Assembly (NCBI GenBank): GCA_022820925.1
Contig: JAJEEO010000006.1
Span: forward strand, 62,001-126,000
Direction: 5' to 3'
DNA: 64,000 nucleotides
Origin: Acidimicrobiia bacterium
GTDB taxonomy: Bacteria; Actinomycetota; Acidimicrobiia; Acidimicrobiales; Poriferisodalaceae
In this document: positions 1 to 64,000 of the stretch, piece by piece
Layout of the letters: every line of letters starts with the position of its first letter
Numbering within the stretch: position 1 is the first letter of the stretch
Position numbers and translations under genes: made by a program
Notes under the pieces: generated by a model
The model's input: the letters and a program-made list of their open reading frames with translations, nothing else
Database searches by the model: none
What the model was told of the DNA's origin: nothing

Positions 1-138
1 GAGCTGACGCCGGCTTCACTGCAAGTGCCGCCCCTGTCGGCGATGGGTTCGCCAGTCGAACTGGCCAACCGGTTCGGGGGTGCGAAGCAGATGCGATCAG
101 CGATATCAGCCCTTCACAACGAGCTGTACGCGGCTTGA
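1..138 (+). CDS. C-terminal end of a truncated upstream protein (identity unknown)
   Basis: Frame 1 is open from base 1 to a TGA at 136-138, reading ...VELANRFGGAKQMRSAISALHNELYAA*. Could be the end of an hsdR given the downstream hsdM/hsdS, but this cannot be shown here. Confidence 0.4.
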   Translation, partial: ELTPASLQVPPLSAMGSPVELANRFGGAKQMRSAISALHNELYAA

Positions 139-171
139 CGAGACCCCGGAAAACTAAAGATTACGTTGAGG

Positions 172-210
172 ATTGATCCCGCAGAACTACAGTTTCAGTA
201 TAGGATCAAT
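172..210. promoter_or_regulatory. Inverted repeat ATTGATCC-N23-GGATCAAT just upstream of abiEi; possible AbiEi operator
   Basis: Perfect 8-bp arms at 172-179 and 203-210, ending 2 nt before the GTG start at 213. A TATAGG -10-like sequence lies at 199-204. Confidence 0.45.
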
Positions 211-212
211 GG

Positions 213-806
213 GTGCCCGGAGACCGCCAAGCTCTTCGCCAGACGCTGTATCGCCTAGCCGCCGGCCAGGCCGGGTACTTCACGGCGGCCCAGGCACTGG
301 AGGTTGGCTACTCCTATCAGGCGCAGAAACACCATGTTGACCACGGCAACTGGACCCGGATTGACCGGGGGATCTTCCGGATCCCCGAGTGGCCTGCTGG
401 AGTGAACGACGAGCTTGTCCGATGGGTGCTGTGGTCTAAGCACCGTGCAGTCGTATCGCACGACTCCGCGGCAGCAGCGTATGGATTCGGAGTCGCTAAC
501 CCGGCCAAGGTTCATCTCAGCGTGCCACCAGGATTCCGCATGGATGACCCGGCTGTGATCCTCCACCATCGAGTGCTCCCAGAGACTGACGTCACGGTGA
601 TCGACGGTGCTGCGATCACCACTGCGCTACGGACTGTGCTCGACGTGGTCGAGGCGCACTTCGACGAGGAGTTCGTCGAGGGCATCACTGCAGATGCGAT
701 TGCGAGCGGGGCGATCACTGCGGGGCAACTTGACCGCCGATTTCACGAGCTTGACAAAGAGAACCAACAGCGGGGCGTGCGACTCTTGGCGAGGGTGAAC
801 TCATGA
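213..806 (+). CDS. Type IV toxin-antitoxin system antitoxin, AbiEi family
   Basis: 197 aa; N-terminal wHTH-like GYFTAAQALEVGYSYQAQKHHVDHGNWTRIDRGIFRI typical of AbiEi; overlaps the AbiEii ORF by 4 nt. Confidence 0.85.
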   Translation: MPGDRQALRQTLYRLAAGQAGYFTAAQALEVGYSYQAQKHHVDHGNWTRIDRGIFRIPEWPAGVNDELVRWVLWSKHRAVVSHDSAAAAYGFGVANPAKVHLSVPPGFRMDDPAVILHHRVLPETDVTVIDGAAITTALRTVLDVVEAHFDEEFVEGITADAIASGAITAGQLDRRFHELDKENQQRGVRLLARVNS

Positions 807-1681
807 GGTACCGGGACCCTGAGGCATTCCGAGCAGCCCTGGAAGCTCGACTGCGGCAGGCGTCCAAGGATCCTCAGGACCTTTCCCGCCGCCGCCGGAT
901 CGTCGCGTTCGACCGCCTCCTGGCCCGTTTGGCGATGACCGATCACTGTGGCTGGGTCCTCAAAGGTGGCGCAGCGCTCGAATTCCGAATGCCCGAGCAG
1001 GCGCGCTCGACTCGAGACATAGATCTCGCCTTGGCAAGCGATCTCGAAGCAGCTGACCGTTTGCTGCAGGATCTCGTGGGAGACACCTTTGGCGACTACT
1101 TCTCATTCCGTGTCACGCGTCGCAGAGAGCTGTCTGATATTTCCGACCGTGGCCTTGTGGTGCGTTTCTCTGTCGACGTATTGCTTGGCAGCCGAATGTT
1201 CGAGAGCATCGTCGTCGATGTCGTCGCTGGCGAAGGGATGCCGGCCATAGCGGAACGGGTTGAACTGGGCCGCGCGCTTGGCTTCGCCGACGTGCCGACA
1301 GTGGAGCTGGCTGTCATCGATCTCCGCACGCATTGGGCCGAGAAGCTGAGTGCATACCTGAGGCGCTATGACGACCGTCCCAATACGCGGGTCAAGGATC
1401 TCGTCGACTTGGTGTTGCTCGTGGAGCACGGTCTCGAACCCGATGACTTCTTGCGAGAAGCAGTCGAGGCGACCTTTGCCCGGCGCAGCCAACACCTGCC
1501 GCGATCGAACCTGCCTTCGATGGCAGATGCCTGGGCTGAGCCCTATGCCGAGATGGCGTCCGATCTTGGCCTCACGACCGTGACAGCGAGCGGTGCACAC
1601 GACCTGATCGAGAGCTTCTGGCGTCGCGCCCAAGCCGCTGGTCCATCCACTGCAGGCGACGTTCAGCCACCCACGACCTGA
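803..1681 (+). CDS. Nucleotidyltransferase AbiEii/AbiGii toxin family protein
   Basis: 292 aa; LKGGAALEFRM...RSTRDIDLAL nucleotidyltransferase signature; coupled to the AbiEi ORF. Confidence 0.88.
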   Translation: MRYRDPEAFRAALEARLRQASKDPQDLSRRRRIVAFDRLLARLAMTDHCGWVLKGGAALEFRMPEQARSTRDIDLALASDLEAADRLLQDLVGDTFGDYFSFRVTRRRELSDISDRGLVVRFSVDVLLGSRMFESIVVDVVAGEGMPAIAERVELGRALGFADVPTVELAVIDLRTHWAEKLSAYLRRYDDRPNTRVKDLVDLVLLVEHGLEPDDFLREAVEATFARRSQHLPRSNLPSMADAWAEPYAEMASDLGLTTVTASGAHDLIESFWRRAQAAGPSTAGDVQPPTT

Positions 1682-1682
1682 G

Positions 1683-3188
1683 ATGAGGAATTCCGTGGCA
1701 CGAAAGCAGCGATCGCAAGCACCCAGCACACCGCAGGCCAGGTTGCGGTCCGTCATCGATTCAGCCCGTAAGACCATGCGGAAGGACGCCGGCCTCAACG
1801 GCGACCTGGACCGGATTCCTCAGTTCGCGTGGTTGCTGTTTCTGAAGGCCTTCGACGGCCTGGAGATGGAGCGCGAGATCGTCGAAGACGACTATCGCCC
1901 TGCCATCGAGGCACCCTTCCGTTGGCGTGATTGGGCTGCTGATCGAATCAACGGCCGGACCGGCGACGATCTACTGGGCTTTGTTGAGAACGAGCTGTTC
2001 CCGTACCTGTGCGAGTTGAAGGGTGACACGGACCGCGACCCGCGCGACGTGCTCGCCACCGTGTTCAAGGAGACCTACAACCGGATGGTCTCGGGCTACT
2101 TGCTCTCGGACGTGATCGAGCAGGTGAACAAGGTCGATTTCAGCTCGTCCGAGGACGTCCACACGATGGCGCTGCTGTACGAGTCGATGCTGCGGGAGAT
2201 GCGAGACGCTGCCGGCGACTCGGGCGAGTTCTACACGCCTCGCCCTGTCATCCGCTTCATGGTTCAAATGGTTGACCCGCACCTTGGTGAGATCGTGCTC
2301 GACCCGGCGTGCGGGACCGGCGGATTCCTTGTGGAGACACTTGAGCACCTATTTCCGCAGGTATCGACAGTGGCGGAGCGTGAGGAGCTTGCCGAAGACC
2401 TCCGTGGTGTTGAGAAGAAGCCGCTTCCGTATCTCCTTGGCACGATGAACCTGCTTCTGCACGGGCTCGCCCGCCCGAACCTAGTGAGGGGCAATGCCCT
2501 CGCCCGCCCCCTCACCGAGATCAAGCAAGCCGACAAAGTCGATGTCATCCTCACCAATCCCCCGTTTGGCGGCGAGGAGGAGAAGTCGATTCTGACGAAC
2601 TTCCCAGCGGGAACTCAGACCGCTGAGACGGCGTGGCTGTTCATGCAACTCGTTCAGCGACTGCTGGCTGACGGCGGTCGCTGCGGCATCGTCGTGCCGA
2701 ACGGTGTCCTGTTCGGCGACGGTGCCGGGGGGCGCATCAAGGATGAGCTCTTGAAGAACTGCAACCTTCATACGATCGTCCGTCTCGGTGCAGGCGTCTT
2801 CGCTCCCTACACCGACATTCCCGCCAACCTCCTCTTCTTCGAGAAAACTGGATCGACGAACGAGGTGTGGTTCTACGAGATTCCGACTCCTCACGACCGC
2901 AAGAAGTACTCCAAGACCCGCCCAATGCGCTTCGACGAGTTCGCCGATTGTGTGGAGTGGTGGGGCGGCTCTGAGCGGCTCGGCCGAGTTGAGAGCGAGT
3001 GGGCTTGGCGCGTTGATGTGTCGATTCTCGCTGAATCTGAGTGGAATCTCGATCTAAAGAACCCGAACCGGCCCGAGGAGCTTGCCCACCGCCCCCCAGA
3101 CGAACTGATCGCCGAGCTCATAGAGACCGAGGCGGAGATCCTGAAACTCTTGGGACAGCTAGAAGCCGAGTTCGGGAGCGCGGTATGA
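1683..3188 (+). CDS. hsdM: Type I restriction-modification system N6-adenine methyltransferase subunit M
   Basis: 501 aa; LDPACGTGGFLVE (SAM motif) and ILTNPPFGG (NPPF motif). Confidence 0.95.
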   Translation: MRNSVARKQRSQAPSTPQARLRSVIDSARKTMRKDAGLNGDLDRIPQFAWLLFLKAFDGLEMEREIVEDDYRPAIEAPFRWRDWAADRINGRTGDDLLGFVENELFPYLCELKGDTDRDPRDVLATVFKETYNRMVSGYLLSDVIEQVNKVDFSSSEDVHTMALLYESMLREMRDAAGDSGEFYTPRPVIRFMVQMVDPHLGEIVLDPACGTGGFLVETLEHLFPQVSTVAEREELAEDLRGVEKKPLPYLLGTMNLLLHGLARPNLVRGNALARPLTEIKQADKVDVILTNPPFGGEEEKSILTNFPAGTQTAETAWLFMQLVQRLLADGGRCGIVVPNGVLFGDGAGGRIKDELLKNCNLHTIVRLGAGVFAPYTDIPANLLFFEKTGSTNEVWFYEIPTPHDRKKYSKTRPMRFDEFADCVEWWGGSERLGRVESEWAWRVDVSILAESEWNLDLKNPNRPEELAHRPPDELIAELIETEAEILKLLGQLEAEFGSAV

Positions 3189-4360
3189 CGTCGGTGTATC
3201 CGTGCCGTGCTCTTGGCGACCTACTCGTTGCTGATGCCGATCCCGTTGATGTGGATGCCGCGGCACAGTATCGGATCGCGGGCGTGCTTGGGTTTGGTCG
3301 CGGAGTCTTCGAGCGCGGGCAGATCACAGGCGCAGACACGAAGTACACCCGGCTGTTCCGTTTGCGCCAAGGGAATCTCGTATATAGCAAGCTGAAGGCG
3401 TTCGAAGGAGCGATCGCAGTCGTCTGCGGCGAGAGGGCAGGTGCCTTCGTCTCGCAGGAGTTCCCCACGTTCAGAGCGACGCCTGATCTCGACACGGGAT
3501 ATCTGGCGCACATCTGTCGCTGGCCCTCATTCTGGGAGATCCTGGCCGAGCATTCGCGGGGAGTGGGCGCACGAAGAGAACGTCTCCACCCGGATGACCT
3601 GTTGGCCACGGAGATTCCGCTGCCCAACATCGAAGCTCAACGTCGCATCGCGGCACATTTGGACGGCGTGCGGAGCACGCTCCACCGTATCGAGCGCCTG
3701 CGGGCGACAGCGGCAACAAAGTCGGATTCGCTGCCGTCAGCGCTCGCAACCAAATCCCAGCTATCCGAGGGCGCTCGACTCGCATCCGGCTGGGTTCGGC
3801 GCCCGCTCGGAGAGGTTATGGAAGAGTCGAAGGAATCGGTGGAAGTCGCATTGGACGGCCGCTATCCGAACCTCGGCATATACAGCTTCGGACGCGGAGT
3901 CTTCGCGAAGCCACCCATCGATGGAATGGAAACCTCGGCAAAACGGCTCAATCGAGTTCGAGCGGCTCAGTTCATCTTCAGCCGGCTGTTTGCTTTCGAA
4001 GGGGCCTACACATTCGTGCCTAGCGAGTTCGACGGCTACTTCGTGTCAAAGCAGTTTCCGTGCTTTGATGTCGATCCATCTTTGGCGACGGCTGAGTTCA
4101 TCGCTGCGGCGCTGCGGAGTCCTCAGCAGTGGCGCGAACTCGCCCGATCGAGCAAGGGTCTGGGCCTGCGCCGCCAAACGATCAAGGTCGAGGCCCTACT
4201 CGCCCACGAACTTTGGTTCCCACCGGTCTCCGAGCAACACCGGGCCGTCGACACTCTGCGACATCTCGACAGAGTGCGCGGCTTGCTCGAGATTTCCGAT
4301 TCCATTGCAGCATCGGTCTTCCCGGCTGCGCTCAACAGGGCGTTCGCGGGACTGGCCTGA
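3185..4360 (+). CDS. hsdS: Type I restriction-modification specificity subunit S
   Basis: ATG at 3185 overlaps the hsdM stop (ATGA). Two target-recognition half-domains, each followed by IPLPNIEAQRRIAAHLD / WFPPVSEQHRAVDTLR-type segments. The ORF track start at 3041 is an upstream extension. Confidence 0.88.
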   Translation: MTSVYPCRALGDLLVADADPVDVDAAAQYRIAGVLGFGRGVFERGQITGADTKYTRLFRLRQGNLVYSKLKAFEGAIAVVCGERAGAFVSQEFPTFRATPDLDTGYLAHICRWPSFWEILAEHSRGVGARRERLHPDDLLATEIPLPNIEAQRRIAAHLDGVRSTLHRIERLRATAATKSDSLPSALATKSQLSEGARLASGWVRRPLGEVMEESKESVEVALDGRYPNLGIYSFGRGVFAKPPIDGMETSAKRLNRVRAAQFIFSRLFAFEGAYTFVPSEFDGYFVSKQFPCFDVDPSLATAEFIAAALRSPQQWRELARSSKGLGLRRQTIKVEALLAHELWFPPVSEQHRAVDTLRHLDRVRGLLEISDSIAASVFPAALNRAFAGLA

Positions 4361-5027
4361 TAGGAACCTCTGCCCACGCGTTGCCGGCAACGACGACGTG
4401 ACCGAGGAAGCGCAGGCCCACGGTTCTAGCGGCGATGACCACATCCTGGGTGATCTTGATGTCGGCCTCGCTCGGGCTTGCGTCCCCCGACGGATGATTG
4501 TGAGCGAGCGCGAACGCGGTGCCGTCGTGACGGAGTACGGCGTTAAGGACTTCGCGCACTTCGATTGGGGAACGGGTCGCTGTCCCTTGCGAAAGCCGCA
4601 CTTCATGACGCAACTGAGCGCGTCGATCGCACACGAAGACAACCGCTCGTTCGCGACGGAGCCCGGCAAGACGACGCTGGGCGCGCTGGGCCACGTCAGA
4701 GGCGCGAGCCAATCTGACTTCTGATTGGTCATCGAACGGCAACCGCCGTCCGAGTTCGAACCCTGCGACGAGACTGGCGGCCTTCGCAACACCGACACCA
4801 GGGAGGCGTGCGAGCTCCTCGACGCTCGCCTCGCTCAATCGACGAAGATTGCCGAATTCCGCGAGCAGATGGGCGGCTAGGTCGCATGCGCTGGTGCCGC
4901 TCGTCCCACTTCGGAGTTGGAGTGCGAGCAGCTCGGTGTAGCTGAGCGCCTCCCGTCCCTCAGCCAGCAGCCGTTCGCGCGGACGAGTACGCGTCGGCAG
5001 CGTCGACAACGGCCTACCCATGTGCAT
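4332..5027 (-). CDS. radC: RadC-family JAB/MPN domain protein
   Basis: RPRERLLAEGREALSYTELLALQL...LPGVGVAKAASLVAGFELGRR...AHNHPSGDASPSEADI (JAMM/MPN motif). Start placed at MHMGRPL. Confidence 0.88.
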   Translation of the reverse strand: MHMGRPLSTLPTRTRPRERLLAEGREALSYTELLALQLRSGTSGTSACDLAAHLLAEFGNLRRLSEASVEELARLPGVGVAKAASLVAGFELGRRLPFDDQSEVRLARASDVAQRAQRRLAGLRRERAVVFVCDRRAQLRHEVRLSQGTATRSPIEVREVLNAVLRHDGTAFALAHNHPSGDASPSEADIKITQDVVIAARTVGLRFLGHVVVAGNAWAEVPIRPVPRTPC

Positions 5028-5145
5028 CCGACCGCCCACACCCAGGCTCCCGCGTGGCCAAGCGGACGCTTCGCGAATACTGCACGGCCGAAACCTAACT
5101 CCACCCTGTGACGCCAACGCCCGGCTGATCGCAGTGCTGCTCGCC

Positions 5146-5670
5146 TCAGCTCGAGATGCTGACCCTGCGCACCACGCGCATGAGATGATTCGCGAGCCCG
5201 AGCAACTCCAGGGCCGATTTTGGGTCGTCTCTGACGCCGTGCTCGTGGGCACGCGGGTTGCGGACCCCAGTCATGACCCCTGCGAATATCTGCATGTAGC
5301 CGATCTGTTCATCACGCTTGGAGGCGGAGTTGCGGTCGTTCAACAAGAGGATCGGGTCCTGCGCCGAGAAGACGTGGTTCATCAGCTTGGCGCCGTCCAA
5401 GTTGGTTGCGCCCGACGCCACCTTCACGAAGTTGTTCAGACACTTGTATGCCTCGAAGACGGCTGAGGCATAGTGGCCATCGAGGAACAGGGCCCGGGAA
5501 ACAGCTATGAGGTTGTCGTCGTCGACAACCGCGTCGAAGGTGGACTCTTCGTCCTGGGCACTCTCCGAGTCAGCGAACGTTCCGAAGCCGATCTGGCGGA
5601 CCTCTGCATCGAGGGCTTTGACCGAGTCGAGGGCACGAAGAGCTGCAGAGCGTTTCTCAACCCCCGCCAT
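5146..5670 (-). CDS. TIGR02391 (Ymh-like) family protein
   Basis: 174 aa; GHYASAVFEAYKCLNNFVK...LMNHVFS...GVMTGVRNPRAHE typical of TIGR02391 proteins. Confidence 0.75.
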   Translation of the reverse strand: MAGVEKRSAALRALDSVKALDAEVRQIGFGTFADSESAQDEESTFDAVVDDDNLIAVSRALFLDGHYASAVFEAYKCLNNFVKVASGATNLDGAKLMNHVFSAQDPILLLNDRNSASKRDEQIGYMQIFAGVMTGVRNPRAHEHGVRDDPKSALELLGLANHLMRVVRRVSISS

Positions 5671-6325
5671 AGAGGTGTACCGCCATGCTCTTGAAGATCT
5701 GATCGATCTGTTCCGCAGAAGCGCTGGGATCGATGTGGATCTGGAGACTGATGTTCACCTCGGGATCAGTTCTCCGGGACCGGTCGAGGCCGTTCTTGGT
5801 AGCTGCGTTGCTCTTGGCTCCAGATGTCCTCGTCCTGGATGAAGCGGGCGCATTCGCTCTTTTCTTGGGCGCGTCGCTGGGCTTTGGGGCTGGCTGCGAC
5901 GGGTCTGCCTCAGTCAACAAGGCGTAGAAGCCGGCCATCGCCCTTGAGGCGCTCGTGCCGGCGCCTGTATTGCGCGAGAACCAGTTGAGGACGCCCTCAG
6001 CGTCTTTGGATGGTTCCGGAAACGCTGACCGGAGGGTGTCCGGATAGATATCGGCGACCATTGCGTCGCAAACAGCCGGGTACGAGGAATCGTCCCGCCA
6101 GTCCAAGGCTCTGTCGGTCGGAGACCCCTCGTCATCAATTAGCCCTACGGTCCTTAGCGGGCCGATCAGGTTGGCGGCGGACGCGGGTGTCGAGAGGTTG
6201 AGAACGGATTGTAGGTAGTCGGCATCGACCTTCTGAGGAATCGACTTCTTGAAGCGATCGCGAAGCGTCCACCAGTTCTTGGTAGGGAGTTTTGGGTAAG
6301 ACCTCTTCGTGGATGTATCGGCCAC
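5657..6325 (-). CDS. DUF5343-like domain protein
   Basis: 222 aa; YPKLPTKNWWTLRDRFKKSIPQKVDADYLQSVLNLS...NLIGPLRTVGLIDDEGSPT; overlaps the next ORF by 14 nt. Confidence 0.68.
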   Translation of the reverse strand: MADTSTKRSYPKLPTKNWWTLRDRFKKSIPQKVDADYLQSVLNLSTPASAANLIGPLRTVGLIDDEGSPTDRALDWRDDSSYPAVCDAMVADIYPDTLRSAFPEPSKDAEGVLNWFSRNTGAGTSASRAMAGFYALLTEADPSQPAPKPSDAPKKRANAPASSRTRTSGAKSNAATKNGLDRSRRTDPEVNISLQIHIDPSASAEQIDQIFKSMAVHLYGGG

Positions 6326-6722
6326 GGCGCACCTCCATTGGGTTAGAGCTGCCGGATGCCAATCAACCTACGTGGATCAGCTGCGAAACACAACTGCGAA
6401 GTTTCAGAAGTGTAATTTCTTGGCCCCATCTTCTGAGACAGCCGTCGGCCCGTCGCGTAGGAAACCGCGCGGCTACAGGGTTCCGGGGAGAGGTTCCATA
6501 CGACTCAGGAGACAAGTCTCAGAGGCTCGCGCGCTGAGCCACGCTCTGACACGCCAGACTCTCGTGCTGCTGACCAGCGCGAGCCTCGCGTTCCTTCGTC
6601 GCTTTGCGCGATCACGCAGCGCTTGTGCTGGCCACGGTGCGATTATTCGCTACTCGTCAGGGCCCTCGTCGATCCGAGCGCACAGATTGGCCGAGGAGTC
6701 TTGGCCTTTGGAGGCGATGCGG

Positions 6723-6793
6723 AGCGGGTGAGGGGAATCGAACCCCCGTTATCAGCTTGGGAAGCTGAAGTTCTGCCATTGAACTACACCCGC
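6723..6793 (-). tRNA. tRNA-Gly(CCC)
   Basis: Reverse complement folds as a cloverleaf: acceptor GCGGGTG/CACCCGC, anticodon arm TCAGC-TTCCCAA-GCTGA, T-loop GGTTCGATTCC. Confidence 0.92.
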
Positions 6794-6930
6794 GGGCGAA
6801 GGCCAGAGCCTATTCAGTGCTGCTGTGATGGAGGGCGTATGAACCGGTACACGGCCACTAGGGTCGCCCGGCGAAGCATGCGGCATGCATCGGTGGGCAA
6901 GCCGACTGCCGAGGACGGAGGGGGCGCGAG

Positions 6931-7509
6931 GTGATCCTGTCGGATCGGAGCATCCGCGAAGCGCTCGAGAAGGGCCGCATCGTCATCGAACCGTTGGGTG
7001 ATGCAGCAGTGCAGCCCTCATCGGTGGACCTGCGGCTGGACGCCACCTTTCGCGTGTTCCGCAACCACACCCGGCAGGTCATCGATGTCGTCGAGGATCA
7101 GACCGACCTGACCGAGGAGGTCGAGGTCGCTGCGGGCGATGCGTTCATCCTGCACCCCGGCGAATTCGCGCTGGGCTCCACCCTCGAACGCGTCGCCGTG
7201 CCAGACGATCTCGTCGGGCGCATCGAAGGCAAGTCGTCGCTGGGGCGTCTCGGCCTGCTCATCCACACGACGGCCGGGTTCGTGGATCCGGGTTGGGACG
7301 GCTACCTGACGCTCGAGTTGTCGAACGTGGCCAACCTGCCGATCACCCTGTATCCGAGCATGAAGATCTGCCAGATCAGCTTCATGGAGATGACCACGCC
7401 CGCCGAGCACCCCTACGGCGCCGAACTGCTGGGTTCCAAGTACCGGGGCCAGCGCGGCCCCACCCCCAGCCGCTACCACGAGAACTTCCGCTCCCGCCGC
7501 ATGCTGTAG
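6931..7509 (+). CDS. dcd: dCTP deaminase
   Basis: 192 aa; MILSDRSIREAL...QPSSVDLRLD...GRIEGKSSLGRLGLLIHTTAGFVDPGWDG. Confidence 0.96.
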   Translation: MILSDRSIREALEKGRIVIEPLGDAAVQPSSVDLRLDATFRVFRNHTRQVIDVVEDQTDLTEEVEVAAGDAFILHPGEFALGSTLERVAVPDDLVGRIEGKSSLGRLGLLIHTTAGFVDPGWDGYLTLELSNVANLPITLYPSMKICQISFMEMTTPAEHPYGAELLGSKYRGQRGPTPSRYHENFRSRRML

Positions 7510-7534
7510 CTCGCAGCGATGTCGACGCCGGAGT

Positions 7535-9712
7535 TCAGTTCTCGGCGGCTTCGAGAGCGTCGATGAGGTGAATCGAGATGTCGGCGACCTTGACCTCGTC
7601 GTCCTCGACGCCGTGACCCTTCACGCCGTCGTCGATCATGATGAAACAGAACGGGCACGCCGTGGCGATGCGGTCGGCGCCGGTGTCGAGGAGTTCACGC
7701 GAGCGCTCGTCGTTCACCTTGGTGCCGACGGTCTCCTCCATCCACATGCGTGCGCCGCCCGCCCCGCAGCACATGCCCTTGGTGCCGTTGCGCGGCGCCT
7801 CCACGATCTCCACGCCGCCGAGACTGCCGATCACGTTGCGGGGCGCGAGATACACGTCGTTGTGGCGTCCCAGGTAGCACGAGTCGTGGTAGACGACCCG
7901 CTCGTCGAGGCGGGCATCGCTCAAGTCCAGCCGCCCGTCGGCCACGAGCTGCTCGAGGAACTGGGCGTGATGGATGACCTCCCAGTCGCCGCCGTATTGC
8001 GGGTACTCATTGCGCAGCGTGTTGAAGCAGTGAGGGCATTGGGTGATGATCTTGCGCACGCCCATGCCGTTGAGCGCCGCGATGTTCTCCGCAGCGAGCA
8101 TCTGGAACAGGTACTCGTTGCCCGAACGGCGCGCGCTGTCACCAGTGCAGTTCTCACCCGGGCCGAGAATGGCGAAGTCGACCCCGGCGCGCTGCAGCAG
8201 CTTCGACGTGGCCACCGAGACCCGGCGGTTCTTGTCGTCGAACGACCCGGCGCAGCCCACCCAGTACAGATACTCGTGATCGAACGGGTCATCGGCGTCG
8301 ACCACCTCGACGTCGAGACCGTCGGCCCAATCAGCCCGCTCGCCGTTGTTCAGGTTCCATGGGTTGGCGTTGTTCTCCATGCCCCGGAACGCGCCTCCCA
8401 GCTCGGCGGGAAACTCGCTCTCCATCAGCGTCAGGTAGCGCCGCATGTCGAGGATCTTGTCGAGGATCTCGATGTTGACCGGGCAGTTCTCGTCGCATGC
8501 CTTGCACGTCGTGCACGCCCAGAGTTCATCGTGGGTGATGCGCTCGAACATCGAGTCGGCCGACACGGTGATCTCGGCATCAGTTCCGATCGGCGGTGTC
8601 ACCGTTCCGTGCTCGCCGGTCGCCGCCATGATCTCGCCGGTCTTCAGCACGATCTCGCGGGGATCGAGCGGCTTGCCCGTGGCGTGAGCCGGGCATACCG
8701 CAGTGCATCGGCCGCACATGGTGCAGGCGTCGGTGTCGAGCAGCTGCTTCCAGGTGAACTCATTCACCATCGACACGCCGATGGTTTCGATGTCCTCGGC
8801 CTCCATCAGGTCGGGCACCATCCGCATTGCGCCCTTGGGCCGTTCGCGGTCGCGCAGGTACATGTTGAGCGGCGACGTGAACATGTGCCGCAGCATGGTG
8901 ATGGGCAGCATCACCAGGAAGGCCATGAAGCAGCCCACGTGGGCGATCCACCACACCTGGTGCCAGCCGCGGATGTTGACGAGACCGTCGAACGCCGCCG
9001 ACAGCGGGTAGCCGACGAACGACCACTGCTCGTAAGCCGGTCGACCGTCGATCACGATGCGCATGGCCTCGGCCACGAAGCCCGTGGCGCCCAGTGCCGC
9101 CAGCACCACCAGGATCATCATGTGCTCGGGTCGCGACTTGATCCTGATGCGATACGGGCGGGCCACGTAACGCCGCACGATGGCCCACACTGCGCCGGCG
9201 AGGAAGATCACACCGGCGAGATCGCCGACGAAGCTGAAACCCTGGTAGGTGGGTCCGACGAGGAACTTCGCAGCCGTCGGCAGCTGGTGGTTGATCTCCA
9301 GCGTCGTGGTGACGGCCAGCAGCACCAGGAACCCGTAGTAGAGCAGCGCGTGCATGACGCCGGCAGCGGGATCGCGCAGCAGCGTCTGCATGAGCACACC
9401 GCCGCGGTAGTCGGCCAACCGGCGATGCGCGTTGCGTGTCGTCGTTGAGCGCCGATCCGGCGCGCCGCGCTGCCAATTGAGCGTGCGCTGGGCGAAGTTC
9501 CACGCCCCGTAGAGAATCAGTGCACACGTCAGCGCATAGAACGCGAACTTGACCCCGCCCGGAATGTTGCCGAACACCTCGCGATGGGCCGCGTCGGTGT
9601 CGTCTCCGAACTGCAGTACGGCTGCCGCAATGCCGGAGGCAGCAGTGACCGCTGCGAAGGCAATGCCGATGCCCAGCACCAGCTGGTGCGGACGCAGGGG
9701 TGGCTTGTTCAC
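7535..9712 (-). CDS. Heterodisulfide-reductase-related Fe-S oxidoreductase with N-terminal membrane (nitrate reductase gamma-like) domain
   Basis: 725 aa; N-terminal TM segments, CTMCGRCTAVCPAHATGKPLDP and CTTCKACDENCPVNI 4Fe-4S motifs, two CCG-type domains (GPGENCTGDSARRSG; CCGAGGARMW). Confidence 0.9.
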   Translation of the reverse strand: MNKPPLRPHQLVLGIGIAFAAVTAASGIAAAVLQFGDDTDAAHREVFGNIPGGVKFAFYALTCALILYGAWNFAQRTLNWQRGAPDRRSTTTRNAHRRLADYRGGVLMQTLLRDPAAGVMHALLYYGFLVLLAVTTTLEINHQLPTAAKFLVGPTYQGFSFVGDLAGVIFLAGAVWAIVRRYVARPYRIRIKSRPEHMMILVVLAALGATGFVAEAMRIVIDGRPAYEQWSFVGYPLSAAFDGLVNIRGWHQVWWIAHVGCFMAFLVMLPITMLRHMFTSPLNMYLRDRERPKGAMRMVPDLMEAEDIETIGVSMVNEFTWKQLLDTDACTMCGRCTAVCPAHATGKPLDPREIVLKTGEIMAATGEHGTVTPPIGTDAEITVSADSMFERITHDELWACTTCKACDENCPVNIEILDKILDMRRYLTLMESEFPAELGGAFRGMENNANPWNLNNGERADWADGLDVEVVDADDPFDHEYLYWVGCAGSFDDKNRRVSVATSKLLQRAGVDFAILGPGENCTGDSARRSGNEYLFQMLAAENIAALNGMGVRKIITQCPHCFNTLRNEYPQYGGDWEVIHHAQFLEQLVADGRLDLSDARLDERVVYHDSCYLGRHNDVYLAPRNVIGSLGGVEIVEAPRNGTKGMCCGAGGARMWMEETVGTKVNDERSRELLDTGADRIATACPFCFIMIDDGVKGHGVEDDEVKVADISIHLIDALEAAEN

Positions 9713-9822
9713 GCTGGTGAAGTTACTTGACGTCCCCGCGGCGACCCGGAGTCCCGATGCGCCCGCGGTCGGTCGCCGTGCAGCGGACGGCGCTGCAACG
9801 AGGTCTCAAACGTTGTGGCGAG

Positions 9823-10254
9823 TCAGCCGTAGAGCTTGCGGTTCGCCTTGCGGAGGCGGCCGGCCAGCTCTGACAGCAGCTTGTGCGCCACTGACGGCGT
9901 GCTGTCGATGATGCCCTTCAACGCGCGGCGAGACAGCATGATCGTCTCCATGTCGGTGGCAGCCACCACCGACGCCGTACGCGGACCGTCATCGAACAGC
10001 GCCATTTCGCCGACGGTGTCGCTCGGACGCAGTTCGGCGACCTTGCGGCCGTTGCGCCGCACCACAGCAGTGCCGCTGACGATCACGTAGGCATAGCTGG
10101 CGCCCGCGCCGCCGCTGCCCTCCTCGACGATGTTGTCGCCGGCAGTGAAGTCGACCTGCTCAGCGGCACGTGCGATGTGCTGGAGTTCCTTCCTGCTGCA
10201 GTCTGAGAACAGATCGATCTCACGCAGACTCTCCACACGATTCGCCACAGACAT
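9823..10254 (-). CDS. Cyclic nucleotide-binding domain protein
   Basis: 143 aa; LFSDCSRKELQHIARAAEQVDFTAGDNIVEEG...GEMALFDDGPRTASVVAATD cNMP-binding fold. Confidence 0.88.
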   Translation of the reverse strand: MSVANRVESLREIDLFSDCSRKELQHIARAAEQVDFTAGDNIVEEGSGGAGASYAYVIVSGTAVVRRNGRKVAELRPSDTVGEMALFDDGPRTASVVAATDMETIMLSRRALKGIIDSTPSVAHKLLSELAGRLRKANRKLYG

Positions 10255-10558
10255 ATCCCGCTCCTTGGGTGAGTGGCCGTTTGCGCTGGGACTGCCAAGG
10301 CCCCACGAGCGCCGGACCGTAGCACGCGCCCGGCCCCAAAGACGCGCCAGAGGCTACCGCCCCCGCTGCGGCGATTGCCATCGCAGGCATCGGAACGGAC
10401 GGTCGAGGTGCAACTCTGATGCCCCGAGGGCGCTGAGAGAAGGCTGCACATGCGCGCTGTCATCGAGGTTGCGTGCAATCCAGCGCGGCGCGTGCGACGC
10501 TTGGGGTTGCCAAACGGTTCGAGAATTGCGATCAGTTCGGCGGAGTCGGGAGGACGCA

Positions 10559-10912
10559 ATGGTTGAGGAGTCTGTGGCGATGGTGACCGCGGTCATCAAG
10601 CCACACCGTCTGGAGATGGTCCTCGAAGCGCTCCGTGATCTCGACATCACCGGGCTCACGGCGTCAGAGGTTCGGGGATTCGGCCGCCAGGGCGGCCACA
10701 CGGAGACCTACCGGGGCACCGAATACCACGTCGACTTCATCCCGAAAGTCCGCATCGAAGTGCTCGTCGCCACCGAACTGGCGGAGCGGGTCACCGATGC
10801 GATCGTGGAATCCACCCGCACTGAGCGCATCGGTGACGGCAAGGTATGGGTCACCTCCGTCAACAGCGTGGTGCGAATCCGAACCGGCGAACGCGGCATC
10901 GACGCCCTGTAG
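10559..10912 (+). CDS. glnB: Nitrogen regulatory protein P-II
   Basis: MVTAVIKPHRLEMVLEALRDLDITGLTASEVRGFGRQGGHTETYRGTEYHVDFIPKVRIEV...IGDGKVWV...RIRTGERG. The ORF track start at 10130 is too long. Confidence 0.93.
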   Translation: MVEESVAMVTAVIKPHRLEMVLEALRDLDITGLTASEVRGFGRQGGHTETYRGTEYHVDFIPKVRIEVLVATELAERVTDAIVESTRTERIGDGKVWVTSVNSVVRIRTGERGIDAL

Positions 10913-10944
10913 CCAGGTGCGCCCGCGGTGGAGGCGGCTGCGCC

Positions 10945-10985
10945 CTCTGCTCCTGCGATCCAGCAGGTCGCAACGTCGCAGAGTC
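10945..10985. repeat. 41-nt structured repeat, copy 1 (flanks gpmA)
   Basis: CTCTGCTCCTGCGATCCAGCAGGTCGCAACGTCGCAGAGTC; 3 mismatches to the copy at 11820-11860. Confidence 0.8.
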
Positions 10986-11031
10986 CACAGCCGCCGTCAC
11001 CGCTCGTCGGCTGGTGTCTTCTCGGCGGCGC

Positions 11032-11754
11032 TCAGCGGAGGTAGCGGTCCTCCACGGCGCAGTGCGTGGCGACAGACAGGTCATCGCCGAGCTCGTACAC
11101 CAGCGGCACGCCGGTCGGGATGTTGAGCTCGGCGATCTGGGCGTCGCCGATCCCGTCAAGGTGCTTCACCAAGGCCCTCAGGCTGTTGCCGTGGGCGGCG
11201 ACCAGCACAGTCGAGCCGGCTCGCAGATCTCCGACGATGACCTCATGCCAGTAGGGCAGCATGCGCCGCACGACGTCGGCCAGGCACTCGCCGCGCGGCA
11301 CCTCGCTGGGCCCCAAGCCTGCATAGCGAGGATCGCTTGCGACGTCGAAGGCGTGCCCGGCGGGCATCGGCGGGGGAGGCACGTCGTAGCTGCGACGCCA
11401 CAGATGGACCTGCTCGGCACCGTGCAGTTCGGCCATCTCGGCCTTGTTCAGACCCGTGAGCGCTCCGTAGTGCCGCTCGTTCAGGCGCCAGTGACGTCTC
11501 ACTGGCAGCCAGCTCAGCCCCATCTGGTCGAGCGTCGTGTTGGCCGTCTGGACGGCACGCCGCAACATCGACGTGTGCACGATGTCGGGTGTGATGCCCG
11601 CGTCCGCCAGCGCAGCCGCTGCAGCTCGTGCTTCTGCTTGGCCTTCGTCGGTCAGGCCGACGTCCCACCAGCCGGTGAAGCGGTTCTCGAGGTTCCACTC
11701 GCTCTGGCCGTGGCGCAGCAGCACGAGCGTGTGAGTGTCGCCCGGCGATGACAT
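11032..11754 (-). CDS. gpmA: 2,3-bisphosphoglycerate-dependent phosphoglycerate mutase
   Basis: [33 protein letters not shown]...[13 protein letters not shown]...[18 protein letters not shown]. Confidence 0.95.
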
Positions 11755-11819
11755 GGGCGTGCACGGTAGCCCGCGGATTCCGCGCTCATATGCGGGACTG
11801 CAGCGGAGGCGTCAGGACA

Positions 11820-11860
11820 CTCTGCTCCCGCGATCCAGCGGGTCGCCACGTCGCAGAGTC
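11820..11860. repeat. 41-nt structured repeat, copy 2 (flanks gpmA)
   Basis: CTCTGCTCCCGCGATCCAGCGGGTCGCCACGTCGCAGAGTC; nested inverted arms with compensatory difference from copy 1. Confidence 0.8.
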
Positions 11861-11924
11861 TCCCGCCATCTCCGCTGCCGCGGCGCTCGTTTGGCGCCGC
11901 GGTCGGTAGCATCACTGAGAGAAG

Positions 11925-11953
11925 TTGCTAATGACACACTCAATTTATATGCT
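11925..11953 (+). promoter_or_regulatory. Candidate dnaK promoter (TTGCTA-N17-TATGCT) overlapping a HAIR-like half site (ACTCAAT)
   Basis: -35-like at 11925-11930 and -10-like at 11948-11953, in a locally AT-rich patch 70-100 nt upstream of dnaK. Confidence 0.4.
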
Positions 11954-12021
11954 TGTCTGCAACACCAATCCACGTGCCGGACCGATCTGGACCGGGACGC
12001 CTCATGATGAAAGGCACAGCG

Positions 12022-13839
12022 ATGCCCAAGGCTGTCGGAATTGACCTCGGAACCACGAACTCGGTGGTGGCTGCGATGGAGGGCGGCGAGCCCGCCGTCA
12101 TTGCCAACGCCGAAGGCGACCGAACGACCCCGTCGGTGGTTGCCTTCGCCCGCAACGGCGAGGTGTTGACCGGCGAGGTCGCAAAGCGGCAGGCGGTCAC
12201 GAATCCCGACCGCACCATTGCCTCGGTCAAGCGACACATGGGCACCACCTGGGGCAAGTCCATCGACGACAAGAACTACACGCCGCAGGAGATCTCGGCC
12301 CGGGTGCTGCAGAAGCTGAAGCTCGACGCCGAGCAGTACCTCGGCGACACGGTGACCGAGGCGGTCATCACTGTGCCGGCGTACTTCGACGACGCACAGC
12401 GCACCGCCACGACCGAGGCAGGCAAGATCGCCGGCCTCGACGTGCTGCGCATCATCAATGAGCCCACGGCCGCTGCGCTGGCGTACGGCCTCGACAAGGA
12501 AACCGAGGACCAGACGATCCTGGTGTTCGACCTCGGCGGCGGCACGTTCGACGTGTCGGTGCTCGAGATCGGCGACGGCGTCTTCGAGGTGAAGTCCACC
12601 GCCGGCGACACCCACCTCGGCGGCGACGACTGGGACGCCGCCGTGGTCGCGTGGCTGGTGGCGTCGTTCAAGGGCGACCATGGGGTCGACCTGAGCACCG
12701 ATGCAATGGCCTGCCAGCGTCTGCGGGAGGCGGCCGAGCAGGCCAAGAAGGATCTCTCGTCCAAGCAGAACACCCAGATCAACCTGCCGTTCATCACCGC
12801 GACCGACAGCGGCCCCCTCCACCTCGACTACGAGCTGAGCCGGTCCAAGTTCGAGGAGCTGACGTTCGACCTGCTGAAGCGCTGCCGGTCTCCCTTCGAA
12901 CAGGCCATCAACGACGCGGGCCTGGCGAAATCCGACATCGATCACGTGATCCTGGTGGGCGGCTCCACCCGCATGCCCGCCGTGCAGAAGCTGGTGACCG
13001 AGCTCACCGGCCGGGAGCCCCACAAGGGAGTGAATCCCGACGAGGTGGTCTCGGTGGGTGCCGCCATCCAGGCCGGCGTGCTCAAGGGCGACGTCACCGA
13101 TGTGCTGCTGCTCGACGTCACACCGCTCAGCTTGGGCATCGAGACCAAGGGCGGCGTGATGACGCGCCTCATCGACCGCAACACCACGATCCCGACGCGC
13201 CGGTCGGAGATGTTCACCACCGCTGAAGACGGTCAGCCGTCCGTGGAGATCCACGTGCTGCAGGGAGAGCGGGAAATGGCAGCCGGCAACAAGACGCTGG
13301 GCAAGTTCCAGCTGGTCGGACTGCCGCCGGCGCCGCGGGGTGTCCCGCAGATCGAGGTGGCGTTCGACATCGATGCCAACGGCATCGTGCACGTGTCCGC
13401 AAAGGACAGCGCGACCGGCAAGGAGCAGTCGATCACCATCACCGGCCAGTCGGCCATGTCGCCCGACGAGATCGAGCGGATGGTCTCCGATGCCGAGGCG
13501 CATGCCGCGGAAGACGCCCGCCGGCGGGAAGAGGCCGAGATCCGCAACAACGCGGACACGCTCGTGTACCAGACCCGCAAGCTGCTCGACGAGCAAGGCG
13601 ACAGCGTCTCCGCCGACGACAAGGAGCCCGTGGAAGCGGCCTTGGCGGCTGCCAGCGAGGCAATCGAGAGCGATGACCTCGATGCGATCCGGTCGGCCAC
13701 CGAGACGCTCGCTGCCGCCAGCAGCGCGTTCAGCCAGAAGCTGTACGAGTCGGCGGCCGCGGACACTGCGGCTGGTGCCGACGGCGCCGGTTCTGACGAT
13801 GATGTCGTCGACGCGGAGATCGTGGACGAGGAGAAGTGA
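12022..13839 (+). CDS. dnaK: Chaperone protein DnaK (Hsp70)
   Basis: [22 protein letters not shown]...[15 protein letters not shown]...[16 protein letters not shown]...[11 protein letters not shown]. Start moved from 11953 to 12022. Confidence 0.98.
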
Positions 13840-14522
13840 GCCCCTCAGCTTCCGAGCCATCTGCAGCAGCCGCCGAGACTGCCGTCAGCGAACTTGACGA
13901 ATCGGCCGAATCCGGTTCAGCGCCGGATGGAGCTGAGCCCGATCTCGATGCAGCGGCTGCGGAGGAGGTCGGCGAGAGTCGGGCTGAGCTGCTGGCTCAA
14001 CTCGATGCCGTGACCGCCGAGCGGGACGACTATCTGAACCAGCTGCAGCGCCAACGGGCGGAGTTCCAGAACTACCGGAAGCGAGTCGAAGCGGAGCGGC
14101 GCCAGCAGGTGTCTGCCGGCGTCAGCCGCTTGGTCGAGTCGCTGCTGCCGGTACTCGACGGATGCGACGCTGCTACTGCCCAGGGACACAGCGAAGTGGC
14201 CGCGGTCGGCCAGTCGCTCATGGTGGCCTTGGGCAAGGCAGGGCTCGAACGAATCGACGCCGTCGGTGAACCGTTCGACCCCACCCAGCACGAGGCGGTG
14301 ACGATCGAGCAGGCGCCCGACCCCACCGATCCGGTGCTGGACGAAGACGCCGACTCCCCCGATATTGAAGAAGCAGCTACCGAGGCCGCGGCGCCAACCG
14401 ACGCCGGCGCGCCGGATCATGCCGACGAGGCCCGCCAGGTCGTGACAGCGGAGCTGCGCAGCGGCTTTCGCTTCGACGGCCGGGTGCTGCGCGCTGCCAT
14501 GGTCAAGGTGCGCACGGGGTAG
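13836..14522 (+). CDS. grpE: Nucleotide exchange factor GrpE
   Basis: GTG start overlaps the dnaK stop; [19 protein letters not shown]...[11 protein letters not shown]...FDPTQHEAV...[14 protein letters not shown]. Confidence 0.93.
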
Positions 14523-14531
14523 GGGGCCACG

Positions 14532-15515
14532 ATGGACCCACGACGCGAGTGGTTCGAGACCGACTACTACGCAGCCTTGGGTGTCTCACCCGACGCGTCG
14601 GGCAAGGACATCACCAAGGCGTACCGGAAGCTCGCGCGCAAGCACCATCCGGATTCGAGCGCCGGCGACGAGGAACGCTTCAAGCAGATCTCGGCGGCGT
14701 ACGACGTCATCGGCGACTCCGAAAAGCGCGCGGCGTATGACGAGGCGCGCCGCTTGGGGCCCGCTGGTTTCGGCCCGCAGATGGGCGGGTTTGCATCGGG
14801 GCCAGGCGGCTTCAGCATCCGCATCGAGGATCTCGGCGACCTGGGCGGCATCTTCGGCAACCTCTTCGGCGACGGCCGCGGGCGGGCCGGCCGCGGCGGG
14901 CCCATGCCGATGCGCGGTCATGATCTCGAGACGCGGCTCGGCATCTCGTTCCGCGATGCCGTGTCGGGAACAGTCACGGAGGTTGCCGTGCCCGACGCAT
15001 CGACGAACGGGATGCGGAAGGTCAAGGTGCGCGTTCCCGCCGGGGTTGACGACGGCGGGCGGATCAGGCTTGCGGGCAAGGGTTCGCCGGGTTCGGGCGG
15101 CGGCCCGAGCGGCGATCTGTTCGTGCGCGTGGATGTGACACCCGATGCCGACTTCGGCCGTGACGGTCGCAACCTCACCGTCAGCGTGCCGATCACCTTT
15201 CCCGAGGCCGTCTTCGGGGCCGATGTCAGGGTGCTGGACTTCGACGGGAACTCGGTGACGCTGCGTATCCCGCCAGGCACCCCGTCGGGCAAGACCTTTC
15301 GCGTGCGCGGACGCGGCGTCAACACCCGACGCGGCACCGGCGATCTGCTGGTGAGCGTCGACATAGTGGTGCCGACGCAGCTGTCGTCTGCGGAGCAGGC
15401 GGCGATCGAGGCACTGCGCGACGTCACCGACTTCGAGGCAGGGGCAGGCCGGCGGCAGCGCGAGGCCGAGCCGGAACCGGCGACGCTCGCCGACACCGCA
15501 GGAGCGAAGCAGTAG
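14532..15515 (+). CDS. dnaJ: DnaJ-family co-chaperone without the zinc-finger domain
   Basis: J-domain with HPD (RKHHPDSSAGD), G/F-rich linker, DnaJ C-terminal domain; no CxxCxGxG repeats. Confidence 0.92.
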   Translation: MDPRREWFETDYYAALGVSPDASGKDITKAYRKLARKHHPDSSAGDEERFKQISAAYDVIGDSEKRAAYDEARRLGPAGFGPQMGGFASGPGGFSIRIEDLGDLGGIFGNLFGDGRGRAGRGGPMPMRGHDLETRLGISFRDAVSGTVTEVAVPDASTNGMRKVKVRVPAGVDDGGRIRLAGKGSPGSGGGPSGDLFVRVDVTPDADFGRDGRNLTVSVPITFPEAVFGADVRVLDFDGNSVTLRIPPGTPSGKTFRVRGRGVNTRRGTGDLLVSVDIVVPTQLSSAEQAAIEALRDVTDFEAGAGRRQREAEPEPATLADTAGAKQ

Positions 15516-15545
15516 CGACGAGGGGACGAACCGAGGAACACCGTC

Positions 15546-15965
15546 ATGAGCGAACAACCCAGGCGAACGCCGTCGGCGTCCGAGCGCAACCGGGCGCTGT
15601 ATGTCATCTCGGTGGCGGCCGAGCTCGCTGGCGTGCATGCCCAAACGCTGCGGATCTACGAGCGCAAGGGACTGCTGGCCCCTGCGCGCACCTCCGGCGG
15701 AAGCCGCCGCTACAGCGACCGCGACATCGCCATGCTCAACCGCATCAGCCAGCTCACCAGCGAGGGCCTCAACCTGGCGGGCGTCAAGCGTGTGATGGAG
15801 CTCGAGGAGCGCGTGGCGGCGCTGGAGCGCAAGCTGGCCGACGTGCAAGCCGAGGCAGCCACGCTGGTGGCAGAGACGCACCGGCAGTACCGGCGTGACC
15901 TGGTGCCGCTGCCGCAGACCGATCTCATCAGGCGTCCGGGATCGGGGCCGAATCCGCAAGGTTGA
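15546..15965 (+). CDS. hspR: MerR-family heat-shock repressor HspR
   Basis: 139 aa; [43 protein letters not shown]; position after dnaK-grpE-dnaJ. Confidence 0.93.
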
Positions 15966-15997
15966 CTTGGCTGGCCATCAGCCATCGAGTCAATAAA

Positions 15998-16018
15998 ACT
16001 GAGTCAATTATTGTCAAG
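15998..16018. promoter_or_regulatory. HAIR-like HspR operator upstream of clpB (ACTGAGT-N7-TGTCAAG)
   Basis: 5/7 match per half to CTTGAGT-N7-ACTCAAG with exact 7-nt spacing; AT-rich spacer; just upstream of clpB start at 16040. Confidence 0.6.
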
Positions 16019-16039
16019 TTTTCTGCTAGACTTGACATC

Positions 16040-18664
<2,625 letters not shown>

Positions 18665-18821
18665 GCGGCGGGTGCCGACGAGCCGCGCAGGGCCGGTCAG
18701 CAGCCTCCTGAACGCCCTGCCGGACGGCCGGATGCACCGGAAATCCAGCGGTCCCGGAGGGGTCGCTCCCTAGACTGATTTGGTGACGACGACAGCGGCC
18801 TGCCGGCTGGCGATGGGCTGA

Positions 18822-20105
<1,284 letters not shown>

Positions 20106-20178
20106 GCTGCGAAGCTTGGACCCAGCGCAGCGTGACACACCTTCGCTTCGCCCCGCCTGCGTGTGAGACTGCCCGCCG

Positions 20179-21450
20179 ATGAAGGTCTGTGTGGTCGGTC
20201 AGGGCGGTCGCGAGCATGCGTTCGCGTCGGTACTGCGACGGACCGCTGAGGTAGTGGTGACGCCGGGCAACGCCGGCATCGAGGGCAGCATCGCGACCCC
20301 GCCCGAAGAGACAGACGCTGATCTGTATGTCATTGGACCGGAAGGGCCGCTTGCAGACGGCCTTGCTGATCGCCTGCGGGCAGACGGCCGCCTCGTATTC
20401 GGACCGGGTGCCGACGGCGCCGCGCTGGAGAGCTCGAAGGCGTGGATGAAAGAAGTGGTCAGCGCCGCCGGCGTGCCAACCGCCGCCTACGCCGCGTTCG
20501 ACAGCGACTCAGCAGGGCGCCGTGCAGCACACGCGTACCTCGAGACGCTGCCACCGCCGTATGTCATCAAGACCAGCGGCCTTGCTGCCGGCAAGGGAGT
20601 GCTGGTCACCGAGGAGCTGGCGGAGGCCCACGCCGACATCGACGCCAAGCTGGACGGCACTGCGTTCGGGGATGCCGGCCGCCGCATCGTCATCGAAGAA
20701 GGGATGCGGGGCCCCGAGGTGTCGCTGTTCGCGCTCTGCGACGGCCGCAGCGCCGTGCTGCTGCCCACGGCCGTGCGCGATCACAAGCGCATCGGAGACG
20801 GCGACACTGGGCCGAACACCGGCGGCATGGGCTGCGTGTCGCCGCTGGCCGACGTCGACCGGGCTGCCTGCGCCGAACTGGCCGCAATGGCGTTCGAGCC
20901 GACGCTGGCCGAATTGACCCGGCGAGGCGTCGATTACCGCGGCGTGCTCTACGCCGGCTTCATGCTGACCCCAGGCGGGCCTCGATTGCTGGAGTTCAAC
21001 GTCCGCTTCGGAGATCCTGAGGCCCAGGTCACGCTGCCGCGTATCGAGAACGATCTCGCGCTGCTGCTGGCGGGTGCCGCGGCAGGCGAGCTGACCGACG
21101 AGATCCGAGTCTCCGGCGATGCCATGGTGTGCGTCGTATGCGCTGCCGAGGGATACCCAGCGGCGCCGCGCACCGGCGATGTCATCGACGGTCTCGAACG
21201 CGCGCGCGAAGTTCCAGGCGTCACCGTGTTCTGCGCGGGCGTCGGGGCTGGCGACGGGCGGACGGCTCCCTCCGAGTCGCTGGTGACCGGGGGCGGCCGG
21301 GTGCTCAATGTGTGCGGTCGCGGGCCCGATGTTGCGGCGGCACGCGACCGCGCCTACGAAGCCGTGCGGCAGCTCAGCTGGCCGGGCATGATCTACCGCA
21401 CCGACATCGCTGCGGCCGAAGCCGCGGTCGCCGCCGACATCAGCCGATGA
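20179..21450 (+). CDS. purD: Phosphoribosylamine-glycine ligase
   Basis: MKVCVVGQGGREHAF...VIKTSGLAAGKGV...NVRFGDPEAQVTLPRI. Confidence 0.96.
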   Translation: MKVCVVGQGGREHAFASVLRRTAEVVVTPGNAGIEGSIATPPEETDADLYVIGPEGPLADGLADRLRADGRLVFGPGADGAALESSKAWMKEVVSAAGVPTAAYAAFDSDSAGRRAAHAYLETLPPPYVIKTSGLAAGKGVLVTEELAEAHADIDAKLDGTAFGDAGRRIVIEEGMRGPEVSLFALCDGRSAVLLPTAVRDHKRIGDGDTGPNTGGMGCVSPLADVDRAACAELAAMAFEPTLAELTRRGVDYRGVLYAGFMLTPGGPRLLEFNVRFGDPEAQVTLPRIENDLALLLAGAAAGELTDEIRVSGDAMVCVVCAAEGYPAAPRTGDVIDGLERAREVPGVTVFCAGVGAGDGRTAPSESLVTGGGRVLNVCGRGPDVAAARDRAYEAVRQLSWPGMIYRTDIAAAEAAVAADISR

Positions 21451-21518
21451 GCGCGTCGCTGGGCACCCGCGGCCGCTTCGGACATCGCCCCGTCGCCGAC
21501 TCCGGGCGGCGAGACTCG

Positions 21519-21567
21519 GAGGCTGAGCCCGCACAGGGCGAAGCCGCGGCCCGAGCGGCCCGTGAGC
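21519..21567. repeat. Dispersed intergenic structured repeat, copy A (purD-purE gap)
   Basis: GAGGCTGAGCCCGCACAGGGCGAAGCCGCGGCCCGAGCGGCCCGTGAGC, closely matching 48634-48679. Confidence 0.65.
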
Positions 21568-21628
21568 GAAGCGAACAGGAGCGGGCCAATATGGCCCGCA
21601 AGCTGACGTGTGACAGGGGAATACATCT

Positions 21629-22075
21629 ATGAAGGTCGCGATCTTGATGGGCTCGCCGAACGATGCGTCGAAGATGGCGCCCGCAGCCGAGATGCTCGAC
21701 AGGTTCGGCATCGAGCATGTGACCGAGGTGATGAGCGCCCATCGCACGCCTGCGGCCGTGGCGTCGTTCGCGACCGGAGCACGCGACGCCGGCTTCGCCG
21801 CGGTCATCTGCGGAGCGGGCATGGCAGCGCACCTGGCCGGCGTGGTGGCTGCGCACACCACCCTGCCGGTGATCGGCGTGCCGCTCAGCGGCGGCCTCGC
21901 CGACGGCCTCGATGCGTTGCTGTCGACGGTGCAGATGCCGAAGGGCATTCCGGTCGCCACGGTTGCGGTGAACGGCTCGGCAAATGCGGCTGTGCTGGTC
22001 GCCGAGATGCTGGCAGTGACCGATGCGGGGCTCGCTGCCCGGCTGGACGAGTTCCGCGCCGCCGGTGCCCGGTGA
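21629..22075 (+). CDS. purE: N5-carboxyaminoimidazole ribonucleotide mutase
   Basis: MKVAILMGSPNDASKM...EVMSAHRTP...ICGAGMAAHLAGVVAAHT. Confidence 0.95.
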   Translation: MKVAILMGSPNDASKMAPAAEMLDRFGIEHVTEVMSAHRTPAAVASFATGARDAGFAAVICGAGMAAHLAGVVAAHTTLPVIGVPLSGGLADGLDALLSTVQMPKGIPVATVAVNGSANAAVLVAEMLAVTDAGLAARLDEFRAAGAR

Positions 22076-22082
22076 GCTTGGC

Positions 22083-23513
22083 GTGAGCCCCGAGGTCGTT
22101 CCCAACGTTCTGGCGTCGCGTTACGCCTCGGCGGAGATGGCCGAGCTGTGGTCTCCCCGCCACAAGGTCATCCTCGAGCGACGGCTGTGGATCGCCGTGC
22201 TCGAGGCGCAGCGAGAAGCGGGCGTCGACGTGCCAGATGGCGCGCTGGAGGCGTACCGGGACGTCGTCGAGGCGGTCGACCTCGACTCGATCACCGAGCG
22301 GGAACGGATCACGCGCCACGACGTGAAGGCGCGCATCGAGGAGTTCTGCGCGCTCGCCGGCTACGAGCAGATCCATCGCGCCATGACCTCGCGCGATGTC
22401 ACCGAGAATGTCGAGCAGTGCCAAGTCGCCGCCGCGCTGGGCCTGGTTGCCCAGCGCATGGCGGCCCTTATCGTGCGCATCGCCGCGCTGGCCAGTGCCC
22501 ACCGAGATCTCGTGATGACGGCGCGCACGCACAATGTGCCCGCGCAGGCAACCACGCTGGGCAAGCGCTGGGCCACGATCGGCACCGAGGCGCTGGTGTC
22601 GCTCGAGCGCATCGAGGAGCTCGTGGCGCGCTACCCGCTGCGGGGCATCCGCGGACCGGTGGGCACCCAGCAGGACATGCTGGAGCTGCTGGGCGACGAC
22701 CCGGCGGCCGTGGACCGCCTGGAGCGACGCCTCGCCGCGGAGCTGGGATTCGCCCGGGTGCTCGGCTCCGCTGGGCAGATCTATCCCCGCTCACTCGACC
22801 TCGACGTGGTCGCGGCGCTGGTCGGCGCTGCGGCACCGCTGGGCAACATGGCGCTCGGCGTGCGGCTCGCCGCCGGTCACGAACTTGTCACCGAGGGCTT
22901 CGCTGCCGGCCAGGTCGGCTCGTCTGCCATGCCGCACAAGATGAACACCCGCTCGTGCGAGCGGATCACCGGCCTCGTGACCATCCTGCGCGGGCATCTC
23001 ACGATGGCCTCGCAGCTCGCCGGCGACCAGTGGGACGAAGGGGATGTGAGCTGCTCGGTGGTGCGCCGCATCGTGCTCCCCGACGCCTTCTTCGCACTCG
23101 ACGGAGCGCTCGAGACTGCCTTCAGCGTCATCGACGGCTTCGCCGTCTTCCCGGCCCGAGTCCAAGCCGAGTTGGCCGCGTATCTGCCGTTTCTCGCCAC
23201 CACCCGTCTGCTCGCCGCCGCCGTGGCAGCGGGCGCCGGTCGTGAGGAAGCGCACGAGCGCATCGGTGCCCATGCGACCGCGGCGGTGCTGGCGCTGCGC
23301 GAGGGCACCGTCGACCGCAACGATCTGGCGGCTCGCATCGCATCCGATCCCGAGCTGCAGCTCAGCGACGACGACATCGCCGCGGCGCTTGCGGATCCGG
23401 CGTCGTTCAGCGGCCGCGCCGCGGACCAGGTCGACGAGTTCGTGGCCGCCGCGGGCAAGGTGGCGGAGCGGTACGGCGCAGCCGTCGACTACGAACCGGG
23501 CGAGGTGCTGTGA
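22083..23513 (+). CDS. purB: Adenylosuccinate lyase
   Basis: LASRYASAEMAELWSPRHKV...TRHDVKARIEEF...GSSAMPHKMNTRSCERI. GTG start at 22083 preferred over 22023. Confidence 0.95.
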   Translation: MSPEVVPNVLASRYASAEMAELWSPRHKVILERRLWIAVLEAQREAGVDVPDGALEAYRDVVEAVDLDSITERERITRHDVKARIEEFCALAGYEQIHRAMTSRDVTENVEQCQVAAALGLVAQRMAALIVRIAALASAHRDLVMTARTHNVPAQATTLGKRWATIGTEALVSLERIEELVARYPLRGIRGPVGTQQDMLELLGDDPAAVDRLERRLAAELGFARVLGSAGQIYPRSLDLDVVAALVGAAAPLGNMALGVRLAAGHELVTEGFAAGQVGSSAMPHKMNTRSCERITGLVTILRGHLTMASQLAGDQWDEGDVSCSVVRRIVLPDAFFALDGALETAFSVIDGFAVFPARVQAELAAYLPFLATTRLLAAAVAAGAGREEAHERIGAHATAAVLALREGTVDRNDLAARIASDPELQLSDDDIAAALADPASFSGRAADQVDEFVAAAGKVAERYGAAVDYEPGEVL

Positions 23514-23525
23514 GCCGAGCAGCAC

Positions 23526-24461
23526 GTGACGATCAACGACGACAAGAGAGGCAACGTGAGCGAGCTTGAGCTAGTCCACCGCGGGAAGGTCCGCGAGATG
23601 TACCGAGTCGACGACAGGCACCTGTTGATGGTCGCCAGCGACCGCATCTCGGCCTTCGACGTCGTGTTCAACGAACCGGTGCCCGACAAGGGCCGCGTGC
23701 TGACGGCCATGACGGCCTGGTGGTCGACCTGGCTCGGCGACATCGCACCGACCCATGTGGTCTCCGCCGATCCTGCCGACTTCCCGGCCGCGGCGCGGCG
23801 ACCCGAATGGGCCGGCCGAGCCCTCCTCGTACGCCGAGCGGAGATGCTGCCGATCGAGTGCATCGTGCGCGGGTACATCACCGGTTCGGCATGGAAGGAA
23901 TACCGCGAGCACGGCACCATGCACGACGAGCCGCTGCCGGCCGGCCTGCTCGAGTCGCAGCAGCTCCCCGAGCCGGTCTTCACGCCGTCCACCAAGGCAA
24001 CCGACGGGCACGACGTCAACATCTCGTTTGCCGCTGCCGCAGAGCTGGTCGGCGACGAGGCGGCCGCGACTGCTCGCCGAGTGTGCGTCGATGCCTACAG
24101 CACGGCTGCCGCTCATGCGTCCGAGCGGGGGATCATCATCGCCGACACCAAGTTCGAGCTGGGCTATGTCGACGGTGCCCTGGTCGTCGCCGACGAGTGG
24201 CTCACACCCGACTCGTCCCGCTTCTGGCCCAAGGATCACTGGCAGCCCGGCGCATCGCCGCCGTCGCTCGACAAGCAGCCGGTACGCGACGCCACCGAAG
24301 CCACCGGCTGGAACAAGGAGCCGCCGCCGCCGCCGCTCACCGATGACGTGGTTGCCGCCACCCGCGCTCGCTACATCGAGGCGTACGAGACGCTGACCGG
24401 CGAGTCGTTCGACGACTGGCTGGCGCACCCTGGCGTGTCGGCGGGAGCCACCGCGTCATGA
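23526..24461 (+). CDS. purC: Phosphoribosylaminoimidazole-succinocarboxamide synthase
   Basis: LVHRGKVREMYRVDDRHLLMVASDRISAFDV...ECIVRGYITGSAWKEY...IADTKFELGY. Confidence 0.96.
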   Translation: MTINDDKRGNVSELELVHRGKVREMYRVDDRHLLMVASDRISAFDVVFNEPVPDKGRVLTAMTAWWSTWLGDIAPTHVVSADPADFPAAARRPEWAGRALLVRRAEMLPIECIVRGYITGSAWKEYREHGTMHDEPLPAGLLESQQLPEPVFTPSTKATDGHDVNISFAAAAELVGDEAAATARRVCVDAYSTAAAHASERGIIIADTKFELGYVDGALVVADEWLTPDSSRFWPKDHWQPGASPPSLDKQPVRDATEATGWNKEPPPPPLTDDVVAATRARYIEAYETLTGESFDDWLAHPGVSAGATAS

Positions 24462-24730
24462 ACCGCTGGGATGTGCTGGTGGAAGTCTCGCCACGAGCCG
24501 AGATTGCCGATCCAGCCGGCACCACGATCGAGCGAGCCCTCGCAGCGCTCGGATTCGCGGGCGTCAGCGGCGTGAGGGTCGGCAAGGCCATCCGCATGGA
24601 TGTCACGGCTGCCGATGAGTCCGAAGCTCGTTCGGTGACCGAGCAGATGTGCGACCGCCTGCTGGCAAACCCGGTGATCGAAGACGCCCGCATCGAGCTG
24701 CGTGCCGCGACGCAGGATCACACCACCTGA
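24458..24730 (+). CDS. purS: Phosphoribosylformylglycinamidine synthase subunit PurS
   Basis: 90 aa; VEVSPRAEIADPAGTTIERALAALGFAGVSGVRVGKAIRMDV; overlaps purC stop. Confidence 0.9.
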   Translation: MNRWDVLVEVSPRAEIADPAGTTIERALAALGFAGVSGVRVGKAIRMDVTAADESEARSVTEQMCDRLLANPVIEDARIELRAATQDHTT

Positions 24731-24737
24731 GCGCCCC

Positions 24738-24782
24738 GTGAGTGTGCCGATGAGTGTGCCGATGAGTGTGCCAATGAGTGTG
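24738..24782 (+). repeat. 12-bp tandem repeat (RTGAGTGTGCCR) of candidate start codons at the purQ 5' end
   Basis: Units at 24738 (GTG), 24750, 24762 and 24774 (ATG). Confidence 0.85.
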
Positions 24783-25472
24783 ACAGTCGGCGTCGTCCAG
24801 TTCCCCGGCACGAACTGCGATCTCGACACGTTCGATGCGCTGTCAGAGCTGGGGGCTCGGACAGCATTGCTGCGCAGTGACGAGACCTCGCTGGGCGGTG
24901 TTGATGCCGTCGTCATTCCGGGCGGATTCGCACACGGTGACTACCTGCGTACCGGCGCAATCGCCCGCTTCTCGCCGATCATGGACGCAGTGGCGTCATT
25001 CGCGGGTGCCGGAGGTCCGGTGGTTGGCATCTGCAACGGATTCCAAGTACTGACCGAGGCAGGTCTGCTTCCGGGAGCTTTGCGACCCAATGCCGGGCTT
25101 TCGTTCCTGTGCCAGCCGCAGCAGTTGATCATGGTGTCGGTGAATCATGTATTGGGACATGGGCTGTCGCCATCGGATGAACTGAGCATTCCCATCAATC
25201 ATTTTGAGGGGAACTATGTCTGCGATGGCGCGACATTGCGACGTTTGCGCGAGAACGGTCAAGTGGTGATGCGCTATGTCGGCAACCCCAATGGCTCAGT
25301 CGATGACATCGCTGGCATTTGCAACGAAACCGGCAATGTGGTGGGTTTGATGCCTCATCCAGAACGGGCAACGTCGGAACTGCTGGGCACTGCTGACGGA
25401 TGCAAGTTGCTCAATGCGTTGCTCTCTGCGGCAGCGAGCACCCGTCGAGCCGCCGGTCACCGCGCGGCATGA
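24774..25472 (+). CDS. purQ: Phosphoribosylformylglycinamidine synthase subunit PurQ
   Basis: MSVTVGVVQFPGTNCDLDTFDAL...VIPGGFAHGDYLRTGAIA...GICNGFQVL...GLMPHPERA. True start ambiguous among four repeated codons. Confidence 0.93.
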   Translation: MSVTVGVVQFPGTNCDLDTFDALSELGARTALLRSDETSLGGVDAVVIPGGFAHGDYLRTGAIARFSPIMDAVASFAGAGGPVVGICNGFQVLTEAGLLPGALRPNAGLSFLCQPQQLIMVSVNHVLGHGLSPSDELSIPINHFEGNYVCDGATLRRLRENGQVVMRYVGNPNGSVDDIAGICNETGNVVGLMPHPERATSELLGTADGCKLLNALLSAAASTRRAAGHRAA

Positions 25473-25491
25473 AGATGCGTCTGTCTGCGAT

Positions 25492-25517
25492 GGCTCTCGT
25501 TTCGCTCGCTGAGAGCC
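25492..25517. terminator. Stem-loop between convergent genes (GGCTCTC...GAGAGCC)
   Basis: 7-bp perfect arms with a 12-nt loop between purQ (+) and the following minus-strand gene. Confidence 0.45.
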
Positions 25518-25532
25518 GGAGGATCTGAAGTG

Positions 25533-25934
25533 TCAGCCGCCCCGTGTGATGCCCGCACGGGCCAGCATGTCGGCCGGGACGCCGAATTCTCGCCACGTGG
25601 CGTACTGGATTCCCTTGCGCTGTCCGTAGTTGGCGGCGTGAGTGACAAAGCCTTCTTCGACAGAGGCCATATCGGGTTCCACCTGCAGCGCTTCGATAGC
25701 CGCCTCGACATCCCGGCGCTCTTGCATCAGGAGCAAGCGCTTGATGGGCTTTGCCTCGGCAATCTGGGCATCGATTGCGTCTTTCTTGGCGTTCAGCGAC
25801 TCCGCACTCTGCTTGCGGCCGGGACGAGGCCGGTGAGTTTCGAGAGCCTCGAGATAATCCCGCACAGCTGCGGCCTCGATGCGACCCGCGGCAATTGCCG
25901 CTTTGTGTTCGTCGGACATTGTTCGTTCGCTCAT
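25533..25934 (-). CDS. Small actinobacterial-type hypothetical protein
   Basis: MSERTMSDEHKAAIAAGRIEAAAVRDYLEALETHRPRPGRK...YGQRKGIQYATWREFGVPADMLARAGI; inserted antisense between purQ and purL. Confidence 0.7.
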   Translation of the reverse strand: MSERTMSDEHKAAIAAGRIEAAAVRDYLEALETHRPRPGRKQSAESLNAKKDAIDAQIAEAKPIKRLLLMQERRDVEAAIEALQVEPDMASVEEGFVTHAANYGQRKGIQYATWREFGVPADMLARAGITRGG

Positions 25935-25984
25935 GACGTCTGTATAGCACGACGCTTTCCGGTATCCAATGAACTCGGGTTGAT

Positions 25985-28315
25985 GTGTCAGCAATAGTTT
26001 CCGGTACTTCCAGCATTCATGCGGTGCTCGGCCTGACTGATGCCGAATACGGACGCATCTGTGAGCTCTTGGAGCGTGAACCGAATCATCTCGAACTCGC
26101 GATGTATGCGGTGATGTGGTCCGAGCATTGTTCGTACAAATCGTCGCGCCGTCATCTCGCTCGCTTGCCCACTGAGGCCCCGTGTGTGCTTGTCGGGCCA
26201 GGCGAGAACGCCGGTGTTGTCGATGTCGGCGACGGCATTGCCGTCGCCGTGCGCATCGAGAGTCACAACCATCCCTCGGCCATCGAGCCGTATCAAGGCG
26301 CGGCGACCGGAGTCGGCGGCATCCTGCGCGACATCTTCACCATGGGCGCGCGGCCCATCGCGCTCGCCGATCCGCTGCGCGTGGGACCGCTCGACGAGCC
26401 GCGTAGCAACTGGATTGCCGAGGGCATCGTCAGCGGCATCTCGGGGTACGGCAACAGCGTCGGCGTCCCGACCGTCGCCGGTGAATTCGTGTCGTGCGAG
26501 ACCTACCGAGACAACCCGCTGGTGAATGTGGCCGCGCTCGGGATCATGCCGACCGAGCGTCTGGTGCTCGGCCGCGCCACTGAGGTGGGCAGCGCAGCCG
26601 TGCTCATGGGCGCGAGCACCGGCCGCGACGGCATCGGGGGCGTCAGCGTGCTCGCGTCAGCAGGATTCGACGAGGCCGACGACGATTCGACGAAGCGCCC
26701 GAGCGTTCAGGTGGGCGATCCCTTCGAGGAAAAGCGTCTGATCGAGGCCTGCCTGGAACTGCTGGAGGCAGGCCTCGTGAGCGGCATCCAGGATCTCGGC
26801 GGCGCTGGCTTGACGTGCGCTGCGAGCGAGACGGCGTCGCGTGGCGGCACCGGCATGGAGGTGGATGTCAGCGCGGTCCCGCTGCGCCAGCACGGCATGG
26901 AACCGTTCGAGATCATGACGTCGGAGTCCCAGGAGCGCATGCTGGCGATCGTCTCGTCGGCCCACGTCGAACAGGTGCTCGAGATCTGCTCACGGTGGGA
27001 GGTGAGCGCGACGGTGGTCGGACGCGTGACCGGCGACGGCATGCTGCGCGTGCGCGAGGGGGTGGACGGCGCCGTGCTGGCCGAGGTTCCTGCGAGCACG
27101 CTGCACGACGACGCGCCGTCCTACGACCGGCCGATGCGGCCCCCGGCCGATCTGGCCCTCCGGCGCAGTGTCGACCCGGCGGCCGATCCCGCCGCGGCCG
27201 GCCCCAGCGACTGTGCCGGCGATCTGCTGGCGATGCTCGCCGACCCGAGCTGGGTCTACCGGCAGTACGACCACCAGCTGTTCCTGAACACGGTGGTCGG
27301 CCCGGGCCGTGACGCCACGCTGCTGCGACTGCGAGACCCCCGCAACGGCGCCCCGACCGGTCGCGGCCTCGCCGTGTCGGTGGACGGCAACCACCGCTGG
27401 TGCGATGCCGATCCTCGCTGGGGCACCGCCATGGTGGTCATCGAGGCGGCGCTGAACCTGGCCTGTGTCGGCGCCGATCCCCTCGCGCTCGTCAACTGCC
27501 TCAACTTCGGCAATCCGACCCATCCCGAGGTCATGTGGCAGCTGTCCGAGGCCATTGACGGCATGGCGGAAGCCTGTGACGCGCTCGGCGTGCCCGTCGT
27601 GGGCGGCAACGTCAGCCTCTACAACGAGACGAACGGCACCAATATCAGCCCGACGCCGGTGGTGTGCCTGCTCGGCGTGCATCCTGACCTCGTCCGCCGG
27701 CCGGTCGCCGACGAGCTGCCGCCGGGCACCGAGCTCATGCTGCTGGGCCCGTCGGGACCAGCCGTCGGCGACGACGCAGGCACCGATGCCTCCTCGCTGG
27801 GTCCCACGTCGTTGGGCGGCAGCCGGTGGGCGTGGGAGCGTCGTGGCTGCCGTGACGGGGCGCTGCCCGGGCTCGATCTGGCAGGCAGCGTCGCAACCGC
27901 TCGATTCGTGGCTGCAGCCGTGCGGGACGGTCTCGTGCAGTGCGCGCACGATGTCTCCGACGGCGGCATCGCCGCGGCCATCGCGGAGATGTGCTGTCAC
28001 GGCGGCGCGGGAGTGCATGCGAGGGTGCCGTCTCTGGGAAGCCCGGCGCCGGTGGAGCGAGCGCTGTTCGCTGAGCCGCCGGGCCGCGTGCTGGTAGCTG
28101 TGGAGGCCGGCGATGTCGAGCGTCTCGCGCAAGCGGCCTCATCGGCAGGGCTCGCGAGCCGCCCGCTGGGGTCGTTCGGCGGGTCGAGGGTGCAGATCGG
28201 CCGTATCGCCGAACCCAGTCTCGACATCGACCTCGCGCTCGACGACACACGTGCCCGGTGGAGCGGTGCGTTGCCCGAAGCGTTCTCCCAGCCCGTCGAA
28301 GGGGCGGCGGCATGA
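25985..28315 (+). CDS. purL: Phosphoribosylformylglycinamidine synthase subunit PurL
   Basis: [17 protein letters not shown]...[15 protein letters not shown]...[33 protein letters not shown]. Confidence 0.97.
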
Positions 28316-29940
28316 GCGCCGCACCGGAGTGGGGAGCGCACCTCGACGCGGCGAGCGCGCCGGAGGCGGGCGTGGAACTGGTCAAGCCGCGCGAGGCCTG
28401 CGGTGTCGTCGGCGTGTACCTGCCAGGCGGGCCCGTGGCCCACCTGAGCTACCTCGGGCTGTATGCGCTGCAGCACCGGGGGCAGGAATCGGCTGGCATC
28501 GCGGTGTCCGACCGCACCCACATCACGGTGGTGAAGGACATGGGCCTGGTCGCCAGCGCATTCGACGATCGCGTGCTTGCAGGACTCGAAGGCGACCTCG
28601 CCATCGGCCACACCCGCTACTCCACCACGGGATCGAGCTCGTGGCGTGCAGCGCAGCCGTTCTACCGGGGGCTCGACGGCACGGAATTCGCGCTCGGCCA
28701 CAACGGGAACCTCACCAACACGGCCGAGCTTGCGGCCTCCTCGGGGATGCTCGACGGCGTGGTCACCAGCGACAGCGACCTGGTGGCCGAGCTGATCGCC
28801 CAGCGCATCAGCGCCACGCCGCAGATCACCCGCACCCGCCCACGCGAGGCCGTCACCGAGGCGCTGGCAGAAGTGCTGCCCAGCCTGCGCGGGGGCTTCA
28901 CGTTCGTGGTGGCCGACCGCGACCGCCTGATCGGGGTCCGTGACCCGCACGGCATCTGGCCGCTGTGCCTGGGCCGCCTCGAAGTCGACGAGCAAGCGGG
29001 TGACGAGAGCGGCAGGAGCCGACCCGGCGGCGGGTGGGTGCTGGCGTCGGAGAATCCTGCGCTGGAGGTGGTCGGCGCGACGTTCGAGCGCGAGATCCAG
29101 CCGGGCGAGATGATCGTCATCGACGCCGCCGGGTGCCGCTCGCTGCGGCCCTTTGCGGGCACGTCGGCAACCGGCGAGGGGGCGTCCCCGCACTTGTGCA
29201 TCTTCGAGTTCGTGTACTTCTCGCGCCCCGACACCACCTTGGCCGGCCAGAACGTGCATGCGGCCCGCCAGCGCATGGGCGCCCACCTGGCCACCAACGC
29301 ACCGGTCGATGCCGACCTGGTGATGCCCGTTCCCGAGTCGGGAATTCCCGCAGCACAGGGCTACGCACGCGCCAGCGGCATCGCCTACGGCGACGGCCTG
29401 GTCAAGAACCGCTACATCGGCCGCACGTTCATCGCTCCCAGCCAGCACGTCCGATCCCTGGGTGTGCGGACCAAGCTGAATCCCATCAGTCCCAACATCG
29501 ACGGCCGCCGGCTCGTGGTGGTCGACGACTCGATCGTGCGTGGCACCACCACCCGGTCGATCGTGGACATGCTGCGCGGCGCGGGTGCTGCTGAGGTGCA
29601 CCTGCGCATCTCCTCGCCGCCGTATCGCTGGCCGTGCTTCTACGGCATGGACACCGGCACCTCCGACGAGCTGCTGGCCGCGAATCGCGACCTGGCTGAG
29701 ATCGAGGGGTACTTGGGAGTCGACTCGCTGGCCTACCTGAGCCTCGATCAGCTCGTCGAGGCCACCGGCGTTCCCGGCGGCGGGTTCTGCCATGCGTGCC
29801 TGACCGGCGAGTATCCGGTGGAGATCGGCGCGGGGGCGCAGGCCGACGTGTTCGGCACCCTCGCCGACGAGCCGAACCGTTCGCTGATCGCGACGGGCAG
29901 CGTGCAGCCGGCTGCCGTCGCGGAGTCCATCGCTGGATGA
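28312..29940 (+). CDS. purF: Amidophosphoribosyltransferase
   Basis: [13 protein letters not shown]...[12 protein letters not shown]...[17 protein letters not shown]. Start at 28312 overlaps the purL stop (ATGA). Confidence 0.96.
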
Positions 29941-31034
29941 CGCCTGCGTCCGTGGACCCGCCCGCCGGCTACCCCCGAGCCGGCGACGCCGGGCCGGTGA
30001 GCTACGAAGCGGCGGGAGTGAGCATCGACGCGGGAGACGAGGCGGTCCGGCGTCTGGCGCCCCTCGCTCGCAGCACGTACCGGCCTGAGGTGCTGAGCGA
30101 TATCGGATCGTTCGGGGCGGTCACGGCCCTGCCGGAGGGTTTCGCCGACCCGGTGCTGGTGAGCGCGAACGACGGCGCAGGCACCAAGCCTCTCATTGCC
30201 GCGGCGCTCGGCCGCTGGGACACGATCGGGATTGACGTCGTGGCGATGTGTGTCGACGACATCGTCACGCTCGGCGCGCAGCCGCTGCTGTTCCACGACC
30301 AGATCACCGCGGGACGCCTCGACCCTGACGTCGTCGAGGCGATCGTGACGGGCTTGGCTGCCGGCTGCCGCAGCGCCGGCTGCGCGCTGGTCGGAGGCGA
30401 GCTGGCCGAGCACCCCGATGCGCTCGCGCCCGGCGACTATGACATCGCCGGCTTTGCCGTGGGCGTGGCCGAGCGCGAACGGCTGCGAGGCCCCATTGCC
30501 ACCAGCGCAGCGACGCTCGTGGGGCTGGCGTCAGGCGGGCTTCGATGCAACGGCTACAGCCTCGCCCGCCGCGTCCTGCTCGGTGAGACGCCCGATCCGG
30601 CCGTCCTGGGTTCGCCGGCCTGGACCCGCGCCGATCACTCGCTGGGTGATGAGCTGCTGAGACCGTCGGTCATCTACACCGGGGCGGTGCTTGCGCTCTT
30701 CGACGAATGCGATGCGCTCGGGGCCGCGCACATCACCGGTGGGGGATTGGTCGCGAATGTGGCTCGCATGCTCGGCCCCAACGTCGATGCGTTGCTGCGG
30801 CGCGGTTCCTGGCCGGTGCCCAAGATCTTCGACCGCATCGCGGACGCTGGCCCGGTCACGCCCGGGGAGATGGAACGCGTCTTCAACCTCGGCATCGGCA
30901 TGGTGGTTGCCGTGCCCACGCCGGAGACCGATGCGGCGGTGGCGGCTGCGCACAGTGCAGGTCACGAGGCTTGGGTGATCGGTGAGATCCGCCCGGGCAC
31001 GGGCACTGCCCACCTGGTCGAAGCAGGCAGCTAG
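29937..31034 (+). CDS. purM: Phosphoribosylformylglycinamidine cyclo-ligase
   Basis: SYEAAGVSIDAGDEAVRRL...SANDGAGTKPLIA...IDVVAMCVDDIVTLGAQPLLFHDQI. Start at 29937 overlaps the purF stop. Confidence 0.95.
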   Translation: MTPASVDPPAGYPRAGDAGPVSYEAAGVSIDAGDEAVRRLAPLARSTYRPEVLSDIGSFGAVTALPEGFADPVLVSANDGAGTKPLIAAALGRWDTIGIDVVAMCVDDIVTLGAQPLLFHDQITAGRLDPDVVEAIVTGLAAGCRSAGCALVGGELAEHPDALAPGDYDIAGFAVGVAERERLRGPIATSAATLVGLASGGLRCNGYSLARRVLLGETPDPAVLGSPAWTRADHSLGDELLRPSVIYTGAVLALFDECDALGAAHITGGGLVANVARMLGPNVDALLRRGSWPVPKIFDRIADAGPVTPGEMERVFNLGIGMVVAVPTPETDAAVAAAHSAGHEAWVIGEIRPGTGTAHLVEAGS

Positions 31035-31111
31035 AGCCAAATCGGCGGGCCCAGCCCAATACCCTGCCTGCCCATTATCCGGACAGCGCCCCAGGCGCGC
31101 CAGGAGCACCG

Positions 31112-32527
31112 ATGACTGCCACCGCGGGGTCGCGACCCACCGCCGCCTATTCCGCCACGCTCGAGGTCGAGCTGGCCCACCAGCCGGGCACGCTCGGCCG
31201 GCTGTGCACGGCGATCGGCGACGTAGGCGGCAACATCCAGAGCCTCGACGGCTTCACGATCACCCAGGGCACCCTGCGCCAGCACATCGTGGTGGACGCG
31301 TCCAGCGAGCAGCACATCGTCCAGATCTGCGACGCAGTCAACGGGCTCGAAGGCATCACCGTCATAGCTGCGCTTGATCGCACCTTCGAGCTGCACGAGG
31401 GCGGCAAGCTCGAGACGGTCACCCGCATCCCGTTGCGCAACGCCGATGACCTCTCCATGGCCTATACGCCGGGTGTCGCACGTGTGTGCCGGGCGATCGC
31501 TGATCAGCCCGAGCGTGTCCATGACCTGACGATCAAGGGCAACACGGTCGCCATCGTCAGCGACGGCACGGCGGTGCTGGGTCTCGGCGACATCGGCCCG
31601 GCGGCTGCGATGCCAGTCATGGAGGGCAAGGCGCTGCTGTTCAAGGAATTCGCCGGCGTGGATGCGTTCCCGATCTGCTTGGACGTCAACGAGCCCGACG
31701 AGATCGTCGAGACGGTCATCCGGCTGGCGCCCACGTTCGGCGGCATCAACCTGGAGGACATCGCGGCGCCCGGGGCGTTCGAGGTCGAGGAGGCGCTGCG
31801 CGCCGCGCTCGACATCCCCGTGTTCCACGACGACCAGCACGGCACCGCAGTGGTCGCTCTGGCAGCGCTCGAGAACTCGGCGCGGATCGTGGGCAAGGAG
31901 CTGGCGAACCTGCGCTGCGTCATCCTGGGGGCGGGTGCGGCCGGGGTTGCGACCGCCAAAATCCTGTTGGGTGCCGGCATCGGCGACGTGATCGCCTGCG
32001 ACCGCAAGGGCACCATTCACCCGGGGCGCTCCGAGCTGAATCACGCCAAGGAATGGCTGGCGGCCAACACCAACACCGAGCGCATCGCCGGCTCGGTGTC
32101 CGACGCGATGGCCGGCGCCGACGTGTTCCTCGGGTTGAGCGGCCCGGGGCTCATCACCCGCGACGACGTGGAGACGATGGCGGAGCGCCCGATCGTGTTC
32201 GCCATGGCGAACCCCGACCCTGAGATCCTGCCCGACGCCATCGGCGACATCGCCGCCGTGGTGGCCACGGGCCGCAGCGACTACCCCAACCAGATCAACA
32301 ACGTGCTGGCGTTCCCCGGCATCTTCCGTGGCGCCTTTGACGCAGGCGCCACCGACATCACCGAGAACATGAAGATCGCCGCCGCCGAAGCCATCGCCGC
32401 AGGCGTCTCCAGCGACGACCTCAGCCCCGACCTGGTCATCCCCACGGCCTTCGACCGCTCAGTAGTCCCCGCAGTAGCCAAAGCAGTAGCCACAGCCGCC
32501 CACAACGACCAAGTAACCCGCCGCTAA
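31112..32527 (+). CDS. NAD(P)-dependent malic enzyme with N-terminal ACT domain
   Basis: ATLEVELAHQPGTLGRLCTAIGDVGGNI (ACT) followed by MAYTPGVARVC...TAVLGLGDIGPAAAMPVMEGKA malic enzyme domains. Confidence 0.93.
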   Translation: MTATAGSRPTAAYSATLEVELAHQPGTLGRLCTAIGDVGGNIQSLDGFTITQGTLRQHIVVDASSEQHIVQICDAVNGLEGITVIAALDRTFELHEGGKLETVTRIPLRNADDLSMAYTPGVARVCRAIADQPERVHDLTIKGNTVAIVSDGTAVLGLGDIGPAAAMPVMEGKALLFKEFAGVDAFPICLDVNEPDEIVETVIRLAPTFGGINLEDIAAPGAFEVEEALRAALDIPVFHDDQHGTAVVALAALENSARIVGKELANLRCVILGAGAAGVATAKILLGAGIGDVIACDRKGTIHPGRSELNHAKEWLAANTNTERIAGSVSDAMAGADVFLGLSGPGLITRDDVETMAERPIVFAMANPDPEILPDAIGDIAAVVATGRSDYPNQINNVLAFPGIFRGAFDAGATDITENMKIAAAEAIAAGVSSDDLSPDLVIPTAFDRSVVPAVAKAVATAAHNDQVTRR

Positions 32528-32609
32528 ACGCCCCGCGGGGACGTACCACCACGGCACCCCTTGAGTTAGCGGCCGAGGGGCGAAGCCCTTCGAGGCCGCT
32601 TGTTCCCAG

Positions 32610-32682
32610 TGGTCGGGACCGGCGTCGATCCGGTGACCTCACGCTTTTCAGGCGCGCGCTCTGCCAACTGAGCTACCCGACC
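32610..32682 (-). tRNA. tRNA-Phe(GAA)
   Basis: Reverse complement: acceptor GGTCGGG/CCCGACC, anticodon loop CTGAAAA. Confidence 0.92.
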
Positions 32683-32683
32683 G

Positions 32684-32758
32684 CGGTCCCGACGGGATTT
32701 GAACCCGCGACCTCTGGCTTGACAGGCCAGCGTGAACTCCAGACTTCACCACGGGACC
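32684..32758 (-). tRNA. tRNA-Asp(GTC)
   Basis: Reverse complement: acceptor GGTCCCG/CGGGACC, anticodon arm CTGGC-CTGTCAA-GCCAG. Confidence 0.92.
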
Positions 32759-32862
32759 AGCTGTTTTGCTGTGTGCTTTCGCCGACGTCGAGACCGGGAT
32801 CCCTGCCGATGCAAGCGCAGCAACGATAGCCACCTCGATCGGCAATCAGCGCAGGCGATCAG

Positions 32863-34131
32863 TCAGCAATCAGCGCTGTCGACCGCGGTGCGCAGCCGGC
32901 CGGCGAGGTCGCCGCGATTCAGCACCGAGACTCGCTCGCCGCCGCACCACGCAGACAGCGCATGCAGTTCGGTTGCCAACGCTTCGAGAGCCGCCGTCTC
33001 TGCGGCCGCACCGCACGGCCACGATCCCGGCTCCGCCCACGAAGCCGGTACTTCGAGCACGTTGCGCTCCCGGTCGAAGCGCACATCGAGGCGCGCCACG
33101 AGCGCATCGTCGTGCAGGAACGGCAGCACAAAGTAGCCGTACTGCCGCTTGGCCTTGGGCGTGTAGATCTCGATGCGGTAGTGGAAACCGAAGAGCCGCT
33201 CTGCGCGTGGGCGGTACCAGACCAGCGGGTCGAACGGGCTGAGCAGCACCGATCGAGACCGCCGTCGGGCCGAGCGCTGGCCGGCGGGGACATACCCCGG
33301 CCGATCCCAATCCTCCACCGCAACCTCGGTGAGCTGGTCGCTCTCGACGAGCTCCGCGATGCGGGCGGGGGCGATGCGCTTCGGCAGGCGGTGGTAGTCG
33401 ATGAGATCATCGGCGGTGGCGACTCCGAGGCACCGGGCGGCGTCGGTCAGCAGCGCTCGGTGCGCGTCGGGCTCGTCCACAGCCGCTTCGACCACCTCGC
33501 TCGGCAGCACCCGTTCGATCACGTCATAGCGGCGCACGAAGCCAGCGCGGTCGGCCACGCCAACCCGACCAGCCCAGAACAACCACGCCAGCGCCAGCTT
33601 CCCGTTGCTGCGAGTTCCCCACGGTCCGCGCACGCCGGGTCCCCAGTCCATTGCCGCATCGACTTCGGCGGTGGATGCAGGCCCGTTGGCGTCGAGCCAG
33701 TCGAGTGCCGCACTGATCTTGGGCTGGTTGGCCTGCCCGAAGCGGGCGTACCCGCTCCACATGTCGCCGGCAGCTCCCCGCCGCATCCGCCAGCCGAACA
33801 GCGGCCAGTCGGCCACACGCACGAATGACGCCTCATGGCCCCAGTACTCGGTCAGCTCCCGCTCGTCCGCTCGGCGGGCGTACGCAGATCGCTCGAGCAA
33901 TCCCAGCAGGGCATCGTGCGTGCCGCCCATCCGGGCTCGCAGCACCAGCAGGTGCGAGCGTGCCAGCGCGTTGACGGCGTCGATCTGCAGCAGGCCCATG
34001 TGGCCCATGGCCCGCCGCAGATGCCGGACGTCCAGCCGGCCGGACGGCAGTGGCGAGGCGAGCCCCTGGGCGCCGATGGCGAGGCGGCGGGCCGCCCCCA
34101 GGCTGAGGCGAGTGAGTCGGGCGCGAGTCAC
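32863..34131 (-). CDS. Winged-helix DNA-binding / YcaQ-like crosslink repair glycosylase family protein
   Basis: 422 aa; LGLLQIDAVNALARSHLLVLRARMG-like GxxQIDxxxxxxRxHxL motif, LTEYWGHEAS, LSPFDPLVWYRPRAERLFGFHYRIEIYTP. Confidence 0.88.
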   Translation of the reverse strand: MTRARLTRLSLGAARRLAIGAQGLASPLPSGRLDVRHLRRAMGHMGLLQIDAVNALARSHLLVLRARMGGTHDALLGLLERSAYARRADERELTEYWGHEASFVRVADWPLFGWRMRRGAAGDMWSGYARFGQANQPKISAALDWLDANGPASTAEVDAAMDWGPGVRGPWGTRSNGKLALAWLFWAGRVGVADRAGFVRRYDVIERVLPSEVVEAAVDEPDAHRALLTDAARCLGVATADDLIDYHRLPKRIAPARIAELVESDQLTEVAVEDWDRPGYVPAGQRSARRRSRSVLLSPFDPLVWYRPRAERLFGFHYRIEIYTPKAKRQYGYFVLPFLHDDALVARLDVRFDRERNVLEVPASWAEPGSWPCGAAAETAALEALATELHALSAWCGGERVSVLNRGDLAGRLRTAVDSADC

Positions 34132-34220
34132 TTCGGCGGCTCGGCGCCCCGGTTGACGGTGCGCGCAATCAATCGGCGCATCGTCGTGCGATGAGCGCCG
34201 TCAGCAAGTCCTGGCGCCGC

Positions 34221-34385
34221 TCAGCGCTCTTCCCGGAAGATGACGTGCCGCCGCAGCACCGGGTCGTACTTGCGCAGCTCGATCCGGTCGCGGGTGTTCG
34301 TCTTGTTCTTGCGGGTCGTGTACGTGTAGCCGGTGCCCTCGGTGGACTTCAGCTTGATGATCGGCCGCTTGTCGCTCTTGGGCAT
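34221..34385 (-). CDS. rpmG: 50S ribosomal protein L33
   Basis: 54 aa; [46 protein letters not shown]. Confidence 0.95.
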
Positions 34386-34621
34386 CAGACCTTCTCTCCA
34401 CGACGGCGCAGCTCGGCCACCACCGACTCGATGCCGCGCTTGTTGATCGTCTTGATGCCCTTCGCGCTCACGGTCAGCGTGACCCAGCGCCCCTCGTTGG
34501 GCACCCAGAACCGCTTGCGCTGGATGTTCGGCTTGAACCAGCGCTTCGTTCGCCGATGCGAGTGCGACACGTTGAAGCCCGAATGCGGCCGGCGGCCGGT
34601 GACTTGGCAGATGTTGCTCAT
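34385..34621 (-). CDS. rpmB: 50S ribosomal protein L28
   Basis: 78 aa; [34 protein letters not shown]...[17 protein letters not shown]; overlaps rpmG start. Confidence 0.96.
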
Positions 34622-34691
34622 AGGTGCCAGCTCCGCGGGATGGGCTCAACAGCAGCGGACAAGGCTACCGAGCTGTCTCGTACTGACCCAC

Positions 34692-35777
34692 TCAGTCGGT
34701 CGCCAATCGGGGAATGATCTCGCGGCCGACGCGTTCGAGCACCTCGTAGCGGGGATCGAAGTTGGGCAGGATCATGATCTGGTCGAGTCCTCGCTCGCCC
34801 AGATCCGCCAGCCGTTCGGTGACTTGGTCAGCGGTGCCCACGATGCACGTGGCATCGATGAGCTCGTCGTTGAGGAAACGGGCCTCTTCGGGCAGCACCC
34901 AGCAGTTGTGCCCTGCGTGGATCCGCTGGTGGATGCGCTCTGGATCGGTGTCGTCGAGCATGGCGCAGTACTCGTCCCAGACCGCCTCCAGGCGGGCGCC
35001 GGGCGACCGGCCGAACTGCCGGTACTGGTCGTAGGAGTAGTGCAGCGATGCCATCGCGAAGGCACCCGCTTCGTGGTGGACCCGCTCGCGCTGGCTGGCG
35101 AGGGTCTCGCCGTCGTCGAGGATCACGATGGTGGTGAGCGAGCACATCAGGTAGTCGGCACGGTCGATCGTGCGGCCTGCCTCGGCGGCGCCCTCCTCGA
35201 TGTACTCCCACACACGCGCCGTGGCCGAGCCGTCCGGCGGCACCGAGAGCACCGCGCCGTCGCCGTAGCGGCCCGCCAGCCCCAGCGAGCGCGGCCCGAA
35301 CCCCGACACGTACAGCGGGATCTCGTCGTCGAAGTTGACGAAGCCGACGTCGGGCATGATGTGGCGGATCGGCTGGGCGCTGCCGCCGAAGTGATGGGTG
35401 GCTTCCTCGCCGCGCAGCAGCGGTCGCAACGCCGCCAGGTACTGGTCGAACTCGGCGATGCGCTGGGGTTTGTGTCCCATGATCCGCATCGCGGTATTGC
35501 CGGTGCCGATGCCGAGAAATGTCCGTCCGGGCGCGAGCGCGTTGATCGTCGCGATCGACGCGGCGGTCACCGGAGCGGGCCGTGTGCCCGAGACCGACAC
35601 GCCGGTGCCGAGACCGATGGTGCTGGTGCGCTCAGCGGCGAGCGCCAGGGTGGCGTAGCAGTCCGACCACAGCATGTGGCTGTCCGCGAACCAGGCATGC
35701 GTGTAGCCGAGCTCCTCGGCACGCTCGACGTAGTCGAGATCGCCGATGTGCGATGCGATGCAGATTCCCAAGTCCAT
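34692..35777 (-). CDS. LLM-class (F420/flavin-dependent) oxidoreductase
   Basis: AEELGYTHAWFADSHMLWSDCYATLALAAERTSTIGLGTGV...LAPGRTFLGIGTGN. Confidence 0.9.
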   Translation of the reverse strand: MDLGICIASHIGDLDYVERAEELGYTHAWFADSHMLWSDCYATLALAAERTSTIGLGTGVSVSGTRPAPVTAASIATINALAPGRTFLGIGTGNTAMRIMGHKPQRIAEFDQYLAALRPLLRGEEATHHFGGSAQPIRHIMPDVGFVNFDDEIPLYVSGFGPRSLGLAGRYGDGAVLSVPPDGSATARVWEYIEEGAAEAGRTIDRADYLMCSLTTIVILDDGETLASQRERVHHEAGAFAMASLHYSYDQYRQFGRSPGARLEAVWDEYCAMLDDTDPERIHQRIHAGHNCWVLPEEARFLNDELIDATCIVGTADQVTERLADLGERGLDQIMILPNFDPRYEVLERVGREIIPRLATD

Positions 35778-35852
35778 GTCTGTTCCCCGTTGTCGACCCC
35801 GCCGACCCCGACATGTTCATCCCGGCCGGCGTGGACACGCTAGACACGAACC

Positions 35853-36392
35853 GTGGCATCCGATGGGGCCAAGTCGTCGAAGAAGGGCCGCAAGAAGGCG
35901 GCCCAAGCTCCTGCCGCGCAGCTCACGGTGAAGGCACGCCGGCGCCACATCGAGCGGGGCCGCTATTCCAATGCGCCCGTGGACCGAGCGGCCGGCGGCG
36001 TGGTGTGTCATGACGGCGCCGTGCTGGTGGTGCACCGGCCGCGATACGACGACTGGTCATTGCCGAAAGGCCACCTCAACCGGGGCGAGTCCTGGGAGGA
36101 GGCGGCACTGCGCGAGGTCCGCGAGGAGACTGGCGTGCGGTGCGCAATCACGTCTGCGCCCTACCCGGTCAGCTACCTGATCGCGAGCGGGATGCCCAAG
36201 CTGGTGCTCTTCTACGCGATGGCCCCGACGAAGATGCCCAAGCGGCTCACCGGCGACCCGAGCGAGGTCGACGAGGTGGCCTGGTGGGACATCGCCGACG
36301 CCGTACGGGCACTGAGCTACGAAACCGAACGCGATGCCTGCGCTGCGCTCACCATCTCCCACCTGCGCCGCAGCACCTCCGCCGCCGGCTAG
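35853..36392 (+). CDS. NUDIX hydrolase
   Basis: GHLNRGESWEEAALREVREETGVR matches the Nudix box GX5EX7REUXEEXGU. Confidence 0.93.
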   Translation: MASDGAKSSKKGRKKAAQAPAAQLTVKARRRHIERGRYSNAPVDRAAGGVVCHDGAVLVVHRPRYDDWSLPKGHLNRGESWEEAALREVREETGVRCAITSAPYPVSYLIASGMPKLVLFYAMAPTKMPKRLTGDPSEVDEVAWWDIADAVRALSYETERDACAALTISHLRRSTSAAG

Positions 36393-36551
36393 TCGCCACC
36401 TACACCTTCCGCGTGACGAAGCGTCCGACGCTTTCGCGGCCCGGGGCGCACTCGAGCGCGTGTTGTCATTGAAACACATGGAAACTATTTGAAATTGATT
36501 TGAAGACTTGAGATCATCGGCGCCTCGCGGGACCTTCGCAATGGAGGCAGA

Positions 36552-36809
36552 TTGACCGAATTCGAGAGAGTCCAAGAGATGCTCGCGAGGTGGAGGGTGA
36601 GCCCGACCGGGGTGCGCTTCTCCGATCTGTCCAAGGCGTGCCGCGTATACTTCGGGGAACCTCGGCAGCGGGGCAGCCACCTGATTTACCGGACTCCTTG
36701 GCGGGGCTTCCCAAGGGTCAACATCCAGAGCCACGGCGGAGAAGCGAAGCCGTATCAGGTGCGTCAGGTCCTGCGTGCCATCGACTTGATGGAGACCGGC
36801 AATGAATGA
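36552..36809 (+). CDS. HicA-like toxin
   Basis: 85 aa; RQRGSHLIYRTPWRGFPRVNIQSHGGEAKPYQVRQVLRAI resembles the HicA RNase core; overlaps a HicB-like ORF. Confidence 0.65.
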   Translation: MTEFERVQEMLARWRVSPTGVRFSDLSKACRVYFGEPRQRGSHLIYRTPWRGFPRVNIQSHGGEAKPYQVRQVLRAIDLMETGNE

Positions 36810-37053
36810 TCCTGGGTTCCAGTATCGAGTGTCGTGGTCAGACGAGGATCATGCCTGGATCGGCGTGTGCAACGGGTTCTTGCTGGTGAGTCACATTGCA
36901 ACGACCGAGGCGGATTGCCTCCGCGGAATTCGTGCACTGGTGGACGACATCGTTGCGGACCTGCAACGCAACGGCGAGGCACTGCCTCGGCCACTCCCTT
37001 GGGATGCATTCGACGCTCCGCTTCTCGACTCGGCAGTCGGTACGACCAACTGA
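36802..37053 (+). CDS. HicB-like antitoxin
   Basis: 83 aa; YRVSWSDEDHAWIGVCNGFLLVSHIATTEADCLRGIRALVDDIVADL, partial RNase-H-like HicB fold. Confidence 0.62.
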   Translation: MNDPGFQYRVSWSDEDHAWIGVCNGFLLVSHIATTEADCLRGIRALVDDIVADLQRNGEALPRPLPWDAFDAPLLDSAVGTTN

Positions 37054-37123
37054 CCACACCGCTCAGCAACTGAGGCACACCGCCGCCGACTAGAAACCGA
37101 GGACCTGGTCGCAGCTGTCGTCG

Positions 37124-37567
37124 CTATGTAGACAATGCGAGCTGGTGCGAAATCTCGCCGTCGTTCTGGCGGAACATCGCCGAGCCCGACATCGACCAGT
37201 GCTTCGGGTACAGGTATGACACAGTCACCTGATTTCCAAGAGAACGCAACCGCCAGATAAACGGTTCAATGTCGCTAATGCCCGCTGCCGCGGCCCGAGT
37301 TCGAGCCGTCTTCAGCGTTGAGCGCACGCACTCGGCTTTGAACTTGTGCGGGGTCGTGCTGAACGGCACTCGGCGATGCTGCCAGCGCACGAACGGGACC
37401 AGCCACGCTGGCCACAACATGATGATTATCAGCAGCACACTGAGGTTGCTGCTGAACAAATTCCAGAACACCAGCGACCACAACGTTGTCGTGTAGCAGA
37501 GGAACCAAGCGATGTGTTCGCGGCGGTCCCGAGGGCCCGCGCTCAGCCAACGCCACCAGTTCTTCAC
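37124..37567 (-). CDS. Small membrane protein with PRDRRE motif and HKFKAxCxRSTLxTARTR C-terminal domain
   Basis: 147 aa; two hydrophobic segments; C-terminal half duplicated at 43812-44150 on the opposite strand. Confidence 0.6.
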   Translation of the reverse strand: MKNWWRWLSAGPRDRREHIAWFLCYTTTLWSLVFWNLFSSNLSVLLIIIMLWPAWLVPFVRWQHRRVPFSTTPHKFKAECVRSTLKTARTRAAAAGISDIEPFIWRLRSLGNQVTVSYLYPKHWSMSGSAMFRQNDGEISHQLALST

Positions 37568-37655
37568 ACTTGGAAACTACATCGGCGCTTGCTTTCGGCA
37601 CCCGTCGGCTCGGCCTCTCATCGGTTTCTCATGATCGGCGTTCCAGAATGAGGCC

Positions 37656-38378
37656 ATGGGTGCTGATCGGCCGAGCGGTGCCAGCCCCGCAGTAGCCGTC
37701 GTCGACGACGATCAGCGCATCCGAGCGGCATTGCGCCGCGCCCTGCAGCTCGAGGGCTATGACGTGCTCGAAGGCAGCGATGGCCTCGAGGGCGAGGCGC
37801 TGGCTGGCCGGGCAGACGTGATGGTGCTAGATGCCACCATGCCGAACCTGGGCGGCTTCGAGCTGTGCCGTCGCCTGCGCGCCGCTGGGAGCCGCCTGCC
37901 GATCCTGCTGCTGACGGCCCGGGGCACCACGGCGGATCGGGTCGAAGGCCTTGATGCCGGTGCCGACGACTACCTGGCCAAGCCGTTCGCGCTCGACGAA
38001 CTGCTGGCTCGGCTGCGGGCGCTGCTGCGCCGGAGTGCCGGAGGCTCGTCGCCGGAGGAAAGCGAACGGCTCGCATGCGCCGGCATCGTGCTCGACACGG
38101 CCAGCTACGAGGTGACCTGCGCCGGCGAGCCCGTCACGCTGACCCGCACCGAGCATCGGCTGTTGGAGCTGTTCCTGCGCAACCCCGGCCGCGTATTGCA
38201 CCGCGACGAGATCTACGACACGGTGTGGGGCTACGACGCGTCGCTGGCCTCGAACTCCCTGGAGGTCTACGTCGGTTACCTGCGGCGCAAGCTCGCGGCT
38301 GCCGCAGCTACGGGCTCCGGCGGCCACAGCCCGGTCCAAACGGTGCGCGGCGTGGGATACGTGCTCCGACCCACATGA
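37656..38378 (+). CDS. OmpR-family response regulator (MprA-like)
   Basis: VAVVDDDQRIRAALRRAL...DVMVLDATMPNLGGFELCRRLR...LAKPFALDELLARLRALLRR; winged-helix C-terminus. Confidence 0.93.
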   Translation: MGADRPSGASPAVAVVDDDQRIRAALRRALQLEGYDVLEGSDGLEGEALAGRADVMVLDATMPNLGGFELCRRLRAAGSRLPILLLTARGTTADRVEGLDAGADDYLAKPFALDELLARLRALLRRSAGGSSPEESERLACAGIVLDTASYEVTCAGEPVTLTRTEHRLLELFLRNPGRVLHRDEIYDTVWGYDASLASNSLEVYVGYLRRKLAAAAATGSGGHSPVQTVRGVGYVLRPT

Positions 38379-39790
38379 GCTTCCGTACCCGGCTCGGGCT
38401 GCTGGTGGCAGCCTCGGTTGCCGTCGCCGTGCTGGCGGTCTCGGGGGTAGCGCTCTGGATTGCCCGAGCCGAGGCCCGGTCGGCGCTCGACCGCAAGCTG
38501 GACGACCGCGTTGCGGTGCTGGTCGCGAGCGGCGGGCGTCTGCCCGAGCGCCGCAGCGTGCAGTTCTTCGGGCGATTCGTTCCCCGGGACGTACTCGCCC
38601 AGATCGTGGCCCCGAACGGCGCAGTGGTGTACGCGTCTGACGAGGTGCTACCGGTAACACCCGCAGACGTTGCCGTGGCCAATGGCCGGGCTCGTCGGCA
38701 TCGAACCGATGTGTCAGCGGACGGTGTACGCCTGCGAGTGTTGACCGTGCCGGTAGCGCCCGTGGGAGCGCTGATGGTCGCCAGCCCGCTCGACGAGGTC
38801 GACGCGAACGTGGCGGGCCTGCGCAATGCGCTGGCTGTTGTGGCCGCCATCGGCGTCGCGGGAGCCGGATTGTTGGGATTCCTGGTGGCGGGCCGCGCCA
38901 TCCAGCCGGTTCGGCGGCTTACCGATGCGGCACGGAACGTCGCGCAGACCCAAGACCTGCACCAGCCCATCGAGCTTGAACGCGACGACGAGCTGGGCGA
39001 GCTGGCACACAGCTTCAACGCGATGCTGGAGGCCTTGGCGCTGTCGCGCGCCCAGCAGCATCGGCTGGTCACCGACGCAGGCCACGAGCTGCGGACACCG
39101 CTTACCAGCATCCGCACCAACATCGAATTGCTGGCTCGCAGCGAGCAGGCGGCAGCGCCAGCAGCGGATTCTGGCGACGCCCGCGGAGACGCAGTCGTCG
39201 CGCTCGATACCGATGAGCGCCGCCAGATGCTTGACGATGTCCAGTTCGAGCTCGACCAGCTCACCGAGCTGGTGAACGAGCTCGTCGAGCTGGCGACCGA
39301 CCAGCGATCCCAGGGCGAGCCGGAGCGCGTCGATCTGGCCGAGCTGGCTGCGTCGGTGGTGGACCGGCACCGCCGCCGGACCGAGACGGATTTTGTGACA
39401 GCGTTCGAGCCGTGCGAGGTGGTCGTGAATGCGGCGCTGGTCGAGCGAGCGATCGGCAACCTCGTCGACAACGCGGTGAAGTGGTCGCCACCCGGCGAAG
39501 CCATCGAGATCAGCGTTGCTGCAATCGACCGGGAGGCTCACGTCCGGGTGCGCGACCACGGACCGGGCATCCCAGCGGCCCTGCGTGAGACCGTCTTCGA
39601 GCGCTTCTACCGGGCTCCCGAAGCGCGCTCTCAGCCCGGTTCCGGCCTCGGATTGTCCATCGTCGACTACGTCGCTCGCAGCCACAACGGCTCAGCGTCG
39701 GTCATCGACACCGACGACCCCGGCACCACCGTCGAACTACGTATCCCGCTGACGGCCGAAGCCGATTCGCCCCCTGCCGACACCAGCTGA
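38375..39790 (+). CDS. Sensor histidine kinase with HAMP domain (MprB-like)
   Basis: Start at 38375 overlaps the regulator stop; VTDAGHELRTPLTSIRTNIELL H-box, DNAVKWSPPG N-box, DHGPGIP and GSGLGLSIV. Confidence 0.92.
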   Translation: MSFRTRLGLLVAASVAVAVLAVSGVALWIARAEARSALDRKLDDRVAVLVASGGRLPERRSVQFFGRFVPRDVLAQIVAPNGAVVYASDEVLPVTPADVAVANGRARRHRTDVSADGVRLRVLTVPVAPVGALMVASPLDEVDANVAGLRNALAVVAAIGVAGAGLLGFLVAGRAIQPVRRLTDAARNVAQTQDLHQPIELERDDELGELAHSFNAMLEALALSRAQQHRLVTDAGHELRTPLTSIRTNIELLARSEQAAAPAADSGDARGDAVVALDTDERRQMLDDVQFELDQLTELVNELVELATDQRSQGEPERVDLAELAASVVDRHRRRTETDFVTAFEPCEVVVNAALVERAIGNLVDNAVKWSPPGEAIEISVAAIDREAHVRVRDHGPGIPAALRETVFERFYRAPEARSQPGSGLGLSIVDYVARSHNGSASVIDTDDPGTTVELRIPLTAEADSPPADTS

Positions 39791-39818
39791 ACCTCAGGGG
39801 TGTGACAGACACTCGGTC

Positions 39819-40274
39819 ATGATGTTGGGGTCAGCAGTTCGGGCCTGGGTCTGGCTCGTTCAGCTGGCCGGGCGGCCAGCAGTTCTTCAGTACGCTCAGC
39901 TTTCAATGAGCCGTTGCCACGATCGAGCCGCTCGTGCCGTCGAGACACACTCGCAACGCACCATGCGGCTCGTCTACATGGCGGCGCTGACTGCCGTTCT
40001 GTTCATCACCCGCCATAGCACTGATGTCCCAGCCGTCTGGCTAGCGGCCCTGTGGATCATCGCGGGACTTGTAGCATCGCATACCGGCCAGTGGAACGCA
40101 GCAGACGCCGCAACGCGCTCGACCTGCGAGACCCAGGCGAGCGACCGCTGCGCCGAGGCGACTAGTCACACCTATGCGATCTGGGCCAACCGCGAGCCGC
40201 GGGCGCCGGTCACGCGCCGCCGCGGCTGGCGCGACTCCTGGGTCAATTGCGTTGCTCACGGCCGTCGTCATTGA
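39819..40274 (+). CDS. Hypothetical small membrane protein
   Basis: 151 aa; hydrophobic segment LVYMAALTAVLFI...VWLAALWIIAGLVAS; low-confidence gene call. Confidence 0.3.
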   Translation: MMLGSAVRAWVWLVQLAGRPAVLQYAQLSMSRCHDRAARAVETHSQRTMRLVYMAALTAVLFITRHSTDVPAVWLAALWIIAGLVASHTGQWNAADAATRSTCETQASDRCAEATSHTYAIWANREPRAPVTRRRGWRDSWVNCVAHGRRH

Positions 40275-40755
40275 CGCTCACCCGCTCCTGATCCTGGTTT
40301 GTTTCGTGATCGCCGTCCTCGGCTGCATCGTCGCAGCACAGTCCAAGCGAGCGATGCCAGATCTGCGACGACCCAGCGACTAGGCATCCGTCGCCGCTCG
40401 GGCGCCTACTGGCTGCCGGACACACTGAACCCATAGCCGCACCGGTTGTTTCGCGATCAGCGACGGCTTGCCTGTGATGGGACGATTTCTCTAAACCTGC
40501 AGGTCAGAAGCGCGTTTTGCAGTCTAAGAAACGTTCGTATCCTAAACAGCCCTTGCGAGCCTGTCAAGCCATCGTCTCAGCCGTTCGGTCGCTCGCTGTG
40601 ATTGTGCCCGTCACTGCCGCAATCTCGCGTACTCGCTGAGTTTCTGAAGCTCGTCGCTCTCTCGCGACGACCCGCCCGCGATTCCTCGCGTCAGCGCGTC
40701 CCACGCGTCCGTTCTGTCGAAGAAACGAATGATTCCTCGACAGAAAGGGACTGTC

Positions 40756-42324
40756 ATGACCGCTCGTATTGGCATTACCTGGAGAACCGCGGCAGCGCTT
40801 GCGGCAGTGGTCGTGCTGTTGCCGTTGCTGGTGTTCGTCGATCCGTCGCCGAGCTCGGCGCACAACCAGACCGTCAGGCGATGCGCCTTTGACCCGTTCG
40901 CGGGCCAGCAGTGCTGGAAGGAGTCGGTGAGCCACACTCACACCTCCAACAACTACTCGCCCCCGCCTGACACGTCGCCGCCCACCACGACAGCGCCGCC
41001 GCCCACCACTGTGCCGGTGCCGAACCACTACTCGCCTCCGCCTGACACGTCGCCCAGGCCGAAGACGTGCCCGGCGGGAACGACCGGCACCCCGCCGGAC
41101 TGCCTCCCGGTCCCGTCCGACAACACCCGCCACGCCAATAGCCAGAGGTGCCCGGCAGGAACGACGGGCACCCCGCCGGACTGCCTCCCGGTCCCGTCCG
41201 ACAACACCCGTCACGCCGACAACCAAGGCGACGGTTCCGACAGCTCAGACAGCAGCGACGGCGCTAAGGACGGCGGCGAGGGAGAGCCTGACGAAAGCGA
41301 CTCTGCCGAAAGTGAAGGCGGCGACTGCGAGAGCGACGACTGCGGTGATGAAAGCACGTCAGAAGGCGAGCCGGATCCCAGCGATGCCAAGAATCTCCGC
41401 AACGCCCAAGACAGCGGCACCACGAGTACGCAATCGGCGTGCCCCACGTTGCTGGGCACGCATCCGCATTTGGACCGTGAGCAGCACCGGCACGAACTGC
41501 AGTCCGGCACGATGGCGGACTGCCACGACGCGACACCGGGCCACCAGCACTCCGACGGGACCGAGGACACTAGCGACGGACCAAACTACAGCGGCGCCGG
41601 ACCCGCTCTTGAGGCGGCACTCGGCCGGGTCGGCGACCTGATCGCGACCGGCACCGCTGAGTCTCTCGAAGCAGCCCGCAGCGCCCTCGACAATATCGCG
41701 GCAGACGTGAGAGAGGACGTGCTGCGTGGTGTTGACGCGATCCGACGACTCAACGAAGAAATCGACAAGCTCTGGCGAAGGATTCCTGGACCCGCCAGGA
41801 CGTTCGTCGAGACCCTCGCCAAGGGTGTGGCATGCGGCGCTTTGGTCGCGGCGGCAGCCAAGAGCACCGTCGCCACCGCAGGCGCAGCAGCCCCGGCGTG
41901 GGTCGTGTGGGCCGCCAGCCCTCCGGGCCAATTGGTCCTCGGAGCTACATGTGCTGGCCTCATCGAGGCGGCTGAGGAGATCATCGGCGGCGACGATGAC
42001 AGTGGCGCCGACGGCGCCGACACGGCGCCGAGCACGCCCGAGCCGACCGACTCAGGCAAGCCTGCGCCGCCTACGCAGTCGGACAGCAATGTCGCTGACA
42101 ACCCGGAGCCGGCTGACTCAGGCAACCCCGAGTCGATCACGCCGCCGACTACAGCGCCGCCGTCAGACACGGTGACGGAGCAAGACTGGCGCCAGGCACG
42201 CGCAGAGTGGAAGCGGGGTCTGCGGCCACGATCTGACGTGGACCTGCTGTTCAATCGCTGGCTCTGCCAGCAGGGTTGGCAGAGCGCCTGCGACCTCGCC
42301 GATGGCATCGCCAACGGGCGATGA
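40756..42324 (+). CDS. Secreted low-complexity protein with Pro/Thr-rich, Asp/Ser-rich and C-terminal helical segments
   Basis: N-terminal signal-like segment (TAAALAAVVVLLPLLVFVDPSPSSA), YSPPPDTSP repeats, two CPAGTTGTPPDCLPVPSDNTRHA repeats, acidic SD-rich stretch. Confidence 0.7.
   Translation: MTARIGITWRTAAALAAVVVLLPLLVFVDPSPSSAHNQTVRRCAFDPFAGQQCWKESVSHTHTSNNYSPPPDTSPPTTTAPPPTTVPVPNHYSPPPDTSPRPKTCPAGTTGTPPDCLPVPSDNTRHANSQRCPAGTTGTPPDCLPVPSDNTRHADNQGDGSDSSDSSDGAKDGGEGEPDESDSAESEGGDCESDDCGDESTSEGEPDPSDAKNLRNAQDSGTTSTQSACPTLLGTHPHLDREQHRHELQSGTMADCHDATPGHQHSDGTEDTSDGPNYSGAGPALEAALGRVGDLIATGTAESLEAARSALDNIAADVREDVLRGVDAIRRLNEEIDKLWRRIPGPARTFVETLAKGVACGALVAAAAKSTVATAGAAAPAWVVWAASPPGQLVLGATCAGLIEAAEEIIGGDDDSGADGADTAPSTPEPTDSGKPAPPTQSDSNVADNPEPADSGNPESITPPTTAPPSDTVTEQDWRQARAEWKRGLRPRSDVDLLFNRWLCQQGWQSACDLADGIANGR
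41068..41229 (+). repeat. Two tandem 81-nt in-frame repeats within the secreted protein gene
   Basis: CPAGTTGTPPDCLPVPSDNTRHANSQR / CPAGTTGTPPDCLPVPSDNTRHADNQ; exact 81-nt offset. Confidence 0.85.
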
Positions 42325-42338
42325 GCAAAGGAGAAACG
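42196..42338 (+). repeat. 143-bp direct repeat, copy 1 (3' end of the secreted protein gene)
   Basis: Matches 42746-42888 over the same length with about a dozen mismatches and no visible gaps. Confidence 0.9.
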
Positions 42339-42435
42339 GACAATGAGCACGTACTAATGACGGTGGGGGGTTAGGGGTAAAGCCCAAGTGCAAGTGAGGG
42401 AACCGCAGGGGCTGCTAGCAGAAGGGAATCCGCCG

Positions 42436-42687
42436 ATGAGCAACGCATACAATCAGACCATGAGCACGGAGCGGCGCCCCGATCCGCCTGTGCCGAAGTT
42501 CGGGCGCATGTGGATGATCGCTGGTGCCTCCGCTTGCGTGGCCTCCTTCTTGTGGATCGGGGCCTACCAGACTGGCAGCGTTGTACTGCCGGTAGCTATG
42601 TGGGCCGCATTGCTGTCTTTCGGCATCGTGTCGTATAGACGGTTCAAGAAGCGGTATCGCAGCGAGAACGCACCTCGTCAAGGCTGA
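42436..42687 (+). CDS. Small two-TM membrane protein
   Basis: MSNAYNQTMSTERRPDPPVPKFGRMWMIAGASACVASFLWIGAYQTGSVVLPVAMWAALLSFGIVSYRRFKKRYRS. Confidence 0.5.
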   Translation: MSNAYNQTMSTERRPDPPVPKFGRMWMIAGASACVASFLWIGAYQTGSVVLPVAMWAALLSFGIVSYRRFKKRYRSENAPRQG

Positions 42688-42745
42688 GTGCCCGGCTGAG
42701 CCGGACTCAAGCACCGCTGTCCATCGTGGCTAGTGCTGGCGGCGG

Positions 42746-42888
42746 GCACGCGCTGAGTGGAAGCGGGGTCTGCGGCCACGATCTGATGTGGACCTGCTGT
42801 TCAATCGCTGGCTCTGCCAGCGAGGTTGGCAAAGCGCCTGCGACATCGCCGATGACATCGCCAACGGGTCATGAACAAGGGAGAAACG
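42746..42888 (+). pseudogene. 143-bp direct repeat, copy 2: detached 3' fragment of the secreted protein gene
   Basis: Encodes ARAEWKRGLRPRSDVDLLFNRWLCQRGWQSACDIADDIANGS* with an in-frame TAG shortly upstream and no evident start. Confidence 0.75.
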
Positions 42889-42980
42889 ACCGTGACCACG
42901 ACGAGTTACTTGATCTTCATGAGGCCAAGTTCATGGAGCACCGGCGGCGCTTGCGCCGCCATGAGCGAAGGAGGCTGCAA

Positions 42981-43280
42981 ATGAACCAATTACAATCCGA
43001 CGACATGACCACCCCGCCTAGACCGTCGCTGTGGCAGCGCTGGCCGGGCCGGGATCGCCGCGAGCGCACAGTTTGGTTCGTGTTGACACTCGTTGGTGTG
43101 TGCGCGACCTCCGTAATGGTGCGCTGGACGATGCTGTCAGGCTGGCCGATCTGGGTCACGTTGCTGTTGGTCATTGCCTGGGGCTGTGTCGTGTTGACCT
43201 GCTGGTGCCTGTGGTGCCGGCGTTACACACCTGCTCGCACGCATGAGATCCCAAGGGATGAGCCGGCGCGAGTCGGCTGA
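42981..43280 (+). CDS. Small two-TM membrane protein with GRDRRE motif
   Basis: MNQLQSDDMTTPPRPSLWQRWPGRDRRERTVWFVLTLVGVCATSVMVRWTMLSGWPIWVTLLLVIAWGCVVLTCW... Confidence 0.5.
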   Translation: MNQLQSDDMTTPPRPSLWQRWPGRDRRERTVWFVLTLVGVCATSVMVRWTMLSGWPIWVTLLLVIAWGCVVLTCWCLWCRRYTPARTHEIPRDEPARVG

Positions 43281-43456
43281 AACCACAGAAGTCCGCACAA
43301 CGGCACTAGCTGCCACTCTGTCTCGTCGTCGCTGGCGAGCACGGCGGAACTGGAGCGGCGTCAGGGGCCTGCAACCGGTCCCTGACGACGTTCTGCTGGT
43401 CTGCCACCTAGCGACACGGCCATGCACCCGCACCGCGCAATTGTCATCCGACGACA

Positions 43457-43674
43457 TGACGACGTCGCCGCCATGGACGCGACGGCTGCGCTGGATGATG
43501 AAGCCCCGTGATCGACGCCAAAAGATCGTCGACTTCCTCATCATGCTGCCGCTCTGCGCGCTGACTTACCTCGTGGTCAACGACCTCGTTTTGGAGGCGT
43601 ATCCGGTGCCGCCGTGGTTCACCCCGCTGGCGATCCCGTTCATCGCCGCCACATTGATTGCGCATACTGCTTAG
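43457..43674 (+). CDS. Small two-TM membrane protein with PRDRRQ motif
   Basis: MTTSPPWTRRLRWMMKPRDRRQKIVDFLIMLPLCALTYLVVNDLVLEAYPVPPWFTPLAIPFIAATLIAHTA. Confidence 0.45.
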
Positions 43675-43811
43675 TCCTGGCGGCGTTCGCGGACCGCAGC
43701 CGGTTCCAGCGTCGCCGACAGCGCCTGAGCGTTTGCGCGTCGGCTGAGAACCCAGAAGTGCGCACAGCGGCAGCGGCCACCTTGCTGTCGTCGATGTAGA
43801 TCGTCCGGTTC

Positions 43812-44150
43812 GTGCGCTGGCAGCGTCGCAGAGTGCCGTTCAACACCACCCCGCACAAGTTCAAGGCCCAGTGCGCGCGCTCAACGCTGGAGACGGCTCG
43901 AACCCGTGCTGCAGCCGCGGGCATCGACGGTGTTGAGCCGTTCATCTGGCGGTTGCGTTCTCTTGGTAATCAGGTGACCGTGTCGTACCTGTACCCGAAG
44001 CACTGGTCGATGTCGGGCTCTGTGGTGCACCGCGAAAACGCCGGCGAGATATCGCACCAGTTCGCTTCGATCCCATTGAGAAGGCGCTTCTGCAGAGAGG
44101 TGCGCGGCGCAGCCGCCTGCGAGATCGCACGTCAATACGGAGGAAACTAG
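43812..44150 (+). pseudogene. Detached C-terminal module paralogous to the 37124-37567 protein
   Basis: RWQRRRVPFNTTPHKFKAQCARSTLETARTRAAAAGIDGVEPFIWRLRSLGNQVTVSYLYPKHWSMSGS nearly matches the 37-kb copy; an in-frame TAG precedes IVRFVRWQRRR. Confidence 0.6.
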
Positions 44151-44159
44151 GAGAACGCC

Positions 44160-44432
44160 GTGAACTACCCTGAGTCCATGAGCGTCGACGCCGAGACGGT
44201 GACTCCGCCCACGTTCTGGGAGGCGCTTCGCGAGGAGTTCACCTCGTGGAAGTGCATTGCTATCAATGTGGCGTCGACAGTGGGGTGGCTGCTTGTGTAT
44301 TACCTGACGGGCAGCATCTTGGCGGTGGTTGCGGTGGCCGTCGCCTTCGTGGTTCTCGGAGTTGCACACGAGTGGGTAAAGAACAGGCGCCGCGCCGCTC
44401 GCCAGGCAACGAAGGCTTCGTGTCCCACATAG
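44160..44432 (+). CDS. Small membrane protein
   Basis: 90 aa; FWEALREEFTSWKCIAINVASTVGWLLVYYLTGSILAVVAVAVAFVVLGVAHEWVKNRRR. Confidence 0.5.
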   Translation: MNYPESMSVDAETVTPPTFWEALREEFTSWKCIAINVASTVGWLLVYYLTGSILAVVAVAVAFVVLGVAHEWVKNRRRAARQATKASCPT

Positions 44433-44472
44433 TTCGGGCGCCGTGGGTGCGCTACGGGCGTCCTAGCACTCG

Positions 44473-44652
44473 ATGAACTCGGGCGCCGAAGACCTCGCGC
44501 AACAAGGCATCTGGCGATTCCTGGCGTTGCTCGCCGCCCCGATCTACCTGATCTGGCAGCATCCGGCTGTGCTTGCTGTCCTCGTCGGCACATGCGCTGG
44601 CGTCCTATGGCTTGTTGACCGCCGGCGCAGCAGCGACGAACAACAACCTTGA
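44473..44652 (+). CDS. 59-aa small membrane protein (below the ORF-track cutoff)
   Basis: MNSGAEDLAQQGIWRFLALLAAPIYLIWQHPAVLAVLVGTCAGVLWLVDRRRSSDEQQP*. Confidence 0.4.
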   Translation: MNSGAEDLAQQGIWRFLALLAAPIYLIWQHPAVLAVLVGTCAGVLWLVDRRRSSDEQQP

Positions 44653-44739
44653 TCGTCGCAAGGAGCAGTCCACCGCGAACAACGAGAGCAGCGTCAGGCG
44701 GAACGCAGCGACGGGCGCGTGACGAAGCGAGAGCGGGGC

Positions 44740-45438
44740 TCAGGCCGAAACGTTGCCGATCGTCGGCAACTCATTGGTTTGGCGGATGTGGTCCTGGCCG
44801 CTCTTGAGGAGGGCGGCGGCGCTGGAGTGGTGCCAGGTGGTCTTGCCGGTTGCAGTGAGGATGCCTGCGACCTCGAGTGCTGCTGCAATCTCACGCAAGC
44901 TGTAGCCCTCGGCATGGAGTTGCCTGGCGAGGGTTCGGGCCTCCTCGGGCTGGCGGCTGGGCCTGCCGAGCTGTTTGCCGTTGCGTTGGGCCGACTGCAA
45001 GGCTGCGATCGTGCGGGCGCGGGCCGACCCGGCTTCGTGGGCAGCAATGACAGCCAGGATTCCGACCAGCAAGCGTCCGTCATGGGTCTTGGTGCCCTCT
45101 GGAGCATCAAGGGTGATCAACTCCCACCCCAGGCGCTCGGCCCGGTCAAACAGCAGCAGAGTTTCCAGCGTGTCGCGAGCGAGGCGGTCGATGCGCGTCG
45201 CGACAAGTGCATCTGCGTCACCGTGCTCGAGTCGTGCGAGTGCGGCGCGAAGCCCGGGCCGTTCGTCAACGGGGACTGCTCCCGAGATTGCCTCGTCGGT
45301 GACGCACTCGATCACTCGCCATCCGCGTGCCGCGGCCGCTTCGGTGATGGCTCGGTGCTGGGCGTCGATGCTGAGACCGGAGGCAGCTTGGGTGCCGGTC
45401 GACACGCGGGCGTAGGAAATGACCTGCTTCGCCTCCAT
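44740..45438 (-). mobile_element. Serine recombinase / resolvase family protein
   Basis: MEAKQVISYARVSTGTQAASGLSIDAQ...LVATRIDRLARDTLETLLLFDRAERLGWELITLD...RARTIAALQSAQRNGKQLGRP; C-terminal HTH. Confidence 0.9.
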
Positions 45439-45606
45439 CGGGTACGTTCGTTCATGCACAAATGGCAACATAGCATCTGCGAATGAATGCTTGCACATGA
45501 ATGTTTGCAGCAACTCCACTGCTGATGCTCGACACCTCGACGCACTTCTGAGGGAATGCACCTGAGAAGGTGCGGCATGAGTCCCACCACTGCGACCGTG
45601 CTGGCG

Positions 45607-45679
45607 CACCCCCAACGGGATTCGAACCCGTGCCGCCGGCGTGAAAGGCCGGTGTCCTAGGCCGCTAGACGATGGGGGC
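45607..45679 (-). tRNA. tRNA-Glu(TTC)
   Basis: Reverse complement: acceptor GCCCCCA/TGGGGGT, anticodon loop CTTTCAC. Confidence 0.92.
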
Positions 45680-45775
45680 AGGACACATCAGGCTACGCCT
45701 CGCCGCCACATCGGCCAATGGTGCGCGACGCCACATGTGAGGCCGATCCGATGTCCCGAGTGACGTCGCCCGCGA

Positions 45776-46264
45776 TCAGCGGTGTGCGGCGTCGATGAGC
45801 TCTGCCAGCAGGCCGCCGAGATAGTGGTATCGAAGCCGCGGCCGCTGGGCAGGATCGTGCGGATCGAGATCGGTCGGGTCCTCTTCCTCGGAGATGTCGA
45901 GCTGTGTGCCGAGCACCAGCCGCAGCTCATTGAGCCCCTGCATCCAGGCGATGACCTGTGCATCATCGAGGTGGTCGGCTTCGAGCGTGCCGTCGAGCAG
46001 GTCGAGATGCTCCAGCCGCTCGGCGAGCAGCTCGTCACGCATGAGCCGCTGGTACTCCGCGTCGCGGTCGGGGTCTGCGAGGTAGGCCGGGGGGAAGAGA
46101 CGCCGCAGCGATGGATCCAGGCCGTCGCCGCCGTCACGGGCAGGTGTGTGATCCAGCAGGTTGCTGCGCAGTTCGCCCACCAGTTCGGTGAGCAGCCGCC
46201 GCTCCCAGTCCGCGAGGTGGACGCTCACCAGCGAGCCACGGGCGCCGAAGCGGGTGCCGGTCAT
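45776..46264 (-). CDS. DUF2017 family protein
   Basis: 162 aa; WERRLLTELVGELRSNL...LRRLFPPAYLADPDRDAEYQRLMRDEL...WMQGLNELRLVLGTQLDI; adjacent to clpS as in many actinobacteria. Confidence 0.82.
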   Translation of the reverse strand: MTGTRFGARGSLVSVHLADWERRLLTELVGELRSNLLDHTPARDGGDGLDPSLRRLFPPAYLADPDRDAEYQRLMRDELLAERLEHLDLLDGTLEADHLDDAQVIAWMQGLNELRLVLGTQLDISEEEDPTDLDPHDPAQRPRLRYHYLGGLLAELIDAAHR

Positions 46265-46323
46265 GTGCCCGATGCCGCCGTCGCGAGACCGCTGCGAGCT
46301 GCCAGCGAAGACTCAGCCATGGC

Positions 46324-46755
46324 TCAGTCGTCCTTCTGCATCGTGGCCCACAGGCCGTACTCGTGCAGGCGGAAGACGTCGAGTTCGGCCTTCTCACGCG
46401 AACCCCACGAGACTGCTGCGCGGCCCTTGTGATGGACGTCCAGCATCAGCTCGGTCGCCTTGGCCTCGCTGTAGCCAAAGAGCTTCTGGAACACGTACAC
46501 GACGTAGCTCATCAGGTTGATCGGGTCATTCCACACCAGCACAACCCACGGCGAATCCGTGTCGTGGTCGTCCTCTGTCGTCGGATCCCGGATGACCTCG
46601 GTCTCGGTGACGGCTTGTGCCCGCGGGCCCCACACCACTGGCTCGTGCAATTGCGGCTTCGACCCGGTCGGCGCCGGCGTCGTCGTGGGAGCGGGCGAAC
46701 TCACGGGTTCATTCTGCGAACGCGCGGCCCGCGATGCCAACCGATTCGCCGACAC
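46324..46755 (-). CDS. clpS: ATP-dependent Clp protease adaptor ClpS
   Basis: [56 protein letters not shown]. Confidence 0.93.
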
Positions 46756-47689
46756 CGACTTCTGCGGCGAGCACCAGGCGGGTCATCGTGATCGTGAGCA
46801 GCGTTGCGCCGACCACATGCAGCGCAACGAGCAGCACGGGCAGCTCATTGAAGTACTGCACGTACCCGATCGCCGCCTGCACGGCCATGACCCCGATCAC
46901 GATCCGAATGCGCCGGCCAAGCGCGGTCGTTGCGCCGCCCAGAGCAGCGTCCCCCTGCGTCGCGGCCAGCCGTCGCACCCCGAAGGCGAGCAACAACGTC
47001 ACCGCAGCCAGCACTGCCACCGTGATGCCGTGAATGCGTGCCACCGACGGCAGCGCGTACTGCAGGCGCTCCACATGCTCGTCGCCGCCATGGGGCCCGG
47101 TGCCGGTCACCACCGTCCCGGTCCACAGGGCCGCAGCCGTGAGCGTCGCAGCGAGCCATGCGAGTGTCCGGACATGGGTCGGCAGCCGGGCTGCGCCGCC
47201 GCCGACGGGCGGCGCCTCCCAGGACGCCCGATGCTGCAACACGACTGCGGCCGACACGAGCACCTGCGACGCCAGGAAGTGCGACATCACGATGGGCGGG
47301 GACAGGTGAGTCAGCACGGTCACGGCGCCGAGGCCGATCTGGAACACCACGCCGGCCACGAGGCCCAGCGACCACCACACCAGGTCCGCGCGCCGCGGCC
47401 GCCTCCACCACGATGCCGCGACGGCCAGGATGACTGCTGCAGAGACCAGTCCGGTCACGATGCGATTGCCGAATTCCACCCAGCCGTGGAAGTCGGCCGC
47501 GGGCACGAACTCGCCGGGCTCGCAGGTCGGCCAGTCGCTGCACCCCAGGCCGCTGCCCGTCAGTCTCACAAGCGATCCCGTGACCACGATCGCCACGAGC
47601 GACCAGAGGGCCCAGCGCGCGATCGTGGCGAAGCGCTCGGGCGTGACGTACCGCCTGCGCCCCCGCGGCGACGGGTCCGGCAAATTCAC
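46709..47689 (-). CDS. ctaA: Heme A synthase (COX15/CtaA)
   Basis: 326 aa polytopic; [24 protein letters not shown]...EFGNRIVTG...[22 protein letters not shown]. Confidence 0.93.
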
Positions 47690-47725
47690 GCTGAAACGTT
47701 AGGGGCGACTCGTAGCCTCACAGCA

Positions 47726-48625
47726 ATGCTGGCGGCGCTGCGCCCATCACTGCGTGGATCGACATTGCGGGGATACGTCGCGCTCACCAAGCCGCGCATC
47801 ATCGAGCTGTTGCTGGTGACGACGGTGCCGCCGATGTTCGTGGCCGAGCGTGGCGTGCCGTCGGTGGCTCTGATGCTGTTCACCGTGGTCGGCGGCACGC
47901 TGTCCGCGGCCGGCGCCAACACCTTCAACATGTACATCGACCGCGACATCGATGCCACGATGGCCCGCACGGCCCACCGTCCGCTGGTGGTCGGCACGGT
48001 GTCACCGCGCGCTGCGTTGATCTACGGCGTGGTGCTCGAAGCGGCCGCATTCGGGATCCTGTGGTGGGGCGCCAACCTGCTTGCAGCCCTGCTCGCGCTG
48101 GCTGCGTGCCTGTTCTACGTGTTCGTGTACACGCTGTGGCTGAAGCGGTCGTCTGCCCAGAACATCGTCATCGGCGGGGCCGCCGGCGCCGCGCCGGTGC
48201 TCGTCGGCTGGGCGGCCGTGACCGGCACGCTGTCGCTCGAGGCCTGGATCGCATTCGCGATCGTCTTCTTCTGGACGCCGCCGCATTTCTGGGCGCTGGC
48301 CATCCGCTATGCCGACGACTACGACACCGCCGAGGTGCCGATGCTGCCGTCGGTGGCCAGCGAGCGTTCGGTGCTGGTGCAGATGACGCTGCACACCCTT
48401 GCGGTGATCGCGCTGTCGCTGTGGTTTGCCGTGGCGGCCGACGCCGGAGGCCTGTACTGGGCAGTCGCGTTGGCCGGCGGCGCTGCGTTCGGATGGCAGC
48501 TCGTGACGCTGTGGCGAGCGCTGACGCCCCAGACCGCGATGCGCGTGTTCCACACCTCGATCGCGTACTTGGGGCTGCTGTTCACGGCGATGGCTGTCGA
48601 CGTGGTCGTCCGGCTCAGCTGGTGA
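47726..48625 (+). CDS. ctaB: Protoheme IX farnesyltransferase (COX10/CtaB)
   Basis: YVALTKPRIIELLLVTTVPPMFVA...NTFNMYIDRDIDATMARTAHRPLV...WTPPHFWALAIRY. The ORF track start at 46517 is spurious. Confidence 0.95.
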   Translation: MLAALRPSLRGSTLRGYVALTKPRIIELLLVTTVPPMFVAERGVPSVALMLFTVVGGTLSAAGANTFNMYIDRDIDATMARTAHRPLVVGTVSPRAALIYGVVLEAAAFGILWWGANLLAALLALAACLFYVFVYTLWLKRSSAQNIVIGGAAGAAPVLVGWAAVTGTLSLEAWIAFAIVFFWTPPHFWALAIRYADDYDTAEVPMLPSVASERSVLVQMTLHTLAVIALSLWFAVAADAGGLYWAVALAGGAAFGWQLVTLWRALTPQTAMRVFHTSIAYLGLLFTAMAVDVVVRLSW

Positions 48626-48633
48626 TGGAGCCA

Positions 48634-48679
48634 GAGGCTGAGCCCCGAGGCGAAGCCGTGGCCCGAGCGGCCCGTGAGC
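48634..48679. repeat. Dispersed intergenic structured repeat, copy B (ctaB-coxI-like gap)
   Basis: GAGGCTGAGCCCCGAGGCGAAGCCGTGGCCCGAGCGGCCCGTGAGC; cf. 21519-21567. Confidence 0.65.
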
Positions 48680-48828
48680 CCGATCACATGAGGACGGAAA
48701 CAAGAACGGGAAGCGACGAGCATCGCGTTGCGAACAATCTGGTTCATGGGCCCGCGGGTCGCTAGAGTGCGCCGTTGGCGTCGCCTCAAAGCGGCGCTGC
48801 CAGCCGAGTTCGGGAACCACTTCGCCGC

Positions 48829-50550
48829 ATGACCGACGCCACCACCGAAGCTGCGCATTCGACAGGGTCTGCTGTAGCTCCGCAGGCAGAAGACCCGACC
48901 GCGTTCGGTCTGCTCAACACGGCCGACCACAAGCGCATCGGCCGGCTGTTCATCGGATTCTCGCTGCTCTTCGCTCTCGCCGGCGCCGTCACCGATGTGC
49001 TGGTGCGCTTCGATCTCGCCTCCGACAGCGGGCATACGGTGCTCAATCTCGAGACCTTCACCCAGGTCTTCATGTTCACCCGCGATGCGCTGGTCTTCGG
49101 GATGCTCATCCCGTTCTTCCTGGGCGTCGCGATCTACATCGTCCCGCTGCAAGTCGGCGCACCCAACATTGCCTTCGCGCGGGCGGCGGCCCTGTCGTTC
49201 TGGGGCTGGCTGGTGTCGTTCGGCGTGCTGGTCGGCGCATACATCGGCAACGGGGGTCCCGCCGGAGGCTGGGACGAGGGCGTCCGGCTGCACATGCTCG
49301 CCCTGGCGGGACTGGTGATATCGCTGATTGTCGGCGCCATCTGTGTCGCCGTCACCACGCTCACGATGCGCGCGCCGGGCATGTACATGGACCGCACTCC
49401 GCCGTTCGCATGGTCAGCGCTGGTCACGGCATCGATGCTGGTGGTCAGCCTCGGCGTGGTGCTGGGCCAGCTTGTCCTGCTCTACATCGACCACGGCTAC
49501 GGCCGCCACTTCCTCGATGGCAACTACGGCGTCTGGCCCCGCATCGACTGGATGTACCGGACACCGCAGCTGTTCATCTATGTCGTGCCGGTGCTCGGCG
49601 TGGCAGCCGAGATCATGCTGGCCACCGCACGCCGCTGGGTCTTCGAGCCGCTGGCGCTGTACTTCACGATGGGTCTTGTCGGCCTGTTCGGCTTCGGTGC
49701 CTGGGCCAACTTCGGCATCGCCGGCGAGGGCGCCGACGTCGTCGACGGCCTCGAGGGCATCGTGCTGGTCGGCCTCTACGCCGGTGCGCTGGCCGGTGTG
49801 GGCGGCCTGCTGGCGCTGCTGGGATTCACCGTGTGGCAGAGTCGAAAGTGGCCGCGGCCCACCACCGCGGTGCTGGCTGCGTTCGGCGCGGGGAAGCTCA
49901 TCGCGGTAGCGGCCCTGATCGGGTTGATCGGCGCCGGCGTGGATTGGCTGAACATCGCGGGCCGCGGCGTCGACGGGAACGCCCCGCTGCGGTTCACCAC
50001 CTGGGTCACGGGTCAGCAGAGCCTGCTCATCTACGGCGCCGGCTTGCTTGGCGTGCTGGCGGCACTGCATTGGTGGGCCCCGAAGATCTGGGGGCGGCGG
50101 CTGTCGGAGCTCGCCGGATGGGCCAGCTTTGCCGCGATCGGCGGGGGCGCCTTTCTGGCGTGGCTCGGCCCGACGCTGTCAGGTGCATTCACCGAGCAGC
50201 CCCAGTTCGTCTACAACGATCCGCAGCTGACCACCGTGTATCGCAGCTTGATCGACAGCTCTGCCGCTGAAGGCCTCTCGGTGGTCGGTGGCATCGGCGT
50301 CGTCATCGTGCTGGCCGGAATCGGGCTTGTCGTGCTGAATCTCCTGGTCTCGGTGGGCATGGGCAAGGGTGCCGAAGCCGATACCGACCCGTGGGGCGGC
50401 CTCACGCCCGAGTGGCTGCTCGACTCGCCGCCGGCCTTGGGCCAATCCGATTCCCTGCCGCAGCTGAGTTCGGGCACCCCCCTGCTCGATGCCGAGCTCA
50501 ACGGCAGTGTCGCGCCCGCCGAGCGCGAAGCCTCTGAGGTGCCGGCCTGA
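48829..50550 (+). CDS. Cytochrome c oxidase subunit I-like protein lacking all canonical heme/CuB histidines
   Basis: DHKRIGRLFIG, YIVPLQVGAPNIAFARAAALSFW and DPWGGLTPEW align with CtaD at 53175-55238, but each ligand motif is replaced. Confidence 0.85.
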   Translation: MTDATTEAAHSTGSAVAPQAEDPTAFGLLNTADHKRIGRLFIGFSLLFALAGAVTDVLVRFDLASDSGHTVLNLETFTQVFMFTRDALVFGMLIPFFLGVAIYIVPLQVGAPNIAFARAAALSFWGWLVSFGVLVGAYIGNGGPAGGWDEGVRLHMLALAGLVISLIVGAICVAVTTLTMRAPGMYMDRTPPFAWSALVTASMLVVSLGVVLGQLVLLYIDHGYGRHFLDGNYGVWPRIDWMYRTPQLFIYVVPVLGVAAEIMLATARRWVFEPLALYFTMGLVGLFGFGAWANFGIAGEGADVVDGLEGIVLVGLYAGALAGVGGLLALLGFTVWQSRKWPRPTTAVLAAFGAGKLIAVAALIGLIGAGVDWLNIAGRGVDGNAPLRFTTWVTGQQSLLIYGAGLLGVLAALHWWAPKIWGRRLSELAGWASFAAIGGGAFLAWLGPTLSGAFTEQPQFVYNDPQLTTVYRSLIDSSAAEGLSVVGGIGVVIVLAGIGLVVLNLLVSVGMGKGAEADTDPWGGLTPEWLLDSPPALGQSDSLPQLSSGTPLLDAELNGSVAPAEREASEVPA

Positions 50551-51170
50551 TGTCCGACACCGCGGTGAGCACCGCCGAAGCGCCCCAGCCCGGGCGCTAC
50601 ACCGTCCCCGGCCCGCCGCCACGCCCGCGCAGCCAGCTCGTCGGCACCGGCTTCGCCATCGCAGCGGGGTCCATGGCGGTTGCAGGCGCGCTGGGCCACT
50701 ACATGGCGCGTCGCCACCTCCTCGACGACCCAGGGCATGACTGGCTGGCGGGCCAATCCGTGCCGAACCCGCAGCTCGTCTACGCCCTCATCACGCTGCT
50801 GGTCTCGGTGGTGACGGCGCACTGGGCGCACTGGGCCAGCCGGCGCGGCGAACGCGGGCACACCTGGGTGGGCATGGCCATCACGCTGGTGATGGGATTC
50901 GCCTTCTTCAACATGGTGATGTACAGCCTCAACCGCATGGGGATCGAGCTCGGCGCGGGCGAGTGGGAGAATCTGGCGTTCGCAGTGACCGGGCTCTCGC
51001 TGGCGATATTGATCGTCGGAATGTTCTATCTCGGCTTGATGACACTGAGATCGCTGGGCGGCAGCGTCGGCCGGGACCGTTCGACGCCGCTGGGTGCAGC
51101 GGTTTTCTTCTGGGACTTCGCCGTGCTTGCGTGGGCCGCCACCTGGTACGTCGTCTTCGTGGTGAAGTAG
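50550..51170 (+). CDS. Cytochrome c oxidase subunit III-like protein
   Basis: 206 aa polytopic; C-terminal AVFFWDFAVLAWAATWYVVFVV aligns with CtaE LYWHFVDIVWIVIFAVVYL; TGATG overlap with the preceding gene. Confidence 0.72.
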   Translation: MSDTAVSTAEAPQPGRYTVPGPPPRPRSQLVGTGFAIAAGSMAVAGALGHYMARRHLLDDPGHDWLAGQSVPNPQLVYALITLLVSVVTAHWAHWASRRGERGHTWVGMAITLVMGFAFFNMVMYSLNRMGIELGAGEWENLAFAVTGLSLAILIVGMFYLGLMTLRSLGGSVGRDRSTPLGAAVFFWDFAVLAWAATWYVVFVVK

Positions 51171-51177
51171 GGGATCG

Positions 51178-51969
51178 ATGGTCGGCATCGCCAGCAGGTA
51201 CTTCGCCGGACGCATCGCGCTGGCCGCCGCGGCCGCCGTCGTCGTGGGTGTCCTCACCGGCATGGACGGCACGGGCCACGTGGTCATGTACGCCACGATC
51301 GTGCTGGGCGTTGCTGCGGGGGCGTTCGCGCTGCTGTTCAGCTTGGCTTTGACGGTCGGCGACGGCGACTCGCTCGACCGAGAGCATCTGGCCGACCACC
51401 AGCCCACGCCGGCCTACTGGCCGATCATGGCCGCGCTGGGCATGGGCGTGCTCATGGTGGGTCTGGTCACCGACTCGCTGCTCACCATATGCGGCGTCGC
51501 GCTGCTGCTGATCTCTGCCATCGAGTGGACGATGAGCGCCTGGGCCGAGCACCTGTCGACCGATGCCGAATCCAACGCCGTCGAGCGGGCACGGCTGCTG
51601 CGGCCATTCGAGATCTCGCTCTACGGCGCGCTGGGCATCGCCATACCGGTGGTGCTGGCGTCGCGGATCTTCCTGACGGTGAGCAAGACCGCTGCAAGCT
51701 TCGTCGCCATCGTGATCGCATCGGTCATCCTCGCGTTCGCGTTCATCGTGTACGCGAAGCCGCAGCTGAGGCGCTCGATCGCCGCGTCCATGCTCGTGCT
51801 GGGCGGTTTCGCGCTGATCGTGGGGGGCATCGCTTCGGCCGTCATCGGCGAGCGCGAGTTCCATCACGCCGGCGGCCACGCCGAGTCGACTGATGGACAC
51901 GGCCCCGCTGGCGACGACGAGTCACACTCCTCTGACGAGATGAGCGAGTCTGAAGGGAGTCACGAGTGA
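51178..51969 (+). CDS. Membrane protein carrying a PTPAYWPI domain homologous to the CtaD C-terminal extension
   Basis: HQPTPAYWPIMAALGMGVLMVGLVTDSLLTICGVALLLISAIEWTM vs CtaD HLPSPSYWPIVLAAGMPLIGFGLIYNLWIAGIGLLLLVGSMFGWTL; His/Asp-rich C-terminus. Confidence 0.72.
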   Translation: MVGIASRYFAGRIALAAAAAVVVGVLTGMDGTGHVVMYATIVLGVAAGAFALLFSLALTVGDGDSLDREHLADHQPTPAYWPIMAALGMGVLMVGLVTDSLLTICGVALLLISAIEWTMSAWAEHLSTDAESNAVERARLLRPFEISLYGALGIAIPVVLASRIFLTVSKTAASFVAIVIASVILAFAFIVYAKPQLRRSIAASMLVLGGFALIVGGIASAVIGEREFHHAGGHAESTDGHGPAGDDESHSSDEMSESEGSHE

Positions 51970-53144
51970 CGGGCACCCGTTTCGCTCCCCGATGGCGCCT
52001 CGCCGCCCTGGCAGGTGTCGCACTGCTGGTCGCCGGCTGTGCCACCGGTCAGCTCGATGCCACCAAGCCCATCGGCAAGGAGGCCCAGGACATCGACGGT
52101 CTCATGCGCCTGTCGGGCTGGATGGCCGTGGGAGTGGGCATCTTCGTGGCGGCTGCCGTCGTCGCGATCATCGTGAAGTTCCGGGCCAAGCCCACCGACG
52201 ATCCCGACGACCTGCCGCCGCAGATTCATGGCAATCGCAAGGCCGAGATCACGTGGACGCTCATCCCGACGGCATTGCTGGTGTTCCTCACGATCATCAC
52301 GCTGCCGACGGTGTTCGCGCTCGCCAGAGAGGGCGACGGCCGCACGATCAAGGTCGAAGGTCAGCAGTGGTGGTGGCAGTTCAGCTACGACGTCAACAAC
52401 GACGGCGACTTTGACGACGCTGTCGACATCGTCACCGCGAATGACCTGGTGATCCCGGTTGGCGAAGAGGTCAACCTTGAGATCCACTCCAACGACGTCA
52501 TCCACTCGTTCTGGATCCCGCAGCTGAACGGCAAGCGGGACGCGGTGCCGGGTCGCGTACACCACTGGCGGATCAGCTCCACCGAGCCTGGCATCTTCTA
52601 TGGCGAGTGCGTGGAGTTCTGCGGTCTCAGCCACGCCAACATGCAGATGCGGGCAATCGTGCTGGAAGAAGCCGACTTCGAGCGCTGGCTCGACGAGCAG
52701 CAAGCAGGACGTGCTGCGGCCGCAGAGCCCCTCGCTGAAGACTCGGCTGAAGCTGCCGGAGCAGCGCTGTTCGAGACTCATTGCATCAGCTGTCATGTGG
52801 TCGACGGGGTGTACGAGAGCGCAGCGGGCGGCAATGCGAACCTCATCGCGGGCATCGCGCCCAACCTCACCAATCTGATGAGCCGCACGGCGTTCGCCGG
52901 GGCGCTGTACGAGACCTATGCGCAGGACGCTGACCGCGAGTACGTGCGCGGATCTGACGGCAAGCTCATCGTCAACATCGCTGGGCTGCGCGAATGGGTG
53001 CGCAACGCGCCCGACTTGAAGCCTGCGCGCGCGGACAACCTGCAGGGCATGCTGGACTTCTCCGAGGTGCTGACCGATCAGGACCTCGACAACTTGATGG
53101 CCTACCTGAGGACACTCGGCAACGAGCCGGTGCTGCCCCGATGA
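51966..53144 (+). CDS. ctaC: Cytochrome c oxidase subunit II fused to a C-terminal cytochrome c domain
   Basis: Lipobox-like LLVAGC; VEGQQWWWQFSY; CuA motif CVEFCGLSHANM; heme c motif CISCH. Confidence 0.94.
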   Translation: MTGTRFAPRWRLAALAGVALLVAGCATGQLDATKPIGKEAQDIDGLMRLSGWMAVGVGIFVAAAVVAIIVKFRAKPTDDPDDLPPQIHGNRKAEITWTLIPTALLVFLTIITLPTVFALAREGDGRTIKVEGQQWWWQFSYDVNNDGDFDDAVDIVTANDLVIPVGEEVNLEIHSNDVIHSFWIPQLNGKRDAVPGRVHHWRISSTEPGIFYGECVEFCGLSHANMQMRAIVLEEADFERWLDEQQAGRAAAAEPLAEDSAEAAGAALFETHCISCHVVDGVYESAAGGNANLIAGIAPNLTNLMSRTAFAGALYETYAQDADREYVRGSDGKLIVNIAGLREWVRNAPDLKPARADNLQGMLDFSEVLTDQDLDNLMAYLRTLGNEPVLPR

Positions 53145-53174
53145 GCACTGCCCCGGGCTGAGGAGGACGACCCG

Positions 53175-55238
53175 ATGGCAATCGTCACCGATCGACCTGA
53201 CAGCGAGTCGTCAGGCACCGAGCTGGAGCCGGCTGGCGACGGCGCGGCGGTCCTCGAGGACTCGCCCCATACCGGTGTCTTCGCACGCCCGACCCACGCG
53301 ACGGGCTGGCGCGAGTGGCTGTTCACGGTGGACCACAAGAAGATCGGGATCATGTACGGCGCCCTCGCCATGTTCTGGTTCTTGGTGGGCGGCATCGAGA
53401 TCGGACTGGTGCGCCTGCAGCTGTGGGCGCCCGACGGCGAGGTGATCAGCGCCGACTTCTACAACCAGCTGTTCACCATGCACGGCGTCACCATGGTCTT
53501 CCTGGTCATCATGCCGCTGGCAAACGCGTTCGCGAACTACTTGGTGCCGCTGCAGATCGGTGCCCGGGACGTGGCGTTCCCTCGCATGAACGCGCTGGGC
53601 CTGTGGGTCTTCTTCTTCGGCGGAATCTTCCTGAACCTGAGCTGGTTCCTGGGCGGCGGCGCCGATGGCGGCTGGTTCGCCTATGCGCCCAACACCGGCA
53701 TGGCCTACAGCCCCGGTCACGGAATGGACTTCTACGCCCTGGGCCTGCAGATTGCCGGCATCGCCTCGCTGCTCGGTGCCATCAACCTGCTGGTGACCAT
53801 CATCAACATGCGCTGCCCGGGCATGAGCCTGCTGCGCATGCCGGTGTTCACCTGGATGATCCTGGTGGTGCAGTTCCTGCTGGTGTTCGCCCTGCCGGTC
53901 ATCACAGTGGCGCTGATCCTGCTGACGTTCGATCGAACCTTCGACGCCAACTTCTTCAATGTCGACGCGGGCGCCGACCCGCTGCTGTGGCAGCACCTGT
54001 TCTGGATCTTCGGCCATCCGGAGGTCTACATCCTGATCCTGCCGGCATTCGGCGTGGTGTCCGAGACGCTGCCGGTGTTCAGCCGCAAGCCGCTGTTCGG
54101 CTACCCCATCGTCGTGCTGTCGGGTGCGGCCATCGGCTTCATGGGATGGGGCGTGTGGGCGCACCACATGTTCACCTCGGGCATGGGGCCGGTCTCGGTG
54201 GCGGCGTTCTCGGCGACCACCATGTTCATTGCGGTGCCGACGGGCGTGAAGATCCTGAACTGGATCGCGACCATGTGGGCGGGCAAGGTCCGCTTCACCG
54301 TGCCGATGATGTTCTCGGTGTCGCTCGTGGCCATGTTCACGATCGGCGGTCTGTCGGGCGTCATGCATGCGATCGCGCCCGCCGACACCCAGCAGACCGA
54401 CACGTACTTCATCGTGGCGCACTTCCACTACGTGCTCGTGGGCGGCGCCCTCATGGGCATGTTCGCCGGCATGTACTACTGGTGGCCCAAGGCATTCGGC
54501 TACCACCTCAACGACCGGCTCGGCCGCTGGCACTTCTGGCTGATGCTCATCGGCTTCAATGTCACGTTCGGTCCCATGCACATCGTGGGCTTGCAGGGCA
54601 TGGCCCGGCGCCACAGCGTCTATGGGGAATTCGACGGTTTCGAGTTCTGGAACAAGATCGCCACGATCGGCTACTTCTTCATGCTCATTGCCATGGTGAT
54701 CCTGGCCGTCAACATCTTCCGCACATGGGGGCGCTACCGCCGGGGTCTGGAGCCGGCGGCCGGAGCCGACCCGTGGGACGGTCGCACGCTGGAATGGGCC
54801 ATTCCCTCGCCGGTGCCCGAGCACAACTTCGACTACGTGCCCGTGGTGAGCGATGTCGACGACTTCTGGCACAAGAAGTACCAGCCCGACGAGACCGGCA
54901 AGCTGCGACGGATTGCCAACGGCGACGACATCGCCCAGATCGGCGATCAGCACCCGCACCTGCCGTCGCCGTCGTACTGGCCGATCGTGCTGGCGGCGGG
55001 CATGCCGCTCATCGGGTTCGGGCTGATCTACAACTTGTGGATCGCCGGCATCGGGCTGTTGCTGCTGGTCGGTTCCATGTTCGGCTGGACCCTTGAGCCG
55101 GCCACCGATCCTGACGCGGGCCACGGTCACGACGACCATGGCGACCACGACGATGGTCATGGCGGCCCCGACGGCCATGATGACCACAACGGCGTGTTGG
55201 CCGCCAGCACCGCAAACGGGGAGGCCGCCGGTGACTGA
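53175..55238 (+). CDS. ctaD: Cytochrome c oxidase subunit I
   Basis: NQLFTMHGVTMVF, GHPEVYILILPAFG, WAHHMFTSGM, AHFHYVLVGG: all ligands present. Confidence 0.97.
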   Translation: MAIVTDRPDSESSGTELEPAGDGAAVLEDSPHTGVFARPTHATGWREWLFTVDHKKIGIMYGALAMFWFLVGGIEIGLVRLQLWAPDGEVISADFYNQLFTMHGVTMVFLVIMPLANAFANYLVPLQIGARDVAFPRMNALGLWVFFFGGIFLNLSWFLGGGADGGWFAYAPNTGMAYSPGHGMDFYALGLQIAGIASLLGAINLLVTIINMRCPGMSLLRMPVFTWMILVVQFLLVFALPVITVALILLTFDRTFDANFFNVDAGADPLLWQHLFWIFGHPEVYILILPAFGVVSETLPVFSRKPLFGYPIVVLSGAAIGFMGWGVWAHHMFTSGMGPVSVAAFSATTMFIAVPTGVKILNWIATMWAGKVRFTVPMMFSVSLVAMFTIGGLSGVMHAIAPADTQQTDTYFIVAHFHYVLVGGALMGMFAGMYYWWPKAFGYHLNDRLGRWHFWLMLIGFNVTFGPMHIVGLQGMARRHSVYGEFDGFEFWNKIATIGYFFMLIAMVILAVNIFRTWGRYRRGLEPAAGADPWDGRTLEWAIPSPVPEHNFDYVPVVSDVDDFWHKKYQPDETGKLRRIANGDDIAQIGDQHPHLPSPSYWPIVLAAGMPLIGFGLIYNLWIAGIGLLLLVGSMFGWTLEPATDPDAGHGHDDHGDHDDGHGGPDGHDDHNGVLAASTANGEAAGD

Positions 55239-55914
55239 TACCCCGACGACCGCCGGCACGACAGCCGCCGTCGAACCGGCCGACGGCGACGAACCGCAGA
55301 TCGCTTACCCCCGCACGGAGTGGGACGACTACGAGATCATCCCGCCCACCACGAGTTTGTCCAACGAGAAGCTGACGATGTGGACCTTCCTGGGTTCGGA
55401 TTGCCTGCTCTTCGGGGCGCTGATCTCCACATACCTGCTGCTGCGCAACCGCCAACCGCTGTCGGGCGAGGGGTCGCTGCGGGCCGCCGACCTGTTCGAC
55501 ATCCCGTTCACCTCGGTGAGCTCGTTCGTGCTGTTGATGAGCTCGCTCACCATGGTGCTCGCGGTGTCGGCGATCACCAGGGGCGAGATGGAGCGCTGCA
55601 AGCTGTGGCTGCTGACCACCGCAGCCCAGGGTGCCGTGTTCATCGCCGGCCAGGTGTACGAGTTCACGAGCTTCTACCGGGAAGGCCTCGGGTACACCGT
55701 CAGCATCTCGTCGTCGGCCTTCTACACGTTGACCGGTTTCCACGGCGTCCACGTGTCGCTGGGCATCATCATGCTGGTCACGCTGTGGGTGATGGTGAAT
55801 CGGGGGATCATCGGACCTGAGCGGGCGGAGACCGTCGAGATCATCGGCCTGTACTGGCACTTCGTCGACATCGTCTGGATCGTGATCTTCGCGGTCGTCT
55901 ACCTGATCCCGTGA
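55231..55914 (+). CDS. ctaE: Cytochrome c oxidase subunit III
   Basis: GTG start overlapping the ctaD stop; TMWTFLGSDCLLFGALISTYLLLR...FHGVHVSLGIIML...LYWHFVDIVWIVIFAVVYL. Confidence 0.95.
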   Translation: MTDTPTTAGTTAAVEPADGDEPQIAYPRTEWDDYEIIPPTTSLSNEKLTMWTFLGSDCLLFGALISTYLLLRNRQPLSGEGSLRAADLFDIPFTSVSSFVLLMSSLTMVLAVSAITRGEMERCKLWLLTTAAQGAVFIAGQVYEFTSFYREGLGYTVSISSSAFYTLTGFHGVHVSLGIIMLVTLWVMVNRGIIGPERAETVEIIGLYWHFVDIVWIVIFAVVYLIP

Positions 55915-55930
55915 GCGCGGGAGGAGAGCG

Positions 55931-56308
55931 ATGAGCACCGCCACCGAAGCCGCATCCGAAGAAGTCCACGAGTCCGACGAGGCTCACGACGACCATGACC
56001 ATGGCCTGAGCGACTTCGGCTACATCAAGGTCGCCCTGCTGCTCGCTGTGCTCACGGCGGCCGAGGTCTTGATCTACTTCGTCGAGACGGGACCGGTCGA
56101 AGTCCCGTTGCTGCTCATCCTGATGGTGCTGAAGTTCGAGATCGTCGTGGCCTACTTCATGCACTTGCGCTTCGACAGCAAGCTGTTCACGTGGATGTTC
56201 GTCGGAGGGCTGGTGCTCGCCATAGCCGTCTACGCGGCGATGGGCACCTCGATGGTGTTCTGGACAGACCCAGCCGGCTGCGACCTCAGTCCCAACCCCA
56301 ACTGCTGA
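55931..56308 (+). CDS. Cytochrome c oxidase subunit IV-like protein
   Basis: 125 aa; YIKVALLLAVLTAAEVLIYFVE...LLLILMVLKFEIVVAYFMHLRFDSKLF. Confidence 0.88.
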   Translation: MSTATEAASEEVHESDEAHDDHDHGLSDFGYIKVALLLAVLTAAEVLIYFVETGPVEVPLLLILMVLKFEIVVAYFMHLRFDSKLFTWMFVGGLVLAIAVYAAMGTSMVFWTDPAGCDLSPNPNC

Positions 56309-56346
56309 GCGTCGCTGCGTGCAGCGGCGCTTGTCGGAGCCGGCCC

Positions 56347-58146
56347 TCAGCTGCGGCTGAGCTGTTCAACCGGGGCGGCGGTGTAGTCGCCGTGGGGGCC
56401 GTCGTGGCTGAGCACGTAGGCGTTGGTGCGGTTCGCGTCGCCTGCGACCGCGATCACGAACTTCGCCGGCTCCGAGACGATTGGCACTAGGCGGTCGGGG
56501 TCGTCTGATTCGGCGAACTGCGACGGCAGATCGCCGGCGGCGACCACGTCGGTGAGCCGGGGCCGGCCTGCCGCCAGGTTGGTCCATTCGCCGATGAGCT
56601 TCTCGAAGCGCCACGCCGGGATGCGAGCGTGCTCGAAGAGTGCCTCGGCCAGGTTCGCCTTGGTCCAGCCGGCTGCTGCGCAGGTGCGCGCCAGGATCGG
56701 CGACAGCACCAGCAGCGGCCGGTAGTGCATGCGCCCGAGCCCGTACAGGTGCCCGAGGTCCCAGCCGGTGATCCGCGCCAGGCCGTCGGCGAGGTACGGC
56801 ACGATCTCGTCGGGGGTGGAGCCGAACGCGCTGCCGACGATGGCGCCGCTGTTGAAGCGGGCCATGGTGAGCACGTCGTCGTCAGGACCGAAGCCGAATT
56901 CGGCGCTGACCGGGTCCCAGCCGATGTCGCCGAGGGTGGCGGCGTCTTCGCACAGCACCACGCGGAACGAGTTCCCGAAGGTGGACTTGTCGTGCTCGGC
57001 CGCGGTGAAGCCGAACACGTTGCGCTGGTAGAGCCGCAGCCAGCGGCCGACGCTGGTGTTGGCGCGCACACCGTCGCGCAGTGCACCCACGCCAGAGTTG
57101 AAGCCCAGCGCTGCCGCATTCGGACCGTCGAGGATCATCAGCGCGTCGGCGCCGGTGGTGTTGCCCGAATGCTCAGCGCCGTAGTGCGGGTTGGCCAGGA
57201 TGCGTGCCGCGGCCAGCAGCACACCGAGATGCCGCGGCTCGCAGCCCGCCATGACGGCGTTGGTTGCCACCGACCAGACGGTCATGTCGCGGCCGGTCGT
57301 TCGGGCGATGCCCAGCGACTGCTGTGGGTCCAAGCCCGTACCGGCCAGGAATCTCTCGACACGATCCACCGTCGGCGGCATGATCGGCAGCCCGTCCGAC
57401 CATCCTCGCTCGGCGAAGGCATCGTTGATCTCGTCGACCGAACCGCTCATCACGGTGCTGTACGGGGTCGGATCCAAGGACGCTGGCTCGACGGCAGCTG
57501 GACCAACGCGTACCGGGTCAGCAGCCGCGACGTCCGCGGTGGCGCGGCCGTCGGGAGACACCGCACCGTTCGTGACGTTGCGGTCGGTGGACGCTCCGGT
57601 CAGCCCTTCGACGACGGCGTCCACGGTGTGATTGACGAAGTTGCTCTCCATATCCGAAGCGGACTGTGCGTCCACGTGGCCCACCGTGATCGCCAGCGGA
57701 AGCTCCTCGAATCCGTGGCCCTTCGCGGTCGCGGCGGCCTGGCCGTCGAAGCTCTCGCACACGATCGAGACCGACGGCACCCCCGCGGTCTCGGCTGCTA
57801 CGGCTGCCCGCGCCACGGCGGGCGTGCAGCTGCCTCAGCAGCCCATTCCCGACACGACGGCGTCGACAGCTCGTGAACGCAACGAGTCGGGCAGTCGGTC
57901 GATGACGGCGGCCTCGTCGCCGCCGTGCGTGTTGCCGAACGTCTCGTAGCCCACGAACGTCACGCCCTCGTAGCGGGCAGCGAGCTCGCGTTCGAGAATC
58001 GGGAACAGCTCATCGCCGCGGAACAGGTAGTCCCACAGGAACCCGATCCGCTTGCCGGCCAGCGTGTCGAGCCTCGGCGCCAGCTCCCGCTGCTCGATGC
58101 CTGACGGCGCTCCCGGCCAGACGACGTCGTAGGACGGTTCGGTCAT
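56347..58146 (-). CDS. UGSC-motif family protein, probable selenoprotein with in-frame UGA (599 aa)
   Basis: The two ORF-track pieces (57835-58146 and 56347-57816) are in the same frame; the TGA at 57835-57837 reads ...VVSGMGC-U-GSCTPAVARAAVAAETAGVPSVSIVCESF... Confidence 0.85.
57806..57823 (-). promoter_or_regulatory. Candidate bacterial SECIS hairpin
   Basis: Minus strand after the TGA: TGA-N11-GCCCGC-CGTGGC-GCGGGC; 6-bp stem with a GU-containing apical loop. Confidence 0.55.
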
Positions 58147-58184
58147 GGAAGCATCCCCCTACGGTGCCTGCGCGGGCCCGGGGC

Positions 58185-59939
58185 TCAGCCTTTTGATTCG
58201 GGCGCGTCAACGTGGACGGTCACGATATCCACCTCGTGATATTGCTGATGGTTCACCGACGCGGCGTGATGCTGCAGCACTCGAAGCGAGAGATCCCGCT
58301 CGACGGGCCGCTCCACGCTGTGGGCATCCAGCACCGCGAGCCGGTCCTCGATGTTCTCCCCGCTGGCGGTGGCCACGAACTCGAGCACGGCGCCGCCGTC
58401 CTGCTTGCTCGCTGTCAGCCGCAAGTTGCGACCCTCGCCGACACCTGAAGGCCGTTCGGCGTCGATCAGCGTCAGCAGCGCTTCCTCGGCCACTGCGTCG
58501 AGACGGTCTGACATCGCTCGGCCCCAGCCGTTGCGGTCGGCAAAGCGGCCCACGAACACCCGAACCTGAGGCAACTCCGACGCCGCCAGCTCGCAGCGCA
58601 ACCGCTGGGGACGGGCCCGGGTGATCTCATCGAACAGTGTCAGCACGATGGCGGTGAGCCCGCCGGCAGTCATGCCGTTCTCGAGGAAGCCGCCTGCAAA
58701 GCCCGACAGATACTCGGGGAAGATCTGGTTGTTCTGGAAGCCCACGCCGATCCAGAACGAGAAGCCCGCGATCAGCCCTCGGCGGTAGTCGGTGGCGTCG
58801 GCGATCACGATCTTCATGCCCACCACGAACAGCAGCGCCAACAGCACGGTCACATAAGCCGCCACCACCGCATCGGGGATCGCCAGCACGAGGGCCAGCA
58901 GCTTGGGCACGAATGCCATCACGATGAACGAGATGCCGATCGCCACGCCAACCCGGCGCGCCGCCACGCCGGTCAGCTCGGTGATGGAGATGCTGGTGGA
59001 GTAGGTGGTGTTCGGCACCGTGCCTGCCAGTCCCGACAGCAGGTTGCCGGTGCCGTCGGCGGCCACGGCGCCCTGCACGGCCCGGTAGTCGACAGCCCGG
59101 GGCCGGCGCCACGACACGCGCTGGATGGCGACCGAGTCGCCGATGGTCTCGACGGCGCCGATGAGCGTGACGAAGATGAACGCGGGGAGCAGGCCCCAGA
59201 ATTCGGCGCCGAACGAGAAATCGAAGCCGGGCCAGCCGCCGTCGGGCAGGCCGATCCAACTGGCGTCAGCAACTCGGTCGAAGTCGTACAACCCGAAGAA
59301 CGCCGCGACGATCGATCCGGCGACGATGCCGATGACCGGCGCCCACAGCCTCAGGCTGCCCCTGGCCTTCAGCGCGATGACGATGATGACGCCCATGGCG
59401 GCGAGCGCGCTCAGCGGAGCACTCGCCGCTGCACTGCCTTCAGGCGAGGCCGTCACCAGGTCGAAGATGAGCGGCATCACCGTCACGGCGATGAGCATGA
59501 CCACGGTGCCTGCCACAGTCGGCGTCAGCAGCCGCCGAAAGAGCGACAGCTTCGTCGCGAGCAGGAACTGGAACAGCGATGAGGCCACGACGAGGCTGGC
59601 CAGCAGGCCCGGCCCGCCGTCGGTGAGGGCGGTGACACAGACGGCGATGAAGGCACCGGAGGTGCCCATCAGGAGCACGTACCCGGCGCCGATGCGGCCG
59701 AACCGGACTGCCTGCAGGATCGTGCTGATGCCGCTGATCGCCGCGGCGGCGAACACGGCCCACGTCAGGTAGGCGTCGGTGCCGCCGGCGGCCCGGACCA
59801 CGATCGCAGGCGTCAGCACGACACCGGCGATGGCCAGAACTGCAAACTGCAATCCCAGCCCTGCGGTGAGCGGCAGCGGGGGCTTGTCGTCGGCCTCGAA
59901 GCGAATGTGGCGGGAGGCGGTCGGTGCATGTTCGGGCAT
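58185..59939 (-). CDS. NCS2-family (xanthine/uracil) permease fused to a C-terminal GHKL/HATPase-like domain
   Basis: Transporter core LGLQFAVLAIAGVVLTPAIVVRAAGG...; C-terminal RLDAVAEEALLTLID...GAVLEFVATASGENIEDRLAVLDAHSVERPVERDLSLRVLQHHAASVNHQQYHEVDIVTVHV. Start placed at MPEHAP. Confidence 0.82.
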   Translation of the reverse strand: MPEHAPTASRHIRFEADDKPPLPLTAGLGLQFAVLAIAGVVLTPAIVVRAAGGTDAYLTWAVFAAAAISGISTILQAVRFGRIGAGYVLLMGTSGAFIAVCVTALTDGGPGLLASLVVASSLFQFLLATKLSLFRRLLTPTVAGTVVMLIAVTVMPLIFDLVTASPEGSAAASAPLSALAAMGVIIVIALKARGSLRLWAPVIGIVAGSIVAAFFGLYDFDRVADASWIGLPDGGWPGFDFSFGAEFWGLLPAFIFVTLIGAVETIGDSVAIQRVSWRRPRAVDYRAVQGAVAADGTGNLLSGLAGTVPNTTYSTSISITELTGVAARRVGVAIGISFIVMAFVPKLLALVLAIPDAVVAAYVTVLLALLFVVGMKIVIADATDYRRGLIAGFSFWIGVGFQNNQIFPEYLSGFAGGFLENGMTAGGLTAIVLTLFDEITRARPQRLRCELAASELPQVRVFVGRFADRNGWGRAMSDRLDAVAEEALLTLIDAERPSGVGEGRNLRLTASKQDGGAVLEFVATASGENIEDRLAVLDAHSVERPVERDLSLRVLQHHAASVNHQQYHEVDIVTVHVDAPESKG

Positions 59940-60000
59940 CCGGCGATCCTCGCGGCCGCCACTGGCCAACGCAAGCACCGCGCCGGTAGCTTCGGCCGGC

Positions 60001-61254
60001 GTGATCGACCTCCGCCGGCTTCGCGAGGATGCCGCATACCGCGATGGCGCTGCCCGCAAGGGCGCCTCGGAGGAGTTCATCGACGACGTGCTCGCGGCCG
60101 ACGAGACGTGGCGGGCAGTCACCCACCAGGCTGAGCAGGCGCGTGCGGCGCAGAACGCAGCATCGCGCGAGATCGGGCGGGCTGCCCCCGACGAGCGTCC
60201 GGCGAAGATCGCCGAGGCGGCACGCCTCAAGGAGGAGGTGGAACGCCTCGAGGTCTCCGAGCGGGAAGCCGCCGAGCGGCGAACTGAGTTGGCGCTGCAG
60301 GTTCCCAACCCCGCTGCGGCCGACGTTCCGTCAGGCGGAGAGGAGCACTTCGAGACGGTGCGTGAGGTGGGAGAGCGGGGCGATCCGCCTGCTCACGACC
60401 ATGCCGAGATCGGTGCGTTGGCCGGCCTGGTCGACTCCGAGAGCGGTGCTCGCAACAGCGGCTCGCGGTTCGCTTACCTCAAGGGCGCGGCGGTGCGACT
60501 GGAGTTCGCCCTCGTTCAGTGGACGATGGACTTGCTGGAGCGCAACGGCTTCGTGCCCGTCGTGCCGCCGGTGCTCGTGCGCGAGGAGATGATGACCGAG
60601 GCCGGGTTCTTCCCCGCCGACCGTCACCAGGTGTACGAGATCGACGGCGACGACCTGTTCCTGATCGGCACGTCCGAGGTGGCGCTGGCAGGCCTGCACC
60701 GGGGCGAGCGGCTGGACCGGGCCGGGCTGCCGCTGCGCTATGCCGGGTTCTCATCATGCTTCCGGCGCGAGGCCGGCACGTACGGCAAGGACACCCGCGG
60801 CATCTTCCGGGTGCATCAATTCGACAAAGTCGAGATGTTCTCGTTCTGCGACTCGGAGACGAGCTGGGACGAGCTGGAGGCATTGCGCGCCATCCAGGAG
60901 GAGATCGTCGGTTCGCTCGACCTGCCCTACCGGGTCATCAACGTGGCGGCCGGCGACCTGGGTGCTGCGGCGGCCAAGAAGTACGACCTCGAGGTGTGGC
61001 TGCCTTCCGAGCGCGCCTACCGCGAGGTCACCTCGTGCTCGAACTACACCGACTACTCGGCCCGGCGCCTCGGCACCCGTTGGTTCGACGAAGACGGCCA
61101 AGGGCTGGTCCACACCCTGAACGGCACGGCCTGTGCCGTCGGCCGCACGCTCGTGTTCATCATGGAGAACCACCAGCGGCCCGACGGCTCCATCTCCGTG
61201 CCAGAAGTGCTCCACGCCTGGCTCAACTTCACCGAGATACCGGCGCCGGCGTAG
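60001..61254 (+). CDS. serS: Seryl-tRNA synthetase
   Basis: MIDLRRLREDAAYRDGAARKG...GTSEVALAGLHRGERLDRAGLPLRYAGFSSCFRREAGTYGKDTRGIFRVHQFDKVEMF. GTG start at 60001. Confidence 0.97.
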   Translation: MIDLRRLREDAAYRDGAARKGASEEFIDDVLAADETWRAVTHQAEQARAAQNAASREIGRAAPDERPAKIAEAARLKEEVERLEVSEREAAERRTELALQVPNPAAADVPSGGEEHFETVREVGERGDPPAHDHAEIGALAGLVDSESGARNSGSRFAYLKGAAVRLEFALVQWTMDLLERNGFVPVVPPVLVREEMMTEAGFFPADRHQVYEIDGDDLFLIGTSEVALAGLHRGERLDRAGLPLRYAGFSSCFRREAGTYGKDTRGIFRVHQFDKVEMFSFCDSETSWDELEALRAIQEEIVGSLDLPYRVINVAAGDLGAAAAKKYDLEVWLPSERAYREVTSCSNYTDYSARRLGTRWFDEDGQGLVHTLNGTACAVGRTLVFIMENHQRPDGSISVPEVLHAWLNFTEIPAPA

Positions 61255-61474
61255 CGGATTCGCAGGTGCCGGTCTGGGTCTCGGCGACGCAGGACGCCGG
61301 CGCTGAGTCAGTCAATTGAAATGCCTCATCGCCGGCAGCGCAGAATGTGGCGCCGACGACGACGCCTGCGATGACGACCGCAGCCGCAATCGTGCGCAGG
61401 TTCCACGACGGTTGCGGAGTCTGCGGCGGTTCGGCATTTCCGGCGGTCTCATCGCCGACCGGTTCATCGGCCAC
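61229..61474 (-). CDS. Small single-TM hypothetical protein
   Basis: GTG start; MADEPVGDETAGNAEPPQ...WNLRTIAAAVVIAGVVVGATFCAAGDEAFQLTDSAPASCVAETQTGTCE. Confidence 0.45.
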   Translation of the reverse strand: MADEPVGDETAGNAEPPQTPQPSWNLRTIAAAVVIAGVVVGATFCAAGDEAFQLTDSAPASCVAETQTGTCESATPAPVSR

Positions 61475-61508
61475 GCCGCCGAGATTATGAGTAACTCGCC
61501 GAGCCGGC

Positions 61509-61838
61509 TTACGCGAGGGCAAGGCCGGCGGCGGCTGCGGCAGTCGCGCCGGTGATGGTGAGGGAGATGTATCCGAGCGCGAGCAGGGGACTGGCGCGGG
61601 CCAGGCGCACTGACTCGGGAAGCAATCCTGAGACCGTCGTGAGTGCGCCGAGACCCGCTGTGCCGATGACGGTCGTCGTGGCATCACCTGTGCCTGCCAG
61701 CAGGCCGAGCGCGAAGGCGCCCGAGATGTTGATGAGCAGCGTTCCGCCCGGGCCCTGGGCGGTGCTGACTCTCCAGCGCAGCACGGTGCCCGCAGCAGCC
61801 GCGATGCAGAAGCCGACGGCCACTGCCAGCGAGGTCAT
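61509..61838 (-). CDS. crcB: Fluoride channel CrcB/FluC family protein
   Basis: AAAAGTVLRWRVS...GTLLINISGAFALGLLAG...GLGALTTVSGLLPE. Confidence 0.88.
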   Translation of the reverse strand: MTSLAVAVGFCIAAAAGTVLRWRVSTAQGPGGTLLINISGAFALGLLAGTGDATTTVIGTAGLGALTTVSGLLPESVRLARASPLLALGYISLTITGATAAAAAGLALA

Positions 61839-62233
61839 GGCCGGGCTCCGCGTGCGATCGCGAGCGTGCGGCCCGTGACAAACGCCAATGTGCATGCGGC
61901 GATCGTCAGGCCGAGCCACGCGAATGCCGTGCCGACACGCCCGTCGTCGAGGTAGGTGGCCAGCTGGAGCGCCAGCGCCGACATGGAGGTGAGCGCACCG
62001 CAGAAGCCTGCTGCCAGCCACGGTGACGGCGCGGGGCCGAGACCAGTTCGGGATCGATGCGGCAGGTGTCGCATGCGCTCGTGACGGGCGGTGACCCAGC
62101 CTATGAGAGCGCAGCCGACCACGTTGGCCACGAGGAGGGCCCACGCCCCGTCCAGCTGCGTCGTCGCCGCCCATCTGGCTGCCGCGCCGATGACTCCCGC
62201 GATGGCGACCGACCCGGCGGTGCGCAGCGTCAT
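61835..62233 (-). CDS. crcB: Fluoride channel CrcB/FluC family protein (second copy)
   Basis: AGVIGAAARWAATTQ...GAWALLVANVVGCALIGWVTA...AAGFCGALTSMSALALQ; overlaps the next crcB. Confidence 0.85.
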   Translation of the reverse strand: MTLRTAGSVAIAGVIGAAARWAATTQLDGAWALLVANVVGCALIGWVTARHERMRHLPHRSRTGLGPAPSPWLAAGFCGALTSMSALALQLATYLDDGRVGTAFAWLGLTIAACTLAFVTGRTLAIARGARP

Positions 62234-62257
62234 CTCTGCTCGCCTGGTGGCGAGGGA

Positions 62258-62956
62258 TCAGCCCGCGACCGAGGTCGCGGGCTCCATCAGGCGGTCGTCG
62301 CTGGAGGCGTGGCCAGCCTGCGGCCATGCTCGGGCGGCAGTCGCCAAGCCTTCGATGAGCGCCTCGTGATGGGGCACCCGTCCGGGGCCGCGGAATCCTG
62401 TCCACATCGGGCTCTTGCCGCGGATGCGCGGCGGCAGTTCGATCTGGACGCCGCCGCCGCGTGGCAGGTTGCAGGGGTTGCGCGGGTGCTGGCCGGCCAG
62501 CGTCTTGGGGATGTCATCGAGACGATGAAGGATCTCGTAGTGCGGCAGTCGCCCGATCAGATGCACCGCGACGTGGGCCGCCAGCGTCCGGTTGCGCCCG
62601 CCCAGCAGCACCGCTCGCAGCAGCCGGGGGCTGCCGAATCCGTGGACTGCCACCACGACATCCACATGGTCGAGGAACTCACGCAGCACCGGCGAATCAG
62701 CGGGATCGAAGCTGTGGCTAGGCAGGTGCCACTGATCGTCGGGACCCTGCAGGCAGGCATACACCGAGGCGTCGCTGCGCTCGGCGGCCGCCGAGGCGAT
62801 GTCGTCGGTCACCTCTTCGAGCCAGCCGCCGTGAAAGGCCATGAAGCCGAACCGCGAACGCAGTTGCAGCACTTCGCTCACCCCGGGACGCCCGAGCAAT
62901 TCGGCGAAGGGCCGCTCAGCGTCGAGCAGCGTGCGGTCCTTCAGGTGCAGTGCCAC
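62258..62956 (-). CDS. Poly-gamma-glutamate hydrolase-like family protein
   Basis: FGFMAFHGGWLEEVTDDIASAAAERSDASVYACLQG...VVVAVHGFG...NPCNLPRGGGVQIELPPRIRG. Confidence 0.75.
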   Translation of the reverse strand: MALHLKDRTLLDAERPFAELLGRPGVSEVLQLRSRFGFMAFHGGWLEEVTDDIASAAAERSDASVYACLQGPDDQWHLPSHSFDPADSPVLREFLDHVDVVVAVHGFGSPRLLRAVLLGGRNRTLAAHVAVHLIGRLPHYEILHRLDDIPKTLAGQHPRNPCNLPRGGGVQIELPPRIRGKSPMWTGFRGPGRVPHHEALIEGLATAARAWPQAGHASSDDRLMEPATSVAG

Positions 62957-62962
62957 GGTGGA

Positions 62963-63880
62963 TCAGTTCAGCATCTCCGCGGCACTGCTCGCTTGGTCTG
63001 GAGCTGCTGGGTCGCCGCCGCCGTTCTCGGCTGAGGCCGTCTCGCTGCGGCGGCCCGTCGCCAGCATCGCCATGACACCGACGGCGAGCACGATGCTCAT
63101 GATGATTCCGAGCCGCACGCCGCCGACGGAGGCCACCCAGTTGGACAGGCTGCTGCTCCAGCGTTCGACAGTCACCACCAGCCCGTCGCCGCCGCGGTCG
63201 GTCAGGTCGATGAACCAGTACCAGATGGTGAACGCGCCGGCTGCGATCATCAGGATCGCCGCGATGGTGTCGGTGTAGCGCATGAGCACCCGCAGCTTGC
63301 TCAGCAGCCAGCCGCGTGCCAGCGCCAGGCTGACGGCCAGCGACGTCAGCACCATGCCCATGCCCAGCGCATAGAGCACAAATGACACGACGCCGCCGAC
63401 GAAGCTGTCATCGCCGGCGGAGGCCGTGACCACGACAAGGAACGTGGCCAGTCCGCACGAGACCGAGGCCACCGCATAGCTCACGCCGAACAGGAACAGC
63501 GAGCGCATGTCCCGCCCGCTCGCCCCTCGCTCGAACTTGGGCAGGTAGGCCGTGAGCCGGAAGCCGGCGAGGATCGCGACGCCGAGCGCGATGAGCCCCA
63601 CCCCGATGACGATGGCCGCCCACGGCACGTAGTCGCGCAGGGCGCTCAAACCCGCCGACAGCGCGATGCCGACGATGCCGAACACCACCACGATGCCGGT
63701 GGTGACGACCGCGCCGGTGGCCAATGCCCGCCCGACGCCTGCACGGGAGCTGCCCTCGCCGGCTCGGCGGTCGATGCCCAGGAAGAACGACAGGTAGGCG
63801 GGCAACATCGCGAAGCCGCACGGGTTGATGGTCGCCACGATGCCAGCCGTGAAAGCGAAGGTGAGCCGTGCGCTGTTCAC
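62963..63880 (-). CDS. ccdA: Cytochrome c biogenesis protein CcdA family
   Basis: TAGIVATINPCGFAMLPAYLSFFLG...SYAVASVSCGLATFLVVVTASAG; GTG start. Confidence 0.92.
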   Translation of the reverse strand: MNSARLTFAFTAGIVATINPCGFAMLPAYLSFFLGIDRRAGEGSSRAGVGRALATGAVVTTGIVVVFGIVGIALSAGLSALRDYVPWAAIVIGVGLIALGVAILAGFRLTAYLPKFERGASGRDMRSLFLFGVSYAVASVSCGLATFLVVVTASAGDDSFVGGVVSFVLYALGMGMVLTSLAVSLALARGWLLSKLRVLMRYTDTIAAILMIAAGAFTIWYWFIDLTDRGGDGLVVTVERWSSSLSNWVASVGGVRLGIIMSIVLAVGVMAMLATGRRSETASAENGGGDPAAPDQASSAAEMLN

Positions 63881-63895
63881 AATCCGCTGTGTCCT

Positions 63896-64000
63896 TTCTT
63901 CGGCCTAGAGGCCGCTGTGTCGATTCTTCGGCCTAAAGGCCGCTGTGTCGATTCTTCGGGCTAAAGCCCGCTGTGTTGTTTCTTCGGCCTAGAGGCCGAA
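63896..64000. repeat. 28-nt tandem hairpin repeat array (3.75 units, truncated by the window edge)
   Basis: Units at 63896, 63924, 63952 and 63980: TTCTTCGGCCTAgAGGCCGCTGTGTCGA; third unit has CGGGCTAAAGCCCG. Confidence 0.9.

Follow-up and report, generated by a model that had tools for sequence, protein, structure and literature searches.

Hairpin repeats sharing a short core at gene ends in a genus of Acidimicrobiia

A hairpin array between tlpA and ccdA

The window analysed here is a stretch of 64,000 nucleotides from an Acidimicrobiia bacterium; it ends at position 126000 of a 281 kb contig, which continues for about 155 kb beyond it. At this end of the window, in minus-strand order, a gene for a TlpA/ResA-like thioredoxin (tlpA) is followed by four 28-nt units and then by ccdA. 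The 3' end of tlpA lies at 63989–64000 and the gene continues outside the window to 64705 (ORF L002:1490-2206, minus strand); its product has an AhpC-TSA/Redoxin match, with ResA/DsbE/TlpA matches below cut-off. The ccdA gene (DsbD_TM family; Pfam PF02683, E 1.2e-7) is a minus-strand open reading frame at 62963–63880 and starts with GTGA.

TRF reports a 28-nt unit in 4.1 copies at 63884–63998 (88% matches), and the four units with paired stems occupy 63887–63998. In transcription order, unit 1 (63971–63998, minus strand as are the others) consists of the hairpin CGGCC-TCTA-GGCCG and the linker AAGAAACAACACAG. Its stem reaches 8 bp when tlpA codons are included (CTTCGGCC/GGCCGAAG), and the tlpA stop codon TAG (63989–63991) lies inside this outermost hairpin. 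Unit 2 (63943–63970) has both arms changed, CGGGC-TTTA-GCCCG, and is followed by the linker AAGAATCGACACAG, which also follows the CGGCC-TTTA-GGCCG hairpin of unit 3 (63915–63942). Unit 4 (63887–63914) carries CGGCC-TCTA-GGCCG and the linker AAGAAAGGACACAG. By inspection, the core of this last unit contains AAAGGA (63892–63897), the probable Shine-Dalgarno site of ccdA. Directly 5' of the ccdA start, CGGATT (63881–63886) is read from species comparison as the remnant of a fifth 5' arm, a position that reads CGG..T-ATG in most other species.

The initial annotation had described four 28-nt units with paired stems, a change of both arms in one of them (unit 2 in transcription order) and a unit tail, CCGCTGTGTC, directly before the ccdA GTG, all of which agree with TRF and the sequence. 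It had also let the array run off the window edge. However, the next bases in the extended contig are the coding end of the TlpA/ResA-like gene, so the array is complete with four units. An artefact at a contig end was rejected, as the contig continues and related units stand at the same locus in 9 of the 10 other species compared (one degenerate).

With up to 3 mismatches allowed, GGCCTNNAGGCCGAAGAA matches the window four times, each time within the array (chance expectation 0.54), and a stricter unit pattern has four matches in the whole 3.28-Mb assembly, again all in the array. The array folds far better than its shuffles (z -4.8). A search of 63500–64000 against Rfam gave no match up to E 5, and the array hairpins have no T-run 3' of them.

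Three other features were recorded in or near the window. Adjacent CrcB-like (fluoride channel family) genes, 61509–62405 and 61835–62233 minus, lie beside a poly-gamma-glutamate hydrolase domain protein. An 81-nt tandem duplication (94% matches) is found at 41063–41217. Just outside the window, at L002:6915-7093 (contig about 131414–131592), 1.8 copies of a 99-nt tandem repeat cover most of a tRNA-Lys(ttt) gene, where ARAGORN calls one complete gene only.

The tlpA-ccdA junction across the genus

The locus was compared in 11 species of the genus, represented by MAGs titled Acidimicrobiia or related names; isolate names suggest that the genus is probably sponge-associated. The tlpA-ccdA pair is present in 11/11 species. 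Copy number, which the initial annotation had proposed to compare, ranges from 0 to 4: four units in the window's species (G000) and G005, three in G001, G007 and G010, two in G002, G006 and G008, one in G009, one degenerate unit in G004 and none in G003. In a tlpA+ccdA tree the unit-less G003 is sister to species with 2–4 units, which implies that losses or gains of units are frequent. Uncompensated stem mutations, named beforehand as evidence against a selected structure, do occur: the degenerate unit of G004 lacks the hairpin, and G005 and G009 have single units with one mismatch each.

In other genera of the family (loci L043–L062), tlpA and ccdA overlap or directly adjoin each other (for example ATGA or ATGAGTGA). 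The ccdA gene invariably begins with (A/G)TGA. In the one-unit species G009, CGGTCTATGA stands at both the tlpA end and the ccdA start, which makes the unit a duplicate of the stop/start junction. Three species (G004, G008 and G009) have an ATG that overlaps the stop of tlpA; it begins a frame of 10–20 codons whose terminal TGA overlaps the ccdA ATG. The window's species and the majority of the rest have lost this upstream ATG (CTCTAG, CTGTAG, CTCTAA), and the stop is kept in every unit. A similarity to 'ACACAGCGGCCT' inside tlpA, or to the last 30 nt of tlpA, offers a possible origin for the ccdA unit and is suggestive only.

The last unit contains AAAGGA, AAGGGA or GAAGGA in 9/9 species with intact arrays, and among the 14 inner units only two, both in G010, have a Shine-Dalgarno-like motif. 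Judging by this comparison, the core of the last unit was apparently recruited as the ccdA Shine-Dalgarno site. Re-initiation is nearly abolished at gaps of about 20–38 nt (PMC10666635), so the coupling of ccdA to tlpA would probably be weakened, with ccdA now relying on its own Shine-Dalgarno site.

A dispersed family of host-matching hairpins

The strict unit pattern is confined to tlpA-ccdA, and all strong matches of a covariance model of the units are likewise there. The model's next matches, however, are hairpins with the same linker after other genes, some of them in tandem at 28–29 nt; the model was built from a MAFFT alignment with a misplaced loop gap in the 15-nt hairpins and served for finding candidates, not for counting pairs. 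Searches with the core pattern revealed further tandem sites with spacings of 21–54 nt. Beyond tlpA-ccdA, 12 or more other genes have the same architecture.

The units follow a common plan: the last codons of the host gene (T), a short loop usually containing the stop codon, the reverse complement of T, a core, and T again. The core of about 12 nt, approximately CRWCMRRCACAG, is common to the loci, and the stems are locus-specific, the 5' arm being the host gene's own tail. After alignment of the linkers, core examples include CGACAAGCACAG, CGACCAGCACAG, CATCAGACACAG, CATCGGACACAG and CAACCAGCACAG; inner ccdA units of G007 and G006 carry the 12-nt core as well (CAACCAGCACAG and CAACCAGCGCAG, respectively).

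In the genome of the window's species, hairpin and core occur together in about 11 tandem arrays. This census covers 0.8 of the 3.28 Mb in stretches; its filter passes 15 arrays in real sequence, a few of them unrelated, and 2 in reversed sequence. Of the family's arrays, eight span or touch a stop codon: F1 (tlpA-ccdA, at the tlpA stop), F2 (gene tail ...EVSFQR-stop), F3 (...FGYRP-stop), F4 (ferredoxin-like, ...FIEA-stop), F8 (...RPLAGG-stop), F11 (PurH-like, ...QFRH-stop), F12 (enoyl-CoA hydratase-like, ...SGR-stop) and F14 (...IAA-stop). Three lie inside reading frames: F9 antisense in glmM, F10 in-frame in glmS and F13 in-frame near a C-terminus. The gene names at F4 and F9–F12 come from recognisable sequence. 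Two further loci, F5 and F6, were found in species other than the window's. The array at tlpA-ccdA is thus one locus of many, and the initial annotation's reading of it as a selected structure in a ccdA leader or promoter has to be enlarged in scope and is not supported as to place, since the region is intercistronic and the architecture recurs at a dozen or more unrelated gene ends.

With up to 1 mismatch, GAAGCRACMAGCACAG gives 31 matches (control: 3) across the genus's 11 genomes; in 28 genomes from other genera of the family the figures are 12 and, for the control, about 19. At the sensitivity of this pattern search, the core family looks genus-specific.

Several other repeats were met in the same searches. 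Several TRF arrays of 57-nt and 21-nt repeats in coding sequence were set aside as being without hairpin and core. Near-identical 57-nt tandem repeats (GGCGAAGCCGTGGCCCGAGCGGCC...) outside the hairpin family occur in separate places, L212:12692-12847 and L230:18636-18792. In-frame 30-nt hairpin repeats at L202:17351-17461 and L202:18031-18096 lie at the C-terminal ends of two neighbouring genes, which resemble NADH dehydrogenase subunits by recognisable sequence and have linkers weakly like the core. At L216:10309-10493, 74-nt direct repeat units each have a strong hairpin (GGCCGGAGATATCTCCGGCC) without the core and possibly belong to another family. In three species (L184, L187, L188) the core, as GAAGCAACCAGCACAG, also stands directly 5' of a start codon (GGGGGAGGACCGATGGCC); G002 has two copies at a spacing of 21 nt.

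The proposal that pairing is kept while sequence changes was upheld by shuffling 3' arms within loci. Within-unit pairing exceeds that of the shuffles at seven loci, namely F1 (P 0.0004, 14 tetraloop units), F4 (P 0.001), F5 (P 0.003), F11 (P 0.006), F12 (0 of 5000), F13 (P 0.001) and F14 (P 0.027). These tests leave relatedness in; when identical arm pairs are counted once, F13 alone falls below 0.05 (P 0.011), with P 0.08–0.09 at F4, F5, F12 and F14. F1 has two distinct tetraloop arm types only and is uninformative on distinct pairs; one event may account for its switch. Both arms change together, by several bases, at F5 (CGCTAG/CTAGCG vs CGGTAA/TTACCG) and F14 (GCATCGCT/AGCGATGC vs GGCTGGCT/AGCCAGCC). 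Joint changes are also seen at F4 (GAGGC/GCCTC vs GAAGC/GCTTC) and F11 (CGCCA/TGGCG vs CGGCA/TGCCG), and inside a reading frame at F13 (GATGC/GCATC, GACGC/GCGTC, GAGGC/GCCTC, GACAC/GTGTC). Uncompensated, mismatched units persist at F14 and F4. One-sided transitions on the sense strand give G.U over A.C at 34:12 in all units and 23:12 in distinct pairs (P 0.09), a hint of constraint at the RNA level.

Empty and filled sites were sought by comparing the tails of twelve host genes between species of the genus. At F5, G008 differs from G003 by an exact 32-nt insertion with an 8-nt direct repeat and 100% identity over 158 nt outside it (empty CACTACCGCTAGCTACTG in G003; filled CACTAC[CGCTAGCTCGCTAGCGGTAGCGACAAGCACGG]CGCTAGCTACTG in G008). 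The insert holds CTAGCGGTAG, a 10-nt exact reverse complement of host CTACCGCTAG that is absent from the empty allele. At F2, G006 (empty) and G003 (filled) differ by a 28-nt insertion with 98.8% flank identity; the downstream copy keeps the empty allele's CAGAGGTAG, the upstream copy is CAGCGTTAG, and both encode Q-R-stop. This insert too contains a reverse complement of adjacent host sequence, here 7 nt, that the empty allele lacks. F13 shows a 33-nt in-frame insertion in G001 and G007 relative to the empty allele of G004. As at F2, the copy matching the empty allele is the downstream one at F3, which was read by eye; flanks diverge at F3 and F11. C-termini are alike with or without units at the stop-codon loci (FQR, FGYRP, FIEA, AHYR and RPLAGG, each before the stop). 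Exact deletion between direct repeats could yield the same empty/filled pairs, and we claim no direction of change.

The identical 158 nt at F5 comprise the gene tail and the start of the next gene (L252 in G003; L260/L259 in G008/G009) and are shared across the genus's two deep clades, which suggests recent exchange between species. A glmS segment is nearly identical in G001 and G008.

Origin of the repeats and rival explanations

We favour, with some reserve, an explanation in which these are tiny, genus-specific dispersed repeats: template-switch DNA synthesis would create them and maintain their pairing, slippage would expand them, and gene ends would tolerate them. A unit would be born by short-range template switching, the fold-back copying of T producing the inverted arm, and later switches would keep the arms matched. 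Slippage between direct repeats would then raise or lower unit number. Units would persist because duplication of the gene tail either preserves the C-terminus and the stop or contributes an in-frame repeat. At tlpA-ccdA, an ancestral ATGA stop/start overlap would have been pushed apart, with the consequences for coupling and for the ccdA Shine-Dalgarno site suggested above. Template switching is known to make reverse-complement copies, to repair existing stems in single events, and to be able to create and maintain hairpins (PMC8794818). It would account for the host-matching arms, the joint multi-base changes and the units inside coding sequence; slippage would account for the variation in copy number, and preservation of the C-terminus and stop by the first copy for tolerance at gene tails. 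The shared core in unrelated genes is not accounted for by template switching: the inserted bases do not all have a donor nearby, the core being absent from the empty alleles compared. Two further observations count against the favoured explanation, namely the hairpin present in alleles without the core at F8, and partly at F4 and F12, and the G.U excess, which template switching alone does not predict. It is conceivable, though doubtful, that this is a new kind of selfish repeat which inherits only the 12-nt spacer, the hairpin being rebuilt at each site by fold-back copying of the host gene end, which would supply both the matching stem-loop and the duplicate stop; the core would be put in place by some polymerase or reverse transcriptase.

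Rather unlikely, in our assessment, is a selected RNA element in which the stop-codon hairpin and core act in mRNA at gene 3' ends, in 3'-end formation, exonuclease protection or the regulation of termination and re-initiation, with compensatory changes preserving the fold. The sense-strand position of hairpins and core near the stop at most loci, the covariation at seven loci, the G.U excess and the folding of the array RNA speak for it. However, presence and copy number vary freely among related species down to zero units, some units lie in-frame in coding sequence (glmS, the F13 tail), another runs antisense to glmM, uncompensated units persist, and Rfam gave no match. The shared core and host-derived arms exclude a simple satellite, a reading that the initial annotation had also set aside; the selected structure that it suggested instead is not established, because template switching at inverted repeats also gives joint arm changes without RNA selection (PMC8794818).

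A regulator specific to ccdA, which would tune its translation or attenuate transcription between tlpA and ccdA, would fit the position between a thioredoxin gene and ccdA and the AAAGGA-type motif kept almost only beside ccdA. It is made improbable by the same architecture at a dozen unrelated genes, the two species with no array or a degenerate unit, and hairpins without a following T-run. Slightly less probable still is a non-autonomous palindrome of REP/BIME or RPE type moved by a transposase. Such elements are small, dispersed and palindromic, with many copies 3' of genes and some in-frame inside genes (PMC3733652, PMC2229807), but here the arms match the host gene and are not conserved between loci, the constant GTAG/CGTC tag is absent from the arrays read, and a Y1/RAYT transposase (PF01797) was not found in the species' own genome (assembly about 96% complete), a search whose control was positive in 5 of 14 genomes. 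We give least credence to a ribosome relay, with units as chained mini-cistrons (ATGA...ATGA) passing ribosomes from tlpA to ccdA. The 10–20 codon frames of G004, G008 and G009 would suit it, and G004 keeps its mini-frame despite having lost the hairpin and Shine-Dalgarno site; yet in most species, that of the window included, the missing upstream ATG breaks the chain, and mini-frames follow from duplicating an ATGA junction.

The family resembles several known systems in part. Template-switch hairpins (Monttinen and Loytynoja 2022, PMC8794818) likewise show one-event reverse-complement copies, joint arm changes and stem repair, and the F5 and F2 inserts are of this kind; the present family adds a constant 12-nt core and tandem host-tail copies at many loci. 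REPs and BIMEs, GTAG- or CGTC-tagged palindromes of 20–40 bp, are similar in having many copies, mostly 3' of coding regions and often grouped (PMC3733652). Their hairpins are alike within a family, whereas here each locus has its own host-derived arms, the linker alone is shared, and the flank is approximately CRWCMRRCACAG in place of an unpaired tag at the stem foot; GTAG stands at the stem foot in F5 only, paired with host CTAC. Rickettsia palindromic elements are comparable as palindromes tolerated in-frame in protein genes, as at glmS and the F13 C-terminus (and, antisense, glmM), but they are 105–146 bp long with a sequence of their own (PMC2229807), in contrast to inserts of 28–54 nt with host-templated arms. 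Minisatellites (VNTRs) share tandem units whose number differs between species, seen here at tlpA-ccdA and at other loci, and differ in that the present unlinked loci have a common core and architecture and arms that co-vary. Finally, ATGA stop/start overlaps (PMC6728339, PMC10666635) represent the ancestral tlpA-ccdA junction type, here duplicated and pushed apart by the repeat. Literature searches covering repeats, palindromes at stop codons, repeats between cistrons and the Acidimicrobiia of sponges gave no description of such elements.

A functional RNA is usually taken as proven when both arms of a stem change together. Here, covariation occurs at many unrelated gene ends and inside coding sequence, in a repeat that varies between close relatives. 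This small repeat is of an unusual kind, seems to spread through errors in DNA copying, and may or may not serve a function. If the core is indeed carried from gene to gene and the arms are re-templated, this would be a mode of repeat spread for which we found no description. At one locus, a repeat core has apparently been recruited as a ribosome binding site. The genus is a natural test case for the extent to which DNA synthesis by itself can produce covariation.
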